A DNA stretch of 64,000 nucleotides from Pseudofrankia saprophytica (GTDB lineage Bacteria; Actinomycetota; Actinomycetes; Frankiales; Frankiaceae). Each line of letters opens with the position of its first letter. Position 1 is the stretch's first letter. The notes under the pieces were generated by a model. The model was not told the origin of the DNA. It saw only the letters and a list, made by a program, of their open reading frames with translations, and searched no databases. A program made the translations under genes and the position numbers. This document shows, piece after piece, positions 1 through 64,000 of this stretch. The DNA lies in the NCBI RefSeq assembly GCF_000235425.2, contig NZ_KI912266.1:7707130-7771129 (forward strand), given 5' to 3'.

Positions 1-1587
1 CTCCTCGGCAGCGTGCTGGTCGGACGCGACAGTGGCCTGCCGGGACCGTGGCAGGTCGCCCGGCAGTTCGGCTCCGACGGGCTGAGCCTCTACGCGAACT
101 CGGCCAGGGCGACGCTGGGCGCGGCCGCCCAGGGCTGGCTGTGGGGCAACCTGCTCGCCGTCGCCGCCGCCATGCTGGCCCTGGTCGTTCCCCCCGTCGA
201 ACGGGTTCTGCTGCAGATCGGCGTGGTGTCCTACTGCCTGCCGATCGTGGCGATCGGCCCGGTGTTCGCGATCGTGTTCTCGTCGGGCACGTCCCGGATC
301 GTGCTCGCCGGCATGGCGGTCTTCTTCACCACCCTGATCAACCTCGCCACCGGCCTGCGCGGCGTCGACAGGACCTGGCTCGCGGTCGTCTCCGCCTCCG
401 GCGGCGGCCGGGTCGCCACCCTGCGCAAGGTCCGGCTGCGCGCCGGCCTGCCGAGCCTGTTCCTCGGCCTGCAGATCGCCGCCCCGGCGGCGCTGCTCGG
501 CGCGATCATCGGCGAGTACATCGGTGCCGACGACGGCCTCGGCGTCCTGATGATCAACTCTCAGCAGGGCTTCAACGTGGAGCGGACCTGGGCGACCGCC
601 GTCACCGCCACCGTCGTCGCCGGCGTCCTCTACTGGCTGATCGGGTTCGCCGGCCGCCGGCTGCTGCCCTGGGCGGGCGAGCTGAACGTGCGCGACGTGC
701 AGGCCTCCACCGCCTCCACCTCCGGGCGCCACCGCGGCCTGGCCGCCCGGGCGGTGGGCTCGGTGGGCACCACCGTCGCCTCGTTCGTCGCGGTGCTGGC
801 GATCTGGTGGCTGTTCCTCGTCGCCTTCGGCGTCTCGTCGTTCATCGGCAAGACCCCGCCGCAGGTCTGGGAGTACCTCACCGGCAAGGACGCGCCGATC
901 GGCGACATCCTCGGCCAGGCCGGGACCACGGCCAAGGACGCGCTCATCGGCCTGGCGGGCGGCGCTGGGGTGGCGGTCGTCGTCGCCGTCGCCTTCTACC
1001 TCTGGCCGGTCGTCGAACGGTCACTGATCGGCGTCGCCCTGGCGATGCGCTCCATCCCGCTGGTCGCGATGACGCCGGTCATCGTCCTCATCTTCGGCCG
1101 CGGGCTGCTGGGCGTCACGGTGATCGCCGGGACCGTCACCTTCTTCCCGACGCTGGTCAACGTCGGCGACGCGCTGGCCACCTCCTCCCGGGACGCGACC
1201 GCCATGATGCGCGCCCTCGGGGCGTCCCGCTGGCAGACCCTGCGCAAGGTGCAGGCGCCGACCGCGCTGCCGGCGTTGTTCGTCTCGCTGCGCACCGCGG
1301 CCCCACTCGCCATCACCGGCGCGCTGCTCGCCGAATGGCTCGCCACCGGCCAGGGCCTCGGCTACGGCACGGTGCAGGCGCTCGTCCAGTCCGACTACCT
1401 GACGCTGTGGTCGGAGGTCGTGGTCGTGACCTGCCTGTCCGCCGTCCTCTACATCGGCATCGGGCTGCTGGAGAAGGCGGTGATGCTCCGCTTCAACGGC
1501 CAGCCCGCCGCGACCGCCGCGTCCGAGCCGGCGCGTGCCGCGGTCCCGGGCACGTTGGTGGGCGCCACGGGCGGTGCCAGGGCATGA
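1..1587 (+). CDS. ABC transporter permease with two fused membrane domains, 5' partial
   Basis: Inner-membrane permease of an importer of the nitrate/sulfonate/taurine class. The frame is open from the first base, so the true start probably lies outside the window; the first in-window start is a GTG at 13. Two homologous halves can be seen. Each carries an EAA-type loop that would contact the ATPase: residues ~126-148 (core SASGGGRVATLRKV) and ~398-420 (core RALGASRWQTLRKV), counted from the GTG. Several hydrophobic segments surround each loop. Family members usually have one such domain and dimerise; here both are in one chain. No ATPase or binding protein is in view and they are presumably upstream. 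The substrate cannot be read from the sequence. A regulator and oxidoreductases follow. Confidence 0.85.
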   Translation, partial: LLGSVLVGRDSGLPGPWQVARQFGSDGLSLYANSARATLGAAAQGWLWGNLLAVAAAMLALVVPPVERVLLQIGVVSYCLPIVAIGPVFAIVFSSGTSRIVLAGMAVFFTTLINLATGLRGVDRTWLAVVSASGGGRVATLRKVRLRAGLPSLFLGLQIAAPAALLGAIIGEYIGADDGLGVLMINSQQGFNVERTWATAVTATVVAGVLYWLIGFAGRRLLPWAGELNVRDVQASTASTSGRHRGLAARAVGSVGTTVASFVAVLAIWWLFLVAFGVSSFIGKTPPQVWEYLTGKDAPIGDILGQAGTTAKDALIGLAGGAGVAVVVAVAFYLWPVVERSLIGVALAMRSIPLVAMTPVIVLIFGRGLLGVTVIAGTVTFFPTLVNVGDALATSSRDATAMMRALGASRWQTLRKVQAPTALPALFVSLRTAAPLAITGALLAEWLATGQGLGYGTVQALVQSDYLTLWSEVVVVTCLSAVLYIGIGLLEKAVMLRFNGQPAATAASEPARAAVPGTLVGATGGARA

Positions 1588-1622
1588 GCGCCGGGTACCC
1601 GCGGGAGATAACGTGAGTCGCC

Positions 1623-2228
1623 GTGCAGAAGCCCCAGTCCGTCCAGCCGGGCCCCGCGGATGCCTTCGGAGACATCGGCATCCGGCTGGGGGCGGTGATC
1701 CGGAAGCTGCGGCGCGAGCAGGGGCTCACCCTGGTCCAGCTCGCCGACCTCTCCAAGCTGTCGAACCCGTTCCTCAGCCAGCTCGAGCGCGGGCTGACCA
1801 GGGCGAGCATGGAGTCGCTGCACCGGATCGCCCGGGCGCTCGGCAGCACCGCGCCCGGCCTGCTCGCCGCCGCCGGGGAGGACTCGACGGCGCCACGGGT
1901 GTCGCTGCGCCGCAGCGGGGAGGGGCAGGTCCATCGGCACGCCCTGGGGGTCACCCGGCCACTGGTGTCGGGGACCCGCGGAATGTACCCGGTGGAGTTC
2001 ACGGTCACCTCCGGCCGCTACGAGGAGTACTTCGAGCACGAGACCGCCGAGATGATCTACCTCCTCTCGGGCCAGCTCGAGGTGGACCTCGACGCGGAGG
2101 GCACGCACCTGCTCGGCGTCGGCGACGTCCTCTACTTCTCCGGCGGGGTAAGGCACCGCTGGCGCGCCTGCGCTGGCCGCACCGCCCGGGCACTGGTGGT
2201 GCAGGCCGGCCACAACCCGCACGCCTGA
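1623..2228 (+). CDS. XRE-family regulator with C-terminal cupin domain
   Basis: Predicted DNA-binding transcriptional regulator of 201 residues. A helix-turn-helix of the Cro/CI type spans residues ~17-74 (LTLVQLADLSKLSNPFLSQL is the recognition region). A cupin barrel occupies the C-terminal half (~115-195), with EMIYLLSGQLEVDL and GDVLYFSGGVRHRW as its two strand motifs. In this family the cupin senses a small ligand or metal, and targets are usually neighbouring catabolic or transport genes. The GTG start lies 35 bases after the permease stop, so it may be co-transcribed with the permease and control it. The ligand is unknown. Confidence 0.9.
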   Translation: MQKPQSVQPGPADAFGDIGIRLGAVIRKLRREQGLTLVQLADLSKLSNPFLSQLERGLTRASMESLHRIARALGSTAPGLLAAAGEDSTAPRVSLRRSGEGQVHRHALGVTRPLVSGTRGMYPVEFTVTSGRYEEYFEHETAEMIYLLSGQLEVDLDAEGTHLLGVGDVLYFSGGVRHRWRACAGRTARALVVQAGHNPHA

Positions 2229-2283
2229 CACGTTCCCCGGCCTCCGGTTGCCCGCTCCCGGGTCGGGCGCGGTGACCGGCCGG

Positions 2284-2742
2284 ATGATGCACCTCAACGC
2301 GTTCCTGCAGGGCATCGGGCAGCTGTCGGTCCTGCTCGACTTCGACCTGACCGGCCACCCGGTCGACGGCCCGCTGCCGGACGTCGGCGCAGGCACCGAG
2401 GGCGGGCAGAGCCGGTTCGACATGATCGTCACGATGGCCCGCCGCGAGGACCTGACCATCCGCCAGCTCGCCGCCCGCTTCGCCGCCTCCCGCGGCCACC
2501 ATCTCGTCGTCGGCACCCCGGGCGACATCGCCGACGAGATGCAGGCCTGGTTCGAGAGCGGTGGCGCCGACGGGTTCAACCTCATGCCGCTGCTGCTGCC
2601 CGAGAGCCTCGCCGACTTCGTCGAGCTGGTCGTGCCCGAGCTGCAGCGACGCGGCATCTTCCGCACCGAGTACACCGCCACGACGCTGCGCGGCCACTAC
2701 GGGCTGGCGCGGCCCGCCGCCGTGCGCGCCGCACTCGCCTAG
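2284..2742 (+). pseudogene. Truncated flavin-dependent monooxygenase of the NtaA/SnaA/DszA (LLM) family
   Basis: Only the last third of a ~440-residue FMN-dependent monooxygenase is present (about 152 residues from the ATG at 2284). Recognisable C-terminal hallmarks are LTIRQLAARFA, VVGTPGDIADEMQAWF, ADGFNLMPLLLP and VVPELQRRGIFRTEY, in the family order and with no internal stop. The N-terminal TIM-barrel half that holds most of the FMN site is missing, and nothing like it lies in the 55 bases back to the cupin regulator. No convincing ribosome site precedes 2284. I read it as a deletion remnant that is probably inactive. Its neighbours suggest that a monooxygenase once belonged to this transport/oxidation cluster. 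Confidence 0.75.
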
Positions 2743-2848
2743 CGGGCCAGAGGACTCGCGAAATGATCTCCGCTCACGCGCCCTCTGGCCCCGGGCCGGG
2801 GCCGAGCCCGGTACCGGTACCGGTCCCCAGATCGCTGAGGAGCCTGCT

Positions 2849-3622
2849 GTGCCTGTCCTCTCCGGCCACGTCGCCCTGGTCACCGGTTCCAGCCGGGGGC
2901 TTGGCGCCACGATCGCCCGCCGGCTCGCCGCCGACGGGGCGACCGTCGTCGTGAACTACCGCGCCCGCCAGGACCTCGCGGACGAGGTGGCCGCCGGGAT
3001 CCGCGCCGCCGGCGGCAGCGCCCTGGCGATCGGCGCCGACACGACCGACGAGGAGGCCGTGCGGGACATGGTCGCGCGGATCGTCGCCGAGGCGGGCCCG
3101 GTCCGGCTGCTGGTCAACAACTCCGGGATCATGAGCCGCTCCTCGGTCGAGGAGATGGACGTCGCCAGCTGGGACGAGATGATGACCTCTCACCTGCGCT
3201 CGGCGTTCCTCGTCACCCGCGAGTGCCTGCGCGCCGGCACGTCGACGCTGGCGCCACTGCCCGGCCGGCGGATCGCCGCCAAGGTCGTCAACATCGGCAG
3301 CGGGATCGTCACCGCCACCGGCCGCGCCAAGATCGGCGCCGTGCACTACGTCACCGCGAAGGCCGGGCTGGTCGGCTTCACCCAGGCGCTCGCGGCGGAG
3401 CTCGCCCCGCGCATGACGGTGAACCTCGTCGCCCCGGGGATCCACTTCACCGACATGAACGGCGGACCGGCCGACGACGCCACCCGCGAGACGCTCGCCG
3501 GCATCTTCCTGCTCGGCCTGCCCCGGGACGAGGACGTCGCCGCCACCGTCGCCTACCTGCTGTCCCCGGACGCCGACCACGTCACCGCTGAGACGATCAC
3601 CCCGAACGGCGGCGCGGCCTGA
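2849..3622 (+). CDS. SDR-family NAD(P)-dependent oxidoreductase
   Basis: Classical short-chain dehydrogenase/reductase of 257 residues, cytosolic. The nucleotide motif is TGSSRGLG (residues 12-19), followed by VNNSG. The catalytic residues look like Ser151, Tyr167 and Lys171 (HYVTAK), with a slightly longer gap between Ser and Tyr than usual. The VAPG segment follows, as the family expects. The GTG at 2849 was chosen because GAGGAG sits just upstream and it gives the normal N-terminus; the frame is open for 288 bases further upstream. The gene lies 41 bases before the 2OG oxygenase on the same strand, probably in one transcript. The substrate is unknown. Confidence 0.9.
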   Translation: MPVLSGHVALVTGSSRGLGATIARRLAADGATVVVNYRARQDLADEVAAGIRAAGGSALAIGADTTDEEAVRDMVARIVAEAGPVRLLVNNSGIMSRSSVEEMDVASWDEMMTSHLRSAFLVTRECLRAGTSTLAPLPGRRIAAKVVNIGSGIVTATGRAKIGAVHYVTAKAGLVGFTQALAAELAPRMTVNLVAPGIHFTDMNGGPADDATRETLAGIFLLGLPRDEDVAATVAYLLSPDADHVTAETITPNGGAA

Positions 3623-3663
3623 CGCCGGTGGCGCCGCCGGCCGACACCCGAAAGGCAGTAAAC

Positions 3664-4644
3664 ATGAACCAGATCCAGATCCAGATCCCCGTGATCGACC
3701 TGGGCCAGGTGCTCGCCGGCGCCGACACGGCCCCGGTCGTGGCCGAGCTGCGCCGGGCCCTCGCCGAGGTCGGCTTCCTGCAGGTCGTCGGGCACGGCGT
3801 CCCGGCTGCCCTCGTCGAGGCCGCGTACGCCACGATGGACCAGATCGCGGCGCTGCCGGACGACGAGCGGCGCGCCCTGGTCCGGCCGCGGGCCAGCCAG
3901 CGCGGCCTCTTCGAGGAGATCGACGGCCAGGGCCGCGTCCTCAACCGGGCGCTGCAGTTCATCACCTACGACGACCTGGCCGCCGCCGAGGCCGACGGCG
4001 CCGTCGGCGGGCACCCCGACTACTTCGTGCCCAACGTCTGGCCCGAGGCGATGCCCGGCTTCCGGGCCACCTGGCGGCGGTACGCCGAGGCCACCCGCGA
4101 ACTGGCGCGTACCCTCATGTCGCTGTTCGCCCAGGCCCTGGACCTGCCCGCGGACCATTTCGCCGCGCCGTTCGCCAAGGACGTCACGCTGTTCTCCGCC
4201 AACCTCTACCCGCCCCAGCCCACCCGCGCCGACCACGAGGACGTCCTGCTCACACCGCACGCCGACTCCGGCGGGCTGACGGTGCTGCACCAGCGGGGCG
4301 ACTACGAGGGCCTGCAGATCCGCGGCCTCGACGGCGGATGGATCACCGTGCCGCTGCGCGAGGACGCCTTCGTCATCAACATCGGCCACCTGCTCAGCCG
4401 GTGGACCAACGGGCGCTACCCGGCCACCGTCCACCGCGTCGTCGCCGGCCCGACCCCGGCCAACCAGCGGCAGTCGATCGCCATGTTCTTCCTGCCGAGT
4501 GTCGACACGGTCGTCGCCCCGGTGCCGACGATGGTCGGCGCGGACGGCCCCCGGTTCGAGCCGGTCACCGCCTACGACTGGCAGCGCCAGTTCATGGAGA
4601 AGTACGTCCTGACCAACACCTACGCCGAGCCCGCGAACGCCTGA
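3664..4644 (+). CDS. 2-oxoglutarate/Fe(II)-dependent oxygenase (isopenicillin N synthase-like)
   Basis: Non-heme iron oxygenase of 326 residues. The N-terminal DIOX_N segment begins at PVIDLGQVL. The iron triad is visible as His199-x-Asp201 (TPHADSGG) and His257 (YPATVHRVV). The 2-oxoglutarate-binding Arg-x-Ser follows ten residues later in RQSIAMF. Length and order fit the IPNS/gibberellin-oxidase/ethylene-forming superfamily, whose bacterial members hydroxylate or desaturate small molecules. ATG 3664 follows GAAAGGCAGTAAAC. With the SDR before it, this could form a hydroxylation-then-oxidation pair (inference). Confidence 0.9.
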   Translation: MNQIQIQIPVIDLGQVLAGADTAPVVAELRRALAEVGFLQVVGHGVPAALVEAAYATMDQIAALPDDERRALVRPRASQRGLFEEIDGQGRVLNRALQFITYDDLAAAEADGAVGGHPDYFVPNVWPEAMPGFRATWRRYAEATRELARTLMSLFAQALDLPADHFAAPFAKDVTLFSANLYPPQPTRADHEDVLLTPHADSGGLTVLHQRGDYEGLQIRGLDGGWITVPLREDAFVINIGHLLSRWTNGRYPATVHRVVAGPTPANQRQSIAMFFLPSVDTVVAPVPTMVGADGPRFEPVTAYDWQRQFMEKYVLTNTYAEPANA

Positions 4645-4692
4645 GCCCGGCGCGCCTCGCGGGCCGCCGTTCCGGCACGCCTCGCGGGCTCA
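4642..4692. terminator. Inverted repeat spanning the stop codons of two convergent genes
   Basis: TGAGCCCG (4642-4649) and CGGGCTCA (4685-4692) are exact inverted repeats. They contain the stop codons of the oxygenase and of the LuxR regulator. A 14-base near-direct repeat (CTCGCGGGC cores) lies in the loop. It may terminate in both directions, but the stem is short and there is no T-run. Confidence 0.3.
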
Positions 4693-5355
4693 GGGGATGG
4701 CACGCCAGGACTGGATGCGGTGGTGGTCCGGGGCGAATCCGTGGTTGACGCCCCACAGCACGGCCTGGGAGCGGCTGGCCACACCGATCTTGCGGTAGAG
4801 CGCGCGGATGTAGGACTTCACCGTGTTCGGGCTCAGGCAGGTGATCTTCGCGACCTCGAGGTTGTTGCGCCCCTGGGTGATCAGTGCGAGGACCTCAGCC
4901 TCCCGTTCGGTGAGGCCCTCGTTCCGGCCCGGCCAGTCCTGGCCGGTGGTGGCGCGGGAGCGCGGCGACGGGCTCACGACGATGTCGCCCGCGTGCACGG
5001 CCTCGAGCGCGGAGACGAGCTCGCGGCCGGTGAGCGTCTTCGACAGGTAGCCACTCGCGCCCCGGGCGAGGGCACCCTCGACCAGGCTCGTGTGGAAGTT
5101 CCAGGTGTAGATGACGAGCCGGCCCGTGTGCCGGTTCGCGAGGATGTCCGCGATCTCCTCGCCGCCGGCCTCCGGCTGGGCGAAGGAGTCGTACAGCACG
5201 ATGTCGACGTCCTGGGCGACCGGGCGGTTCGTGTCGATCTCGACGACGAGGACGCGATCCAGATAGGGCGCCAGGATGCGGGCTACGCCGGCCAGCACCA
5301 CGTCATAGTCGTCGACCAACGCGACGGTGATCGGTCTGGATGCTCCGCCCGTCAC
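4690..5355 (-). CDS. NarL/FixJ-type response regulator (LuxR HTH)
   Basis: Two-component response regulator of 221 residues. The receiver domain (~9-125) has the acidic pair Asp15-Asp16, a phospho-acceptor Asp56 in VLYDSF, a Thr in VIYTWN and the conserved Lys in YLSKTL. The C-terminal LuxR helix-turn-helix starts at LTEREAEVLAL and includes SPNTVKSYI. No histidine kinase is adjacent, so the partner is unknown. The MscS channel gene ends only 12 bases upstream on the same strand, which suggests co-transcription and a link to envelope or osmotic stress (inference). Confidence 0.9.
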   Translation of the reverse strand: MTGGASRPITVALVDDYDVVLAGVARILAPYLDRVLVVEIDTNRPVAQDVDIVLYDSFAQPEAGGEEIADILANRHTGRLVIYTWNFHTSLVEGALARGASGYLSKTLTGRELVSALEAVHAGDIVVSPSPRSRATTGQDWPGRNEGLTEREAEVLALITQGRNNLEVAKITCLSPNTVKSYIRALYRKIGVASRSQAVLWGVNHGFAPDHHRIQSWRAIP

Positions 5356-5367
5356 CTGTAGGACGTA

Positions 5368-6669
5368 TCACGGATCCGTCTCGGCGGTCTCGCTAAAGGT
5401 CCGAGACCGCCGTTCCGCCTCCAGGTTGCCGCCGAACAGCCGCGCGTCGCCGCCGTCGGGCGCGCCCGCGCGGGGCGGCCCCGTCGCGGCGCCGCGCTCG
5501 CCGTCCGGCCCGCGGCCCGCGGCCACGCCGACGGCCACGCGCTCGCCGGTCCGATGCCCGTTCGCCGTCCCGGTGGCGGCGGGTGAGCCCGGCCGTCCCG
5601 GGCTCTTGACGAGGTCCGGGTAGGGCGGCTCGATCCGGGTCCGCGGCAGCGACGCCGGGCTGTTCTCGCGCAGCCACCGCACCATCGCCTCGCGCACCAG
5701 GCAGCGCAGGTCGAAGACCGTCGGCCCGTCCTTCCCGCTGACCAGGACGCGGACCCGCACGTATCCGGCGACCGCGTCGGTCACCTGCAGGACGGCGACC
5801 CGGCCGTCCCACAGCTCCGTACCAGCCAGGACCTCGTGCAGCTGCGCGCGCAGGTCCTCCGTGGGCACGCTCCAGTCGAGGTCGAGCTCGACGGCGCCGA
5901 GGACGGCGGACTCCCGCCTCGTCCAGTTCTGGAACGGTGTCGTCGTGAAGTAGGTCGACGGCAGGATCATCCGACGGTCGTCCCAGATGTGCACGACGAC
6001 GTAGGTGAGGGTGATCTCCTCGATGCGTCCCCACTCGTCCTCGACGACGACGACGTCGTCGACCCGGATCGCGTCGGTGAACGCCAGTTGCAGGCCGGCG
6101 AACATGTTGGCCAGCGAGGTCTGCGCGGCCAGGCCCGCGACGATGCCGACGACGCCGGCGGACGCGAAGATGCTCGCGCCGGCGACCCGGACGCTCGGGA
6201 AGGTCATCAGCATCGCCGCGACCGCGATGACCGTGATGACGGCGGTGGTGATCCTGCGCACCAGCGTGACCTGGGTGCGGACCCGGCGGGCGTGCCGGTT
6301 GTCGGCGACGTCGGTCCGGTAGCGGGCGAGCGCGAGATCCTCGAGCACGAACGCGGCGACCGTGGTCAGCCAGGCGAACCCCCCGATGAGCGCGAGCCCG
6401 AGGATCCGGATGAGCGCCAGGGTCCAGTCCTCGCGCGGCGCCGCGTTCGCCGCGACGAGCAGGCCGAGCAGGACCGCGGTGATCCGCAGGGGCCGCCGGC
6501 CGCGCCGGGACATGTCCGCGGCGATCTCGTAGTGCCGTCCGGCGCGCCGGACGAGCCAGTCGAGGACGAACGCCAGCAGGAAGCCTGCGGTGCCGGCCAC
6601 GGCGAGGATGACGAGCACCGCGGGCGTCGAGTCGAGGGCGGGCAGGGACATCGCGGAGGGACTGCTCAC
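5368..6669 (-). CDS. Mechanosensitive ion channel (MscS family)
   Basis: Membrane channel, ~433 residues from the GTG at 6669, chosen because GGGAG lies eight bases upstream; ATG 6651 and GTG 6675 are alternatives. Four or more hydrophobic segments precede a pore-lining, Gly/Ala-rich helix (VVGIVAGLAAQTSLAN). The MscS beta domain follows (IRVDDVVVVEDEWGRIEEI and LPSTYFTTTPFQNWTR). The C-terminal ~70 residues are polar and Gly/Arg-rich, probably disordered. Such channels release solutes on hypo-osmotic shock. It is the first gene of a likely two-gene unit with the response regulator. Confidence 0.9.
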   Translation of the reverse strand: MSSPSAMSLPALDSTPAVLVILAVAGTAGFLLAFVLDWLVRRAGRHYEIAADMSRRGRRPLRITAVLLGLLVAANAAPREDWTLALIRILGLALIGGFAWLTTVAAFVLEDLALARYRTDVADNRHARRVRTQVTLVRRITTAVITVIAVAAMLMTFPSVRVAGASIFASAGVVGIVAGLAAQTSLANMFAGLQLAFTDAIRVDDVVVVEDEWGRIEEITLTYVVVHIWDDRRMILPSTYFTTTPFQNWTRRESAVLGAVELDLDWSVPTEDLRAQLHEVLAGTELWDGRVAVLQVTDAVAGYVRVRVLVSGKDGPTVFDLRCLVREAMVRWLRENSPASLPRTRIEPPYPDLVKSPGRPGSPAATGTANGHRTGERVAVGVAAGRGPDGERGAATGPPRAGAPDGGDARLFGGNLEAERRSRTFSETAETDP

Positions 6670-6823
6670 GGGCACGGCTCCCGAGGTTGGTTTCCGCCGG
6701 CACGGCATGGCGTGGCCTGCCGCTTTGAACGACTCCCTCGGCTCTGCCCCGGTTTGCTCCGGATCAACACGTGATGGCCGCCACAGCCGCCACCGCGGTA
6801 GCGGTAGCGATAGCAGCCTTGGC

Positions 6824-7447
6824 TCACGGTCGAGCCGCGGGTTCCTTGTCGCCCGCGCGCAGGACGGAGAAGACCCGGTCGACGGTTTCCCGCTTCTCCC
6901 CCGCCGGGGCCACGTAGTCGATCGCGGCGCGGGCGGCCGCCTCACCGAGCGTTCTGCTGATCACCCAGGCGGCGAGGTACTGCGACGCGAGACAGCCGCC
7001 CGCCGTGGCGATGTTCCCGACCGCGCGGAACGGCGCGTCCACCACCTGGACGCCGCACGCCTCCACCCACGGGCGGCTGGTGACGTCCGTGCACGTCGGA
7101 ATCGACGCCAGGAGGCCCAGCCGGGCCAGAACCAGGGCACCGGAGCACTGCGAACCGATCAGCTGCCGGGTCGCGTCCAGCGAGAACGATCCGAGCAGGT
7201 GGTCGTCCTGGATCACGTCCCGCGTCCTGATTCCGCTTCCGACCAGCACCACGTCGGCCTCCGCGGCGAAGTCGAGCGGGCGCTGGCCGGTCACCTCGAC
7301 GCCGTTCATCGAGGTGACGACCGGCGTCGGGGTGGTGATGTACGCCGTGAGCCCGTCCGGACGGCATCGGTTGATGATCGCGGCGGCGACGAAGCTGTCC
7401 AGCTCGTTGAACCCGTCGAACGTCAGGACGGCGACCCGCACGACCAT
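6824..7447 (-). CDS. DJ-1/PfpI-family protein
   Basis: Class I glutamine-amidotransferase-like fold of 207 residues. The start is ATG 7447, with GGGGAGG upstream. A DUF4066-like beginning (RVAVLTFDGFNELD) and the nucleophile-elbow Cys in IGSQCSGALVLA are visible. The distal AGGCLASQYLA segment is typical of the GlxA/ThiJ branch. Members include chaperone-like and isonitrile-hydratase-like enzymes; the sequence does not decide between them. It stands alone between a channel and a GH2 gene, with 173 bases on its 3' side and 126 on its 5' side in which I see no gene. Confidence 0.85.
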   Translation of the reverse strand: MVVRVAVLTFDGFNELDSFVAAAIINRCRPDGLTAYITTPTPVVTSMNGVEVTGQRPLDFAAEADVVLVGSGIRTRDVIQDDHLLGSFSLDATRQLIGSQCSGALVLARLGLLASIPTCTDVTSRPWVEACGVQVVDAPFRAVGNIATAGGCLASQYLAAWVISRTLGEAAARAAIDYVAPAGEKRETVDRVFSVLRAGDKEPAARP

Positions 7448-7573
7448 CTTCTGCCTCCCCTGCAGCCGGCCCCGATACCCGGACCGTACCGGGCCCACCA
7501 GCTCGGGTCGTGCCCCTTTTCGCTCTGTCCATAGACGCCGGGCGAGCGGGCGAAATCTTCTAGCATTCGGAGG

Positions 7574-9487
7574 GTGCTCGGAAGAAGGCTGAGGACCGCC
7601 TGGTCGCGCGCGGCCACCACGAGCAGTCCGCTGCCGGAGTACCCGCGCCCGCAGCTCGCGCGGTCGTCCTGGCTATCGCTGAACGGCCACTGGGAGTTCC
7701 GGGGGGAACGAGGGCCGGCAGGCCCAGCGGGCCTCGGCGATCTCGATGACCTCGCTGACCTCGATGGTCGCGGCGGTCACGGCGAACCACCCGTGGGCCG
7801 GCGGCTGCCTCGCCGCATCCTGGTCCCGTTCCCGGTCGAGTCCGCGCTGTCCGGCATCGGGGAGCCCCACGAGCGGATGTGGTACCGCCGCACCTTCCAG
7901 GTGCCGCCCGACTGGGCGGCCGACCGGGTTCACCTCAACTTCGGCGCCGTCGACTGGGAATGCCGGGTGTGGGTCAACGGCGTCGCGGTGGGCGCGCACC
8001 GGGGCGGCTACGACGCTTTCAGCTTCGACATCACGCCCCACCTGACCGGGCGCGAGGAAGAGGTGCTCGTCCACGTCCTCGACCCGACTGATCGGGGCGG
8101 GCAACCGCTGGGCAAGCAGCGCCGGCACCCTGGCGGGATCTTCTACACCTCGGTCTCGGGAATCTGGCAGACGGTCTGGCTAGACCGGACGCCGCCCCGC
8201 TACGTCTCCCGGCTCACGCTCACCCCGGATCTGGCCGCGGGCGCCGTTCACGTCGTCGTGAACGCGGTCGATGCCGACCCACGGCCGGCGCCGGACATGG
8301 GCCCGGACCAGGCCCGAAGCTCGGCCCCCGACGTCGCAGCCCCCGACGTCGCAGCCCCGGACGTCGCGGTGCCCGTCCGGGTGGAGGTGCGCGCCGGGCT
8401 GGCGGCCGAAGCCGCGACGGTGGCCGCCGGGACGGGGGTCAGCGGCCGGCCGTTCACGGTGGCGATCCCGGACGTCCGGGCCTGGTCGCCCGAGGACCCC
8501 TTTCTCTACGGGGTGACCGTGACGCTTGCCGACGACCGGTCCCCGGGGCCCGACAGGGTGGACAGCTACGTCGGGATGCGGTCGATCGAGGTGACGGAGG
8601 TGTCCGGCGAGCCCCGGCCGCTGCTCAACGGCCGGTTCGTCCTCCATTTCGGGCCGCTGGACCAGGGCTACTGGCCGGACGGGGTGTACACCGCGCCGAC
8701 GGACGACGCCCTGCGGCGCGACATCGAGGTGGCGAAGGAGCTCGGCTTCACCTGCATCCGCAAGCACGCGAAGGTCGAACCAGCGCGCTGGTACCACTGG
8801 GCGGATCGGCTCGGCATGCTCGTCTGGCAGGACATGCCGTCCATGCCGCACGACCGGGAGCCGGACGAGGCCGCCCGTGGGCAGTTCGAGGCCGAGCTGC
8901 GGGCACTCGTCGAGCAGTGCCGTGGCTTCCCGTCCGTCATCGGGTGGGTGCCGTTCAACGAGGGCTGGGGGCAGTACGACGTCCAGCGCATCGCCCAGAC
9001 GGTTCGGGACCTCGACGCGACCCGCCTGATCAGTGAGAACAGCGGCAGCGCGGACCCGGGAAACCACTGGGTCGACGCGGGAGCCGGCGACGTCGCCGAC
9101 CTGCACGCCTACCCCGGCCCGGCCGCCGTCGCGGCCTCGGCCGGTCGCTGCCGCGCGCTCGGCGAGTTCGGCGGCATCGGCCTGGCGGTGACCGGTCACA
9201 CCTGGCACGCGGCCGACGGGTTCAGCTACGAATGGGCCGCCTCGCGCGACCGGCTGACCGACCGTTACCTGGGAATGGTCGACGAGCTGTGCGCCCTCGT
9301 CCGGGACCAGGGCCTCAGCATCGCGATCTACACGCAGGCGACGGACGTCGAGGGCGAGTACAACGGCCTGCTGACCTACGACCGCGCCGTCCTCAAGGTC
9401 GATCCCGACCGGGTCCGCGCCGCCCACCAGCGGTTGTACGACACCACCCGCGCCATCTCCCCCGCCACCGGGAGCGACGCGGGGTGA
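7574..9487 (+). CDS. Glycoside hydrolase family 2 enzyme (beta-galactosidase/glucuronidase-like)
   Basis: Predicted exo-beta-glycosidase of 637 residues. Domains in order are a jelly-roll sugar-binding domain (~22-190, starting LPEYPRPQLARSSWLSLNG), an immunoglobulin-like domain (~195-335) and a TIM barrel (~345-625). The acid/base lies in the Asn-Glu of VPFNEGWGQYD, and the likely nucleophile is the Glu in LGEFGG. No signal peptide is seen, so it is probably cytosolic. The GTG start has its AGG directly against it, so the exact start is unsure. An APDVA tandem repeat lies in the second domain. The lactonase gene converges on it from the right. Confidence 0.85.
   Translation: MLGRRLRTAWSRAATTSSPLPEYPRPQLARSSWLSLNGHWEFRGERGPAGPAGLGDLDDLADLDGRGGHGEPPVGRRLPRRILVPFPVESALSGIGEPHERMWYRRTFQVPPDWAADRVHLNFGAVDWECRVWVNGVAVGAHRGGYDAFSFDITPHLTGREEEVLVHVLDPTDRGGQPLGKQRRHPGGIFYTSVSGIWQTVWLDRTPPRYVSRLTLTPDLAAGAVHVVVNAVDADPRPAPDMGPDQARSSAPDVAAPDVAAPDVAVPVRVEVRAGLAAEAATVAAGTGVSGRPFTVAIPDVRAWSPEDPFLYGVTVTLADDRSPGPDRVDSYVGMRSIEVTEVSGEPRPLLNGRFVLHFGPLDQGYWPDGVYTAPTDDALRRDIEVAKELGFTCIRKHAKVEPARWYHWADRLGMLVWQDMPSMPHDREPDEAARGQFEAELRALVEQCRGFPSVIGWVPFNEGWGQYDVQRIAQTVRDLDATRLISENSGSADPGNHWVDAGAGDVADLHAYPGPAAVAASAGRCRALGEFGGIGLAVTGHTWHAADGFSYEWAASRDRLTDRYLGMVDELCALVRDQGLSIAIYTQATDVEGEYNGLLTYDRAVLKVDPDRVRAAHQRLYDTTRAISPATGSDAG
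8324..8368 (+). repeat. 15-bp tandem repeat inside the GH2 gene
   Basis: The unit GCCCCCGACGTCGCA occurs exactly at 8324-8338 and 8339-8353, with a diverged third copy at 8354-8368. It encodes APDVA repeats in a loop of the middle domain. The length is a multiple of three, so copy-number change would keep the frame. Confidence 0.9.
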
Positions 9488-9547
9488 TCCCGCGGGCCTG
9501 GGTCAGCCGTTCCTTGCGCCCGAGTGCTGCCGCGAGACCGGCCGCGC

Positions 9548-10399
9548 TCAGGGCAGGCCGTCACCCGGAACGCGGACCCGCACCGTCTCGATGACGGACG
9601 TCCTGGCGCCGCCGAGAGCCGCGGAGTTCCAGTCGCGGGCCGAGAGGAGGAACAGCGTGCGGCGGTCCGGACCGCCCAGTGTGCACGCGATCGCCATCCG
9701 CTCCCCGAGGTGGATACGGTCCGTGATCTCACCTCCGGGCAGTATCCGGCGGAACTCGTGCGCGAGGGGGAACCCGGCCCAGATACCGCCCAGCGCGTCC
9801 AGGGCGATCCCGTCGGGGGCGGCGTCGGGCGTGGTGGCGACGACGCGGCGCCCACTCAGGTTCATGCCGGCGTCGAGGTCGAACGCCGTGAGCTGACGTC
9901 GCTTGGACTCGGCGACCGTCAGGGTCCGGCCGTCGGGCGAGATCACCGTGCCGTTGGGGAAGCTCATCCTCGCCGCGGCGACCGAGACCTGGCCGTCGGG
10001 CGTGACCCGCAGCAGGGCGCCGGTGTCCGGTTCGAGCGAGTAGGTGCCGACGAAGGCCGTGCCGTCGGCGGCGACGACCAGGTCGTTCAGCTCGTCGTCG
10101 ACGAGATCGCCGAGCCGGGCGTGCACGGAAAACGACCCGTCCGAGGCGAGCCGGAGCAGCTCCCGCTCGGCCATGGACACGACCAGCGCCGAGCCGTCCG
10201 GGAGGAAACCAAGGCCCGACGGTTTCCTTCCCGGTGTACGGAGCACGGGGATTACCTCGCCGGCCAGCGTCGACGTGTAGACCGCCTCGCCGTGCATGTC
10301 GGAGAACCAGAGCCTGCCGTCATGCCAGCGGGGGCCTTCGGTGAACACGAACCCGTCGGCGAGCAAGGCCGGCCGGGCATCGGTCTCGAGCACTGTCAT
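9548..10399 (-). CDS. SMP-30/gluconolactonase-family protein
   Basis: Six-bladed beta-propeller lactonase of 283 residues. The start is ATG 10399 with GGGAGG eight bases upstream; the frame extends further up but without a site. Metal ligands expected for the family are visible: Glu in FTEGPRWHDG, Asn in LNDLVVAADG and Asp in APDGIALDALGG. These enzymes open sugar or other lactones. It is divergent from the solute-binding lipoprotein at 10516, and a CAATGTCGA element lies between them. Confidence 0.88.
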   Translation of the reverse strand: MTVLETDARPALLADGFVFTEGPRWHDGRLWFSDMHGEAVYTSTLAGEVIPVLRTPGRKPSGLGFLPDGSALVVSMAERELLRLASDGSFSVHARLGDLVDDELNDLVVAADGTAFVGTYSLEPDTGALLRVTPDGQVSVAAARMSFPNGTVISPDGRTLTVAESKRRQLTAFDLDAGMNLSGRRVVATTPDAAPDGIALDALGGIWAGFPLAHEFRRILPGGEITDRIHLGERMAIACTLGGPDRRTLFLLSARDWNSAALGGARTSVIETVRVRVPGDGLP

Positions 10400-10470
10400 G
10401 GTCGCCTCCCGTATCTCCTGTAGCCCACCCCGTCGTAACCATGCCACCACCAGCTCGCTAAGGTTCGCGG

Positions 10471-10498
10471 ACATCGAGGTCGACGTCAATGTCGACAG
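10471..10498. promoter_or_regulatory. CAATRTCGA element, copy 1 (between lactonase and binding protein)
   Basis: CAATGTCGA lies at 10487-10495, preceded by a related TCGAGGTCGACG stretch, in the 116-base divergent intergenic region. The same nonamer occurs in four other promoter regions of this window. A regulator-binding role is inferred. Confidence 0.55.
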
Positions 10499-10515
10499 CA
10501 GGGTAGGGAGCTGGC

Positions 10516-11826
10516 TTGTCAGTGCACAGAACTCGGTTTTCCGCGCGCCTTGTTCGGCTCGGGCCTCGAAGTGGCGGGTCGAGGCCGACGGCGCTAATCA
10601 CCGCCCTGGTCGCGGTGCTGGCCGCGGGCTGCACCGCCTCCGGCGGGGCCGACGCGGGTAGCGGCCCCGGCCCGGCCACCGGCTGCACCACACCCGGATT
10701 CAGCGACGACCAGATCCAGCTGGGCTTCGTCTATCCCGGCAGCGGCGCGGGCTCGACCTCGCTGACCGCCGCCAGGGGCGGGTTCGTCGCGCGGCTCGAG
10801 GAGGCGAACGCGGCCGGCGGGATCCACGGCCGCAAGCTGGCCTACACCTGGCGCGACGACGCCAGCGCGCCCGACCAGAACCTCGCGGTCGTCCGCGGCC
10901 TGGTCGAGGACCAGAAGGTCTTCGGGCTCGTCGAGGCGTCCATCGCCGCCGCCCAGGGTGCCGGCTACCTGCGTGAGCACGGCGTCCCGGTCACGGGCAT
11001 TCCGGCCGAGGCCTTCTGGGCGGACCACGCCTACCGGAACATGTTCGCCTACGCGTACCTGTACAGCGACGGCCCGCCGGTCTCGACCTTCGGCGACTTC
11101 GCGAAGGCCCAGGGCGGCACCAGGGCCGCCATCATCCAGAACGACCTCACCCCGTCCGGCAACGACATCGGGGCGAAGATCGGCGCCAGCCTGGCCGCGG
11201 CCGGGATCCCGACCGTGCCCGGCCGGTTCGTCTACAGCCCGGACGGCACCAACCCGGTCCAGCTCGGCCAGCAGCTGAAGCAGGCCGGCGCCGACGTCGT
11301 GACCGCGGCCTTCGCCGGCACCGACCTGGCCGAGGTCGTCCGCGGCCTCCAGGAGGCGGGCGCGCCGATGAAGGTCGTGCTCGCGCCCAGCGGCTACGAC
11401 AAGTCGCTGCTCAAGACATACGGCCAGACGCTCAGCGGACTGACCGCCGCCGTCAACTACATCCCCTTCGAGATCGGCGGACCAGCCCACCAGAACTATC
11501 TGAAGGCGGTGAGCAGCTACGCCCCCGAGCTCCAGCCGCCCGACCAGGAGCTCGCTCTCGTCACCTACATCCTCACCGACCTGTTCCTCTACGGCCTGGA
11601 CAAGGCCGGCCCCTGCCCGACCCGCGCCCAGTTCATCGACACCCTGCGCGCCAGCACCTACGACGCCGGCGGCCTGCTGCCCGGCCCCGTCGACATGACC
11701 AAGGACTGGGGCCAGCTCGCCACCTGCTACACCTTCATGCGCGTCAATCCCGCCGGCACCGGCTACGACATCGTCCGCGACCCCACGGGCCGCGACCGCT
11801 GGTGCGGTCACCGGCTCGACCAGTAG
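10516..11826 (+). CDS. Branched-chain amino acid-type solute-binding lipoprotein
   Basis: Extracytoplasmic binding protein of 436 residues (LivJ/periplasmic-binding type I fold). An Arg-rich N-terminus, a hydrophobic stretch and the lipobox LAAGC give a lipoprotein signal, with Cys at ~39. The mature part begins with the family's DDQIQLGFVYPGSG and contains GGIHGRKLAY. The TTG at 10516 was chosen because AGGGAG lies five bases upstream; GTG 10522 is possible. No LivHMGF-type permease or ATPase genes are nearby, so it must work with a transporter elsewhere or act as a sensor. Position and shared promoter element tie it to the catabolic region. Confidence 0.88.
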   Translation: MSVHRTRFSARLVRLGPRSGGSRPTALITALVAVLAAGCTASGGADAGSGPGPATGCTTPGFSDDQIQLGFVYPGSGAGSTSLTAARGGFVARLEEANAAGGIHGRKLAYTWRDDASAPDQNLAVVRGLVEDQKVFGLVEASIAAAQGAGYLREHGVPVTGIPAEAFWADHAYRNMFAYAYLYSDGPPVSTFGDFAKAQGGTRAAIIQNDLTPSGNDIGAKIGASLAAAGIPTVPGRFVYSPDGTNPVQLGQQLKQAGADVVTAAFAGTDLAEVVRGLQEAGAPMKVVLAPSGYDKSLLKTYGQTLSGLTAAVNYIPFEIGGPAHQNYLKAVSSYAPELQPPDQELALVTYILTDLFLYGLDKAGPCPTRAQFIDTLRASTYDAGGLLPGPVDMTKDWGQLATCYTFMRVNPAGTGYDIVRDPTGRDRWCGHRLDQ

Positions 11827-11846
11827 CAACCGGCAGCCGCGAGGCG

Positions 11847-11881
11847 AACCGGCCGCGGGGGGCGACAACCCGCGGCCGGTT
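11847..11881. terminator. Strong hairpin after the binding-protein gene
   Basis: AACCGGCCGCGGG (11847-11859) pairs perfectly with 11869-11881 across a 9-base loop. It is followed by TTCCC and starts 21 bases after the stop codon. Just beyond, GGCCAGGC is repeated three times exactly (11888-11911). It probably also serves the convergent amidohydrolase. Confidence 0.75.
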
Positions 11882-11932
11882 TCCCGCGGCCAGGCGGCCA
11901 GGCGGCCAGGCAACGCCAATCAGACAACGTGG

Positions 11933-13123
11933 TCAGGCCGCCGAGAGGGCCAGGACCTCCAGCGCGTTGTCGTGGGAGATCTTCCGGACGTCGCCTGCGG
12001 GCAGGCTGGAGAGCGACTCGGTGACGAAGTCGACGGGCTCGGCGACGCCCTCCGCGTGCGGCCAGTCGGAACCGAGCAGCAGCCGGTCGACCCGCACGTC
12101 GGCGAGCAGGGCGTCGACCTGGTCCTCCCAGAACGGGGTGACCCAGACGTGCTCCCCGAACACGTCGCGGGGATGCTCCTTGAAGTAGCCGGGATTGCGG
12201 CCGGCCACGTCGTCGAGCCGGTGCAACAGGTCCGGGATCCAGCTCGCCCCGTTCTCGACACTCGCCATCCGCAGCCCGGGGAAACGCTCGAAGATCAGAT
12301 GGCAGAGCGCGGCGCCGTAGAAGTCGCCGACCGCGCGGCCCTTCGTCAGCACCCCGCGCAGCGGCGAGCGCAGGACCGACTGCTCCTCCCGGCCCGGCTC
12401 CCACATCTGCACCAGCGCGTCGTAGCCGTCGACACCGGCATGGGTCGCGACCACCACACCCGCCTCCGCGGCGAGCCCCCAGAACCCGTCGTACACCGGG
12501 TCGAACGGCGACCGGAAACCACCCGGCACCGGCACCGGCGCGTTGCGGACGTTCACCGCCACCGCCCCGGCGTCCAGCACCGCGCGCAGCTCCGTCACAG
12601 CGCCCACCGGATCCAGCAACGGCACGTACGGAACCGCGTACAGCCGGTCCTGATACCGGAAGCCCCAGTCCTCCGCCAGCCACCGGTTGAAACCGTGAAA
12701 GACCTTCGCCGCCGCGTCCGGGTCGTCCTTGAGGGCCTCCTCCAGGCCGACCCCGAGCGTCGGGAACAGCAGGCTGCCCGTGACGCGCTGCCTGTCCAGG
12801 GCCCGGACCCGGGCGTCCCGGTCCCGGTACTCCGCCCGGATCGGCTCCAGCGCCCCGAACGCCTCCCGAATGCTCTTACGCTCGGGGTTCCCGCGGTACC
12901 ACGAGTACAGCGCCCCAGGCCGGGCCACCGGATCGAACGTGGGATTCGCGATGTAGTTGTTGACCCTGCCCCCGACGATCAGCCGGGTACGCCCGTCGAT
13001 CTCCGCCCACCGCACCCCACGACTGCCCAGCGAGCGGTCCTGGTGCCGGGTGAACGCATCCCGCGCCTCGTAGTAGTGACTGTCGAAGTCGAAGATCCAC
13101 GCGTCCTGTCCCACGCCTGCCAT
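11933..13123 (-). CDS. Amidohydrolase-family metal-dependent hydrolase
   Basis: TIM-barrel hydrolase of the amidohydrolase-2 group, 396 residues. Visible hallmarks are FDFDSHYYE near the N-terminus (position of the family metal-binding D/H-x-H), THAG in mid-barrel and the late GSDWPHAEG with the catalytic Asp. This group includes ring-cleaving hydrolases and non-oxidative decarboxylases of aromatic acids (o-pyrocatechuate/resorcylate types), so a role in hydrolysis or decarboxylation is likely. It is divergent from a second, distantly similar amidohydrolase at 13321, with promoter elements between. Confidence 0.85.
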   Translation of the reverse strand: MAGVGQDAWIFDFDSHYYEARDAFTRHQDRSLGSRGVRWAEIDGRTRLIVGGRVNNYIANPTFDPVARPGALYSWYRGNPERKSIREAFGALEPIRAEYRDRDARVRALDRQRVTGSLLFPTLGVGLEEALKDDPDAAAKVFHGFNRWLAEDWGFRYQDRLYAVPYVPLLDPVGAVTELRAVLDAGAVAVNVRNAPVPVPGGFRSPFDPVYDGFWGLAAEAGVVVATHAGVDGYDALVQMWEPGREEQSVLRSPLRGVLTKGRAVGDFYGAALCHLIFERFPGLRMASVENGASWIPDLLHRLDDVAGRNPGYFKEHPRDVFGEHVWVTPFWEDQVDALLADVRVDRLLLGSDWPHAEGVAEPVDFVTESLSSLPAGDVRKISHDNALEVLALSAA

Positions 13124-13148
13124 GAGACCGCCCCGTTGGTCGATTTGT

Positions 13149-13188
13149 CAATATCGATGTCGACATTACTGATGATCATGGCTATGGT
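13149..13188. promoter_or_regulatory. CAATRTCGA element copy 2 with a predicted promoter
   Basis: CAATATCGA lies at 13149-13157 and forms an imperfect palindrome with TCGACATTA (13160-13168) across two bases. On the plus strand TCGACA (13160-13165) is a -35-like hexamer, 17 bases from the -10-like TATGGT (13183-13188). That would start transcription ~125 bases before the gene at 13321. On the minus strand GATATT overlaps the element and faces the gene at 13123. Confidence 0.55.
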
Positions 13189-13320
13189 CGTAGCCGTCCA
13201 CCGGCGACGGCCGCCGGGCGCTCCCAGGCGCGGCGACGTCCGGCCGGCGCCGGCTCCCGGCCCAGGGCGGCCGTCCTGGCCGCGCCCGTCCCGACAGCAG
13301 CTGTCACGAAAGGTGCCGAG

Positions 13321-14244
13321 GTGGCCCCAACCCTCCCGTCGGACCCGTCCGCCGCGCGGCCCCGGCCGTTCGACGTCGCGGTGATCGACACGATGGTCGG
13401 GTTCCCGCAGGATCCCGCCGCGCTCTACCAGCAGATCCGCGCGGTGCTGCGCGACCGGCAGTCACGCGAGGAGTTCGCGATGCCGGCGCAGTACATGTTC
13501 CACGACATCCCCGCCAGCCACGTCCCCGACGACGTCGACCCGGTCGACCTCGTGCTCGGTGAGATGGACCGGCACGGCATCGAGATCGCGCTGGTAAGCG
13601 TGAGCGCGAACGAACAGGTCGCCGGCCGGGCGCTGACCGACCATCCCGGCCGCTTCACCGGATCGTGGACCTGCGACCCGAACAAGGGGATGGCCGGCAT
13701 CCGCGAGCTCGTCCGCGCGCACGAGACATGGGGCGTCCGGGCGGCGGCCGTCTTCCCGCACGGCGGCCAGCCCCAGGTCCCCATCGACGCGCCCCAGATG
13801 TACCCGATCTACGCCAAGTGCGTCGAGCTCGGCATCCCCATCTTCGTCACCGTCGGCATCGCCGGGCCCCGCGTGCCGTCCATGGCGCAGCGCGTCGAGC
13901 TCATCGACCAGGTCATGTACGACTTCCCCGACCTCGTCTTCGTGATGCGCCACGGCGCCGAGCCGTGGACCGATCTCGCCGTGAAGCTCATGCTCAAATG
14001 GCCGAACCTGTACTACTCCACGAGTGCGTTCGCCCCGCGCTACTACCCGGCGAACATCATCGACTACGCCAACACCCGCGGCGCCGACAAGATCCTCTAC
14101 GGCGGCTACTTCCCGATGGGCCTCACCCTCGACCGCATCATGGCCGAGCTGCCCCACGTCGGCTTCAAGGACGACGTCTGGCCCAAATTCCTGCGCCACA
14201 ACGCCGCCCGCGTCCTCGGTCTGACCACCGGGCAGGAGCGGTGA
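13321..14244 (+). CDS. Amidohydrolase-family protein
   Basis: Second amidohydrolase-2-type TIM barrel, 307 residues, from GTG 13321 (GAAAGG 8 bases upstream). Family-like positions are visible: VIDTMVGFP at the start, VFPHGG, FVMRHGAEPW and YGGYFPMG at the end, where relatives have GSDxP. The canonical metal-binding His-x-His at the N-terminus and the final Asp are not evident, so it may bind metal differently or have lost catalysis. Head-to-head arrangement with the gene at 13123 suggests a shared regulator and perhaps a joint function. The 280 bases after it, up to 14524, hold no gene I can support. Confidence 0.75.
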   Translation: MAPTLPSDPSAARPRPFDVAVIDTMVGFPQDPAALYQQIRAVLRDRQSREEFAMPAQYMFHDIPASHVPDDVDPVDLVLGEMDRHGIEIALVSVSANEQVAGRALTDHPGRFTGSWTCDPNKGMAGIRELVRAHETWGVRAAAVFPHGGQPQVPIDAPQMYPIYAKCVELGIPIFVTVGIAGPRVPSMAQRVELIDQVMYDFPDLVFVMRHGAEPWTDLAVKLMLKWPNLYYSTSAFAPRYYPANIIDYANTRGADKILYGGYFPMGLTLDRIMAELPHVGFKDDVWPKFLRHNAARVLGLTTGQER

Positions 14245-14524
14245 GGAGAGGAGGGAGCCGCGCCGCGAGGCGCCTCGGAGGTCGTAGCACCGGGTGGCCC
14301 GGCTGGTCACGATCGGCGGTGAGGTCGGGTCGACGCTGCTAGGCTCGATTTCCCCCAGCAGCGACTGATCACCACCGCGAGCCGGGCTCCCGAACGACTG
14401 TGGCACCGGTCGGAACGGCGGCCCATCAAGGGCAAACATCATTGCCGCGCGCACGATCCTGTCCCCGAACGACAGGTAGCCGAAATCAGGGGTGCCACGG
14501 TTCATGTCGTCGGAGAGGACTGCA

Positions 14525-15298
14525 GTGTCTGAAGGGACCAGACCCGTCGAGCAAATGGCCTCCATTCCCAACGCCAGCCGCGGCTGGCAGGGAGAGACCA
14601 GAGCCAAACGGCGCGGCACCGGCCGCACCAGCCGCGGCCGACAAACCCGCGACCAACTCCTCGACGCCGCCCGGGCCGTCTTCGAACGCGACGGCTTCCT
14701 GCACGCCCGCGTCGCCGACATCTGCGACGAGGCCGGCACCTCACACGGCTCCTTCTACACCTACTTCGTCTCCAAAGAAGAAATCTTCCGCAAGGTCGTC
14801 GACTCCGTCGAGCTCGACCTGCTCGCCGTCAGCGCCGGCAGCGCCGGCGCCGGTGACCCCGTCGAACGCATCCGCGCGGCGAACGAGCACTACCTGCGCA
14901 CCTACGCCGCCAACGCCGGCATCATGCGCGTCATCCACCAGGTCGCCACCATCGACGTCGACGTCTGGCGCATCCGCTTCCAACGCCAGGACGCCTTCGC
15001 CCACAGCATCGAACGACGCATCCGCCAACTCCAACACGACCACCTCGCCGACCCCGACGTCGAACCCGCCTACGCCGCCCAGGCCCTCGGCGGCATGGTC
15101 GCCTACTTCGCCGAACTCCTCTTCAACTCCCACGACCCCGTCGCCTTCGACACCGACAAGGCCGTCGACGAACTCACCCGCATCTGGCTCAACGCCCTCG
15201 GCATCAAACACCCACCGCGTAATCCCCGTCAGGGCGGTGAGCCGGCACCAGACGAAGACAATCCTCCGGTTTCCTCCACGGGGAAGGAAGAGCGATGA
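14525..15298 (+). CDS. TetR-family transcriptional regulator
   Basis: One-component regulator of 257 residues. The N-terminal helix-turn-helix (~40-87) contains TRDQLLDAARAVFERDGF and GTSHGSFYTYFVSKEE. The C-terminal ligand domain is of the all-helical TetR type. GTG 14525 has GGAGAGG six bases upstream; ATG 14504 and 14492 are alternatives. The stop overlaps the ATG of the following SDR by four bases, so the two are translationally coupled. It is a candidate regulator of the catabolic genes around it; the ligand is unknown. Confidence 0.88.
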   Translation: MSEGTRPVEQMASIPNASRGWQGETRAKRRGTGRTSRGRQTRDQLLDAARAVFERDGFLHARVADICDEAGTSHGSFYTYFVSKEEIFRKVVDSVELDLLAVSAGSAGAGDPVERIRAANEHYLRTYAANAGIMRVIHQVATIDVDVWRIRFQRQDAFAHSIERRIRQLQHDHLADPDVEPAYAAQALGGMVAYFAELLFNSHDPVAFDTDKAVDELTRIWLNALGIKHPPRNPRQGGEPAPDEDNPPVSSTGKEER

Positions 15299-16098
15299 GC
15301 GGCACACCCCCGGAATGGGTCGGCGTCGTCACCGGCGCGGCGAACGGCATCGGCCGAGCGGTCGCACGCCGGTTCGCCGCCGAAGGCGGAAAGGTCGTGG
15401 GCGGGGATATCGATGAAGCGGGTCTCGCCTCGCTCGGCGCCGAGCTCGGCCCGGACGTGTTCGCCGCCGCCCGGTGCGACGTGACGGTCGAGGACGACGT
15501 GGCGTCGCTGATCGACACGGCCGTCGCCACCTTCGGTCGCCTCGACGTCGTGGTCGCCAACGCGGGCGCCGGGTATCTCTCCGAGATCCCGGACCACGAT
15601 TTCGACGCGTGGCGACGGGTCGTCGACCTGTGCCTGCACGGAGCGTTCCTGACCGTGAAGCACGGCAGCCGGGTCATGCGCGACGCCGGGCGGGGCGGGG
15701 CGATCGTCACGGTCGCGAGCCTCAACGCGGTGCAGCCCGGGCGCGGAGTGGCCGCGTACTGCGCGGCCAAGGCCGGCGCCGTGGCGCTCACCGAGGTCGC
15801 CGCGCTGGAGCTCGGGCGGTACGGCATCCGGGTGAACGCGGTCGCCCCGGGGCTGGTGCGCACCGGGCTGACCGGCGGGCTGTGGCACCTGCCGGGTCTG
15901 GTCGAGGAGTTCGTCGACAACGCGCCGCTCGGCCGGTTCGCGGAGCCGGACGAGATCGCCAATGTCGTCTACTTCCTCGCCTCGGACCAGGCCTCCTACG
16001 TCTCGGGCGCGCTGTACGGCGTCGACGGGGGCGCGCGGACCCGCCGTTACCCCGACATGGTCGCCGCGATGAGGCCGCCCGCCCCGCGCTCGGCCTGA
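15295..16098 (+). CDS. SDR-family oxidoreductase
   Basis: Classical SDR of 267 residues. The cofactor motif is TGAANGIG near residue 13, then VVANAGAG. The catalytic Tyr-x-x-x-Lys is in YCAAKAG, preceded by Ser in TVASLNA. VNAVAPGLV and GVDGGAR close the fold as usual. An Asp after the second strand (GGDIDEA) favours NAD(H) over NADP(H). It is coupled to the TetR gene through an ATGA overlap and converges with the TetR at 16125 across 26 bases. The substrate is unknown. Confidence 0.9.
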   Translation: MSGTPPEWVGVVTGAANGIGRAVARRFAAEGGKVVGGDIDEAGLASLGAELGPDVFAAARCDVTVEDDVASLIDTAVATFGRLDVVVANAGAGYLSEIPDHDFDAWRRVVDLCLHGAFLTVKHGSRVMRDAGRGGAIVTVASLNAVQPGRGVAAYCAAKAGAVALTEVAALELGRYGIRVNAVAPGLVRTGLTGGLWHLPGLVEEFVDNAPLGRFAEPDEIANVVYFLASDQASYVSGALYGVDGGARTRRYPDMVAAMRPPAPRSA

Positions 16099-16124
16099 CG
16101 GCAGGCGGCAGGCGGCGAGCCTGC

Positions 16125-16772
16125 TCAGGCCGGGCCGACGAGTGCGCGCACGACGTATCTGTCGACGAACTCCCGTTTCCGTGCCGGCGACCAGCCGGAC
16201 CACGGTGGGCTCATGATGATGACGCCCGCGGCCATCATCCACCGGACGGTCTCCCTGAGGTCCAGGTCGGTGGCAAGTTGCCGACCGTCCTGCCACTGTC
16301 GGAGTAGCGGCCGGAGGTGGCGATACACGGCGTCCACTATGGGTTCCGCGGTCAGTTCCAACGACTCCGGCAGCGATCGGCTTCCCGTGGCGAAGAGCGC
16401 CTCGTTGATGGCGTCTCCGTTGATCAGGTCCGTGCACTTCAGGAACACGTCACAGATCGAGCTCGACGCGTCTTCTGGCCGCGAAAGTGAACTGAGAACG
16501 CCCTGCATGGCGACGTCCACTCTGCTCAGCAGGACGGCGAGGATCAGTTCGTTGCGGCCTTTGAAGTATCGGTAGACCGTGGAGCGGGAGACGCCCGCCT
16601 CGACGGCCACCTCCTCGACGCGGATCCGGCTGGTGCCCCGCCGGGCGAGGCAGCGACCCGTGGCCGCGACCAGGCGCCGGCGGGCCTCCTCGTCGTCGAG
16701 CAGCGCGCTGTCGCTCCCCCACCACCCCGGGGTGCGCTGGCCCGCGCCGTCCTCCTCGGCGACCGCTGTCAT
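16125..16772 (-). CDS. TetR-family transcriptional regulator, last gene of the P450 operon
   Basis: Regulator of ~215 residues from ATG 16772; ATG 16799 is an alternative and neither has a strong ribosome site. The helix-turn-helix is clear: VEEVAVEAGVSRSTVYRYF, followed by KGRNELILAVLL. The C-terminal part is a typical variable ligand domain. It sits 43 bases after the SDR at 16816 in the same direction. It therefore appears to end a five-gene run (AttH-like, P450, kinase, SDR, TetR) and may autoregulate it. The TGAGACA element at the head of that run is a candidate operator. Confidence 0.85.
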   Translation of the reverse strand: MTAVAEEDGAGQRTPGWWGSDSALLDDEEARRRLVAATGRCLARRGTSRIRVEEVAVEAGVSRSTVYRYFKGRNELILAVLLSRVDVAMQGVLSSLSRPEDASSSICDVFLKCTDLINGDAINEALFATGSRSLPESLELTAEPIVDAVYRHLRPLLRQWQDGRQLATDLDLRETVRWMMAAGVIIMSPPWSGWSPARKREFVDRYVVRALVGPA

Positions 16773-16815
16773 GGAGCCATGGTAGGGGCGGCGCGGCATC
16801 CGTCCGTGGCTCGTC

Positions 16816-17676
16816 TCATGGGCCGGTACGGGCCGGCTCGGCCCTCCCCAGCAGGGCGTCCTTACCCCCGAACCGGGGCGCGACCAGGGTCGAGTAGTCC
16901 GGGCCCCGGCGCAGGGAGAGGCCGCCGTCGACGTTGACGATCTGCCCGGTGACCCTGGCGGCGCGGGACGACAGCAGGAAGCTGACCAGCTGCGCGACGT
17001 CGTCGACATCGGAGGCGCCCCCGAGCGGCGTGTTCTCGTCGTAGCTCTCGTAGACCGGCGTGCCCGGCTTCGCCCAGCTCATGATCTCCGTCGACGTCAG
17101 CCCCGGCCGGACGGCGTTGAACCGGATGCCCGCCGCCCCGTACTCGTCGGCGGCGTTGCGGATCAGTTCCTCCACGGCCGCCTTCGCCACCGGATAGGCA
17201 CCGAAGTATGGGTGCGTCACGTGTCCGGCGATCGACGAGATGGCGACGAACGAACCGGCGCCGGCGCCGGCGAACAGCGGAACCGAATGCTTGACCAACA
17301 GCAGCGTGCCGATGACGTTCAGCGTGAGGACACGGTTGAACTCGTCGACCTTCTGGGCGTGCAGCGGGGCCAGGGCACCACCACCGCCCGCGTTCGCGAC
17401 CACGCCGTCGAGCCGGTCGCGCCAACCGGCCGCGAGCTCGACGAGCTGCCGCACGTCCGGCTCGCTGGTGACGTCCGCGACGTGGAACTGGACCGCCTCG
17501 CGGCCGGCGTCGGCGTTGATCGAGTCCGCCGTCGCCCGCAGGGTGTCCGCGGTGCGGCCGCAGATCGTGACCCAGGCGCCCTCGGCCACCAGCCGCCGCG
17601 CGATACCCGCGCCGATGCCGGTACCGCCGCCCGAGACCAGCACCGACAGTCCGTCGGCCTCGTTCGTCATGTCCAT
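16816..17676 (-). CDS. SDR-family oxidoreductase
   Basis: SDR of 286 residues from ATG 17676 with AGGAAG eight bases upstream. The nucleotide motif is SGGGTGIGAG, the second strand motif VANAGGGG, and Ser and Tyr/Lys lie in AISSIAGH and YPVAKAA. RPGLTSTEI and QIVNVDGGLSL follow. It lies 65 bases downstream of the kinase gene and 43 upstream of the TetR gene on the same strand. Oxidation of an alcohol made by the nearby P450 is a reasonable guess, not shown. Confidence 0.9.
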   Translation of the reverse strand: MDMTNEADGLSVLVSGGGTGIGAGIARRLVAEGAWVTICGRTADTLRATADSINADAGREAVQFHVADVTSEPDVRQLVELAAGWRDRLDGVVANAGGGGALAPLHAQKVDEFNRVLTLNVIGTLLLVKHSVPLFAGAGAGSFVAISSIAGHVTHPYFGAYPVAKAAVEELIRNAADEYGAAGIRFNAVRPGLTSTEIMSWAKPGTPVYESYDENTPLGGASDVDDVAQLVSFLLSSRAARVTGQIVNVDGGLSLRRGPDYSTLVAPRFGGKDALLGRAEPARTGP

Positions 17677-17741
17677 GTGTCCGTCTTCCTGTGATCACGA
17701 CTCGTCTGATCGCCGGCACGCCGGCGCATGTCCGAGGGCTG

Positions 17742-18842
17742 TCAGCGGGCCGGGCCCGCGGACCTCTCGCGGGCTTCCTGAACACGCTCGGGCCGGGGCT
17801 CGACGGGTCCGGAGGGCAGTCGCTCGTCGATGCCGAGGTCGCGCAGGGCCCGCCGGACGTAGGGCGCGATGCCCAGCCCCATGAGGCTGAACCTCGGGTC
17901 GTCCGAGTGGCCGGCGTCGAACAGCATGGCGCCGACGAGGAGGATCACGCAGGTCTTGAACGACTGGAACGCCCGGTACCACTCCCGGTGCCGGACCGGT
18001 ATGCCGGTGAGCTCCTCGTAGTACGCGACCGCCTCGTCGGAGGTGAGGGCCGACGGCCGGCTCGTGAAGAAGCCAGGCGTCTTCCAGAGAAGGTCGAGGT
18101 ACCCGACGTCGGCGAGTGGGTCACCGACCCCGGCCATCTCCCAGTCGAAGACGCCGGTGACCTCGCCGTCCACGAACGCGAAGTTCCCGGGTTTCGGGTC
18201 GCCGTGGACCAGGGTGGCCCGCTCGGACGCCGCGGGCTTCCGGTCCCGCAGCTCGGTGAGCAGCCGCTCCAGCGCCGGGAGCTCGTCGCGCTGGACCCGG
18301 CGCATCTCGGCCGTCCAGTGGTCGAGCTGGTCGTCGACATACGTCCGGCCGTCGCCCAGGGCGGCCAGGCCGCTGCCGGAGAGGTCCACCGAGTGGATCG
18401 CGGCGAGCTGTTCGACGAGTGCCAGCGTCATGCGTCGAATCGTCGCGGGCCGCGCGTCGAGCCACTCGGGTATCTCCTGCTCGTAGACATCCCCGACCAC
18501 TCGCTCCATCACGTAGAACGGCCGCCGCAGCACCTCGCCGGACTCGTCGAGCCACAGGACCGCCGGGCTCTGCACGTCGGTCTTCTCGAGCGCTCGCAGG
18601 ATGGTGAACTGCCGGGTCATGTCATACGGCTCCAGCAGGCCCGGAAACGGCGGGCGCAGGCGCAGGACGACATCCTGGCGACGCTGCTCGGTGCCGGCGC
18701 GCCAGGCCAGCGTCAGCGCGAGCATCTCGGCCGAGTGACCGAAGGTGACCCGGCTGGAGTTCTCGACGCGGACGTCGGTCGCGGGCGCGAGCCGGTCCCG
18801 GAACCATAAGGTGAGCAGCTCGAGAGCGTCCTCGGTTCGCAT
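17742..18842 (-). CDS. APH-fold phosphotransferase (ACAD10/11 kinase-domain-like)
   Basis: Protein of 366 residues with the aminoglycoside-phosphotransferase kinase fold. Brenner-type motifs are visible: LVHGDPKPGNF with the catalytic Asp (catalytic loop) and VTGVFDWEMAGVGDPLADVGY with the metal-binding Asp. The invariant Lys is not evident; VVLRLRP appears in the equivalent strand. Such proteins next to acyl-CoA genes resemble the kinase domain of eukaryotic ACAD10/11 and LvaA rather than antibiotic resistance enzymes. It is 26 bases downstream of the P450 and is one of three such kinases in the region. Phosphorylation of a hydroxyacyl substrate is inferred. Confidence 0.85.
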   Translation of the reverse strand: MRTEDALELLTLWFRDRLAPATDVRVENSSRVTFGHSAEMLALTLAWRAGTEQRRQDVVLRLRPPFPGLLEPYDMTRQFTILRALEKTDVQSPAVLWLDESGEVLRRPFYVMERVVGDVYEQEIPEWLDARPATIRRMTLALVEQLAAIHSVDLSGSGLAALGDGRTYVDDQLDHWTAEMRRVQRDELPALERLLTELRDRKPAASERATLVHGDPKPGNFAFVDGEVTGVFDWEMAGVGDPLADVGYLDLLWKTPGFFTSRPSALTSDEAVAYYEELTGIPVRHREWYRAFQSFKTCVILLVGAMLFDAGHSDDPRFSLMGLGIAPYVRRALRDLGIDERLPSGPVEPRPERVQEARERSAGPAR

Positions 18843-18868
18843 TGCTCGCCATGCTCCTTTCGCGCCGG

Positions 18869-20068
18869 TCAGCTCGGGGTGAAGCGGATGCGGATACGGT
18901 CGTAGGCCCTGGCGAAGGTGGCCGCCAGGATCTGGGGCTCGTCCGGGTCGACCAGCTCCCAGTCCGGCATCCTGCGCAGCAGCTCCTCGAACATCACGCG
19001 AATCTCGAGGCGGGCGAGGTGGGCGCCCAGGCACACATGGGTGCCGAAACCGAAGGCGACATGCCGCTCGGACGTTCTCGTCACGTCGAGGACGTCCGGG
19101 TCCGTGAAGGCCCGCGGGTCACGGTTGGCGGCCGAGTAGAGCAGCAGGATCTGGTCGCCCGAGCGGATGTGCTGCCCGTGCAGCTCGTGGTCCTCGGTGG
19201 CGGTGCGCCTCATGTTGAGGACGGGCGACACCCACCGGATGAACTCCTCGACCGCCGTGTGCGTGAGCAGCTCGGGCTGCTCGCGCAGCAGCCGCCGCTG
19301 CTCGGGGTGCAGCGCCAGGTCGCGGATCATCGTGCCGATCACGGTCCGGGTCGTCTCCGCCCCGCCGTCGAGCACGAGGATGGTCTCGTCGAGAACGCGT
19401 TTGGTGTCCCACCCCGGGGTCGTCACCCACAGCGAGATGAGGTCGTCGCGGGGCTCGGCCCGGCGGGCCTCGATGATCTGCACGGTGGTCGCGACGAAGT
19501 CCTTGATGACGGGGATGATCCCGGGGTGGGTGACGTGCGGCGGGCCGTCCGGTGACGTCTTGCCGGACAGCAGCATGATCTGCTCCGACCAGTACCGGAC
19601 CTTCTCCCACAGCTCGCGCGGGTATCCCAGCAGGTCGCCGATCACGATGGCCGGAAGCCGCGAGGCGATGGACTCGATCGCCTCGCACTCCCCGAGCGGC
19701 GTCACCGCGTCGAGGATCTCCGCGACGACGCCGCGAACGTGCTGTTCATGGCTACGCATGGCACGCGGGGTGAACCGCCGGGCCACCACGTTGCGCTGGT
19801 CCTGGTGGTCCGGATCGTCCATATTGATCATGGAACGGTCTTCGCGCAGGTCGATGTGCGGCCGGGAGCCGTAGAACGACGAGTACCGGGCGCCGTCCTT
19901 CTCGACCGCGAGGACGTCGGAGAAACGGGAGACGACCCACAGCTTCTGTACCGGGTCCCAGAAGACCGGAGCCTCGTCGCGCAGCCAGCGGTACGCCTCC
20001 CACGGGTCCACGTAGAACTCGGGGTCGAGAACGTTGATCCGCTCTTCGGCGGCGGTCCCGGTCGTCAT
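18869..20068 (-). CDS. Cytochrome P450
   Basis: Soluble bacterial P450 of 399 residues. The heme-ligand motif FGFGTHVCLGAHLARLE is near residue 345. The I-helix reads GGAETTRTVIG, with Glu-Thr-Thr where most have Asp/Glu-Thr-Thr. The K-helix Glu-x-x-Arg is in EEFIRWVSPV. It would hydroxylate a hydrophobic substrate with electrons from a ferredoxin system not encoded here. ATG 20068 overlaps the stop of the upstream AttH-like gene by four bases (ATGA). This tight coupling suggests that the two act together. Confidence 0.95.
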   Translation of the reverse strand: MTTGTAAEERINVLDPEFYVDPWEAYRWLRDEAPVFWDPVQKLWVVSRFSDVLAVEKDGARYSSFYGSRPHIDLREDRSMINMDDPDHQDQRNVVARRFTPRAMRSHEQHVRGVVAEILDAVTPLGECEAIESIASRLPAIVIGDLLGYPRELWEKVRYWSEQIMLLSGKTSPDGPPHVTHPGIIPVIKDFVATTVQIIEARRAEPRDDLISLWVTTPGWDTKRVLDETILVLDGGAETTRTVIGTMIRDLALHPEQRRLLREQPELLTHTAVEEFIRWVSPVLNMRRTATEDHELHGQHIRSGDQILLLYSAANRDPRAFTDPDVLDVTRTSERHVAFGFGTHVCLGAHLARLEIRVMFEELLRRMPDWELVDPDEPQILAATFARAYDRIRIRFTPS

Positions 20069-21231
20069 GCGAACGACACCTGGTGGTCGGAGGCAGCCGT
20101 CAGGCCGAGTTCGGGCCACTCGCCGTGGATGAGGCTCTCCAGGATGCCGTAGCCCACCGCGTCGCCTTCCCGGACCCGGACCGGCGTGTCGCGAAGCTGG
20201 CCGAGGACGCGCAGGTTCTCGTCGCTCCAGCAGTCCTCGAAGTACTCGCCGTCGAGGTGCAGCTTTCCCAGCCACGACCCGTGGATGTGCCCGCCCCAGG
20301 ATCCGTATCCCCCGGTCTTCAGGAAGAAGCCGGACTCGCCGAGGGCCTCGACCTCGATGACCCGCTTCTCACCGGAATCCATCGTGAGGTGCAGCTCCCC
20401 ACCCCTCACGAACCGCGTACGGCTGTCGTACTCGATGCGCGGCTCGGCCTCACGGATCTTCAGCTGGGTGCCGTCGGACTCGTTGAGATACGCGGAGGTG
20501 TATCCCCAGACGCCTTCGGCGATGAAGATGGCGGTCTCGTAGTACGAGCCGTCGGGGCGGCGCAGGAAGGCCGGCGCCCATTTCATCCCGCCCTTGACCT
20601 GTGTCTCCTGCCGCGGCGCCCGACTCCGGATCAGATCCGTCGGGGGCGCCCCGACGGCCTGCCGGACACCCCACGAGTGGTCCCGATAGCCGAACCACGC
20701 CTCTGGGCGGACCTCGTGGGTCTCGCCGTCGACCGTGACGGTGCCCGACACCCAGCCACCCTGGTGATAGCGGACGACGTTGACGTCCACCCGGCCGGTG
20801 CGGCGGTTGCGAACGAGGTTGCGGTCCTCGAAGAACGGTGGAGTCACGCCGGACAGGACGAGGTCGAAGGAGATGGGCTGGACATCGTTGGGCTCCAGCC
20901 GGAACCGCACCTGGTCCAACGACGCGACGATCTCGTAGTGGATCGGGCCGACCGCCGTCTCCTCCGGGTCGCTGCGCAGTTCCCGGCTACCTCGGACCGT
21001 CCACTGCGAACGGCCCCGGGAGACACCCGCGAAGCCGTCCATGATGCCCCGGTTGTGGTACTTCCCCAACCCGAAGCCGACCTGCAGCGAACCGTCGACG
21101 CTCGCCAGCGAGCCCCAGATCTTCTCCGTCCAGGCAAGATCGGACTCCGCCACGGTGGCGAACGTGTCCGCTAACTGATGGTTCAGGGTCTCGTCGGCGC
21201 CACGCAGCGCTCCGATGTCCTTAGGTGCCAT
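20065..21231 (-). CDS. AttH-like/DUF7064-type protein coupled to the P450
   Basis: Protein of 388 residues from ATG 21231, preceded by GAGGGGACAG. The sequence is beta-rich with many Trp/Gly and has no signal peptide. Segments such as EAWFGYRDHSWGVR and GGHIHGSWLGKLHLDGEY resemble the hydroxyneurosporene-synthase/AttH lipocalin-like superfamily (the DUF7064/7065 annotations used in actinobacteria), in which carotenoid hydratases are the best-known members. No catalytic residues can be assigned. It is the first gene of the P450 operon. It may bind, hydrate or present a hydrophobic substrate; function unknown. Confidence 0.75.
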   Translation of the reverse strand: MAPKDIGALRGADETLNHQLADTFATVAESDLAWTEKIWGSLASVDGSLQVGFGLGKYHNRGIMDGFAGVSRGRSQWTVRGSRELRSDPEETAVGPIHYEIVASLDQVRFRLEPNDVQPISFDLVLSGVTPPFFEDRNLVRNRRTGRVDVNVVRYHQGGWVSGTVTVDGETHEVRPEAWFGYRDHSWGVRQAVGAPPTDLIRSRAPRQETQVKGGMKWAPAFLRRPDGSYYETAIFIAEGVWGYTSAYLNESDGTQLKIREAEPRIEYDSRTRFVRGGELHLTMDSGEKRVIEVEALGESGFFLKTGGYGSWGGHIHGSWLGKLHLDGEYFEDCWSDENLRVLGQLRDTPVRVREGDAVGYGILESLIHGEWPELGLTAASDHQVSFA

Positions 21232-21283
21232 CTGTCCCGTCCCCTCACGACGCAGCACGACTGCGACTCACGACGGCAAGCAT

Positions 21284-21320
21284 GTCGCATGGCAACACAC
21301 TATTGCACTCATGTCTCATC
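21284..21320. promoter_or_regulatory. TGAGACA element upstream of the P450 operon
   Basis: Read on the minus strand, GATGAGACATGAGTGCAATA is followed by a TGTTGC stretch. The same order (GATGAGACA, CAATAG, TGTTGC) occurs at 22615-22640 near the next operon. It lies 53-89 bases upstream of ATG 21231, a normal place for a promoter and operator. Confidence 0.45.
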
Positions 21321-21409
21321 TTCTTCAAGAAGCGGGCGAGCACCGGCCAGCGGCCCCGGACGCCGCTGACCAGATCGAGGCCGACCGGATCGAGATCGTC
21401 GGCTGGCGC

Positions 21410-22525
21410 TCAGAAGACGATCGCCCCGCGGAGGATCTGACCGGCCTCCAGGTCTGCGTAGCCGTCGTTGACCTGGTCGAGCGTGTACGTCCTGGTGACG
21501 AGCTCGTCGATCTTCAGGATGCCCGCGCGGTACAGGTCGAGCAGGCGCGGGATCGCCACTCGTGGGCTCTGCGAGCCGTACAGGCAGCCGCGGATCTGCT
21601 TGTTCGTCATCGCGAACATGAACAGGTTGACGTCCGCCTGCGCCTGGCCCGCCGGCGCCACCGCGGTGATGACGCACGTGCCGTCCTTGCCGGTGAGGCC
21701 CAGTGCGGGCTCCAGCAGCTCGGAACGCATCACCGAGAACGCGCAGATGACCGCGTCGCACATCGCGCCCGCGGTCAGCCGCCTGATCTGGTCGGCTGCC
21801 TCGTCCAGGGACGCGAACGCGTGGGTGGCACCGAGGCGCAGCGCCTGGTCGCGCTTGAACTCCACCGGGTCGACGGCGAACACCCGGCGGGCCCCCGCGA
21901 TACGCGCGCCCTGCACCGCGCTGACGCCGATGCCGCCGACGCCCAGGACGGCGACGGTGTCGCCCGGCTTCACCTCGGCGCGGTTCACCGCGGAGCCGAA
22001 CCCCGTGGCGACACCGCAGGACACCAGTGCGGCCACCGTCCAGGGCACCTCGGGATCGATCTTGACGAGCGAGGTCTCGGCGACCAGCTGACGCTCGGAG
22101 AACGCGCCGAGCTGGGAGTAGCGAGCCACGGGCTCGCCGCCGACGCGGTGGGCGATCCGCCCGTCGGTCATCATGCCGAGGCTGAACAGCTTCGCGCCCT
22201 CGTCGCACAGGAAGGCCCGGCCCGTGCGGCACAGCCCGCAGACGCCGCAGGACGGCACGAACGACATCGCCACGTGGTCACCCGGCCGGACCGAGGTGAC
22301 CCCCGGACCAACCTCGGTCACCTCACCGGCGCCCTCGTGGCCGCAGATTATCGGGTAGTGCGACATCGGCATGTCGCCCGTGCGCGCGTGCTCGTCGGAG
22401 TGGCACAGGCCGCAGGCCCGCACCTCGATCAGGACCTCGCCGGCCCGGGGTCCGTCGATGTCGACCGTCTCGATCTTGAAGTCCCGACCTGGGCCGTGCA
22501 GCAGCGCCGCTCGTGAGCTGACCAT
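21410..22525 (-). CDS. Zinc-dependent alcohol dehydrogenase (NDMA-dependent type)
   Basis: Medium-chain dehydrogenase of 371 residues. Catalytic zinc ligands are Cys-His in RACGLCHSDEH, GHEGAG, and the later Cys in LVSCGVATGFG. The structural zinc has four Cys in CGVCGLCRTGRAFLC. The nucleotide motif is GVGGIG. Sequence style fits the actinobacterial NDMA-dependent group, whose tightly bound NAD needs an external redox partner. ATG 22525 has AAGGTGAG upstream and is preferred to GTG 22537. It is divergent from the 22697 gene across a 171-base control region. It probably oxidises a pathway alcohol. Confidence 0.92.
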   Translation of the reverse strand: MVSSRAALLHGPGRDFKIETVDIDGPRAGEVLIEVRACGLCHSDEHARTGDMPMSHYPIICGHEGAGEVTEVGPGVTSVRPGDHVAMSFVPSCGVCGLCRTGRAFLCDEGAKLFSLGMMTDGRIAHRVGGEPVARYSQLGAFSERQLVAETSLVKIDPEVPWTVAALVSCGVATGFGSAVNRAEVKPGDTVAVLGVGGIGVSAVQGARIAGARRVFAVDPVEFKRDQALRLGATHAFASLDEAADQIRRLTAGAMCDAVICAFSVMRSELLEPALGLTGKDGTCVITAVAPAGQAQADVNLFMFAMTNKQIRGCLYGSQSPRVAIPRLLDLYRAGILKIDELVTRTYTLDQVNDGYADLEAGQILRGAIVF

Positions 22526-22587
22526 CTCGTGACTCACCTTTCGTGAACCCGCGGTGGTGCGACCTCGGGCGAAGCCTGGCCGCAGGG

Positions 22588-22634
22588 TGAGACAGCATCA
22601 ATCAATCGACTCAGGATGAGACAGTCAATAGATT
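22588..22634. promoter_or_regulatory. Divergent promoter with repeated TGAGACA elements
   Basis: TGAGACAG occurs at 22588-22595 and 22617-22624, 29 bases apart in the same orientation. On the plus strand TCGACT (22606-22611) and TAGATT (22629-22634) are separated by 17 bases. On the minus strand TTGACT (22628-22623) and TTGATT (22605-22600) are also 17 apart. The two predicted promoters overlap each other and the repeats, so one regulator could control both operons. Confidence 0.5.
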
Positions 22635-22696
22635 CTGTTGCGACCCGGCGCCCCGCCGCGGGCCTGACGTCGCACCGGAGCAGGTGGAGACCACGC

Positions 22697-23302
22697 ATGA
22701 CGACCGACACGGGACCGGACGAGGACGACGTCCTGCAGGCGTTCCGCCTCATCGACCAACGACTCGTCGACACACCAGGGCATCGCGGCCTTCGACTGCT
22801 CCGGGAGCGCCTCGCCGGCGAGCTGATCGGTGACTCCGAGCGCGTGGGGGCGACGCTGGATCCGGCGTTCGCCCTCGTGACGCACGCGGGCGGAAGCGCC
22901 ACGAGGACCGACCGGGCGGCCCTCGTGGAGACGGTCCACCGCCAGGGCCGCGCGAAGGGCGCGGCGATGACCTGGCTGCGCCTCGACGACCTGGTCGTCG
23001 AGGGCGACGCCATCGCGGGCCAGGGCGTGCTGCGCACGCTGCTGACCGCCCCGCTGGCCCAGCGGCAGGGCTGGCAGGGCCTCGGCCCGGCCGACCTGTG
23101 CCTCACGACGATCCCACTCGCGTTCTTCATTCGTCTCGTGGGCGACCTCATGACGTCCGAGGTCCTGTACCTGGCCGCCGACGCGAGCGAGCGGACGGTC
23201 CTGACGAACGGCTCGCGGCCAGACCCGGATCACTGCCTCAGGCTCATCGACGGCGGGGGCGCCGGCCTGACGGCGGGCCTCACCACGGAAGGCGGCTCAT
23301 GA
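22697..23302 (+). CDS. Hypothetical protein, possibly NTF2-like
   Basis: Unrecognised protein of 201 residues from ATG 22697 (AGGTGGAGA upstream). It is mixed alpha/beta with no signal peptide, membrane segment or Cys-rich motif. The central FALVTHAGGSATRTDRAALV followed by a long strand (MTWLRLDDLVVEGDAIAGQG) is reminiscent of SnoaL/NTF2-like proteins, but that is a weak impression. Its stop overlaps the next SDR start (ATGA), so it is coupled to an SDR and then an acyl-CoA synthetase. A small pathway enzyme, such as an isomerase or dehydratase, is the best guess. Confidence 0.65.
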   Translation: MTTDTGPDEDDVLQAFRLIDQRLVDTPGHRGLRLLRERLAGELIGDSERVGATLDPAFALVTHAGGSATRTDRAALVETVHRQGRAKGAAMTWLRLDDLVVEGDAIAGQGVLRTLLTAPLAQRQGWQGLGPADLCLTTIPLAFFIRLVGDLMTSEVLYLAADASERTVLTNGSRPDPDHCLRLIDGGGAGLTAGLTTEGGS

Positions 23303-24069
23303 ATCTCACGGACGCGTCGGCGATCGTGACGGGCGGCGCCGGCGGCCTCGGTGCGGCCACCGTCCGCCACCTCGTCGAGCTCGGCATCGGTGTCGCGGTC
23401 TTCGACCGGGACGGCGAGCGCGCGAGGAACCTCGCGGCGGAGCTCGGGCCCGCGACGGCGGCGGTCGTCGGCGACGTCACCGCCGACGCCGACGTCCAGG
23501 CCGCGATCGACGCCGCCCGGTCACTCGGCACCCTGTCGGTCGTGGTCAACGTGGCCGGCGGCGGCACCCGCCCGGCGCGCACCGTCGGCCGCGACGGGGA
23601 ACCGCACGACATGGCGACGTTCGTCGACACGATGGCGAAGAACGCGTTCGGCACGTTCAACGTGACCCGGCTGGCCGCCGCCGCGATGGGGGCGAACACA
23701 CCGGACGAGGACGGTCAGCGCGGCGTCGTGGTGAACACCGGGTCACTGGCGGGGCTGGAAGGACAGGCCGGCCAGGTCGCGTACGCGTCGGCGAAGGCCG
23801 CCATCCTGGGGATGACGCTGCCCCTCGCCCGCGACCTGGCTCCACTGGGCATCCGGGTGTGCGGCATCGCGCCGGGCACCATCGGCACCGATCTCATGCT
23901 CAGCGCCTCCCAGCAGTTGAAGGACAAGCTGGTCGCCAGCATCGTCTTCCCGCCCCGCATGGGTCGCCCCATCGAGTTCGCCCTGTTGGTCGAGGCGATC
24001 GTCCGCAACCCCTATCTCAACGGGGAGAACATCCGGCTCGACGCCGCGCAGCGGTTCCCCGCCAAGTGA
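23299..24069 (+). CDS. SDR-family oxidoreductase (HSD10-like)
   Basis: SDR of 256 residues from ATG 23299. The motif TGGAGGLG, an Asp after the second strand (VFDRDG, suggesting NAD) and VNVAGGGTRPART are present. The catalytic Ser is in NTGSLAGLEGQ and Tyr-Lys in YASAKAA. The GTIGTDLM and FPPRMGRPIEFALLVEAI segments resemble type-10 hydroxyacyl-CoA dehydrogenases, so a 3-hydroxyacyl-CoA or hydroxysteroid substrate is likely (inference). It is coupled to the preceding gene by an ATGA overlap and followed 97 bases later by an acyl-CoA synthetase. Confidence 0.9.
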   Translation: MNLTDASAIVTGGAGGLGAATVRHLVELGIGVAVFDRDGERARNLAAELGPATAAVVGDVTADADVQAAIDAARSLGTLSVVVNVAGGGTRPARTVGRDGEPHDMATFVDTMAKNAFGTFNVTRLAAAAMGANTPDEDGQRGVVVNTGSLAGLEGQAGQVAYASAKAAILGMTLPLARDLAPLGIRVCGIAPGTIGTDLMLSASQQLKDKLVASIVFPPRMGRPIEFALLVEAIVRNPYLNGENIRLDAAQRFPAK

Positions 24070-24166
24070 CCACGCGAGACGCCGAGAGCCAAAGGGTGTG
24101 CAAAATGATCTTCTTGTGCGCGCCCGGCGGCCGTCCCCAGGATCAGCAGCAGCAGGAGGCATCCCC

Positions 24167-25777
24167 ATGAGCGGCGCATCGCCGGACGAGGCGGCGGACC
24201 TGTACCAGGACCTGTACCGCGGCGCGTTCCTTCCCGACCTGCTGATCGCCGCGCTGCGCCGCCATCCCGACCGGCCCGCGATCCATCTCGGGGAAAGCGT
24301 CCTGACCGGCGCCCAGCTCAGCGCGCGGATCAGCCAGTACGCGCAGGTCTACGTGGCGAAGGGGGTGCGGCCCGGCAGCGGCGTCGCCATGCTCTCCACG
24401 AACCGCCCCGAGGTGCTGTACGCGATGGGCGCCTACATGGTCGCGGGCGCCCGCAACACCTCGCTGCACCCGTTGGGCTCGCTCGACGACCACGCGTACG
24501 TCCTCGAGGACGCCCAGATCGAGACGCTGGTGTTCGACCCAGCCTTCGCCGAGCGGGCCGCCCGGCTCCAGGAGCGGGTGCCAGCCCTGAAGCGGCTGCT
24601 GTCGTTCGGGCCGTGCGACGTCGGCGAGGACCTGAACGCGCTCGCGGAAGGCCACGACCCGCTGCCGCTGGTCGCGCCCCGCCTCGACGCCGAGGGGATC
24701 TCCGCGGTGGCCTACACCGGCGGGACGACCGGGCAGCCCAAGGGCGTGATGGCCACCTACCGCGGCAGCGCCGCGATGACCCAGATCCTGCTCACCGAAT
24801 GGCAGTGGCCGACCGATCTGCGCCACCTGGTCTGCACACCGCTGAGCCACGCGGGCGCGCCCTTCATCGTCCCGGTCCTGCTCCAGGGCGGTTCGGTGGT
24901 CGTGCTTCCCAGGTTCGACGCCGGCGCGGTCCTCGACGCCATCGAACGCCACCGCATCACGTCGGTCTTCCTCGTCCCGGCGATGATCTACGCGATCCTC
25001 GACCATCCACGGCTCGACCAGACCGACCTCTCCAGCCTCCAGACGGTCTTCTACGGGGCCTCGGCGATGTCGCCCACCCGGCTGAGAGAGGCGATCACGC
25101 GGATCGGGCCGGTCTTCTTCCAGTTCTACGGGCAGACGGAGGCACCCCAGACGGTGTTCGTGCTGCGCAAGGAGGAACACGACCCGGACGACCTGTCCCG
25201 GCTGGCCTCCTGCGGCCGGCCGGTGCCGTGGCTGAAGGTCGCGCTGCTCGACGACCAGGGGCACGAGGTGCCGCGCGGCGAGCCCGGGGAGATCTGCGTA
25301 CGCGGGCCGCTGGTCATGAAGGGCTACTGGAACAAGCCGGAGCAGACCGCCGAGGCCCTCGCCGGCGGCTGGCTGCACACCGGCGACATCGCCCGCGAGG
25401 ACGAGCGCGGCTTCCACACGATCGTGGACCGCAAGAAGGACATGATCGTCAGTGGCGGCTTCAACGTCTTCCCCCGCGAGATCGAGGACGTGCTCTCGAC
25501 GCACCCCGCGGTGGCCGCGGCCGCCGTCATCGGCGTGCCCGACGAGAAATGGGGCGAGGCCGTCAAGGCCGTCGTGGTGCTCCGCGCCGGCACGGCGGTG
25601 TCGGCCGACGAGCTGGCGGCGGAGCTAGCCGCGCTGGTCAAGGAGCGCAAGGGCTCCCACTACGCCCCCAAGAGCGTCGAGTTCGCCGACACCCTCCCGC
25701 TCACCGCCGTCGGCAAGCCGGACAAGTTGACCCTGCGCCAGCGCTACTGGTCGGGCGCGGCCCGCCGGGTCGGCTGA
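24167..25777 (+). CDS. AMP-dependent acyl-CoA synthetase
   Basis: Adenylate-forming ligase of 536 residues; ATG 24167 follows AGGAGG. The P-loop-like AMP motif is AYTGGTTGQPKGVM (~185-198). YGQTEAPQ, GWLHTGDIAREDERGF and the hinge DRKKDMIVSGGFNVFP follow. The catalytic Lys is in TAVGKPDKL near the C-terminus. All core motifs are intact, so it should activate a carboxylic acid to its CoA thioester with ATP. It is the third gene of an operon with the hypothetical protein and an SDR. The FadD3/FadD17-type style fits alicyclic or side-chain acids, but the substrate is unproven. Confidence 0.92.
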   Translation: MSGASPDEAADLYQDLYRGAFLPDLLIAALRRHPDRPAIHLGESVLTGAQLSARISQYAQVYVAKGVRPGSGVAMLSTNRPEVLYAMGAYMVAGARNTSLHPLGSLDDHAYVLEDAQIETLVFDPAFAERAARLQERVPALKRLLSFGPCDVGEDLNALAEGHDPLPLVAPRLDAEGISAVAYTGGTTGQPKGVMATYRGSAAMTQILLTEWQWPTDLRHLVCTPLSHAGAPFIVPVLLQGGSVVVLPRFDAGAVLDAIERHRITSVFLVPAMIYAILDHPRLDQTDLSSLQTVFYGASAMSPTRLREAITRIGPVFFQFYGQTEAPQTVFVLRKEEHDPDDLSRLASCGRPVPWLKVALLDDQGHEVPRGEPGEICVRGPLVMKGYWNKPEQTAEALAGGWLHTGDIAREDERGFHTIVDRKKDMIVSGGFNVFPREIEDVLSTHPAVAAAAVIGVPDEKWGEAVKAVVVLRAGTAVSADELAAELAALVKERKGSHYAPKSVEFADTLPLTAVGKPDKLTLRQRYWSGAARRVG

Positions 25778-25861
25778 TCCCGCGCCGACCGGTCCGGCGG
25801 GCAGCGGTCGATCCGCGGCCCAGGTCGGGCCCGGCCGGATCGTCCACCAAGCCGCCGACCG

Positions 25862-26290
25862 TCACGAACCTTCCGGGGCCGGCTTCCTCGGGCGCGCGGG
25901 CCGGTCGGACAGGCCGTCCGGCGTGATGAACTGGCACCGGCAGCGGCTGATCCGCCAGCCGTCCGGGGTCCGGACGAGCTCGTCGCTGTAGACGGCATGC
26001 CGCGCGACCCCGTCGGCGCGGTCGACGAAGAGCAGGTTGCGGGTCGTACGGGCCTCGTCCGGACCGACCATGTCGATGACCGGCGGGCCGCCGAGGTGCA
26101 GTCCACCGGGAGCCGCGCGCATCATCGCCCGCAGCGCGTCACGCCCATCGAAGGAACGCCCGTAGACCAGATAGCTGGCGTCCGGGGTGAACAGACCGAC
26201 CCAGCCCTCCACGTCGTCCAGGTCGAGCGTCAGGCAGTAGCGGGCCAGCAGGCCGCCGATGGCCACCTGGTCCGCGGGCGAGGGAAGCAT
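25862..26290 (-). CDS. SnoaL/NTF2-like protein
   Basis: Small cone-shaped alpha+beta-barrel protein of 142 residues. The N-terminal helix pair (LARYCLTLDLDDVEGWVGLF) and TPDASYLVYGRSFDGRDALR are typical of the SnoaL_4 group, as is the closing YSDELVRTPDGWRISRCRCQ. Family members act as isomerases, dehydratases or cyclases, or as subunits of ring-hydroxylating dioxygenases. It is the last gene after the crotonase and acyl-CoA synthetase on the same strand, 70 bases behind the latter, so probably in that operon. Confidence 0.85.
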   Translation of the reverse strand: MLPSPADQVAIGGLLARYCLTLDLDDVEGWVGLFTPDASYLVYGRSFDGRDALRAMMRAAPGGLHLGGPPVIDMVGPDEARTTRNLLFVDRADGVARHAVYSDELVRTPDGWRISRCRCQFITPDGLSDRPARPRKPAPEGS

Positions 26291-26360
26291 CAGAACTCCT
26301 CCGGGCGAAGTGCGGCGCCGGGGTCGGGGGCGGGTCGGTCTCTTGGGCTTCTCCAGCGGG

Positions 26361-28019
26361 TCAACCGTCGGCCAGCCGGGCGGCCAGGTCGCTGTCCTTT
26401 CCGGGTGTGTCCATCACCAGCCGGGATCGGACGAGCTTGCCCGAGGCGGTCCGGGGCAGCGGCGCATCCCAGCGGACGACCTGCTCGGGCAGCTTGCGCG
26501 TCGCGACCCCCTGGGCGACGAGATGGGCCACGACGGCGTCGAGAGTGACCGCGATGCCGTCGGCCGGCCAGACCGCGACCGCGAGCCGCTCGCCGGTCGA
26601 CGGGTCGGGCATGCCGAAGCAGGCGGCCTCGACGGCTCCGGGCAGGTCGGCCAGCGCCGCATCGATCTCGGTCAGCGAGATCTTGAGGCCGTTGCGGTTG
26701 ACGACCTCCCTGAGCCGGCCGACGACCGTCAGCCGGCCGTCGTGCAGCTCGAGCTGGTCACCGGTACGGAACCAGCCGTCCTCGAACGCGGCCTCGTCGT
26801 CCGCCGCGTCCAGGTAGCCGAGGAACAGGTTGGGACCGCGCAGCAGGCCCTCGCGCGGGTGGTGGCTGGAGCCGACGCGCACCTCGCTGCCCGGCAGCAG
26901 GGCCCCGTCGTCGGACAGCCGCCGCTCGCGGTCGTCCCCTGGCAGGCTTCCGGAGAAGGTCGGCGCCTCGGAGGAGCCGTAGACGCGGGCAATCTCGATC
27001 CCGAAGGTGTCCGTCGCCAGCTCGAGCAGAGGGCGCGGCAGCATCGCGCCGCCCAGCGCCAGCGTCCGCAGGCCGATCCCGGCGCCGTCCGGGCCGGCGG
27101 CCACGGCGGCCCGCAGCAGGCGCTCGGCGATGACCGGCGCGCCGCCCAGCAGGGTCGCGCCAACGGCGTTCATCTGGCGCAGCGTCCGCTCCGGTGAGAA
27201 CCGGTCTTCCAGCGCCAGCGTGGCGTGCCGGTCCGCCGCGAGGTGGACCTGCGACAGGCCGGTGATGCTGGTCAGCGGGCTGACGAGGAAGACCACCGTG
27301 CGCTCGTCCGCGGACGTGGTCCGTGCCATGTTGTCGGCGCCGGCGGTGAGCGTGTTGAGCGAGTGGACGACGCCCTTGGGCCGGCTGGTGGTGCCCGACG
27401 TGAACAGCACCACCGCGGCCCGGTCGCGGTCGGGCTCCGCCCAGGTCGGCGCCCATGGCGACAGCGGCCGCGAGCCGACCGAGCCTGCCGAGCCTGCCGA
27501 GCCAGAAGGTTCGGCCGAACCGGAAGGCTCGGCTGGAGGCCCGCTCACGTCGTCGAACAGCTCCAGCGACACCACCTCGACCGCCTCGGTCAGCGGCTCG
27601 GCGAGCCGCTCGGCCTCGGCCGCCGGCACGATCACCCGAGGTCGCGCGCAGAGCGCGTCGAGGGCGGCACGCAGGTCGGCGACCCCGCACCGGCGGTCCA
27701 GCAGGACCGTCGTCGCGCCGGCGCGCAGCAGCGCATGGTAGGCGATCACTCCATGACGGGTGTTGCCGCTGACGAGCACGACGCCGTCGCCCGCCCGGAC
27801 GCCCCGCGCGGCCAGGGCGGTCACGCCCGCCGCCACGGCCGTCGCCAGCTGGGCATAGGAGAGCCCGCGCTCGTCGTCCACGACCGCCACGACGTCGGGA
27901 CGGCGGTCCGCGCCCACCTCGACGCCGTCGGCGAGCAGGCGGTTGTCCCACAGCCCGGCCGCCCGGTAGCGCGCGGCGCGGTCGGCCGGGGCACGCCCAA
28001 GCCCGGCCAGGGCGCTCAC
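26361..28019 (-). CDS. AMP-dependent acyl-CoA synthetase/ligase
   Basis: Second adenylate-forming ligase, 552 residues, from GTG 28019, which overlaps the crotonase stop by four bases (GTGA). The AMP motif is LFTSGTTSRPKGVVH. YGSSEAPTFSG, GWFRTGDQLELHDG and VVNRNGLKISLTEID follow, and the catalytic Lys lies in TASGKLVRSR. A low-complexity Ser/Gly/Glu insert (around residues 163-182, EPSGSAEPSGSAGSAGSV) lies just before the AMP motif and comes from short tandem DNA repeats; relatives lack it as far as I recall. It presumably activates a pathway acid. Confidence 0.9.
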   Translation of the reverse strand: MSALAGLGRAPADRAARYRAAGLWDNRLLADGVEVGADRRPDVVAVVDDERGLSYAQLATAVAAGVTALAARGVRAGDGVVLVSGNTRHGVIAYHALLRAGATTVLLDRRCGVADLRAALDALCARPRVIVPAAEAERLAEPLTEAVEVVSLELFDDVSGPPAEPSGSAEPSGSAGSAGSVGSRPLSPWAPTWAEPDRDRAAVVLFTSGTTSRPKGVVHSLNTLTAGADNMARTTSADERTVVFLVSPLTSITGLSQVHLAADRHATLALEDRFSPERTLRQMNAVGATLLGGAPVIAERLLRAAVAAGPDGAGIGLRTLALGGAMLPRPLLELATDTFGIEIARVYGSSEAPTFSGSLPGDDRERRLSDDGALLPGSEVRVGSSHHPREGLLRGPNLFLGYLDAADDEAAFEDGWFRTGDQLELHDGRLTVVGRLREVVNRNGLKISLTEIDAALADLPGAVEAACFGMPDPSTGERLAVAVWPADGIAVTLDAVVAHLVAQGVATRKLPEQVVRWDAPLPRTASGKLVRSRLVMDTPGKDSDLAARLADG

Positions 28020-28813
28020 CGGCTCGGCCGGCCGGCCGCCCGGCTCAGCATCGCCGCGAGGTTGCGCTGGAACGCCGGCTCGTCGAACGACGCCGTCTCC
28101 CGGTCGAGCGCCGCCGACAGCGAGGACGTCATCGCGTGGTGCAGCGCGCCGTTGAGGATCGCCTTGGTCTCGATCACCGCCTGCGGGGGCAGCGCGGCCA
28201 GCCGGGTCGCCAGCTCCACGGCGGTGGTGACCGACGTCCCCGTCGGGACCACCCGGTTGGCCAGCCCGAGGCGCAGCGCGTCGGCCGCCGGCAGCCGGTC
28301 ACCGAGCAGGATGAACTCCTTGGCGCGCAGCAGGCTGGTCAGCAACGGCCAGGTCAGGGCCCCACCGTCGGCGGCGACCAGGCCGAGCGCCACGTGCGGG
28401 TCGGCGAAGTACGCGTGCTCCTCGATGACCACCAGGTCGCTCATGGCGGCGAGGCTGCAGCCGAGACCGACCGCCGGACCGTTGACCGCGGCGACGATCG
28501 GCACCCGCACGGACGTCATCCCGCGGACGATGTCCGCCGCCTCCGCCATGATGTGGGCGCGCAGCTCGACGTCCTTGACCATCCTGTCCAGGAGGCCGAG
28601 GTCGCCGCCCGCCGAGAACGCCGCGCCCGCCCCGGTCAGGACGATCGCGCGGACCTTCGGGTCCGCGTCCAGCTCCGGCCACACCTGGGCCAGCGCCGGG
28701 TGCAGCGTCTCGTCGGCGGCGTTGAGCGCGTCGGGCCGGTTCAGCGTCACGACCCGCACGGCCCCGCGCGCCTCGACGATCAGGGGACCCTGCGTGCTCG
28801 GACCGTCGACCAT
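28016..28813 (-). CDS. Enoyl-CoA hydratase/isomerase (crotonase family)
   Basis: Crotonase of 265 residues from ATG 28813 with GGGAG six bases upstream. Oxyanion-hole segments are GAAFSAGGDLGLL and AAVNGPAVGLGCSLA. By eye, the first catalytic Glu of true hydratases (PE in the FGxPE segment) is His here (ADPHVALGLVAADGG). The second lies in RAKEFILLGDR. It may therefore act as an isomerase or other crotonase rather than a standard hydratase. It heads an operon with an acyl-CoA synthetase and a SnoaL-like protein, behind a CAATRTCGA promoter 140 bases upstream. Confidence 0.9.
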   Translation of the reverse strand: MVDGPSTQGPLIVEARGAVRVVTLNRPDALNAADETLHPALAQVWPELDADPKVRAIVLTGAGAAFSAGGDLGLLDRMVKDVELRAHIMAEAADIVRGMTSVRVPIVAAVNGPAVGLGCSLAAMSDLVVIEEHAYFADPHVALGLVAADGGALTWPLLTSLLRAKEFILLGDRLPAADALRLGLANRVVPTGTSVTTAVELATRLAALPPQAVIETKAILNGALHHAMTSSLSAALDRETASFDEPAFQRNLAAMLSRAAGRPSR

Positions 28814-28952
28814 GTCACTCCCTAGGTGTTCCCGCTGGTAGGTGGCCCGCTGGCGTCGGGCGCTCCGGCGTCGTCATTCCCGCCGCCGAGGTGCGGCTCG
28901 CCGCACGTCCCGATCATCATCGGGCCGGCCTGACGCCGGCTCCGTCCTCCCC

Positions 28953-28990
28953 AGAATATCGAACTCGACACCAATGTCGAGATTTGCGAC
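28953..28990. promoter_or_regulatory. CAATRTCGA element copy 3 with a predicted minus-strand promoter
   Basis: CAATGTCGA lies at 28972-28980. On the minus strand TCGACA (28980-28975) is a -35-like hexamer and TATTCT (28958-28953) a -10-like hexamer, 16 bases apart, pointing at the crotonase operon. A second half element (TCGATATTC, minus strand) overlaps the -10. The 5' leader would be ~135 bases, and I see no ORF in it. Confidence 0.55.
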
Positions 28991-29022
28991 CATCCGCTCG
29001 TCCTGTCCGACGTGACGGGGAA

Positions 29023-29081
29023 TCCTGTCAGACGCCAGCGCCACGACCAGCACCGTCTCGTGACGCTGGCGTCTGACAGGA
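29023..29081. repeat. Long near-perfect inverted repeat downstream of an SDR gene
   Basis: The arm 29023-29040 (TCCTGTCAGACGCCAGCG) pairs exactly with 29064-29081. After one mismatch the pairing continues for five bases (CACGA with TCGTG), leaving an 11-base loop. It lies 24 bases past the stop of the SDR at 29105 on the minus strand. It could be a T-less actinobacterial terminator or the remains of a mobile-element end; 18 perfect pairs are unusually many for the first. Confidence 0.85.
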
Positions 29082-29104
29082 CGCGCGAGAGGAGTGGTCG
29101 GGCG

Positions 29105-29890
29105 TCAGACCAGGCGGCCGAGGTCCTGGAGGAAGGGCTGCGTGTAGACGACCTGGCCGGTCGTCGTCGCGGGGTCGGCGGTGCAGAGGATGAGCGCGGT
29201 CTCGGTGATCAGGTCGATCTCCTCGGTGTCCTCCTTCGCCAGGTCGAGCGTGCCGGCGCCCGGCGTGGACACCGGCTGGAACGGCGCGGCCGCGTTCACC
29301 GCGATCCGGTCGGTGTACAGCTCGGCGGCGAAGGCGGCGGTCAGCCGGTCGAGCGCGGCCTTGACGGTGCCGTAGACGCCGAATCCGGCGGTCCGGTCGA
29401 ACTCCGAGAACGGCGGCCCGACCGGCCGCTGCCCGGCGATCGAGGTGAGGTTCAGGATCCAGCCGCCGCCACGGGCCCGCATGCCCGGGACGGCGAGCTG
29501 GATCAGGTGCATCGGGGCGAGCACATGCATCTCGAACATCAGCCGGGCACGCCGTTCGGGAAATCCGTCCAGGGTGCGTAAGAAGGTCACGGCGGCGTTG
29601 TTCACCAGGATGTCGGGCGGGCCGGCCGCCTCGACGGCCGCGGCGAAGAAACGCTCGCGGTCGGCGTTCTGGGAAAGGTCACACTGGATCTCGACGGCCG
29701 ATCCGCCCGCGGCCCTGATCTCCTGCGCCGTCTCCCGTAACGAACCCACGTACTTGTCGTCCGGCTCCATGGTCCGCGCCGTGATGACCACGGTGGCGCC
29801 CTCGGCGGCGAACCGCTGCGCGATCGCCTTTCCCAGTCCTCGACTCGCCCCGGTGACCAGCGCTACCTTGCCCTCGCACAGCCCTGACAT
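29105..29890 (-). CDS. SDR-family oxidoreductase
   Basis: SDR of 261 residues. The cofactor motif is TGASRGLGKA, and an Arg in ITARTME after the second strand suggests NADP(H). DILVNNAAVTF is present, with the catalytic Ser in LNLTSIAGQ. The Tyr-Lys motif is VYGTVKAA. After this, an Asn-Ala-Ala-Ala-Pro segment replaces the usual NAVAPG. The C-terminal end (GQVVYTQPFLQDLG) lacks the customary VDGG. It is divergent from the kinase at 29927 across 36 bases. Confidence 0.88.
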   Translation of the reverse strand: MSGLCEGKVALVTGASRGLGKAIAQRFAAEGATVVITARTMEPDDKYVGSLRETAQEIRAAGGSAVEIQCDLSQNADRERFFAAAVEAAGPPDILVNNAAVTFLRTLDGFPERRARLMFEMHVLAPMHLIQLAVPGMRARGGGWILNLTSIAGQRPVGPPFSEFDRTAGFGVYGTVKAALDRLTAAFAAELYTDRIAVNAAAPFQPVSTPGAGTLDLAKEDTEEIDLITETALILCTADPATTTGQVVYTQPFLQDLGRLV

Positions 29891-29926
29891 GTTGTCTCCC
29901 GAATATCAACCCGACGACGGGGAGTG

Positions 29927-30931
29927 ATGACGATAGAAATCGACCTGGGCACGCTCGAGTCGCGGCTCGCGGTCATCGGACTCACCGGCCTGCGTCGCCT
30001 GTCCGGCGGCGCGTCCAGCCTGTCGTACGTCGGAACGGCCACCGTCGACGGCATTTCTCGTCCCGTCGTCGTAAAAGCAGCGCCACCGGGCCTGGAACCG
30101 GTGCGCAACCGTGATGTGCTGCGCCAGGCGTCGATGCTGCGCCGGCTGGCGGCGACCGAGGTGCCGGTGCCCACGGTCCTGTGGGAGGACCCCGGCGACC
30201 CGCCCGAGGTGCCGCCGGTCTTCGTGATGTCGTTCGTGCCGGGCGCCTCCTTCGAGCCGCTGTTCGACCGCGACGGCGACGGCGGCGGCGACCCCGACGA
30301 CGGCGGCGACCCGGCCGTCGTCGCCGACCGGATGCTCGATGCCGCTCGTACCCTCGCCGCGCTGCACCGGCTGAGCCCCGCCGCGCTGGGGCTGGCCGAC
30401 GAGCCCCAGGTCGGCCTCGCGGACGAGGTGCGTCGCTGGACACGCGCACTGGGAACCGTCGACCCGACACTCGTGCCCGGCTGGGAGCGGGTCGCGGAGG
30501 CGCTGCTCGCCACCGAGCCGGCCGCGATCGCGCCGGCCGTCGTCCACGGCGACTTCCGCCTCGGCAACCTGCTGGCCTCGGGCCCCACCGTCACCGCCGT
30601 CATCGACTGGGAGATCTGGTCGGTCGGCGACCCCCGGGTGGACCTCGGGTGGTTCCTCATCAACGCCGACCCGGCCACCTACGGCCGGCGGACCCGCTAC
30701 GCCGAAGCGCTCCCCGCGCCGGCCGACCTCGCGGCGACCTACGCCGAGCGCCTGGGCCGCGACGTCCCGGCGCTGGACTGGTTCCAGGCGTTCGCCTGCT
30801 TCAAGTCGGCCGCCACCTGGTCGCTGATCGTGAAGCACTCCCGGCGCCGGCCGGCGCCGGACCCGATGGCCGAGGAGCTGGCCGGCGCGCTGCCCGGGCT
30901 GCTCACGCGGGCCGCCGATCTGCTGGGCTGA
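29927..30931 (+). CDS. APH-fold phosphotransferase (ACAD10/11 kinase-like)
   Basis: Kinase-fold protein of about 334 residues. It starts at LGTLESRLAVIGLTG with a Gly-rich loop RLSGGASSLSYVG and a Lys strand RPVVVKAAPPG. The catalytic loop is VVHGDFRLGNL, the metal-binding Asp is in AVIDWEIWSVGDPRVDLGW, and FKSAATWSLI follows. All core kinase residues are present. A DGDGGGDPDDGGD acidic insert is unusual. ATG 29927 with GGGGAG very close upstream; GTG 29924 is possible. It converges on the acyl-CoA dehydrogenase at 30970 across 38 bases. ACAD10/11 and LvaA/LvaC pair exactly these two folds. Confidence 0.88.
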   Translation: MTIEIDLGTLESRLAVIGLTGLRRLSGGASSLSYVGTATVDGISRPVVVKAAPPGLEPVRNRDVLRQASMLRRLAATEVPVPTVLWEDPGDPPEVPPVFVMSFVPGASFEPLFDRDGDGGGDPDDGGDPAVVADRMLDAARTLAALHRLSPAALGLADEPQVGLADEVRRWTRALGTVDPTLVPGWERVAEALLATEPAAIAPAVVHGDFRLGNLLASGPTVTAVIDWEIWSVGDPRVDLGWFLINADPATYGRRTRYAEALPAPADLAATYAERLGRDVPALDWFQAFACFKSAATWSLIVKHSRRRPAPDPMAEELAGALPGLLTRAADLLG

Positions 30932-30969
30932 CGGTCGTAACCGGGGCCTGTCCCGGGCACGGGCGCGCA

Positions 30970-32265
30970 TCAGGTCCGTGGGATTCCGGCGAGGCGGTCG
31001 GCGAACTTCGCCTCGGCCTCGGCGCGCAGGCGCACCAGGTGGCCCGACGGGAACAGGCCCTCCGCGGGCGAGTACCCCTTCAGCAGCTCGCGGGCGAGGG
31101 TGACCTTGTGGACCTCGGTCGGCCCGTCGGCGAGCCCGAGCACGAACGACTCGACGAGGTAGTGCACGAAGGGCATCTCGTGGGTCGTGCCGAGCGAGCC
31201 GTGCAGCTGCAGCGCCCGCGAGCTGACGTCGTGCAGCACCTTCTGCATCATCGCCTTGACCGCGGAGATGTCCGCGCGGACGGCCTTGTAGTCCTGGAAC
31301 TTGTCGATCTTCCACGCGGTCTGCAGGGTCAGCAGGCGGAACGCCTCGATCTCCATCCACGAGTCGGCGACCATCTGCCGCACGAGCTGCTTGTCTCCCA
31401 GCACCTCGCCCTGGGTGAAGCGGGAGACCGCCCGCTCGCAGATCATGTCGAAGATCCGCCGGACCAGCCCGACCGTGCGCATCGCGTGGTGGATGCGGCC
31501 GCCGCCGAGCCGGGTCTGGGCGACCATGAACGCACCGCCGCGCGGGCCGAGCATGTGGTCGGCCGGGACGCGGACGTTCTCGTACCGGACGTAGCCCTCG
31601 CTGCCCTGGCCGACCGGCTCGTAGCCCATCCCCACGTTGCGCAGGATGTTCACGCCGGGTGTCCCGGCCGGGACGACGAACATCGACTGCCGCTGGTACG
31701 GCGGCGCGTCCGGGTCGGTCACCGTCATCACGATCAGGAACGACGCGAGGGCGGCGAACGAGGTGAACCACTTCTCGCCGTTGATGACCCACTCGTCGCC
31801 GTCGAGCGTCGCGGTGGTCGTGAAGATCTTCGGGTCGGCGCCGCCCTGCGGCTCGGTCATCGAGAACGACGACACGATGCGGTTGTCGAGCAACGGCTCG
31901 AGGTAGCGCTTCTTGAGCTCCGGCGTGCCGAAGCGGGCGAGGATCTCGCTGTTACCGGAGTCGGGGGCCTGCGAGCCGAAGACGATCGGCGCGCAGACCG
32001 ACCGGCCGAGGATCTCGTTGAGCAGGGCGAGCTTCACCTGCCCGAAGCCCGGCCCGCCGAGCTCGGCGCCGAGATGGGTCGCCCATAACCCCTTCTCCTT
32101 GACGATCGCCTGCAGCGGCGGAATGAGCGCCTGCCGGACCGGGTCATGGAGGTCATGTGACTCCCGGACCACCAGGTCCAGCGGCTCGCACTCCTCGCGC
32201 ACGAACGCGTCGGCCCAGGTCAGAAGCTCGGCGTAGTCCGGATCGGTCGCGAAGTCCCATGCCAC
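30970..32265 (-). CDS. Acyl-CoA dehydrogenase (ACAD10/11-like)
   Basis: FAD-dependent acyl-CoA dehydrogenase of 431 residues. The N-terminal helical domain is followed by the substrate/FAD signature FSMTEPQGGADP and a beta domain (WVINGEKWFTSFA). The C-terminal domain carries GGGRIHHAMRTVG and ends with VLGLADGPTEVHK. The RIHHxMR and ADGPxEVH motifs are shared with the ACAD10/11 branch rather than with short- and medium-chain enzymes. The GTG at 32265 is used. It is divergent from the SDR/thiolase operon across a 56-base region containing element copy 4. Confidence 0.92.
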   Translation of the reverse strand: MAWDFATDPDYAELLTWADAFVREECEPLDLVVRESHDLHDPVRQALIPPLQAIVKEKGLWATHLGAELGGPGFGQVKLALLNEILGRSVCAPIVFGSQAPDSGNSEILARFGTPELKKRYLEPLLDNRIVSSFSMTEPQGGADPKIFTTTATLDGDEWVINGEKWFTSFAALASFLIVMTVTDPDAPPYQRQSMFVVPAGTPGVNILRNVGMGYEPVGQGSEGYVRYENVRVPADHMLGPRGGAFMVAQTRLGGGRIHHAMRTVGLVRRIFDMICERAVSRFTQGEVLGDKQLVRQMVADSWMEIEAFRLLTLQTAWKIDKFQDYKAVRADISAVKAMMQKVLHDVSSRALQLHGSLGTTHEMPFVHYLVESFVLGLADGPTEVHKVTLARELLKGYSPAEGLFPSGHLVRLRAEAEAKFADRLAGIPRT

Positions 32266-32290
32266 GTCCGCCCCAACCCCTTCGCTTGCA

Positions 32291-32312
32291 CCAACATCGA
32301 CATCGATATTGG
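32291..32312. promoter_or_regulatory. CAATRTCGA element copy 4, near-palindromic
   Basis: CCAACATCGA and TCGATATTGG flank a central CA, giving a 22-base near-palindrome with one mismatched pair outside the centre. It ends ten bases before ATG 32322. Binding here would block both divergent genes. The SDR gene has no ribosome site, so its mRNA may be leaderless. Confidence 0.6.
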
Positions 32313-32321
32313 CTGTCTACC

Positions 32322-33215
32322 ATGAGTGAAGCCGACATGTGCGCGGGCAGGACCTGCATCGTCACCGGCGCGGGACGCGGATTAGGCCGGGAGTACGCGC
32401 TCTTACTGGCCCAGCACGGCGCGAACGTCGTCGTCAACGACGTCGGTGGCAGCCGGGACGGGACCGGCGGCAGCAGCGGCCCGGCGACCGAGGTCGTCGA
32501 CGAGATCACCGCCAAGGGCGGCTCCGCCGTCGCCAACACCGACGACATCAGCAGCTGGGACGGCGCAGCGCGGCTCGTCGGGCAGGCGGTCGACACGTTC
32601 GGCGGCCTCGACGTCCTGGTCAACAACGCCGGCATCCTGCGCGACCGGATGCTGTTCTCGATGTCCGAGGACGAGTGGGACGCGGTGATCCGCGTCCACC
32701 TCAAGGGCACGTTCGCCCCGAGCCGGCACGCCGCCGCCTACTGGCGGGAGCGCGCGAAGGCCGGCGAGACCAACGACGCCCGCATCATCAACACGACCTC
32801 CGTCTCCGGTCTGTACGCCAACGTGGGTCAGACCAACTACGGCTCGGCCAAGGCCGGGATCGCCGCCTTCACCCAGATCGCCGCCCAGGAACTGGGCCGG
32901 TACGGCGTGACCGTCAACGCCATCGCCCCGGGCGCCCTCACCCGGCTCACCGCCAATCTGGAGATCACCGACGAGATCCGCTCGACCTTCTCCCCCGCCG
33001 CGGTCGCCCCCGTCATCGCCTGGCTGGCCTCCGCCGACTCCCGCGACGTGACCGGCCAGGTGATCGAGGCGTCCGGCATCGTGCTGGCGGTCGCCGAGGG
33101 CTGGCACCGCGGCCCCAGCACCAACCCCGTCGAGTCTCCAGGTGAGGCCGGCGAGGCGGTGCGACGGCTGCTCGCCGACGCCCGCCCCCGCACGCTGTTC
33201 CACGAGGTCAGCTGA
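32322..33215 (+). CDS. SDR-family oxidoreductase (MFE-2/FabG-like)
   Basis: SDR of 297 residues from ATG 32322, with no Shine-Dalgarno sequence. [13 protein letters not shown] and [19 protein letters not shown] match the 3-hydroxyacyl-CoA dehydrogenase domain of multifunctional beta-oxidation proteins, as does [13 protein letters not shown]. The catalytic Ser is in NTTSVSGLY and Tyr-Lys in YGSAKAG. The extra C-terminal tail (~40 residues) is also seen in that group. It is coupled to the thiolase with one base between stop and start. NAD-dependent oxidation of 3-hydroxyacyl-CoA is the likely step. Confidence 0.9.
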
Positions 33216-33216
33216 C

Positions 33217-34443
33217 ATGGACGCCTGGATCGTCGACGCGGTCCGGACCCCGCGCGGCAAGGGGCGGCCCGACGGCGCGCTGCACGACATACACCCGCAG
33301 GAGTTGCTGGCGCAGTGCCTGCGCGCGCTGGCCGGCCGGGTCGGCTTCGACCCGGCCGAGGTCGAGGACGTCGTCGCCGGCAACGGCATCTTCGCCGGCG
33401 ACCACGGCGACTGCATCGGACGGCTCTCGACGCTGCTCGCGGGCTGGCCGGAGACGGTGCCCGGCATGACGCTGAACCGCTTCTGCGGCTCCGGGCAGCA
33501 GGCCGTCACCATCGCCGCGACCGGGGTCGCGAGCGGGGCGCAGGACCTCGTCGTCGCCGGCGGGGTGGAGTCGATGTCGCGCTGGGGCCTCGCCGCCGGC
33601 TCGGCCACCATCGACGGCCAGAACCCGGCGCTGCGCGCGCTGTTCCCCACCGTGCCGCAGGGCATCTCGGCCGACCTCATCGCCACCCTCGCCGGCCTGG
33701 GCCGCGCGGACGTCGACGCCTTCGCCGTCACCAGCCAGGACCGCGCCGCGCGCGCGGTCGCCGAGGGCCGGTTCGACCGCGGGATCATCCCGGTCACCGA
33801 CCCAGACGGCAAGGTGCTGCTGGACCGCGACGAGCACCCCCGCCCCGGGACGACGCTCGAGGGGCTCGCCCGGCTGCGGCCGGCGTTCGCGGCGGCCGGC
33901 GCGACCCGGCCGGACGGCGAGGCGCGCACCTACGACGAGCTCGCCCTGACGCGCTACCCGCGAGCCGGCCACGTCGAGCACGTCCACCACGCCGGCAACT
34001 CCTCCGGGGTCGTCGATGGCGCCGCCGCCGTGGTCGTGGCGTCCGACGCGTGGGTGCGGGCCAACGGGGTCACCCCGCGCGCCCGGGTCCGCGCCACCGC
34101 GGCGGTCGGGTCCGAGCCGGTCATCATGCTCACAGCGCCCGCGCCCGCCGCGCGGCGTTGCCTGGCCAAGGCCGGGATGGCGGCCGGCGACATCGACCTC
34201 TGGGAGATCAACGAGGCGTTCGCCGCGGTCGCGCTCACGACGATCGACGACCTCGGCCTCGACCCGGACCGGGTGAACGTGAACGGCGGCGCCATCGCGC
34301 TCGGCCACCCGATCGGCGCGACCGGCGCGATGCTGCTCGGCACCGTTCTCGACGAGCTGGAGCGCCAGGACCTGACGGCGGGCCTGGTCACCATGTGCAC
34401 CGGTGGCGGCATGGGCACCGCCACCATCATCGAGCGGATCTGA
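33217..34443 (+). CDS. Thiolase (acetyl-CoA C-acyltransferase)
   Basis: Degradative-type thiolase of 408 residues. The acyl-accepting Cys90 is in [10 protein letters not shown]. The catalytic His is in GHPIGATGA (~366), and the second Cys in TMCTGGGMG (~394). All three active-site elements are intact. It would cleave 3-ketoacyl-CoA with CoA, the last beta-oxidation step after the SDR encoded just upstream. It converges with the crotonase at 34459 across 15 bases. Confidence 0.95.
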
Positions 34444-34458
34444 CGTGGCCCGACGCCG

Positions 34459-35283
34459 TCAGCGCCCGCTCCACGCCGCGCGCGCCGCGGCCGCCTCGTC
34501 GGTGGCATGGGTGATCACCTGGTTGCGGTTCTCCAGCTCGATCGCGGCCGCGAGGCTGGGCGCGTCGGTGTTCTGCGCGAGGGCGCGTTTCGTCATCCGC
34601 GTGGCGAGCGGCGCGTGCGACGCGATCAGCCCGGCGGTCCGCATGGCCTGCTCCCACAGATCGCCGTCGAGGTGGACAGCGCTCACCAGTCCACTGCGCA
34701 GGGCCTCGTCGGCCGCGACCGTCCGCCCGGTGAGCATCCAGTCGGCGGCGATGCTGGTGCCGACGACGCGCGGCAGGTGGTAGCTCATCCCCATCTCCGC
34801 CCCGGACAGCCCGAGCCGGATCGCGGCGTTGCCGAATGTCGCGGACGCGGCGCAGATCCGCACGTCGGCGGCGAGGCAGAGGGCGAGCCCACCCCCGAAC
34901 GCCGGCCCGTTGACCGCGGCGACGACCGGCTGCGGCAGGTCCCGCACGACCTGCGGGAGCGCCGCCATCATCTCCTGGAACCGCATGCGCTCGATCGCGG
35001 GCGCCGCCGCGTCCGGGACGTCGCCGCCGAAGTCGCGGACGTCGATGCCCGAGCAGAATCCCCGGCCGGCCCCGGTCAGCACGACCACCCGGACGTCGCC
35101 GTCGTCGGCGATCGCCGCGCAGGTCGCGCGCAGCGCGGCCACCAGCGACGCGTCGAGGGCGTTGAGCCGGTGGGGACGATTGAGCCGCAGCACGGCCACG
35201 CCCTCGGACCGGTCGACCAGCAGCGTCGGCGCCCCGTCCCGCGAGGTCGACTCCCCAGACCTGGACACCCGCGACGCCACCAT
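34459..35283 (-). CDS. Enoyl-CoA hydratase/isomerase-family protein
   Basis: Crotonase of 274 residues. Oxyanion segments are GAGRGFCSGIDVRDFGG and AAVNGPAFGGGLALCLAADV. The FGNAAIRLGLSGAEMGMSYHLPR stretch is typical of a common actinobacterial subgroup, here described only by its key residues. Where hydratases have the first catalytic Glu, Ala-Ala appears, and Asp seems to occupy the second (AADWMLTGR). Isomerase or hydrolase chemistry is possible. It is second in the minus-strand run after the kinase at 36623, with a 188-base gap in which I see nothing. Confidence 0.88.
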   Translation of the reverse strand: MVASRVSRSGESTSRDGAPTLLVDRSEGVAVLRLNRPHRLNALDASLVAALRATCAAIADDGDVRVVVLTGAGRGFCSGIDVRDFGGDVPDAAAPAIERMRFQEMMAALPQVVRDLPQPVVAAVNGPAFGGGLALCLAADVRICAASATFGNAAIRLGLSGAEMGMSYHLPRVVGTSIAADWMLTGRTVAADEALRSGLVSAVHLDGDLWEQAMRTAGLIASHAPLATRMTKRALAQNTDAPSLAAAIELENRNQVITHATDEAAAARAAWSGR

Positions 35284-35471
35284 CCTCGATCACCGCTGGC
35301 GGAACCACTCGCCGGCGAAGACACACCGTCCGCGGTGGAGCACTGTAGCGCCGTCCGCGGCGGCCCGGAAGTCACCGCGTCCCGGCCGGGCCGGGCCAGC
35401 GAGCGCCGGGCCAGGTCCGGTCGGGACGGGTGGGGGGCATGGCTGCCCCCGCGTCCGACGGTCGTGGCCGG

Positions 35472-36623
35472 CTAGGCCGACAGCAGTTCGAGGGCCTCCA
35501 GGTCGCGGATCGCCGCGCAGGCGTTGGCGGCCATGGACAGGAACATCCGGTCGGCGCCCGTGGTGCGCTCGGCGCTCGCGTAGATGGCGCCGATCATCGT
35601 GATCAGCGGCCCCTGCAGCAGCCCGCGCCGGTAGTCCTCGAAACAGAGGTCGACGGGGTAGTCCGGGACGCCGTACTCGACGAGCCGCTGGTGGTAGGCG
35701 GCGACGAGCGCCCGTTCGTGGACGCGCCGCTCGGCGGGCGGCAGGGCGGTGGACAGGAAGTAGGCGAGGTCTCGGCCGGGGAAGGCGACCTCGACGGTCT
35801 GCCAGTCGACCGCCCGCACCTGCGCGTCGCCGGAGAACAAAAGGTTGTCGAGCCGGTAGTCGCCGTGTAACAGCGAGAAGCGACCCGTCGTGTGTCTCCC
35901 CCAGCCGGCGACGAGCTCGGCCGCGCGCAGCAGGGTGTCGACGTCCCGCGGGTCGAGGTCGGCCCGGTACCGGTCGGTGAACTCGGCGGCGGCGCTGGTG
36001 GCGACCTTGCCGAGGAAGCTCATGCCGGCCTCGTCGAGCCGGGACAGCCAGTCGGCGCCCTCGGCGAGGGTGTCGTCGTTCCAGAACGGCGCGTGCAGCC
36101 CGGCGAGGTTGCGGACGGCCAGCACCGCCTGCGCGGCCGTGCAGCCGTCGACCTGGCTGCCGGCCCGCGCCGGGTGGGCGTCCTCCAGCACCAGGGTGAA
36201 ACGGTGCTCGTCGTCGCTGAGCCCGGCGCTCCAGCATCGCGGCACCTCGACCCGCGCGCGTCCCGCGAAGGTCCGGTAGAAGCCGACCTCGTTGCGGTAG
36301 GCCACCTTCAGCCGCCGGCGGACCTCCGGGGCACCGCAAGCCATCTTCACGACCACGCTCGCCGGCCCGCGCCCGGCCTGGCCCGGCGCGAGGTCGAGGT
36401 GGAAGCGGTAGCTGACCGCGGTCTGCCCGGTGCCGACCGGCTCGAAGCGCAGACCGGTGACCTCGACGTCGGCGCCGCCCGAGCGCAGCACGTCCGTCAG
36501 CCACGCCGGGGTGATCTCAGCCGGATCGTCGACGACCCGGTTCGGTCCGTCCGCGCCTCGCGGCTCCCCCGCCTCGGCCCGCGCGGCCTGGTCGGGCACC
36601 AGGCCCGTTGCGTCCTTCGTCAT
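35472..36623 (-). CDS. APH/ecdysteroid-kinase-like phosphotransferase
   Basis: Kinase-fold protein of 383 residues from ATG 36623 (GAGGGG upstream). The Lys strand is ASVVVKMACGAP, and the Glu in YRNEVGFYRTF matches the fold. The catalytic loop is LLHGDYRLDNLLF and the second Asp lies in VRAVDWQTVEVAFPGRDLAYF. The spacing and LHGDYRLDN style are closer to the EcKinase/DUF1679 branch than to the other two kinases here. No antibiotic-resistance context. It is followed by a crotonase in the same direction and preceded by promoter element copy 5. A hydroxylated small-molecule or acyl substrate is inferred. Confidence 0.85.
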   Translation of the reverse strand: MTKDATGLVPDQAARAEAGEPRGADGPNRVVDDPAEITPAWLTDVLRSGGADVEVTGLRFEPVGTGQTAVSYRFHLDLAPGQAGRGPASVVVKMACGAPEVRRRLKVAYRNEVGFYRTFAGRARVEVPRCWSAGLSDDEHRFTLVLEDAHPARAGSQVDGCTAAQAVLAVRNLAGLHAPFWNDDTLAEGADWLSRLDEAGMSFLGKVATSAAAEFTDRYRADLDPRDVDTLLRAAELVAGWGRHTTGRFSLLHGDYRLDNLLFSGDAQVRAVDWQTVEVAFPGRDLAYFLSTALPPAERRVHERALVAAYHQRLVEYGVPDYPVDLCFEDYRRGLLQGPLITMIGAIYASAERTTGADRMFLSMAANACAAIRDLEALELLSA

Positions 36624-36747
36624 GCGTCCGCCCCTCACCCCTCACCCCGTACCGCGGCTCCATCACGTCACCACAGGCTGGCGATTGGCTCCACAATTGC
36701 CGGATCGGTCGCTTCGGCGCGGTCGCGGCCGGCGGCGGCACGCGCGG

Positions 36748-36790
36748 ACCATAGCCCGATCACAACTTCGAGGTCAATGTCGAGATTGCG
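36748..36790. promoter_or_regulatory. CAATRTCGA element copy 5 with a predicted minus-strand promoter
   Basis: CAATGTCGA lies at 36775-36783, with CAACTTCGA 12 bases before it. On the minus strand TTGACC (36777-36772) and TATGGT (36753-36748) form a -35/-10 pair 18 bases apart, facing the kinase at 36623. The same GGCTATGGTC -10 context recurs in copy 2. The rest of the 319-base gap between the two genes holds nothing else I can support. Confidence 0.55.
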
Positions 36791-36942
36791 AACGCGATCC
36801 ATCCCCAGGCCGACCGTCGTCCGGCCGAGCGCGGCCCCGCGAACGGAGATTCCAGACAACACTGGCGTTTCGACCGCCCACGGTGCACGTTTCATGCCAA
36901 GGAGTGCTGCCGGCCGGCGGCGGAACAGTGCGGAGGAGCGGC

Positions 36943-37803
36943 ATGGAGCTGTCGGGTGTCGGGGTGTGGAGCCAGGAACTGCACTACGGCGATCCGGGCG
37001 AGGCCAGCGAGGCGGCCGCCGAGCTGGAGGAGCTGGGCTTCACCGCACTCTGGATCCCGGACATGGGCGGGGCGCTGTTCGCGGCCGTCGACCGCCTGCT
37101 GGCCGCCACCCAACGGACAGTCGTGGCGACCGGCGTCCTGAGCCTGTGGAACCACGCCCCGGCCGACGCCGCGAAGGCGCACGCCTCGCTGTCCGCCGTG
37201 CACGGCGACCGCTTCCTCCTGGGCATCGGGGTGAGCCACGCGATCGCGGTGGACATGGCGGAGCCCGGGCGCTACCAGCGGCCGTTGACGGCGATGAGCG
37301 AGTTCCTAGACGGCCTCGACGCCGAGGACCCGCCGGTGCCCGTCGACCAGCGGGTCCTGGCCGCGCTGGGCCCGAAGATGGTCGCTCTCGCGGGAAGCCG
37401 GGCCCGCGGCGCGCACCCCTACCTCGTCACTCCCGAACACACCAGCCGCGTCCGGGAGGCCCTGGGCTCCCAGGCGCTCGTGCTGCCCGAGCAGACCGTC
37501 ATCCTGTGCGCCGACGCCGACGAGGCGCACGCGATCGGCGGCGCGTGGCTGCGGGGCTACCTGAGCCTGCCGAACTACGCCAACAGCCTGCTGCGGCTCG
37601 GTTTCTCCGCCGACGAGGTGACCTCGGTCAGCGACCGCGTCTTCGACGCCATGATCGCCTGGGGGGACGAGGAGGCGATCATGCGCAGGGTCGACGAGCA
37701 CCGCGCCGCCGGCGCCGACCACGTCACCCTTCAGGTCCTCACCGCCGACCAGAAGGCCTTCCCCCGGGCGCAGTGGCGCCGAATCGCCACGGCTCTGCGG
37801 TAG
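36943..37803 (+). CDS. F420-dependent LLM-class oxidoreductase
   Basis: Luciferase-like TIM-barrel oxidoreductase of 286 residues from ATG 36943 (GGAGG upstream). The N-terminal VGVWSQELHYGDP, the AAELEELGFTALWIPD strand-helix and FLLGIGVSHA are typical of the TIGR03620-type actinobacterial F420 subgroup. VVATGVLSLWNH and the C-terminal DHVTLQVLTAD also fit. Cofactor F420 use is expected for this subgroup but not visible directly. It is divergent from the kinase at 36623 across promoter element copy 5. Confidence 0.88.
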   Translation: MELSGVGVWSQELHYGDPGEASEAAAELEELGFTALWIPDMGGALFAAVDRLLAATQRTVVATGVLSLWNHAPADAAKAHASLSAVHGDRFLLGIGVSHAIAVDMAEPGRYQRPLTAMSEFLDGLDAEDPPVPVDQRVLAALGPKMVALAGSRARGAHPYLVTPEHTSRVREALGSQALVLPEQTVILCADADEAHAIGGAWLRGYLSLPNYANSLLRLGFSADEVTSVSDRVFDAMIAWGDEEAIMRRVDEHRAAGADHVTLQVLTADQKAFPRAQWRRIATALR

Positions 37804-37881
37804 GCCTGCCGGGCGGGCGGCGGGGCGGGCCGTGAGGACTCCACCGGGAGATCCGCGCGCCGGAGCACGCGGACGTTCCGG

Positions 37882-37896
37882 TATACTGACGTTTTA
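37882..37896 (+). promoter_or_regulatory. Consensus-like -10 box directly upstream of a TetR gene
   Basis: TATACT (37882-37887) is the best -10 match I saw in the window. It ends eight bases before ATG 37896, so transcription should start at or next to the start codon, giving a leaderless mRNA. There is no ribosome site and no obvious -35. Confidence 0.6.
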
Positions 37897-38630
37897 TGTC
37901 GGGGATTCCCGCTCGTCCGGACGTGCGTAAGGATGTGCGTAAGGATGTGCGTGGCATCCATACGCGGCAGCTCCTTCTCCGAACCGCGGAACGGCTTTTC
38001 GCGGTGCAGGGAATCGCCCGCACCTCCACCCGGCAGATCACCGCCGAAGCCGGCATCAGCCGGGACGCCATCCACTATCATTTCGGTTCCAAGGCGGCTC
38101 TGGTGCTCGCGATCGTCGACGCGCGCACCGAGGAGCTCCGTGTCGAAATCGAGCGCCTGTTCACCGTGAACGTCCCGGACCGGGACGTCACCATTCGCGA
38201 CATCGCCCATGCCATGGTGGTCGCGGCGACCGAGATGGCCGAACACGAGACCGGTCGGTACTACCACCCCTTCCTGGCCGCCCTGATGAACGATCCCGAG
38301 TTCCGGCATCTCGTGAACTCACGGTCCACGCCGCAGAGCGAGGCCGTCGTGGCACTGCTCACCCCGCTCACACCAGGTCTCGGCGAAGCGGAACGCGTCT
38401 ATCGGGTGGCCTGCGCGTTCGTGCTGATCCTGTCCGGCACGGGAAACAGCGGCGTCGTCGAATGGGTGAATTCCCAGGTCGCGACGACGCACGGCCGGCT
38501 GCTGATGATGCTGGTCGACGTCGTCACGAGCGTGTTGGCCGGCAACGTCCCCGCCGCGGACCCTCCGGGGGCGCCAGAGCGGCAGGCCGCGTCCCATGGT
38601 CAGAGGCCCGAGGCGGCGTCGGCGCGGTGA
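37896..38630 (+). CDS. TetR-family transcriptional regulator
   Basis: Regulator of 244 residues. The helix-turn-helix covers ~22-70: TRQLLLRTAERLFAVQG, then TRQITAEAGISRDAIHYHF and GSKAALVLAIV. The C-terminal ligand domain is helical. A short N-terminal arm contains VRKDVRKDVR from a 12-bp DNA repeat; basic arms before TetR domains often touch the minor groove. The start is ATG 37896, probably leaderless. It follows the LLM gene and faces the binding-protein gene. It is a candidate for the protein that reads CAATRTCGA, but nothing in the sequence proves this. Confidence 0.88.
   Translation: MSGIPARPDVRKDVRKDVRGIHTRQLLLRTAERLFAVQGIARTSTRQITAEAGISRDAIHYHFGSKAALVLAIVDARTEELRVEIERLFTVNVPDRDVTIRDIAHAMVVAATEMAEHETGRYYHPFLAALMNDPEFRHLVNSRSTPQSEAVVALLTPLTPGLGEAERVYRVACAFVLILSGTGNSGVVEWVNSQVATTHGRLLMMLVDVVTSVLAGNVPAADPPGAPERQAASHGQRPEAASAR
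37923..37951 (+). repeat. 12-bp tandem repeat in the TetR N-terminal arm
   Basis: GTGCGTAAGGAT occurs exactly at 37923-37934 and 37935-37946, with a six-base partial copy after. It encodes Val-Arg-Lys-Asp repeats and uses AAG/GAT codons less GC-rich than the neighbours. Confidence 0.9.
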
Positions 38631-38751
38631 CGGCGAGCTCGGCGGTGTAGGGTCGCCCGTTCCCGGTGGCCGGGCTCCGTCCGGCGCGACGAGCGGCCGG
38701 GCCGGACGCCGCCGAAACGGTGACCGGCCCAGCCCTCGGCCGGCTACCGGC

Positions 38752-40083
38752 TCAGTTCCCGATCGAGGAAACCCCGAACGGCCTGTAGTCGGTCGGCTGG
38801 CCCTTGTCGTTCAGGGTCGCGATCAGCCCACCTCGGACGCACCCCCCGGGCTGGTCGGGAACCGCCTTGCCGTTGCAGCGAAAACGCAGGCCTCCGGCGC
38901 CCGGCAGCTCCTTCTCCGGCATCCCCTTGATGGCGGCGGCCACCGACGCGGGCGTGACGTCACCGGTGAGCCCCTCCAGCGCGGACCCCAGGGCGGCGAC
39001 CACGGTGAACATGCTCATCGTGCCGGACCGGTTGACGTCGATGTCATGGCCGTAGGTCTTGACCACGGCACCCAGGAGGCGGGTCGATGGGCTGTCCGTG
39101 CCGATGGGCGCGGACGCGGAGACGGAGATGCCCTTGAGCGAGGACCCGGGCACCGCCTTGCGCGTCGCGTCGGTGATGCACAGTCCCACGGCCACGACCG
39201 AGCCGGTGAACCCGACCGCGCGCAGGCCGTTCAGCGCACTGATACAGAAGGCGTCACCGCCGATGATCGACACGACGCTCGGCTCACCGGAGGCGATGTT
39301 CCGCAGCTGCGGTGTCATGTCGGCCGTGCCCGGCGGGACGGAGACGACGTCGAGGTCGATACCCAGCTTCTGGAACCTCGCCGGCGCGAACGACTTGTAG
39401 AAGTCCGCCACGACGGGCACGTCGATCACCACGGCGGTGACCTTCTTGAGACCCTTGTCCTTCGCCACCTGGGCCGGCAGGTTGATCTGACCGAAGTACG
39501 GGTCGGTCAGGTTGAACGACGTCTCGCCGTCGTTCAGGACCACAGAGGCGGACGTGTTCGCGAACATCAACGGGATCTTCGCCGCGTGCAGCGGCGCCCA
39601 GATGCTCTCCCCGACCGACGACGAGCCGACGACGACGGCCACGACGTTCTGCTCGACCATCTGGTTGGCGCAGTCGGTGCCCTTGCCCGGATCCGCCAGG
39701 GCTTCGCATTTCACCAGCTCGATCGGCCGGCCGGCGATTCCGGAACGGTGCTCGTTGAGCCACTTGATGGTGGCGTCGGCGACGCGCGGCTCGTAGGACA
39801 GGTCCGAGACGGGGCCCTTGCCGTCCGAGATCATGCCGATCCGGACCGGAGCGCCCTTCGCCGGGGCGGACGGCCCGAGCACGTCGGCGGAGCTCGCGGC
39901 GCCGGCCGTCGCCGTGCCGCCGTCGCCGCTATCGCCGTTGTCACCGTTGTCACCGCCGCCGCAGGCGGCCAGCAGGAACAGGCTCGCGGCCACGCCGGTC
40001 GCGGCGGCTAACTTCATTCCACTCGGGCGCCACCCGACTCGTCGGCGTCCCGTGCGCGCAGGCCAGATCCCGATGTTTTTCAT
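38752..40083 (-). CDS. Branched-chain amino acid-type solute-binding lipoprotein
   Basis: Second type-I periplasmic-binding-fold lipoprotein, ~443 residues from ATG 40083 (GGGA six bases upstream; ATG 40095 and GTG 40110 are alternatives). A basic N-terminus, a hydrophobic stretch and the lipobox LLAAC (Cys ~41) precede a Gly/Asp linker. VRIGMISDGKGPVSDL opens the mature domain, and IAGRPIELVKCEALADPGKG is family-typical. As with the lipoprotein at 10516, no LivHMGF genes are nearby. It is 54 bases downstream of the CaiB gene pair on the same strand, possibly the end of that operon. Confidence 0.87.
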   Translation of the reverse strand: MKNIGIWPARTGRRRVGWRPSGMKLAAATGVAASLFLLAACGGGDNGDNGDSGDGGTATAGAASSADVLGPSAPAKGAPVRIGMISDGKGPVSDLSYEPRVADATIKWLNEHRSGIAGRPIELVKCEALADPGKGTDCANQMVEQNVVAVVVGSSSVGESIWAPLHAAKIPLMFANTSASVVLNDGETSFNLTDPYFGQINLPAQVAKDKGLKKVTAVVIDVPVVADFYKSFAPARFQKLGIDLDVVSVPPGTADMTPQLRNIASGEPSVVSIIGGDAFCISALNGLRAVGFTGSVVAVGLCITDATRKAVPGSSLKGISVSASAPIGTDSPSTRLLGAVVKTYGHDIDVNRSGTMSMFTVVAALGSALEGLTGDVTPASVAAAIKGMPEKELPGAGGLRFRCNGKAVPDQPGGCVRGGLIATLNDKGQPTDYRPFGVSSIGN

Positions 40084-40137
40084 GAACGGTCCCATCTCTT
40101 CGTCGTGCACAGACCCGTGAATTCGTCGGGGATGAGC

Positions 40138-41397
40138 TCAGCCCTCGGACCAACCGGTCTTCAGGACGCTTTCGGTGTGTTCCCCGAGCAGGGGAGCCGG
40201 CCGGGAGATCCGCCAGGGGGTGCGACTGAAGCGGTAGGGCGTCCCGGGATGGGTCTCAGTCCGGCCGGTGTAGGGATCGGTCACTTCGGTGGCGAATCCG
40301 CGGGCGACAAGGTGTGGGTCGGCGATCGCCTCTTCCGGAGACGCCACGAATCCCGCGACGAGCCCGCGCTGTTGGCAGCCCAGGAAGAAGTCATATCCCG
40401 GCAGCCGCTCGGCGAGCAGCATCATCGCGTCGCGCGACGCGTTCCAGATCTCCATCGCCAGTGGGTCCGTCGCGAGCTCGACGACGGCGACGCCGCCGCG
40501 CTCCACCGCGAGCTCCAGCAGGACCACGTCCGGGAACTCGTCGCGCAGCCCGACGAGGTCGATCCACTCGGCGATCGAGGCGTAGTCCTCCGCCGCCCGC
40601 GGCGGGAAGCCGAGGACGACATGGTGTCCGTCGGCCGCCTGAACCTGCGTCGGGGCGGTCGGCTCGACCATCGCGTGCCGACCGGTCAGTCGCCGGACGA
40701 TGCCGCCATCGGCGAGGTACTGGACGGTGGCCAGTTCGCTGGAGACGTTGAGGGCCGCGTCGACGCTGACGTCGACGTGTTGCCCGTGCCCGGACATGTC
40801 GCGGTGCAGCAGTGCGGTGAGCGCGGCCGCGACCGCGAAGGATCCCGCGACGTGTGCGCTCTGCCCCCCGGCGCCGCGCACCGGCGGCAGTGTGTGGTCG
40901 TCATAGCCGCAGCTGTGTACCGGGCCTCCGCCGGCCAGCAACGTGAGATCGGTGGTCGGGGTCTCGGGTGGCGACCCGCGCCGCCCGAACGGCGTGACCG
41001 AGACCCAGACGAGCGATGGGTACGCGTCCGCGAGCGTCGCCGGGTCGAGGCCGAACGCGGCGAGGTCCCGCGCCGGCAGCCCTTCCAGGAGCACGTCGCA
41101 GTCGGTGAGCAGCCGCTGGAAGGGCTCGCGGTCCGCGTCGTCGCGCGGGTCGAGAAGGACGCCTCTTTTCGAGGTGTTGTAGTGCCGCCAGTGCAGGCTC
41201 GTCCCGGGCGCCGGCTGGTCGCCGGCGAACGGACCCCATGAGCGGGTCACCGAGCCGCCGGGCGGTTCGACCACGATGACGTTCGCGCCCAGGTCGGCGA
41301 GCAGCTTGCCTGGGTAGGCGGAGAACTCCCCGGCGATCTCCAGGACGCGCAGCCCGTGCAGCGGGCCAGTCGTCGGGCCTGTCGTCGGGCCGCTCAT
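40138..41397 (-). CDS. CaiB/BaiF-family CoA-transferase, probable non-catalytic partner
   Basis: Family III CoA-transferase of 419 residues. LRVLEIAGEFSAYPGKLLAD opens the first Rossmann half and GANVIVVEPPGGS follows. VSVTPFGRRG and HGQHVDVSVDAAL match the family order. At the place of the catalytic Asp of formyl-CoA transferase (GD near SGMH) this chain reads RGAGGQSAHVAG, with no Asp. Its ATG overlaps the stop of the other CaiB gene (ATGA). The pair may form a heteromer like the BbsEF benzylsuccinate transferase, this chain being structural. Confidence 0.85.
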   Translation of the reverse strand: MSGPTTGPTTGPLHGLRVLEIAGEFSAYPGKLLADLGANVIVVEPPGGSVTRSWGPFAGDQPAPGTSLHWRHYNTSKRGVLLDPRDDADREPFQRLLTDCDVLLEGLPARDLAAFGLDPATLADAYPSLVWVSVTPFGRRGSPPETPTTDLTLLAGGGPVHSCGYDDHTLPPVRGAGGQSAHVAGSFAVAAALTALLHRDMSGHGQHVDVSVDAALNVSSELATVQYLADGGIVRRLTGRHAMVEPTAPTQVQAADGHHVVLGFPPRAAEDYASIAEWIDLVGLRDEFPDVVLLELAVERGGVAVVELATDPLAMEIWNASRDAMMLLAERLPGYDFFLGCQQRGLVAGFVASPEEAIADPHLVARGFATEVTDPYTGRTETHPGTPYRFSRTPWRISRPAPLLGEHTESVLKTGWSEG

Positions 41398-42707
41398 ATC
41401 GTGCCCTCGGCCGTCAGCTCCTCCAGCTCGGTCTCGCCGACCTCGAGCAGATCGCCCAGGACGAAGCGGTTGTGCTGGCCGAGCCGGGGAGCGCCGCGAC
41501 GCAGCGACCAGTCGGTCTCCGACAGGTGCACCGGTAGCCCTTCGACCCGTGCCGGCCCGATGTCGGGATGCACGACCGTCGGCCAAAGGTCCCAGCCGGG
41601 CGTCGCCGCAACCCCGTCGATCCGTTCGGCCGGCGTACGGACGGGGCTGGCCGGGACCCCGGCGGCGACGAGACGGGCCGCGAGCTCATGGTTGTCGAAC
41701 CCGGCGGTCCACGCGGCCAGCAGGGCATCCAGCGCATCCTGGTCGGCGAGCCGGGCGGCGAGTGTCGCCAGCTCCGTGCTCGTGGCCCACGGCTGGTCGA
41801 TCTCGTCCGCGAGCCGCCGCCAGTCGTGGTCGTCGCGGCAGGCCACCGCTACCCAACGGTCCTCGCCCCGCGCCGGGTAGATCCCGTGCGGTGCCATCGC
41901 CGGCGCGCGGCCGCGGTTGGAGTCGACCGAGCCCGGCTGCCGCGGGGAGCGCCCGTTGAGGTGGTGGTCGAGGATCTCGGGGCCGGTGAGGCTCAGGCCG
42001 ACCTCGACACCGGCCAGGTCGACCCACTGCCCCTCGCCGGTCCGGTCGCGGTGCCACAGCGCCGCGAGAATCGCGATCGCCATGGCGTAGGCGCCCATGT
42101 GGTCCATGTAGGAGAAGCCCCAGCCGGCCGGCGGCTGTCCCGCCAGACCCGCGGTGAAGGTAAGGCCGCTTACCGCCTGGACGATCGGCCCCCAGGTACG
42201 GAAGTCGCGGTAGGGACCAGCGGCGCCGAACCCGCTGTGCGAGACGTAGACGATGTCGGGCTTGATCTCCTGAAGCCGTTCATACGGGAAGCCGAGCCGG
42301 GCGAACACCCCACCGGCGAAGTTCTCGGTGACGACGTCCGAGATCGCGATCAGCCGGGCGAGCAGGTCACGCCCGCGCTCAGTGCGCAGGTTGATCGTGA
42401 CTCCCAGCTTCTCGGCGTTGTGGTTGTTGAAGCTGCCGCCGAACTCGATGCCGCGGCGTCCGTCGTGGAAGGGCGGGGCCCCGCGGACGATGTCCCAGCC
42501 GCCGCTCGTCGTCGGATCCTCGACGCGGATCACCTGAGCGCCGAACGCGGCGAGAATCCTGGTTGCCCCGGCGCCGGCAAGCTGCCCGCTGAGATCACAC
42601 ACGCGGATTCGGCGTAAGGCCGTCGACCTGGTCTCAAGATCGGGTGGGCACCCGGCCCACCGATCGGCAGCCTCATCGGAAGCGGCCCGCGACGACGATC
42701 CGACCAC
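41394..42707 (-). CDS. CaiB/BaiF-family CoA-transferase, probable catalytic subunit
   Basis: Family III CoA-transferase of 437 residues from GTG 42707 (GGGAGG seven bases upstream). IRVCDLSGQLAGAGATRILA, FGAQVIRVEDP and VTENFAGGVFARLGF are present, as are YVSHSGFGAAGPYRDF and GEGQWVDLAGVE. The catalytic Asp is probably that in GFSYMDHMGAYAM. It would move CoA between carboxylic acids or activate a substrate acid without ATP. It is translationally coupled to the second CaiB gene. Confidence 0.9.
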   Translation of the reverse strand: MVGSSSRAASDEAADRWAGCPPDLETRSTALRRIRVCDLSGQLAGAGATRILAAFGAQVIRVEDPTTSGGWDIVRGAPPFHDGRRGIEFGGSFNNHNAEKLGVTINLRTERGRDLLARLIAISDVVTENFAGGVFARLGFPYERLQEIKPDIVYVSHSGFGAAGPYRDFRTWGPIVQAVSGLTFTAGLAGQPPAGWGFSYMDHMGAYAMAIAILAALWHRDRTGEGQWVDLAGVEVGLSLTGPEILDHHLNGRSPRQPGSVDSNRGRAPAMAPHGIYPARGEDRWVAVACRDDHDWRRLADEIDQPWATSTELATLAARLADQDALDALLAAWTAGFDNHELAARLVAAGVPASPVRTPAERIDGVAATPGWDLWPTVVHPDIGPARVEGLPVHLSETDWSLRRGAPRLGQHNRFVLGDLLEVGETELEELTAEGTI

Positions 42708-43252
42708 TTGCTGCCTCCCGCATCAGTCCCCGCGACGGGTGGACCACCCGTGGAGCACGGTTTCTATCAAGCGCTTGGCAGAAAAGTCCAGACCCGGGTG
42801 GTCACGCCTCGCCTCGGGGCGCGCCGCGGGCTGATCCACACCCTGCTCGCCACCGCCACGACGAGTGTCGTCACCGTCGCGGCCGTCGGGGCCCCGCTAC
42901 CCGGCGGCCGGACGGCCGCCGGGCACGCTTCGAGACCGAGGGATGGGAGATGGAGACCGAAGGAGAGCACCGCGATCGTCGAGCCGTGTTACGCGATGAC
43001 CAGGCCGGATGTCACCGGGCGCCGAGGGCTCGACGCCGGTGACGTCCGAATGTGATCACAGGTGCCGTACTCACCCTGGCGACCCTCACGTCGTCGGCCG
43101 CCACGGAAGGGCGGTCGACGCGTTCCAGCACCGCCGCGGCACAGTCAGTTCGACGGACCGGGCGCACGGAATCACGGAATCACGGAATCACAGCGGCGAG
43201 GGCCGCGAGCGGACGTGCAGGCGGTCCCAAAATCCGGTGGGTCGCCGCGACG
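42708..43252. other. 545-bp gap between the CaiB genes and the roadblock gene
   Basis: Short frames exist on both strands, but none has a ribosome site together with a protein-like composition, and none resembles a family I know. An exact 8-bp tandem repeat, CACGGAAT three times, lies at 43165-43188. The region probably holds the promoter of the gene at 42707. It marks the right edge of the catabolic region. Confidence 0.6.
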
Positions 43253-43618
43253 TCACATGCTTAGTTCACGTTCGATCGTCCGGAGGCCGTGGCGGGCCAT
43301 GGCGAGGTTGGCCCGCGCGCGGTCCAGGGCGAGGTACAGGAACAGCCTGCTGCCGCCGCGGGTAAGCAGGCGGATGACGTGGTACTGCCGGTCCAGGGTG
43401 ATGAGGATGTCCTCGATCCCCTCCCGGATGCCAAGTGCCTCCAGCGTCCTCGCCTTGGCGCGAACCACATCGGTGTTGCCGGCGGCGGCGATCTCGAGGT
43501 TGAGCGCGCGGCCGCCGCCGGCCGAGCCCAGCATCATTCCGCTCTCGTAGTCGACCAGCGCGGCTCCGATCGCACCGTCGAGCGCCATAGCTTCCTTCAA
43601 CGCGGTATCGATGTCCAT
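43253..43618 (-). CDS. Roadblock/LC7-like protein
   Basis: Small protein of 121 residues. The pattern of a helix, then GAIGAALVDYESGMMLG, then a helix followed by DILITLDRQYHVIRLLT and LFLYLALDRARANLAMARH fits the roadblock/longin-type fold used by MglB-like GTPase regulators. No GTPase gene is adjacent, unlike the conserved actinobacterial CvnABCD clusters. It is divergent from the DUF4388-like gene at 43788 across 169 bases. A regulatory or polarity role is inferred from the fold only. Confidence 0.75.
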   Translation of the reverse strand: MDIDTALKEAMALDGAIGAALVDYESGMMLGSAGGGRALNLEIAAAGNTDVVRAKARTLEALGIREGIEDILITLDRQYHVIRLLTRGGSRLFLYLALDRARANLAMARHGLRTIERELSM

Positions 43619-43787
43619 ACAGCCCTCCCCGATTCAACGGCCAGTTTGTCATTGTGCGTGGGTTGTTTTTTTCGTGAACCGGTCTGCCATCGTTTGCGCG
43701 CTCGTTGGCTGGACTGGTAGCACTTGGTCGCAACGCACCATATCCTTCCCCCTGTTCGCTGTCACTGGGATGAGGGGGTGGAACGCG

Positions 43788-44648
43788 ATGGGCGCGGACA
43801 CCGCGGCGGATGGTTATGTTCTTCTAGACGTATTGTCACGGCTCGGCGAGGAACGTTTCTCGGGGACGCTGCGGACCGAGGGCGCGCGGGGCGGGGGAAC
43901 GGTAGTCCTGAGTTCCGGCCTGCTGGTCGCCGCCGACACCCCGGTCACCCCGGGGGTCGAATCCCTGCTGCTGCGGTCGGGGCGGGTATCTCACGAGGAC
44001 TGGGCCGAGGCCCTGGTCGAGGCCGCGCCGGCGGGCAGGCTGCGCACCGAGCTGGTCAGGCGCGGCCTGCTCGGCGACACGTCCGTGCAGGTCGTGACCC
44101 AGACGGCCGCGATGGACGCCCTGTTCGCGCTGGCGCTCGCGGACGTCTTCGCGTGCGTGCCCGATCCGGACGTCGCGGACCCGCTCATACCGCTGGTGCC
44201 AGGGATGGACGTCGGCCGCGTGGTCCGGGAGACCCGGCGCCGGCTCGCGGTCGCGGCCGGGTGGCGCGAGCAGGGCCTGCACGCGCGGGCCCATCCGCGA
44301 ACCCTCCCGGCGATCCCACCGATCGACGAGGGCCGGGTGGAGATCCTGGCGCGGGTGAACGGCCGGCGGACGGTCAGCGACCTTGCCTTCCTGCTCGGGC
44401 GCGGCCTTTTCGCCGTGATGTTCGACATGGCCCTTCTCTACCGAGACGGACAGATCGCCTTCGACCAGTCCGAGCCGGCCGCGGCGAGCGTCCTGTCCTG
44501 GCCCGGCCATCCTGACGACGGTTCACCGCTGGTCGTCTCGAGGCTCCCCGGCGGCGACGTCGAGGACCTGGCCGCACCCGTGGGCTCCGCCGATTCGGCT
44601 CCCCGCCGGCGGCTGATTTCCCGACGGGGAGCGCGTGGCGATCGATGA
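43788..44648 (+). CDS. DUF4388/PATAN-like protein
   Basis: Protein of 286 residues from ATG 43788 (GGGGGTGGA upstream; ATG 43770 possible). The N-terminus GYVLLDVLSRLGEERFSGTL, then GGGTVVLSSGLLVAADTP, matches the effector-binding PATAN/DUF4388 pattern. A later segment, ILARVNGRRTVSDLAFLLGRG, resembles the winged-helix part that follows in such proteins. The C-terminus is polar and low in structure. No membrane segment. Divergent transcription from a roadblock gene suggests a signalling pair. Confidence 0.65.
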   Translation: MGADTAADGYVLLDVLSRLGEERFSGTLRTEGARGGGTVVLSSGLLVAADTPVTPGVESLLLRSGRVSHEDWAEALVEAAPAGRLRTELVRRGLLGDTSVQVVTQTAAMDALFALALADVFACVPDPDVADPLIPLVPGMDVGRVVRETRRRLAVAAGWREQGLHARAHPRTLPAIPPIDEGRVEILARVNGRRTVSDLAFLLGRGLFAVMFDMALLYRDGQIAFDQSEPAAASVLSWPGHPDDGSPLVVSRLPGGDVEDLAAPVGSADSAPRRRLISRRGARGDR

Positions 44649-45077
44649 CTATCCGGACACGTGAATGAGAGCCGCGTGGACGACTAGTGGACGACTAACA
44701 GTCGGACGACTAAGAGAATGACTAAATTTTCCGTCCGTTGATTCTTCTCGTCATCAGTGTCGTCATCAGTCCTGGGTCTCGGCTGACGGACTCAGGCGTG
44801 CCTGACCGACGTGGGTGGCGAGCTGTCCGACGCGGGCCAGTCGAACCTGACCCGGTTGCCGCCGGCGCCTTGGAGACCGGCGCGCCCCCACTCGTCGCGG
44901 ACACGCCCCGAGGCGCTTCCGGCGGCCACGCGGCACCGGACGGGCGGTATCGGGCGAACGACCATCGCCGTGCGGCCGCCGGGCTCCGGCGTTTACCGCC
45001 CAAGATCGCGGGTACCGGAGCGGTCGTAGCAGGCGGAACGTAACGGGCAGACAGCCCGATCTTACGGAGGTTGCGGC
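44649..45077. other. 429-bp gap with short AT-richer repeats
   Basis: No gene can be supported. GGACGACTA occurs three times (44678-44686, 44689-44697, 44704-44712), and CGTCATCAGT twice with a 12-base period (44749-44758, 44761-44770). The stretch ~44690-44745 is clearly less GC-rich than its surroundings. It may hold a promoter or a nucleoid-protein site. GGAGG before 45078 is the ribosome site of the next gene. Confidence 0.6.
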
Positions 45078-45689
45078 ATGTCGGCATTGGGGTGGATCAT
45101 TCTGGCGATCTGCGTGATCGCGCTGGTCGTGGTCCTGGTCATATTCGTCCGGGGCGCGGGCCAACACGGCGGTTCGACCCGCGCGCTGCGCCGCAGATTC
45201 GGCCCGGAATACGACCGGGCGGTCGAACAGAGCGGTGACCAGCAGGAGGCCAAGCGCAGGCTCGCGGAGATCGCCCGCCGCCGCGACGAACTCGACATCC
45301 GCCCCCTCGACGCCGACGAGCGCGCCAGCTATGTGGCCCGCTGGGACGGGCTGCAGGCCCAGTTCGTGGACGAGCCGGCCGAGGCCACCCAGCAGGCGGA
45401 CCTGCTCATCGCGGACGTGATGCGTACCCGTGGCTACCCGGAGGCGGACTTCGACGGGCGCGCTGAGCTGATCTCGGCCGATCGGCCCGAGGTCGTCAGC
45501 TCCTACCGGCAGGCCCACGCCGGAGCGTCCAGCCAGGTCGACGGCCAGGGCACCGAGAAGCTGCGGTCGGCCTTCATCCACTACCGGGAGCTGTTCGAGT
45601 GGCTCGTGGAGGACGGCTCGCGGGGAGCGAAGACCCCGGGTAGGGACCCGTCCCCGGCCTTGTCCGGGCCGGACCGCTCCCGCGCCTGA
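45078..45689 (+). CDS. Membrane-anchored protein with a helical C-terminal domain shared with its neighbour
   Basis: Unnamed protein of 203 residues; ATG 45078 has GGAGG seven bases upstream. One N-terminal membrane helix (~5-25, ALGWIILAICVIALVVVLVI) is followed by a charged linker. A ~85-residue helical domain (~90-185) follows: WDGLQAQFVDEPAEATQQAD, then MRTRGYPEADFDGRAELISA, ending at LRSAFIHYRELFEWL. The same domain recurs in the protein at 45857. Similar proteins are common in Streptomyces and Frankia, but I know no function. The C-terminal 20 residues are disordered. Confidence 0.8.
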   Translation: MSALGWIILAICVIALVVVLVIFVRGAGQHGGSTRALRRRFGPEYDRAVEQSGDQQEAKRRLAEIARRRDELDIRPLDADERASYVARWDGLQAQFVDEPAEATQQADLLIADVMRTRGYPEADFDGRAELISADRPEVVSSYRQAHAGASSQVDGQGTEKLRSAFIHYRELFEWLVEDGSRGAKTPGRDPSPALSGPDRSRA

Positions 45690-45856
45690 CCACCAGCCAC
45701 CGAGATCCCGCCCGACCTGGGCCCCGAGCCCCCGCGCGTCCCGTCTTGAGCGGCGAGGTTCGCCACCCCGCAGTCCCGCCAACCCCGCAGCCCCGCCAAC
45801 CGCAAGGAACCGGCCGGCAACACCCCGGCCGGCGTGGTCCCCGAGGAGGACGCGAG

Positions 45857-46696
45857 ATGAACCTGTTCGACCGACGACCATCCACTGATGAAGTGGCGTC
45901 CACGAACGACTCCGAACCCACGGATGCCACCGCGGCGCACCAGGTCGTGGCTCCGGCCGGGACCAGCGCACCGACCCCGCACGCCTCGGACCTCGACACC
46001 CGCGATGACACCGACACCCGAGACGTCACCGACGGAGACGTCACGGACCGGGGCGTCACCGACCGGGACGTCACGGACCGGGGCGTCACCGACCGGGACG
46101 TCACCGATCCCGATTTCACCGACGACGACCTCGTCGACGAGCCCGTGGTCGCCGAACCCACCGCGGCACACGAGACCGTGACCCCGACTGTGACGCCTAC
46201 AGGGACAGACGTGCCGACCCCGCCGGCTTCGGTCTCCGATACTCGCGACGGCACCGCCGGCCCGTTCGCCGATGAGCCCGTCGCCGCCGATCCCCAGGGT
46301 CCCCGGGCGTTCGACGACGCGAGCGCGTTCGACGCCGAGGCCGCCGCCGCGGGCACCGGTCCCATCGACGCCGAGGCAGCCGCCGCGGCAGCCGCCGCCG
46401 ACACCGATGCCGCCCCCGCCACCGACGCCACCGCTGGTGCGGATGCCGGCAGTGAGCGGCAGGCCGGAGACTGGCGGCAGGTGCTGCTGGAGTTCGTCGA
46501 CAATCCGCGGGAGGCCGTCGAGAAGGCCGACCGACTCGTCGACGACGCCGTGCGGTCGCTGACCGAGCGGATCAACCGCGAGCACTCGGGACTGCGGGAC
46601 GCGTGGCACACGCACGGCGAGCCGTCCACCGAGGACCTGCGCCGGGCGCTGCGCGGCTACCGGGACTTCTTCGACAAGGTCCTCAGCAGCCGCTGA
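45857..46696 (+). CDS. Acidic repeat protein with the same C-terminal helical domain
   Basis: Protein of 279 residues from ATG 45857 (GAGGAGG upstream). The first ~200 residues are very acidic and low-complexity, with Asp-Val-Thr-Asp repeats (DVTDRGVTDRDVTD) from a 30-bp DNA tandem duplication and Ala/Asp-rich stretches. The last ~75 residues (WRQVLLEFVDNPREAVEKAD to LRRALRGYRDFFDKVLSSR) align with the domain of the upstream protein: conserved FVD-P-EA, AD-L and LR-A-YR-F. It lacks the membrane anchor. The two are probably co-transcribed paralogues; function unknown. Confidence 0.8.
   Translation: MNLFDRRPSTDEVASTNDSEPTDATAAHQVVAPAGTSAPTPHASDLDTRDDTDTRDVTDGDVTDRGVTDRDVTDRGVTDRDVTDPDFTDDDLVDEPVVAEPTAAHETVTPTVTPTGTDVPTPPASVSDTRDGTAGPFADEPVAADPQGPRAFDDASAFDAEAAAAGTGPIDAEAAAAAAAADTDAAPATDATAGADAGSERQAGDWRQVLLEFVDNPREAVEKADRLVDDAVRSLTERINREHSGLRDAWHTHGEPSTEDLRRALRGYRDFFDKVLSSR
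46037..46096 (+). repeat. Perfect 30-bp tandem duplication
   Basis: Positions 46037-46066 are repeated exactly at 46067-46096, flanked by diverged 15-bp copies. The repeat encodes ten residues of the acidic arm and keeps the frame, so it could vary in copy number between strains. Confidence 0.92.
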
Positions 46697-46919
46697 GCAC
46701 CCAACCGCCCCGCGGCGCCTCCCCCATGGAGCCGCCATCCCACGCCCCGGTCGGGCGCAGACCAGTGGTCCGAGCCCGACCAGGGCGTCGCCGGCTCGGG
46801 CGACGCGAGGCGAGATTGTGGCCCTACTGACGGCCACGGCATGATCGATTGTGGGTCGGCGCCCATCATCCGGTCGTTACGAACCACCTGACAGGCTCGG
46901 CAGGCGCATACTGGAACCA

Positions 46920-47141
46920 ATGACAAGGCCCGCGGCACCCAAGCGCCACTTGCCCACCAGCCCCTTCAAGGCGCCGGTTACTCCACGGTGCGAACGGTTC
47001 GCTCTAGGAGACCGGGTCGTCCACGACACGTACGGTCTCGGCCGGGTGACCCGAGTCGAGGAGGAGATCGCCGTACTCGTCGATTTCGGATCCGAGCAGA
47101 TTCGCATCCTGAGCCCGTTCAGCAAGATGTCCCATCTCTGA
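46920..47141 (+). CDS. Small CarD/Tudor-like protein
   Basis: Protein of 73 residues from ATG 46920 without a strong ribosome site. A basic arm is followed by FALGDRVVHDTYGLGRVTRV and a strand pair ending VLVDFGSEQIRILSPFSKM. That beta-barrel motif is the one seen in the RNA-polymerase-interacting domain of CarD/TRCF and in UvrD/PcrA C-termini. It probably binds RNA polymerase or nucleic acid; this is inferred from the motif. A hairpin 50 bases after the stop would end the transcript. Confidence 0.8.
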   Translation: MTRPAAPKRHLPTSPFKAPVTPRCERFALGDRVVHDTYGLGRVTRVEEEIAVLVDFGSEQIRILSPFSKMSHL

Positions 47142-47191
47142 CGCCGAGCAACTTCGATCTTCGGTCTCCGAGGACGCTTGGTGCGCCTAGG

Positions 47192-47213
47192 CCGCGGACG
47201 GTTTCGTCCGCGG
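47192..47213. terminator. GC hairpin after the small CarD/Tudor-like gene
   Basis: CCGCGGACG (47192-47200) pairs perfectly with CGTCCGCGG (47205-47213) around the tetraloop GTTT. There is no real T-run, which is normal for actinobacterial terminators. Confidence 0.65.
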
Positions 47214-47223
47214 TCCGGTTGGC

Positions 47224-47592
47224 GTGCTACCTGATCGTTCCGCTCGGCCGCCACGTCCTGAAAGCGAGACAGCCCCCATCGACACGACCGAGACCCCCCT
47301 CTTCTCCGCGCTCGAACCAGCACCAGCCCCGCCACGGCGCGAGTCAGCACAGCTGACGACTGACCTCTTCCGGGCCCCCGACTTCGGGCCGGACGATGTC
47401 GAACCAACCGACTTCGAGACGACCGGCCTCGACGCGCCCGCCGTCGCGAGCAATCGCTCCGCCGATCCCCGTCGTTCCGCGGATCCCCGTAGCTCCGCGG
47501 GTCCCCGCCGCTCGTCGGATCCTCGCCGCTCGCCCGATCCACGCCGATCCACGGATCCCCGTCGTCGCCGGGCGCGGCCCCGCCAGCCCTAG
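47224..47592 (+). CDS. Possible disordered protein with DPRRS repeats
   Basis: An open frame of 122 codons from GTG 47224 without a clear ribosome site. The first half is acidic and plausible as protein (TPLFSALEPAPAPPRRES, TTDLFRAPDFGPDDVEPTDF). The second half is a run of imperfect Asp-Pro-Arg-Arg-Ser repeats. It could be the tail of a decayed gene. No family recognised. Confidence 0.3.
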   Translation: MLPDRSARPPRPESETAPIDTTETPLFSALEPAPAPPRRESAQLTTDLFRAPDFGPDDVEPTDFETTGLDAPAVASNRSADPRRSADPRSSAGPRRSSDPRRSPDPRRSTDPRRRRARPRQP

Positions 47593-47992
47593 GCCCAGGT
47601 ACGGCCGCGGTCAGCCACGGCAGCGACCGCGAGACCCAGCTCGACGTCAGCGACCTCGTCGTCACGCACCTGCACGGCTCCGGCATGCCGGAGCCGCTCT
47701 GACAGGTCGCGAAGTTCCTGCTCCTGGTGACGCTCGACGCCGTCCTGCGCGGACTCACCCTCCTGGCCTGACCGGCCCGGTGGCGGGCGCGGCGGACATG
47801 GTGGCACGGCATCGAACATCGGCATGTGTGTCAGTAGTGTTCGAGGGGCCGCTCACCTGGACACCGCTTGCCTTGTCGACTTGCCTTGTCGACGACACGC
47901 CACGCCACTCCAGGCCGTGGCACCGGCCGGGCGGGTGCCCGCACCGACGCGCGTGGATACGGTGGACGAGCACGAACGGAGCAGGTGCGAAC
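47593..47992. other. 400-bp stretch before the flavin reductase gene
   Basis: One plus-strand frame from 47592 reads protein-like (DVSDLVVTHLHGSGMPEPL), stops at TGA 47700, then continues as QVAKFLLLVTLDAVLRGLTL to TGA at 47769. It has no start codon and may be a gene fossil. An exact 13-bp tandem repeat, TTGCCTTGTCGAC, lies at 47868-47880 and 47881-47893. The end of the stretch must carry the flavin reductase promoter. Confidence 0.4.
47868..47893 (+). repeat. 13-bp perfect tandem repeat
   Basis: TTGCCTTGTCGAC twice in direct succession, ~100 bases upstream of the flavin reductase start. It contains GTCGAC palindromes and could be a regulator site, but no other copy was found. Confidence 0.8.
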
Positions 47993-48778
47993 ATGCCGAA
48001 TCGCATACCGTCGCCGTCATCGCCCCGGGCGGCGTCCCGGACCCCGGGCGACAGCCGCGACGACGCCGGCGCCGAGGCGATGCGCCTTGCCTTCCGGCGG
48101 CACGCGGCGGGCGTCACGATCGTGACGATGTCCGGGCAGCGCGGTCCGGTGGGCTTCACCGCGACCTCGGTGGCCTCCCTGTCCGAGCGCCCCCCGTTGC
48201 TCGCGCTGGCGTTGTCGGTCCGGTCGTCGATCGCGCCGACGCTGCGCGCCGCCGAGACGCTCATCGTTCACCTGCTCTCCCGGGACCAGCAGGACCTCGC
48301 CGCGCGCTTCGCCCTGCCGGGCGCCGATCGGTTCGCCGCGCCCACCCGCTGGCGTCGGCTCGACACCGGCGAACCGCTGCTGCTCGACGCGACCACCTGG
48401 CTGCGCTGCCGAATTCGGGATCGCTCCGCCACGGGCGACCACTGGCTGGTGGTCGCGGAGATCCTCGAAAGCCGGGTCGATCCCACGGCGGAGCCGCTCG
48501 TCTACCACGACGGCGGCTACGGCACCGTCCTCAAACACGACGACGGCCCCGGGACCGGCGGTAAGCCGGCCGGCGGCGGGGCGACCAGCACGGCCGGGAC
48601 GGCCGGCGGCGCGGGGAATGCCAACGCCGCGGGGAAAGCCGCCTCCACCGGCAAAGCCAGCGCCGCGGGGAAGGCCGCGGCGGGCAAGGCCGACGGCGGC
48701 CGGAGCCGGAGGGACGGCGGCGGAAAGGCCGCCGAGGGCGATCTCGGCATTCGCGGCCGGTCGCCGTCCGGCCCCTGA
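47993..48778 (+). CDS. Flavin reductase-like protein with an Ala/Gly/Lys-rich tail
   Basis: FMN-binding split-barrel protein of 261 residues from ATG 47993. AMRLAFRRHAAGVTIVTM, GPVGFTATSVASLSERPPLL and LSRDQQDLAARFA are typical of the HpaC-type flavin reductases that feed reduced flavin to two-component monooxygenases. The last ~75 residues are unusual: a low-complexity tail of AAGKA-like repeats, similar in composition to actinobacterial histone-like tails. The monooxygenase partner is not in this neighbourhood. Confidence 0.87.
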   Translation: MPNRIPSPSSPRAASRTPGDSRDDAGAEAMRLAFRRHAAGVTIVTMSGQRGPVGFTATSVASLSERPPLLALALSVRSSIAPTLRAAETLIVHLLSRDQQDLAARFALPGADRFAAPTRWRRLDTGEPLLLDATTWLRCRIRDRSATGDHWLVVAEILESRVDPTAEPLVYHDGGYGTVLKHDDGPGTGGKPAGGGATSTAGTAGGAGNANAAGKAASTGKASAAGKAAAGKADGGRSRRDGGGKAAEGDLGIRGRSPSGP

Positions 48779-48846
48779 ACGGCTCGCGCGGCTACCGACG
48801 GCCTACCCAGCTCGGCGCGTAGCCCGCGCAACCGGGACCGGCCGGA

Positions 48847-49605
48847 TCACGGTTTGCGCGCGAGGGCGCCGTAGGCGCTGACCTGTGCGTCGGTCGGCTC
48901 GTCCGCGGTGCCAGCCTCGTCCGGGCGCCAGCGGTGAATGAGCGCGACACCGGGATCAACGGGTTCCAGGCCGTCGAAGAACCGCGCGATCTGCTCCCGG
49001 GAGCGAGCGACGGCGGGCAGGCCGCTGCGGTGGTAGACCTCGGCCGCACGGGCGGCCTCCTCCGGTGCCAGGTCGGCGGTGAACTGGCTCAACGTCAGGT
49101 AACTCCCCGACGGCAGGGCGTCGAGGTAGGCGCGGATCAGCCCGTAGGGGTCGTCGGTGTCCGGGATGAAGTGGAAGATCCCGATCAGGGACAGGGCGAC
49201 CGGCTTCGAGAGGTCCAACGTGTCGGCCAGCTCGGCCGAGCCGAGGATCTTCTCCGGTTGCCGCAGGTCGGCGTCCAGGTAGGCGGTGCGGCCGATCGAG
49301 GTGCCGGTGAGCAACGCCCGGGCGTGCGTGAGCACGCTCGGGTCGTTGTCCACGTAGAGCACCCGGGCGTCCGGGGCGATCGCCTGCGCGACCTCGTGCA
49401 GGTTCGGCGAGGTCGGGATGCCGGTGCCGATGTCGAGAAACTGACGGATGCCGGCCTCACGGGCCAGGTAGCGGGTGGTGCGGTGCATGAACGCCCGACC
49501 CTCCGCCGCCACGATCCGCGCGTTGGGCAGCACGGCCAACGGCTTCTCAGCCGCCTCGCGGTCCGCCGGATAGTTGTCCTTGCCGCCCAGGTAGTAGTCG
49601 TACAT
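48847..49605 (-). CDS. SAM-dependent methyltransferase, DUF574/Methyltransf_19 type
   Basis: Protein of 252 residues from ATG 49605. YDYYLGGKDNYPADREAAE, FLDIGTGIPTSPNLHE (SAM motif I) and VLYVDNDPSVLTHARALL are diagnostic of this actinobacterial family. FTADLAPEEAARAAEVY follows further on. The family is numerous in Frankia and Streptomyces and its substrate is unknown. The codons just upstream of the ATG read PVPHPAR, which is normally part of this protein. No ATG, GTG or TTG lies between the upstream stop and 49605, so the start is a CTG or the gene has lost its usual N-terminus. Confidence 0.88.
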   Translation of the reverse strand: MYDYYLGGKDNYPADREAAEKPLAVLPNARIVAAEGRAFMHRTTRYLAREAGIRQFLDIGTGIPTSPNLHEVAQAIAPDARVLYVDNDPSVLTHARALLTGTSIGRTAYLDADLRQPEKILGSAELADTLDLSKPVALSLIGIFHFIPDTDDPYGLIRAYLDALPSGSYLTLSQFTADLAPEEAARAAEVYHRSGLPAVARSREQIARFFDGLEPVDPGVALIHRWRPDEAGTADEPTDAQVSAYGALARKP

Positions 49606-49841
49606 CCGGGCCGGGTGGGGGACAGGCTGACGACTACTCGTGGCCAGAGTGGCGGTGGCCCAGCTGCGTCACGCCCATGCTCACGCTCACCTTTGCCGGA
49701 CAGTCCCGATGGTCACACCGGACTAGCGAGCAGGTTCGCTCCAGCAGGCGCGATGCGCGCAAAATGCAGCACCGTACCACCGTACGAGGGTGGTCGGTTC
49801 AGCTGTTCGCGGGCTTGGTGGTGGTTGCCGCCGACTCTTGT

Positions 49842-50444
49842 TCAGGGCGCCGTCCAGGGCCATGCCCGCATCGCCAGGGCGGCCACTGCTTCCAGTTCGC
49901 CGCGATCGGCGCCGTCACGGGCCTGTTGGGCCATGCCTTGCATGACCACGCTGGTGTACACCGCCAACGCGCGGGCGTCGGTGCCGGCGGGCAGTTCCCC
50001 GGCGTCAATCGCGACGTTGACGAGGCGTTCGAGCGCGTCGAGGTCGGTGGTGCGCAGGGCGCGCAGGGCCTGTTCGACCTCGGGTGCGTTGCAGTTGACA
50101 GCGGCGCTGATCACTAGGCAGCCGCGCGGCAGGTCGGGACGGGTGTAGGCCCCCGCGGCCTCGCGCAACATGCGGTCCAGTCCGGCCTTGAGGGTCGGCT
50201 CCTCGATCAGCGCCCTTGCGATGAAGGCGTGGTAGGTCTGGCCGTAGACCTGCACGACCTCGTCGAACAGCTCGCGCTTACTGCCGAAGGCCGCGTACAG
50301 GCTCGGGGCGCCGACACCCATTGCCGCCGTGAGATCGGCGATGGAGGTCGCCTCATAGCCGCGCTCCCAGAACAACACCAGGGCGTGATCAAGAGCCGCG
50401 GCTCGGTCGAACTCCCTGGGTCGTCCCCGTCGGACTGCTACCAC
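49842..50444 (-). CDS. TetR-family transcriptional regulator
   Basis: Regulator of 200 residues from GTG 50444. RGRPREFDRAAALDHAL, TSIADLTAAMGVGAPSLYAAF and GSKRELFDEVV form the helix-turn-helix. The C-terminal domain has PRGCLVISAAVNC, which resembles the AcuR/YcdC-like TetR subgroup that responds to small electrophiles such as quinones and enals. It is divergent from the SDR at 50522 with operator-like repeats between. It probably represses the three oxidoreductase genes. The 236 bases on its 3' side hold no gene I recognise. Confidence 0.9.
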   Translation of the reverse strand: MVAVRRGRPREFDRAAALDHALVLFWERGYEATSIADLTAAMGVGAPSLYAAFGSKRELFDEVVQVYGQTYHAFIARALIEEPTLKAGLDRMLREAAGAYTRPDLPRGCLVISAAVNCNAPEVEQALRALRTTDLDALERLVNVAIDAGELPAGTDARALAVYTSVVMQGMAQQARDGADRGELEAVAALAMRAWPWTAP

Positions 50445-50456
50445 ATCCTCATTCTA

Positions 50457-50511
50457 TACCGAACGCTAGAGAATCTGCTACAGTCCGAATTCTGTAGCGA
50501 CCGCTTTAGAA
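50457..50511. promoter_or_regulatory. Operator-like repeats between TetR and SDR genes
   Basis: TACCGAACGCTAGAGA (50457-50472) and TAGCGACCGCTTTAGA (50495-50510) are direct repeats matching at 12 of 16 positions. Between them CTACAG (50478-50483) and CTGTAG (50492-50497) form an inverted repeat. They fill the 77-base divergent region, as expected for a TetR autoregulatory operator. Confidence 0.65.
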
Positions 50512-50521
50512 GGATGTGGGC

Positions 50522-51295
50522 ATGAGGACGCTGGCAGGCAAGACCGCGCTGGTCACCGGTGGCAGCAGGGGTATCGGCAAGGCCATCGCCGAACGGCTGG
50601 CCCGGGAGGGCGCGCTGGTCGCCGTCCACTACGGGAGCGACGAGGCAGCGGCCACGCAGACGGTAGCCACGATCAAGAGCGGCGGCGGCAGAGCGTTCCT
50701 GATCCGGGCAAGGTTCGGGGAGGCCGGCGACGCCACGGCGCTCTGGGAGTCGTTCGACCGGGGCCTGGCCGAGTTCACCGACACGCCAGGCCTGGACATC
50801 GTCGTCAACAACGCCGGGATCGTCGCCTACGCCGCCATCGGCGACGCCGCCGAGAAGGACTTCGACGAGATGTTCGCGGTCAACGCCAAGGCACCGTTGT
50901 TCATCCTCAAACATGGCCTGCACCGGCTCCGTGACGGTGGCCGGATCATCAACATCACCTCCGCGGCGGCCCGGATCGCCGTCCCGATGACCATCGCCTA
51001 CTCGATGACCAAGGCAGCCCTCAACGTCCTGACCCACACCCTCGCCCAGGAGCTCGGGCCGCGCGGCATCACCGTGAACGCGGTCGCGCCGGGCGTCGTC
51101 GACACCGACCTCGCGCCCTGGCTCGCCGACCCGCAGCTAAGGGAGCGCACGGCCGCCCTGTCGGCCTTCCACCGGATCGGTGAGCCGGTCGACATCGCCG
51201 ACGTCGTGGCCTTCCTCGCCTCCCCCGACGCACGGTGGATCACCGGTCAGACCATCGACGCGACCGGCGGCACCCTGCTCGGCGTGACCGTTTAG
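50522..51295 (+). CDS. SDR-family oxidoreductase (FabG-like)
   Basis: SDR of 257 residues from ATG 50522 (AAGG upstream). TGGSRGIGKAIAERLA, VNNAGIVAYA, Ser in NITSAAARIA and Tyr-Lys in YSMTKAA are all present. VNAVAPGVVDTDLAPW and the closing TGGTLLGVTV complete the fold. It resembles the quinone/aldehyde-responsive SDRs often controlled by an adjacent TetR. First of three closely spaced genes. Confidence 0.92.
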   Translation: MRTLAGKTALVTGGSRGIGKAIAERLAREGALVAVHYGSDEAAATQTVATIKSGGGRAFLIRARFGEAGDATALWESFDRGLAEFTDTPGLDIVVNNAGIVAYAAIGDAAEKDFDEMFAVNAKAPLFILKHGLHRLRDGGRIINITSAAARIAVPMTIAYSMTKAALNVLTHTLAQELGPRGITVNAVAPGVVDTDLAPWLADPQLRERTAALSAFHRIGEPVDIADVVAFLASPDARWITGQTIDATGGTLLGVTV

Positions 51296-51309
51296 AAACC
51301 GAGACGATC

Positions 51310-51744
51310 ATGACCTTGTCGGGTGCGTACGAGCCCAGCCCGTTCCGGCGGATCCGTGACCAGGTCGAGCTCTACGAGGCGACCGACGGGCGTGAGGGCG
51401 GCATGCTGGAGGACCGGCCGGTCATCATCCTGACCCACCGGGGCGCGACCACTGGGAAGCTCCGCAAGACGCCGCTGATCAGGATCGAGCACGACGGCGG
51501 CTACCTCGTGGTCGCCTCCTACGGCGGCGCGCCCACCCATCCCGTCTGGTACTACAACCTGCTCGCGCACCCGCTCGTCGAGGTGCGCGACGGTGCCATC
51601 ACCCGCACCATGCACGCGCGCGAGGTATCCGGCGCCGCGAAGACGGAACTGTGGAAGACGGCCGACACGGCCTGGCCGCATTTCCCCGAATACCGCGCCC
51701 GCACCGACCGGGAGCTGCCGATGTTCCTCCTGGGCTCCCCCTGA
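51310..51744 (+). CDS. Deazaflavin (F420)-dependent nitroreductase-family protein
   Basis: Split-barrel protein of 144 residues of the DDN/PNPOx-like F420 group. PVIILTHRGATTGKLRKTPL is the cofactor-binding signature and YLVVASYGGAPTHPVWYYNL the core. Known members reduce quinones and other unsaturated electrophiles with F420H2. The start is ATG 51310 with a weak site (GAGACG). It lies 14 bases after the SDR stop, so it is co-transcribed. Confidence 0.9.
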   Translation: MTLSGAYEPSPFRRIRDQVELYEATDGREGGMLEDRPVIILTHRGATTGKLRKTPLIRIEHDGGYLVVASYGGAPTHPVWYYNLLAHPLVEVRDGAITRTMHAREVSGAAKTELWKTADTAWPHFPEYRARTDRELPMFLLGSP

Positions 51745-51809
51745 ACCCGCACCGCCCTCTCCCTTTCGCCCATGCAGTCTTTCTCCCCGTGCGACCCAGG
51801 AGGTCTCCC

Positions 51810-52814
51810 ATGCCGGTTTCCAGCCGTGCCTGGCAACTCGCCGCCCGCCCGATCGGCGAACCCAAACCGACCGACTTCGTGTCCGTCACCACCACGGTCG
51901 CCGACCCCGGACCGGGTCACATCCTCGTCCGCAACGACTGGCTGTCCGTCGACCCGTACATGCGCGGGCGCATGGACGAAGGTGAGTCCTACATCCCACA
52001 GTTCGAGCTCGGCGAGGCAATGACCGGTCATGCGGTCGGGACCGTTGTCGCCTCCGGAGCCGACAACGTGCCGGTCGGGTCAACCGTGTTGCACTTCCTG
52101 GGCTGGCGCGAGTACGCCCTGCTCCCCGCCGCCGTCGAGGTGCTCGATACCCGCCTCGCCCCCGCCCAGGCCTACCTCGGCGCGCTCGGTATGACCGGGC
52201 TCACCGCCTACGCCGGCCTCACCCACATCGCCCCGGTCCGACGAGGCGACGTCGTCTTCGTCTCCGCCGCCGCGGGTGCGGTCGGGTCAGTCGCGGGCCA
52301 GATCGCCAAGCGCCTTGGCGCCGCCAAGGTCATCGGCTCGGCCGGCGGCCCCGGCAAGGCCCGGCGCCTCGTCGAGGACTTCGGCTACGACATCGGGCTC
52401 GACTACCGGGCAGGCGACCTACCCGGCCAGCTCACCAAGGCCGCACCCGAAGGCATCGACGTCTACTTCGACAACGTCGGCGGCGACCACCTCCAAGCCG
52501 CGCTCGGCGCGATGAACCTGCACGGGCGCATCGCCCTGTGCGGTGCGATCTCCATCTACAACAGCACCGAACCCCCACCCGGCCCGAGCAACCTGCCGCT
52601 CGCCATCGGCAAACGCATCACCCTGCGCGGCATGAACGTCGGCGACCACTACAACATCGCCACCGACTACATCCAACAGGCCACCGACTGGTTGCAAGAC
52701 GGCTCGCTGCGCACCGAAGAGACCATCGTCGAGGGCATCGATAAAACCGTCGAAGCCTTCCTGTCCATGATGCGCGGCGCTAATACCGGCAAGACACTCG
52801 TCCACCTTCCATAG
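51810..52814 (+). CDS. NADP-dependent MDR-family oxidoreductase (curcumin/double-bond reductase-like)
   Basis: Zinc-free medium-chain reductase of 334 residues; ATG 51810 has a strong AGGAGG. LSVDPYMRGRMDEGESYIP is typical of the leukotriene B4/curcumin reductase group, as is VSAAAGAVGSVAGQIAKRLG (nucleotide site). IDVYFDNVGGDHLQAALGA also fits. Members reduce alpha,beta-unsaturated ketones and aldehydes. With the SDR and F420 protein it suggests an electrophile or enone detoxification set under the divergent TetR. Confidence 0.92.
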   Translation: MPVSSRAWQLAARPIGEPKPTDFVSVTTTVADPGPGHILVRNDWLSVDPYMRGRMDEGESYIPQFELGEAMTGHAVGTVVASGADNVPVGSTVLHFLGWREYALLPAAVEVLDTRLAPAQAYLGALGMTGLTAYAGLTHIAPVRRGDVVFVSAAAGAVGSVAGQIAKRLGAAKVIGSAGGPGKARRLVEDFGYDIGLDYRAGDLPGQLTKAAPEGIDVYFDNVGGDHLQAALGAMNLHGRIALCGAISIYNSTEPPPGPSNLPLAIGKRITLRGMNVGDHYNIATDYIQQATDWLQDGSLRTEETIVEGIDKTVEAFLSMMRGANTGKTLVHLP

Positions 52815-53265
52815 GGTTTTGCCAGGTCGTTGATCGTCTGGATTTGGGGTGCGGGATCTTCGTCTGGTTCGGCGGTCGTTGTGCATCCCTTCCCCGGTAG
52901 GGACGACGAATGAGTACGACGACAGACTCCCACGCCGTCAGGTACCACAGGGTGTGGGAACGACGCGTCACCGACCGGAAGATTCCAGGTGAAAAGACCA
53001 GCGGACCGCTGTCCTGACGGAAGCCCTGGTGGCCGCATCCTTGGCAGGACGAGCATCCGTGATGCATGTTCTTCCAGCCGCGCTCTCGGCCGAGGACGAG
53101 CCGGACCTGTCGTCGGCGCCAGCTGCGTCGTGGCCGACACGTGTCCATCGCTGGTGGCCACGGACCGCTTCGACCGCCCTCCCGCCGCATTGTTCCGCCT
53201 TCTCCCCTGTCCGGTTTGGGCCGGGGTTCCGCAGCGCGACGCCGCACGTCGAACGGCGGTGCACG
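52815..53265. other. 451-bp gap between the MDR gene and cstA
   Basis: A 35-codon frame from ATG 52910 to TGA 53017 (starts MSTTTDSHAVRYHRVWERRV) has AGGGACGACGA before it. It is too short and unknown to call. Otherwise I see no gene, transposase or terminator that stands out. The left part is less GC-rich than the flanking genes. Confidence 0.5.
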
Positions 53266-55442
<2,177 letters not shown>

Positions 55443-55446
<4 letters not shown>

Positions 55447-55901
55447 GCATCGCCCCCGATGACCGAGCCCTCGCGGACCGGACCCGCGGAGACCGAGCCC
55501 GCGGGCACCGGACCCGCGGAGACCGAGCCCGCGGGCACCGGACCCGCGGAGACCGAGCCCGCGGAGACCGAGCCCGCGGCAGCCCGGCCGAACAGCTCCG
55601 TGAGCCCGATGTCCTGGGGTAGATCGCAGCTGAAGCGCCGAAATCCGAGACGGAACCGGCAATCAACCGCGACATCCCTGCCCAGCAGCCACGGATAGGC
55701 GAGCGGGTGAGCCATGGAACTTCCGACCGGATCCGCATCGAGTGAACGAAAGCCGCGATATTTGAGCGCGACGGCCCGTGGCGCCGTGCGCAGCCATGGC
55801 TGACCGGTGCAGCCACAGCACAGCCCGAGCGCGGCCCAGTCGAACACGATCACCTCGCCGTCGCGCAGCGCGGCGCACGCCCGCTCGGTGAGCCGAATCA
55901 T
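55443..55901 (-). CDS. Small protein coupled to cstA, with a repeat tail
   Basis: Unrecognised protein of 152 residues. The first ~105 residues are compact: LTERACAALRDGEVIVFDWA, then LCCGCTGQPWLRTAPRAVAL, ending SCDLPQDIGLTELFGR. The CCGC cluster could bind metal, and the opening is faintly like HesB/IscA proteins, but this is weak. The last ~45 residues are Gly-Ser-Val-Ser-Ala and Gly-Pro-Val-Pro-Ala repeats from a DNA tandem array. It occupies the place where enteric bacteria have the small CstA partner YbdD, which it does not resemble. Confidence 0.7.
55481..55570 (-). repeat. 30-bp tandem repeat array in the small cstA-coupled gene
   Basis: Positions 55481-55510 and 55511-55540 are identical, and 55541-55570 is a third, partly diverged copy. 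Shorter 15-bp versions flank them. It encodes the repetitive C-terminal tail in frame, ending close to the cstA start. Confidence 0.92.
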
Positions 55902-56175
55902 CGAGTGCTTCCCCGCGCCGGGACCTGGTCGTGCAGCCGCCCTCCGGCGACCGTCACCAGCGCCCGGCGCGCGGTCGAAGCATCCAAAACGCCCCGTTCC
56001 GGCCTGTCTCCGTGATTTTCGCCGTGGGCCATACAGTCTCCCGTGATCGCGCGGTCGCCCTGTTTATAGCGGGCTGGCCATCCGATCGGTGAATTCCTGT
56101 TCGCGACGGTGACGTCGCCGGGAGACTTGTCCCCGCTTGTGGGGGTCCGCGGGAAAGAGAGGCGCCGGTGAATCG
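55902..56175. other. 274-bp gap upstream of the small cstA-coupled gene
   Basis: No gene found. On the minus strand this must carry the promoter of the 55901 gene and the end of the transporter operon. A clear hairpin was not identified. Confidence 0.5.
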
Positions 56176-57372
56176 TTAGTCCGTGGCCGGAGTGTCCAGG
56201 TTGCGGCCAGTGTCGGGATCGAACAGGTGCAGCTGGTGGGTGTCCAGCCAGAGCTCGGCCTGCTGGCCCTCGTGGACCCGGCTGGCCGCGTCGAGCCGGG
56301 CGACGATCTGTTCCGCCCCGCTGGAGAGGTCGACGGTGCCGGCGTCGTGGGCCAGCTCCTCGAGGTCGGCGATCCGGGCCCGTCCGCCGGTCACCGTGAA
56401 GTAGGCGAAGCTGTCCGAGCCGAGCCGTTCCAGCACGTCCACCGTGGCCGTGAACCGCAGCCCCGGGCGGTCGGTCACCTGCTCCAGCGCGGCGTCCTCG
56501 AAGTGCTCGGGCCGCGCTCCGACGATCAGCGACCGATCGCCGGCGGCGCCGCCGTTCCAGGCTTCCAGCAGCCGCCGCTGCCGGTCGTCCGGGGCGATGT
56601 TCCCGAACGGGGTGCGCAGCTCGCCCTCCTCGACGGTCGCCGGCACGAAGTTCATCGCCGGCGAGCCGATGAAACCTGCCACGAAGACCGTCGCCGGCCG
56701 GCCGTAGAGCTCGGTCGGCGTGCCGACCTGCTGGATCCGCCCGGACCGCAGCACCGCCACCCGGTCGCCGAGCGTCATCGCCTCGGTCTGGTCGTGGGTG
56801 ACGTACACCGTCGTGGTGCCGAGCTGGTTCTGGAGCCGGGACACCTCGGTGCGCATCTGCACCCGCAGCTTGGCGTCCAGGTTGGACAGCGGCTCGTCCA
56901 TCAGGAACGCCTTCGGGGAGCGGACGATCGCCCGGCCCATCGCGACCCGCTGCCGCTGCCCGCCGGAAAGCTGCGCCGGCTTGCGGTCAAGGTGCTCGGT
57001 GAGGTCGAGCACCCGGGCCGCCTCCTCGACCTTCCGGTCGATCTCCTCCTTCGGCCTCTTCGCCAGCGCCAGCGCGAAGCCCATGTTCTTGCGCACCGAC
57101 ATGTGCGGGTACAACGCGTAGCTCTGGAACACCATGGCGATGTCGCGGTCCTTGGGCGCCAGGTCGTTGACCACCTTGCCACCGATCCGCAGCTCGCCGG
57201 AGGTGATGTCCTCCAGGCCGGCGATCATGTTCAGGGTGGTCGACTTCCCGCAGCCGGACGGGCCGACCAGGATGACGAACTCGCCGTCGGCGATGGAGAG
57301 GCTCGCGTCGTCCACCGCGAGCTGGCCGTCCGGGTACCGCTTGGTGACGTGGTCGAGAACGATGTCCGCCAT
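56176..57372 (-). CDS. sugC: Sugar ABC transporter ATP-binding protein (SugC/UgpC/MsmK type)
   Basis: ATPase of 398 residues from ATG 57372. Walker A is GPSGCGKST (~38-46), the signature LSGGQRQRVAMGRAIVR, and Walker B AFLMDEPLSNLD. The switch His is in TVYVTHDQTEAMTL. The C-terminal ~150 residues are the regulatory TOBE/MalK-like domain (RSLIVGARPEHFEDA). It is the last gene of a four-gene operon in the order of mycobacterial lpqY-sugA-sugB-sugC, which recycles trehalose. The symbol is given by gene order and family, not proven substrate. Confidence 0.9.
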   Translation of the reverse strand: MADIVLDHVTKRYPDGQLAVDDASLSIADGEFVILVGPSGCGKSTTLNMIAGLEDITSGELRIGGKVVNDLAPKDRDIAMVFQSYALYPHMSVRKNMGFALALAKRPKEEIDRKVEEAARVLDLTEHLDRKPAQLSGGQRQRVAMGRAIVRSPKAFLMDEPLSNLDAKLRVQMRTEVSRLQNQLGTTTVYVTHDQTEAMTLGDRVAVLRSGRIQQVGTPTELYGRPATVFVAGFIGSPAMNFVPATVEEGELRTPFGNIAPDDRQRRLLEAWNGGAAGDRSLIVGARPEHFEDAALEQVTDRPGLRFTATVDVLERLGSDSFAYFTVTGGRARIADLEELAHDAGTVDLSSGAEQIVARLDAASRVHEGQQAELWLDTHQLHLFDPDTGRNLDTPATD

Positions 57373-57380
57373 GGCCGGGC

Positions 57381-58289
57381 CTACCCCTTCACCGCGCCGG
57401 ACGTCAGCCCGGCGACGATCCGACGTTGGAACAGCAGCACGAAGATGATGATCGGGATGGTGATGACGACCGCCGCCGCCGCGATCGAGCCGATCGGCTG
57501 GGCGAACTGCGACGCCCCGGTGAAGAACGCGATGGCGGCGGGGACCGTCCGCGACCGCTCCGTCGACGTCAGCGAGATGGCGAACAGGAAGTCGTTCCAG
57601 CAGAAGATGAACACCAGGATCGCGGTGGTCACCATGCCCGGCGCGGCCAGCGGGGCGATGACCCGCAGGAATGCCTGCAGCGGGGTGGCGCCGTCGACCT
57701 GAGCGGCCTTCTCCAGGTCCCACGGGATCTCCCGGAAGAACGCCGACAACGTGTAGATGGCCAGCGGCAGCGAGAACGTCAGGTACGGGATGATGAGCCC
57801 GATCCAGGTGTCGAAGATGCCGATCTGGCGCCAGAGGTTGAACAGCGGGCTGACCAGGGAGATCTGCGGGAACATGGCGATCAGCAGGGCCAGCCCGACG
57901 AGCAGCCGCTTGCCCGGGAAGTCGAGCCGGGCGATCGCGTAGGCGGCCATCGACCCGAGCACCACCGCGAGCACGGTGGAGATGATCGCGATTCCGAGGC
58001 TGTTCAGCAGCGCCCGGGTGAACAGCGACTCACGGAAGATCCCCCGGTAGTTCTCCAGGGTCCAGTGATGCGGGACGAAGCTGCCGTCGGTGATACTGGC
58101 GGGCGTCTTGAAGGACAACGACAGCAGCCACAGCAGCGGCACCAGCGATACCCCGATGATGACGAGGTTCGCGGCCGACCAGCCGACGAGCGCTGAGCGC
58201 TGCCCGGACGGCCGGCGGCCGCGCACGGCGGCGCCGGAGGTGCCGGCGGTACCGCCGGCCCCGGCGGGAGCAGAGGCAATGGTGGCCAT
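57381..58289 (-). CDS. sugB: Sugar ABC transporter permease (SugB/MalG type)
   Basis: Inner-membrane permease of 302 residues with six predicted helices after a ~30-residue Gly/Ala-rich N-terminal extension. [32 protein letters not shown] and the EAA loop [20 protein letters not shown] are typical of the MalG partner. The start and the upstream stop share one base (TGATG), so translation is coupled to the MalF-type gene. Eight bases separate it from the ATPase gene. Confidence 0.9.
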
Positions 58290-59248
58290 CAGCGACGGTC
58301 CTCCCCACCGGGCGCGGCTGCGCCGAACCCCTTGACGAAAACGAATGCGAGGAGCGCCACGACGAGGAAGATGAGCACCGACAAGGACGACCCGACGCCC
58401 AGGTTCAGCGCCGTGAACAGGTTGTCGTAGCCGAGGATCGAGACCGACCGGGTGTCATAGGACCCGCCGGTCAGCACATAGATGCTGTCGAAGATGCGGA
58501 ACGCGTCCAGCACCCGGAACAGCAGCGCGACGAGAATCGCCGGCTTCATCAGCGGCAGCATTATCCGGGTCAGCCGCTGCCAGGCGCTGGCTCCGTCCAT
58601 CTTCGCCGCCCGCAGCAGCTCCTCCGGGACCAGCGCCAGGCCGGCGAGCAGCAGCAGCGCCATGAACGGCGTCGTCTTCCACACCTCGGCCAGGATGATC
58701 ACCGCGATGCCCCAGACCTGCGAGCTCAGTGGGGTGGCGTCGCCGAAAAGGCCGGAGAGGTAGCCGGTGTCCGGCGTCCACGCGTACCGCCAGCCGAACG
58801 CGGCGACGACGGTCACGATCCCGTACGGGATGAGGATCACCGTGCGGATCAGCCCGCGACCGACGAGCGCCCGGTGCATGGTCAGCGCGAGCGCCAGGCC
58901 GAGCACGAACTGGATGGCCACCGAGATGACCGTGATGATGACGGTCACCGCGAGCGCCTGCCACCACAGCGACGACGAGAGCACGGTCCAGTAGTTCGCC
59001 AGCCCCACGAACTTCGAGTCGTCCGGGAACCGCAGGTCATAGCGCCGCAGCGACAGGTAGATCGCGTAGCCGATCGGGTAGGCCGTCACCGCGAGAATGA
59101 CGATGACCGCAGGTGCGCACAGCGCCCAGCCGAGCCGCCGCTCCGCCCGCGCCCCCGCCGAGAGCGGCGCCTTCCGCGGTTTCGCCGGTGCCGGGTCGCC
59201 CGGTGCCTCTGTCACGTTCGTGGTCGCTTCCGCTCCGCTCACAGTCAC
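58289..59248 (-). CDS. sugA: Sugar ABC transporter permease (SugA/MalF type)
   Basis: Inner-membrane permease of 319 residues. The first helix is [20 protein letters not shown], and [20 protein letters not shown] follows as in MalF/UgpA. The EAA loop is [23 protein letters not shown] 59248 overlaps the stop of the binding-protein gene (GTGA); GTG 59242 is possible. Together with the MalG-type subunit it forms the membrane pore of the sugar importer. Confidence 0.9.
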
Positions 59249-60585
59249 GGCACCAGTCCCTTCGACTCGATGGCGTCGGAGATCGCGCCGCGCAGGTCGC
59301 CGAGCCGGCCGAGGCTCGCGGCCGACGGTGGTGACAAGGTGTGCGCGATCTGCAGCGACACACTCTGGTAGGCCGGCGTCTGCGGCCGGACGCTGGCGTT
59401 CTTCAGCGCCTGGTAGATAGCCGCCGCGAACGGGTAGCCACCATCGATGAACTTCTGGTCGGTGTACAGATCTTCGATCGTCGGCGGCAGGCCGCCGTCG
59501 ACCGCGTCGCGGATCTGGTTGTCCCGCCCGGTCATGCACTCGATGGCCGCGGTCGCCTCGGCGCCGTGCCGGCTGTGGGCGCCGATCGCCAGGTTGTAGC
59601 CGCCCACCGTGGTGTGCGAGGGCTGACCGGCGACGAGCGAGGGCCACTGCGTCCAGCCGATCTGCTCCGCGAGCTTCGGGTTGTTCTGCCGCGCAGACGG
59701 ATAGATGAACGGGTAGTTCAGCTGGAAGGCGGCCGTCCCGGTCTCGAACGCGAGGCGGTTGTCGTCCTCCTTCTGGTTCGACCAGGACGGGTCGGCGGCC
59801 GGCGAGTGCGCGAGGGCCCGGATCGCCTCGACCGCCTTTTCCGCCGGCGCGCCGAGCACGACCTTGGTGCCGTCGTCATTGAGGATCTGGCCGCCGGCGG
59901 AGGCCACCAGCGAGTTGAACAGGACCGTGTAGCCCTCGTACTGGGCGCCCTGCACCTCGACGTAGTCCGGTTTGCCTTCCGCCGCGAGCTGCTTCGCGTC
60001 CGCCAGCATCTCGTCCCAGGTCTTCGGCGGGTTCGGCACCAGGTCCTTGCGATACCAGAGGAGCTGGGCGTTGGTGTTCAGGGGCACGGCGTAAAGCTGG
60101 TTGTCCCAGGTACCGGTCTGGACCGCGACCGGCAGCATCCCGTCGGTGAGCCGCCCCGCCTCGGTGGCCGGGAACGGCACGATCCAGCCGGCCTCGGCGA
60201 ACTCGGCGGTCCAGGTCACGTCCAGCGTGAGGATGTCCATCGAGGAGTCCTCGGCGGCGAGCCGCCGCACCAGCTGTTGGCGCTGCCCGTCCGAGTCGTT
60301 CGGCAGCACGTTGGTGCTGATGGTGTACCGGCCGTTCGACGCGGCCGAGCAGTCCGCCGCCGCCTTCGCGAACGAACCGGACGACTCGTTGTACACGTAC
60401 CAGGTCAGCCGAACCGGGCCTTTACCGCCGCTCCCGTCGCCGGAATCCCCGCAACCGGCCAGCGCGGCCCCGGCGGCCAGCACCAGCGCTCCCACGACGG
60501 CCGCCGTAGACCGGCCCTGACGGGCGCCGAAACGCCGGCCAGGTCGACGAGGTCCACGGGGCCGACGGGATTGTCGAATTCTCAT
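59245..60585 (-). CDS. lpqY: Extracellular sugar-binding lipoprotein (LpqY-like)
   Basis: Family 1 solute-binding protein of 446 residues. An Arg-rich start, the hydrophobic stretch AAVVGALVLAAGAALAG and the lipobox LAGC indicate a lipoprotein, mature from Cys ~45. The fold begins with RLTWYVYNESSGSF. DILTLDVTWTAEFAEAGWIV and YAVPLNTNAQLLWYRKDLV are typical of trehalose/maltose-type binding proteins. It heads the operon with SugA-, SugB- and SugC-like genes. Trehalose is the likely ligand by synteny with mycobacteria; a related alpha-glucoside is possible. Confidence 0.85.
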   Translation of the reverse strand: MRIRQSRRPRGPRRPGRRFGARQGRSTAAVVGALVLAAGAALAGCGDSGDGSGGKGPVRLTWYVYNESSGSFAKAAADCSAASNGRYTISTNVLPNDSDGQRQQLVRRLAAEDSSMDILTLDVTWTAEFAEAGWIVPFPATEAGRLTDGMLPVAVQTGTWDNQLYAVPLNTNAQLLWYRKDLVPNPPKTWDEMLADAKQLAAEGKPDYVEVQGAQYEGYTVLFNSLVASAGGQILNDDGTKVVLGAPAEKAVEAIRALAHSPAADPSWSNQKEDDNRLAFETGTAAFQLNYPFIYPSARQNNPKLAEQIGWTQWPSLVAGQPSHTTVGGYNLAIGAHSRHGAEATAAIECMTGRDNQIRDAVDGGLPPTIEDLYTDQKFIDGGYPFAAAIYQALKNASVRPQTPAYQSVSLQIAHTLSPPSAASLGRLGDLRGAISDAIESKGLVP

Positions 60586-60800
60586 GGGCCGTGCTCACCA
60601 CCCCACGTCGCATTACCAGGGGCGACGCGCGGGCGGAGGCGTTCATGGCCGGATGGTGTCCGTCCATGCCACCGACAACCGGGCCACGTCGTCCCGGATC
60701 GTGCATCCACCGGCCAGGTGGCCGACGGTGGCTCCGCCATTCCCAGGCGCATGAACGTGTAAACCCGGCGTCACGGGACTATTTCTAACAGTGTTCCTCT

Positions 60801-60812
60801 GGTAGCGCTAGG
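60801..60812. promoter_or_regulatory. LacI-type operator-like palindrome upstream of lpqY
   Basis: GGTAGCGCTAGG contains the perfect palindrome TAGCGCTA (60803-60810) with a central CG step, resembling operators of LacI-family sugar regulators. It lies 216 bases upstream of the lpqY-like start. The rest of the 423-base gap (60586-61008) holds no gene; a GTCGGC hexamer repeat spans about 60875-60903. Confidence 0.4.
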
Positions 60813-61008
60813 TGTACCGCACAGCCACGGCCGTCCCGGGCCGGCGGATCCCCGCCGCCCCGGGACGGCCGCACGTCGGTGTCGGCGTCGGCGTCGGCGT
60901 CGGATGGCGAAATCGGATGGCACAAGCAGTCCCGGCGGTCGGGTCTGGAATGCCGCCACGGCTGGCCGTTTCCGGTCGAGAGGACTCAGCTCCGGCCGGC
61001 GGGATGAG

Positions 61009-61416
61009 TCAGCCGCCGTGGCAGCAGACCTCCAGCTCCATCCCGTCCAGGTCGCGGAAGAACAGTGACCACTCGGACCCGAGCCGCTGGATCTCCCCGG
61101 TGTCGGCGCCCAGCTCGCGCAGCCTGTCGCGGGTGGTTTCGAGGGTCTCCAGGGAGTCGACCGCCAGGGCGAAATGGTCGATCGGGCCCCGGCCGCCCGC
61201 GCGGCGCCTGTCCCCGAGGATGTCGTCAGCCGGCGCCTCGAAGACGTTGAGCGCGGCACCCCCACCAAGATCGAGGATCACCATGCGCGGATGGTCGTCC
61301 CGCGCCGCCATCTCAAACGTCACCTCGGCCCCGAAGGCGTCGACATAGAACTTCACGATCCTGTCCATGTCAGGCGTCATTGTGGCGACGTGGTTGAACC
61401 CGGTTGTGATCGGCAT
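61009..61416 (-). CDS. VOC-superfamily (glyoxalase/dioxygenase-like) protein
   Basis: Protein of 135 residues with two beta-alpha-beta-beta-beta modules. Likely metal ligands are His in GFNHVATMT, His in GPIDHFALAVD and Glu in DGMELEVCCH at the C-terminus. MDRIVKFYVDAFGAEVTFEM is the usual first-module helix. The fold serves lyases, dioxygenases and resistance proteins; the reaction cannot be inferred. It stands alone, transcribed away from the beta-helix gene side. Confidence 0.88.
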   Translation of the reverse strand: MPITTGFNHVATMTPDMDRIVKFYVDAFGAEVTFEMAARDDHPRMVILDLGGGAALNVFEAPADDILGDRRRAGGRGPIDHFALAVDSLETLETTRDRLRELGADTGEIQRLGSEWSLFFRDLDGMELEVCCHGG

Positions 61417-61617
61417 CTGTGTCCTCGATTCGGTCTGTACCGGTCTCGATAGCGTCTGCGTGCTCGCTTCACACCGGATCTCAGTATGACGCTAAAACCT
61501 CAAGTCACCTTCAGCTCAACTCCGTCGGCGACGCGACGGTGCGACCGCGGGGTCGGGCGATGGACGGCGGGCGGGCCGCCGATGGCGACGGCGGGCGCGG
61601 GACGCGCTGTCGTGGCG

Positions 61618-62904
61618 TCAGCCGAGGGTGGACTCGGTGACCGACGGGCTGCCCGAGCCGAGGAAGAAGATGCCCCGGTAGCCGCGAGTCTCGAAACCCT
61701 CACTTGGGTTGTTCCGCAGCGTCGACTTCTCGATCGTGAGAGTTCCGGTGCGGTCGTTGCTGACGAAGAAAACCGCTCCGCCGCCCTCGGCCGCGCGGTT
61801 GCCCTCGACGACGCTGCCCGCGATCAGGACGCGGAACAGGTTGCCGTCGGTGTAGATCGCTCCGCCGCTGCCGCCACCCGGCGTGCCGCCGCGAGCCGGG
61901 TTCGCGCCGGACCCGATGGCCTCGTTGTCGCGAAACACGCTGTTCAGGACGGTCCACGAGACGCCGATGCTGCTCAGCGCGCCGCCGTTGGAGCAGGACC
62001 CGCCGACGAAGGTGCTGGCGACCACGTAGACCGGGCGGTCCTGGAACTGGTCCAGCACCCGGACCGCCGCGCCGCCGAGGTCGGGGCCCGTCTGGTCGCA
62101 CCGGTTGTCGACGAACGCGGAACGCACGATCCTGAACTGCCCGCCACGAACGAAGATCGCCCCACCGCCGCCGCCCTCCACGTGGTCGCCGGTCGAATTG
62201 CCATCGGCGAACGTCAGGTTCTGCACGGTCAGGCTCGGGAGATCCTGGTCGTCGCAGTGCGAGGTGGTCCACCCCTGGGCCTGGTCGCACGTGTTCATGT
62301 AGAGAATGCGGTGCCGACCGCCGCCGCTCAGGGTGACCAGGCCTCCGCCGTCGAGGACGACCCGTGGGCTGGCCGCGTTCACCACCTTGGCCGTCGCGGT
62401 CATGGTGATGGTGACCGGAGCGGGACCGCAGGCGAAGGTGATGACTCCTCCGGCGGCGACGGCGGCCACCACCGCGTCGGAGGTACAGCTGGCCCGCGTT
62501 CCGTTGCCGACCACCCGGGTCGGGTGCGAGGTGTCGACCGCGGCCGCCTCGGCCGGGACGGCCGCCGTCCCGCCGGGATTTCCGACGGCGAGGTTTCCGA
62601 CGGCGGCGTTTCCGTTTCCGGTGGCCGGATTTCCGGCCACCGGCCCGCCGGGACCCGGCCGGCCGGACGGGTCAGCCGCGGGGGGCGACGAGACCTGAGT
62701 GGACGACGAGACCAGCGGAGGGCTCGGGGCCGCGGCCTGCGCCGCGAGAGCCGTCGGAGCGGCCGTCACGCCGGCGGAGAAGGTGACCGCCGGGTCCGCG
62801 GTGGCGCCGCCTGAACCGCAGGCACCGACGCAGCCGACCAGCAGGCAGACCAGGACGACGACCGGCCAGGGCGGCGTCCGCGACCTGCCTGCCTTCGTTG
62901 CCAT
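61618..62904 (-). CDS. Secreted lipoprotein with parallel beta-helix repeats
   Basis: Protein of 428 residues. A basic N-terminus and hydrophobic core (PVVVLVCLLVGCVGAC) contain a lipobox-like LVGC, so it is probably a lipoprotein. A ~100-residue Pro/Ala/Gly linker follows. The rest shows right-handed beta-helix features with Asn/Gly-rich turns (LTVQNLTFADGNSTGDHVEG, GGAVFFVSNDRTGTLTIEKS). Paired Cys (TCDQAQGW with SHCDD) suggest disulfides. Such folds are seen in polysaccharide lyases and adhesins, but no catalytic Lys/Arg pattern is evident. Confidence 0.8.
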   Translation of the reverse strand: MATKAGRSRTPPWPVVVLVCLLVGCVGACGSGGATADPAVTFSAGVTAAPTALAAQAAAPSPPLVSSSTQVSSPPAADPSGRPGPGGPVAGNPATGNGNAAVGNLAVGNPGGTAAVPAEAAAVDTSHPTRVVGNGTRASCTSDAVVAAVAAGGVITFACGPAPVTITMTATAKVVNAASPRVVLDGGGLVTLSGGGRHRILYMNTCDQAQGWTTSHCDDQDLPSLTVQNLTFADGNSTGDHVEGGGGGAIFVRGGQFRIVRSAFVDNRCDQTGPDLGGAAVRVLDQFQDRPVYVVASTFVGGSCSNGGALSSIGVSWTVLNSVFRDNEAIGSGANPARGGTPGGGSGGAIYTDGNLFRVLIAGSVVEGNRAAEGGGAVFFVSNDRTGTLTIEKSTLRNNPSEGFETRGYRGIFFLGSGSPSVTESTLG

Positions 62905-63054
62905 GCGCGCACGCTAGTCCGGCGAACGGGACTTCTCGAAGGCTACTTCGATCAACAGATACCCTACCCTAGATTTTCGGCCCTCGGCCGGTGGGCGCCG
63001 ACGCTCTCGTGTCGTAAGCGGCCTGGGTAGCGGGCGGATGGTGTTTTCGAGGAC

Positions 63055-63999
63055 TCACGAGGCGCGCGGCCGCGGGGATGGCGGATCTCCGAGGGGATGG
63101 CAGACCTCGAAGGGCGCGCTGCTGCCGCCCCAGTGCACGACGCGTCCCGACCAGAGCGGGACACAGTCGCCGACGGTCAGAGATCGGATGGCGGTTCCGT
63201 CATCGATACCGTTGCCGAAGCACCAGTCGTAATAGACATACGCATCCCTTGTCAGCCCGCCCGCGGCCAGGCGCAGCACTATCCCGGTGTCGCCCCACAT
63301 GTCCCGCACGCAGGTCTCCGGCGCGTCCGGTCCACCGCCGACCGGCGCGGCCCGGATCGCCGCGAGCAGCGCCGCCGCGCCGGCCCCGCGGAACTGGTGG
63401 GAGGCCTGGAGCCCGGGGCTTCCCGCCGGGCGGTGCAGGTCGTACTGGCAGACCGCGATGGTGTCCACGGTGTCCAGCAGAGCCACGTCGAACGGTGCGG
63501 GCGGGCGGGCGAACCGGCCGGCCTGGATCGGCGAGCTGACGTCGCAGCCGTAGTGGTCGACAGTGGCCTGGCGGGCCGAGCCGATGATCCGCCCAGCATC
63601 GTCGAGGTGCGCGTCGTCCGCCAGGACGAACACCTTCGCCGAGCCAACCGTGCGAACGACGCGGGTCCAGCCGTCGGCGCTCACCCGCCCGTCCGGCGTC
63701 TCGTCGACGCCACCCGCCGCGGGGGTGGCGGCGAACCAGACGTGCGGGGCCCAGTGTTCGCGAGGCACCCCGCCGCCGTGCAGATCCAGGTTCTCGCCGC
63801 CGGAAACGCAACCGATCAACAGCTCGAACACGTCGCCGCCTCTGGTATCGACGTACGGCTGCTCGGGAAAGGAGGCCGGTTGTCCTCTGTAGGCGCACCA
63901 GTCGGCGCCGGGCGCCCGCGCATACCCCCAGGAGGCCGGGACCTGCACAACCATGTCGAGGAACGACTCGAACCGCCATCCCGGATCCGGTCGTGCCAT
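63055..63999 (-). CDS. Hypothetical protein, probably 5' partial
   Basis: Protein of at least 314 residues. The frame has an ATG at 63999, but the opening (GWRFESFLDMVVQVPASWGY) reads like the interior of a longer exported protein, so the true start may lie beyond the window. Many Cys and Trp residues (DWCAYRG, YYDWCFGNG, ETCVRDMWGD) suggest an extracytoplasmic disulfide-bonded domain. No family recognised and no neighbour gives context. Confidence 0.65.
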   Translation of the reverse strand: MARPDPGWRFESFLDMVVQVPASWGYARAPGADWCAYRGQPASFPEQPYVDTRGGDVFELLIGCVSGGENLDLHGGGVPREHWAPHVWFAATPAAGGVDETPDGRVSADGWTRVVRTVGSAKVFVLADDAHLDDAGRIIGSARQATVDHYGCDVSSPIQAGRFARPPAPFDVALLDTVDTIAVCQYDLHRPAGSPGLQASHQFRGAGAAALLAAIRAAPVGGGPDAPETCVRDMWGDTGIVLRLAAGGLTRDAYVYYDWCFGNGIDDGTAIRSLTVGDCVPLWSGRVVHWGGSSAPFEVCHPLGDPPSPRPRAS

Positions 64000-64000
64000 C

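What the first reader, a model, noticed from the sequence alone, without database searches (positions are those of the whole stretch)
16125..22640. P450 translationally coupled to an AttH-like protein, in a kinase/SDR/TetR operon
The AttH/DUF7064-like gene (20065-21231) and the P450 share an ATGA joint. The kinase, SDR and TetR genes follow at 26, 65 and 43 bases. The AttH-like superfamily includes carotenoid hydratases, so the pair could hydrate or deliver and hydroxylate an isoprenoid or steroid-like molecule. The order AttH-like, P450, kinase, SDR, regulator is not one I recognise.
Basis: partly seen in the sequence, partly recalled or inferred. Interest (0 to 1): 0.65.

Follow-up and report, generated by a model that had tools for sequence, protein, structure and literature searches.

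The report
P450 operon with alcohol-dehydrating kinase–lyase pair
A bacterium of the Frankia group carries an operon in which an oxygen-using P450 sits between relatives of two enzymes that together strip water from stubborn alcohols at the cost of ATP, a chemistry described for anaerobic sterol breakdown; what this operon acts on is not yet known.

Summary
The operon is real, with the coordinates, ATGA joint and gaps as stated. The interpretation needs changing. The AttH-like protein belongs to NCBIfam's Rv3169 family (361.6 bits, cut-off 150). Its closest solved relative, by sequence (E 2.8e-29) and predicted fold (Z 37.9, 328 residues, 2.5 Å), is 25-phosphosteroid lyase (25-PSL). The kinase model best matches 25-hydroxysteroid kinase (25-HSK, Z 31.2) and Rv3168 (30.6). 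Those two steroid enzymes act consecutively: ATP phosphorylates a tertiary alcohol, then phosphate is eliminated to an alkene.

In 129 distinct loci the enriched neighbour is the kinase (within 2.5 kb in 71 of 129); the P450 is not enriched overall. It marks one clade (16 of 129), where CoA ligase and SDR genes often recur too. In a separate phylum-wide sample a kinase adjoins in 16 of 36 loci (three weak), a P450 in none.

Best reading: a catabolic operon pairing ATP-dependent alcohol dehydration with P450 oxidation, probably of a steroid- or terpenoid-like substrate. Activity, substrate and step order are inferred, not shown. The mycobacterial Rv3168–Rv3169 type locus looks like a related pair.

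The parts
20065..21231 (-). AttH-fold protein of the Rv3169 family; predicted phosphate-eliminating C-O lyase, homologue of 25-phosphosteroid lyase
   Evidence: NF053593 361.6 bits; phmmer to 25-PSL 2.8e-29; AlphaFold model pLDDT 87.1, best PDB match 25-PSL Z 37.9, 328 aligned, 2.5 A
18869..20068 (-). Cytochrome P450, about 40% identical to a CYP125 protein deposited as CYP125MRCA and 38% to CYP142A3; heme-Cys, ExxR and I-helix motifs seen by eye (motifs recalled)
   Evidence: Pfam 4.9e-23; PDB hits; identities counted; ATGA overlap with the AttH-like gene
17742..18842 (-). APH-fold kinase with HGDxxxxN and DWE motifs; predicted alcohol kinase, homologue of 25-hydroxysteroid kinase and Rv3168
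   Evidence: Pfam APH 1.1e-35; invariant G214, D215, N220, D233 in the 36 aligned kinases; model pLDDT 94.6, 25-HSK Z 31.2, Rv3168 Z 30.6
16816..17676 (-). Short-chain dehydrogenase/reductase, nearest NCBIfam PRK05875 (277.7 bits, below cut-off 334)
   Evidence: orthologue in 12 of the 16 P450-type loci, window included
16125..16772 (-). TetR-family regulator, last gene of the operon
   Evidence: TetR_N 1.8e-11; orthologue at 250 bits or more in 4 of the 16 P450-type loci as fetched, window included
21410..22537 (-). NDMA-dependent alcohol dehydrogenase, 178 bases upstream, same strand; found only in the window among the 16 P450-type loci
   Evidence: TIGR03989 494.6 bits, cut-off 440; mycofactocin maturase TIGR03962 in the genome, 600.6 bits
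23299..24069 (+). SDR (SDR3), divergent
   Evidence: orthologue in 10 of the 16 P450-type loci
24098..25777 (+). FadD8-like acyl-CoA ligase; in L114 the orthologue follows lyase, P450 and kinase on the same strand
   Evidence: PRK06188 721 bits, below cut-off 875; orthologue at 700 bits or more in 9 of the 16 P450-type loci
21297..21319 (-). Candidate promoter/operator box ATGAGACA-N4-TGCAATAGTGT upstream of the lyase gene; TGAGACA also at 22588 and 22617 (+) in the ADH promoter region
   Evidence: similar box upstream of the lyase gene in L049/L096, L059/L094, L060/L108, L069/L099; chosen after seeing the sequences, whole-window counts not significant

Best explanation
The operon encodes a catabolic module built around an ATP-dependent alcohol dehydration. 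The kinase phosphorylates an unactivated, probably tertiary, hydroxyl of a hydrophobic substrate; the AttH-fold protein then eliminates phosphate to leave an alkene; the P450 oxidises the same molecule; the dehydrogenases oxidise the resulting alcohol; the divergent FadD8-like ligase makes a CoA ester for further breakdown; TetR controls the set. By analogy with Sterolibacterium (25-HSK, 25-PSL, then allylic C26 hydroxylation) I slightly favour the order kinase, lyase, P450, with the P450 doing with O2 what the molybdenum enzyme S26DH1 does with water; the order P450 first, then kinase and lyase (net desaturation), is the main alternative. Shown: gene content, homology, predicted fold, kinase motifs, linkage and co-variation of kinase and lyase. 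Inferred: all catalysis, the substrate class, the order of steps, regulation by TetR.
For: Lyase: phmmer to 25-PSL 2.8e-29; fold match to 25-PSL Z 37.9 over 328 residues, above AttH 2ich (24.0), kievitone hydratase (22.0) and pericyclases (19.6); 25-PSL entries are solved with phosphate and the alkene desmost-1,4-diene-3-one. Kinase: 25-HSK with ADP and 25-phosphosteroid Z 31.2, Rv3168 30.6, then 3dxp 29.6, homoserine kinase 22.9. The pair is linked: kinase within 2.5 kb in 71 of 129 distinct loci, adjacent in 16 of 36 in a separate sample, and 14 of 15 close relatives of the window kinase in 58 genomes, the window's own included, lie beside the lyase gene. Kinase and lyase tree distances correlate (Mantel r 0.66, 0 of 2000 permutations, 71 pairs), and three pairs of one genome (L039, L059, L078) each group with the matching pair of other genomes in both trees. 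P450: 11 of 13 close relatives in 58 genomes, own included, lie beside the lyase gene; 16 of 129 loci have the window-type P450, all on the lyase strand within 1 kb, 14 of 16 with a kinase in the fetched locus; CoA ligase in 9, SDR3 in 10, SDR in 12 of the 16. A second pair of the family in the same genus is much closer to the characterised enzymes (L037: lyase 314 bits to 25-PSL, kinase best hit 25-HSK, 153 bits); the own genome has its counterpart, L042. Chemistry known from PMC8449060 and PMC11061730 (passages and one section).
Against: No activity is shown. The window lyase is only 25-27% identical to 25-PSL in the fold alignments, and the sequence match is strong only over residues 13-194. 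By sequence the window kinase's best PDB hit is 9o56 (111 bits), with 3dxp (90), Rv3168 (87), 25-HSK (85) and ACAD11 (82) close together, so it is not specifically a 25-HSK; 3dxp is within 2 Z units in fold. 58 of 129 loci have no kinase hit within 2.5 kb, some of them cut by contig ends. Three of the 16 adjacent kinase hits in the phylum sample are weak (45-53 bits). The Mantel test does not remove shared ancestry, and some kinases group with another lyase's partner (L113 and L114 with L149 and L150; L126). The APH model used for the density count was trained on lyase-linked kinases, which favours near hits. The TetR and ADH genes are not constant parts (4 and 1 of 16).
Confidence: 0.68

Rival explanations
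1. P450 first: the P450 installs a hydroxyl on an unactivated carbon, the kinase phosphorylates it and the lyase eliminates it, so the three enzymes together act as an O2- and ATP-dependent desaturase.
For: Lyase-P450 stop/start overlap in 14 of 14 loci with that order; kinase next in most of them; nearest solved P450s are CYP125/CYP142, of the kind that hydroxylates unactivated side-chain carbon (PMC8449060 passage).
Against: The P450 reaction described there makes a primary C26 alcohol that is oxidised to the acid, not dehydrated; in the characterised pathway the dehydration precedes the C26 hydroxylation. 59 of the 71 kinase-linked loci lack the window-type P450.
Confidence: 0.3
2. One reading: the AttH-like protein is a hydratase (like carotenoid or kievitone hydratases) or a carrier working with the P450.
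For: Same superfamily fold: kievitone hydratase Z 22.0. 58 of 129 loci show no kinase within 2.5 kb.
Against: 25-PSL fits far better (Z 37.9 vs 22.0); the kinase, not the P450, is the recurrent partner.
Confidence: 0.12
3. The kinase acts on 4-hydroxyacyl-CoA-like substrates as LvaA and the kinase domain of ACAD10/11 do, and the AttH-fold protein replaces the acyl-CoA dehydrogenase as the phosphate-eliminating partner.
For: By sequence the window kinase is nearly as close to ACAD11 (82 bits) as to 25-HSK (85 bits); a CoA ligase orthologue is in 9 of 16 P450-type loci; kinase plus phosphate elimination on acyl-CoAs is established (PMC11342911, passages).
Against: The fold ranking puts 25-HSK and Rv3168 on top; 25-PSL is solved with a free sterol product (titles).
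Confidence: 0.2
4. The kinase is a drug-modifying or self-resistance enzyme and its place in the operon is incidental.
For: Pfam calls it APH; weak NCBIfam similarity to APH(3') (34.2 bits, cut-off 205).
Against: Below the cut-offs of all 12 NCBIfam families listed for it; aminoglycoside kinases are at Z about 21, 25-HSK at 31; linkage and co-variation with the lyase.
Confidence: 0.03

Closest known systems
25-HSK / 25-PSL, ATP-dependent dehydration of 25-hydroxysteroids, described for Sterolibacterium denitrificans
   Same: Homologous kinase and homologous lyase; both models match these PDB entries best
   Different: The 2021 paper saw no lyase candidate near the 25-HSK gene, and that pathway is anaerobic and uses molybdenum hydroxylases; here lyase, P450 and kinase are one operon and the lyase is only 25-27% identical. 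That paper already noted phosphotransferases up to 46% identical to 25-HSK in Actinobacteria. The tools did not show the source organism of the PDB entries
Rv3167c / Rv3168-Rv3169 of Mycobacterium tuberculosis
   Different: In the passages read the operon is Rv3168-Rv3169 alone, without P450, SDR or CoA ligase; the window lyase is of a separate subfamily (26% identity to the L034 lyase in A1)
LvaA/LvaC and ACAD10/ACAD11
   Same: Same logic: a kinase phosphorylates a hydroxyl, a partner eliminates phosphate (PMC11342911, passages)
   Different: Partner is an acyl-CoA dehydrogenase, substrate a 4-hydroxyacyl-CoA
CYP125 / CYP142 sterol C26 monooxygenases
   Same: Nearest solved P450s
   Different: Only about 40% and 38% identity; substrate unknown
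AttH / kievitone hydratase / decalin pericyclase fold (Pfam DUF7064/DUF7065 neighbours)
   Same: Same overall fold
   Different: Much more distant than 25-PSL; below Pfam cut-offs for DUF7064/7065

Membership tests
NCBIfam NF053593 Rv3169 family | Score over curated cut-off 150 bits | tested here: met
   361.6 bits over residues 10-368
Pfam DUF7064 / DUF7065 | Score over gathering cut-offs 24.7 / 27 | tested here: not met
   15.7 and 19.7 bits
25-phosphosteroid lyase | Sequence homology | tested here: met
   phmmer 2.8e-29, residues 13-194
25-phosphosteroid lyase | Fold | tested here: met
   Z 37.9, 328 aligned, 2.5 A
25-phosphosteroid lyase | Phosphate- and steroid-binding residues | tested here: inconclusive
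   HQ, VRxSR, RxxQ and RDxSWGxR stretches are shared with 25-PSL, but which residues bind phosphate could not be read from coordinates
25-phosphosteroid lyase | Elimination of phosphate from a 25-phosphosteroid | not testable with these tools
   needs enzyme assay
25-hydroxysteroid kinase | Fold and catalytic kinase motifs | tested here: met
   Z 31.2; G214, D215, N220, D233 invariant in 36 sequences
25-hydroxysteroid kinase | Closest relative among solved APH kinases | tested here: inconclusive
   best by fold (tied with Rv3168), fourth by sequence
25-hydroxysteroid kinase | ATP-dependent phosphorylation of a tertiary alcohol | not testable with these tools
   needs enzyme assay
CYP125/CYP142 families | At least about 40% identity (nomenclature rule, recalled) | tested here: inconclusive
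   40.4% to CYP125MRCA, 38.3% to CYP142A3, counted on local alignments
NDMA-dependent alcohol dehydrogenase TIGR03989 (the upstream ADH) | Score over cut-off 440 | tested here: met
   494.6 bits
Aminoglycoside-resistance APH | Score over NCBIfam cut-offs | tested here: not met
   best 34.2 bits vs 205

The most novel reading that the evidence does not exclude
The P450, kinase and lyase work as one three-enzyme desaturase: O2 places a hydroxyl on an unactivated carbon, ATP turns it into a leaving group, and the AttH-fold lyase eliminates it, giving a site-specific alkene without a membrane desaturase. More widely, the Rv3169 family would be a large, mostly unrecognised family of phosphate-eliminating lyases with dedicated kinases, mycobacteria included.
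Probability: 0.25. Interest if true: 0.82.

Novelty: new variant of a known kind. Interest (0 to 1): 0.62.

Why it matters
ATP-dependent dehydration of a free tertiary alcohol by a separate kinase and C-O lyase is described, in the papers read, for the anaerobic sterol degrader Sterolibacterium. These data suggest that such pairs occur in many actinobacteria and proteobacteria, that one clade has joined the pair with a P450 in one operon, and that the Rv3168-Rv3169 type locus of mycobacteria is the same kind of pair. That turns several 'aminoglycoside phosphotransferase' and 'AttH/DUF' annotations into a testable reaction and points to a possible route from tertiary alcohols to alkenes for biocatalysis.

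Tried and rejected
DUF7064/DUF7065 as the family: rejected, below cut-offs; a search of the own genome with PF23212 listed three other places and not the window gene. A kinase-lyase fusion in the own genome (L042, one 855-aa frame): not claimed, because the frame crosses a run of N. P450 as a general partner of the family: rejected by the density count and the phylum sample. Steroid catabolism as proof of substrate: KshA_C gives two strong hits elsewhere in the genome and two near the cut-off, but the best KstR-like hit is far below its cut-off (154.8 vs 280), so the substrate stays open. Operator box: TGAGACA occurs 3 times in the window, all in the two promoter regions, but it was chosen after seeing the sequences and the whole-window counts are not significant (2 matches; 17 and 16 of 100 shuffles reach 2). 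Literature: five searches looked for a link between the Rv3169 family and phosphosteroid chemistry and two more looked wider (one search listed 10 of 487, 20 of 27). In one search no paper held both Rv3169 and either enzyme name. I opened passages of PMC8449060, PMC11061730, PMC5340868 and PMC11342911 only (plus one section of the first); the other papers that mention Rv3169 were seen as listings. Only open-licence PubMed Central papers are held and the 25-PSL structures were released in January 2026, so a paper may exist. The first neighbourhood drawing missed kinases hidden by over-long frames; HMM-envelope versions replaced it.

Rows dropped: of the rows above about 187 bits, the window's own gene, G008:C58, G007:C617 and G032:C14 were not fetched; 11 of 140 loci were dropped as duplicates; of 42 rows, five belonged to G000/G037 and were not fetched again, and two pieces of one gene were merged, leaving 36. 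A2 uses the window and 41 of 79 named loci; A3 uses the window and 35 of the 51 kinases listed. One search counts hits of 100 bits or more, one search hits of 40 bits or more.
Full report
What is there. The window lies in a 9.98-Mb, two-contig genome. The most similar named loci are from Pseudofrankia and Frankia, so the organism is most likely a Pseudofrankia (inference). The five genes and all stated gaps are confirmed, as is the ATGA joint. An NDMA-dependent alcohol dehydrogenase lies upstream on the same strand, and an unassigned gene (22685-23302), an SDR and a FadD8-like CoA ligase lie divergently beyond it.

What the AttH-like protein is. Pfam sees it only weakly. NCBIfam places it in the Rv3169 family with 361.6 bits. 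By sequence its only PDB relatives at E up to 1 are 25-phosphosteroid lyase entries (E 2.8e-29). A model built from 42 sequences (pLDDT 87.1) matches 25-PSL at Z 37.9 over 328 residues. The next folds are AttH 2ich at 24.0, kievitone hydratase at 22.0 and pericyclases at 19.6. The solved 25-PSL complexes hold phosphate and desmost-1,4-diene-3-one, the alkene product (product as described).

What the kinase is. It is an APH-fold enzyme with conserved catalytic motifs. Its model (pLDDT 94.6) ranks 25-HSK first (Z 31.2), then Rv3168 (30.6) and 3dxp (29.6); a homoserine kinase follows at 22.9. By sequence it is about equally far from several members of this branch, ACAD11 included, so I do not call it a 25-HSK.

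The known chemistry. In Sterolibacterium denitrificans 25-HSK phosphorylates a tertiary C25 alcohol, and phosphate elimination gives a Δ24 alkene, which is then hydroxylated at C26 (PMC8449060 and PMC11061730, passages and one section). The 2021 paper reported no lyase candidate near the 25-HSK gene and noted related phosphotransferases in Actinobacteria. Kinase plus phosphate elimination is also known for LvaA/LvaC and ACAD10/11 (PMC11342911, passages).

Neighbourhoods. I compared the window, 60 regions from relatives and 79 named loci, 129 distinct after removing 11 duplicates. A kinase hit of 100 bits or more lies within 2.5 kb in 71 of 129 and within 300 bases on the same strand in 50 of 129. 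Kinase density falls from 0.113 per kb within 2.5 kb to 0.010 at 2.5-5 kb and 0.0013 at 5-9 kb. P450 density does not fall in this way (0.046, 0.029, 0.036 per kb). In a separate phylum-wide draw 27 of 198 genomes, the window's own included, have the family at E 1e-40. Of 36 further loci 16 have an adjacent same-strand kinase hit, 13 of them at 100 bits or more, and none has a P450 within 2.5 kb. So the kinase is the general partner, though far from universal.

The P450 clade. Window-type P450s (HMM score 560 bits or more) occur in 16 of the 129 loci, always on the lyase strand within 1 kb; 14 of 16 also have a kinase in the fetched locus. Orthologues of the CoA ligase are in 9, of SDR3 in 10, of the operon's SDR in 12, of its TetR in 4 and of its ADH in 1 of the 16, the window counted each time and the count limited by the flanks fetched. 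The loci come from Pseudofrankia, Frankia and Parafrankia and from Acidimicrobiales or unclassified actinomycete MAGs (titles), besides unnamed relatives. Orders differ: lyase-P450-kinase-SDR-TetR in L094-L096; P450-kinase-lyase in L113; lyase-P450-kinase-CoA ligase-SDR-SDR in L114; L115 similar with the kinase 6 kb away. Where the P450 directly follows the lyase gene the stop and start codons overlap in 14 of 14 loci, by four bases in most and by one in L101/L048 and L051. In the mycobacterial loci L102-L107 the kinase directly follows with a one-base overlap, behind a divergent TetR gene. In the reciprocal test 11 of 13 close P450 relatives and 14 of 15 close kinase relatives in 58 genomes lie beside the lyase gene, own copies included. 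One P450 exception (L220) lies in a locus with a kinase, a weak AttH-like stretch and the same CoA ligase; the other (L221) and the lone kinase (L222) are on short contigs, and L222 also holds the CoA ligase.

Co-variation. Distances between 71 lyases and their kinases correlate (r 0.66, 0 of 2000 permutations). In one genome with three pairs (L039, L059, L078) each pair groups with the matching pair of other genomes in both trees. This suggests that kinase and lyase travel as units. The permutation test does not correct for common descent, and there are exceptions: the kinases of L113 and L114 are nearest to those of L149 and L150, whose lyases are elsewhere in the lyase tree, and L126 also differs.

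Link to mycobacteria. In M. tuberculosis the TetR protein Rv3167c represses the Rv3168-Rv3169 operon (PMC5340868, passages). The searches made for it listed no paper that joins this operon to phosphosteroid chemistry.

Reading. The best explanation is a catabolic operon that removes an unactivated hydroxyl by phosphorylation and elimination and couples this to P450 oxidation, oxidation of alcohols and CoA activation. The order of steps and the substrate are open. The nearest P450s are sterol C26 hydroxylases at about 38-40% identity, which with the sterol-acting kinase and lyase relatives suggests a steroid- or terpenoid-like compound. Against a firm sterol claim: the window lyase and kinase are distant from the sterol enzymes, while a second pair of the same family in the genus is much closer.

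Changes made on checking: the overlap count was extended from 12 to 14 loci and the make-up of the 16 P450-type loci was counted; weak kinase hits and the exceptions were added.

Noticed in passing
29924-32265: A second APH kinase (29924-30931, +) lies tail to tail with an acyl-CoA dehydrogenase (30970-32265, -) whose second-best PDB relative is ACAD11 (224 bits): possibly an LvaA/LvaC-like kinase and phosphate-eliminating pair, about 8 kb from the operon.
   Followed up: partly
L042 (own genome, C1:4518385-4535437): A second kinase plus Rv3169-family pair, of the type closest to 25-HSK/25-PSL, in the window's own genome; kinase and lyase read as one 855-aa frame, but across a run of N, so no fusion is claimed.
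   Followed up: partly
22685-23302: Gene of 205 aa beside the ADH with no Pfam match at E 1e-4 and no NCBIfam match at 1e-30; function unknown.
   Followed up: no
21318, 22588, 22617: TGAGACA occurs three times in the window, all in the promoter regions of the lyase and ADH genes: a possible shared operator.
   Followed up: partly
11933-14244: Two Amidohydro_2 (PF04909) proteins on opposite strands, also near the operon in L094 and L096; perhaps part of the same catabolic region.
   Followed up: no
L135, L137-L144, L147, L148, L151-L153: Amycolatopsis, Pseudonocardia, Rhodococcus and related loci with an Rv3169-family gene, no kinase hit in the fetched locus and an AMP-ligase-like gene about 3-5 kb downstream: a different context of the family.
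   Followed up: no
L220 (70000-84000 of G003:C191): Kinase, weak AttH-like stretch, a P450 of about the window type and the FadD8-like ligase in one locus: perhaps a diverged version of the cluster.
   Followed up: no
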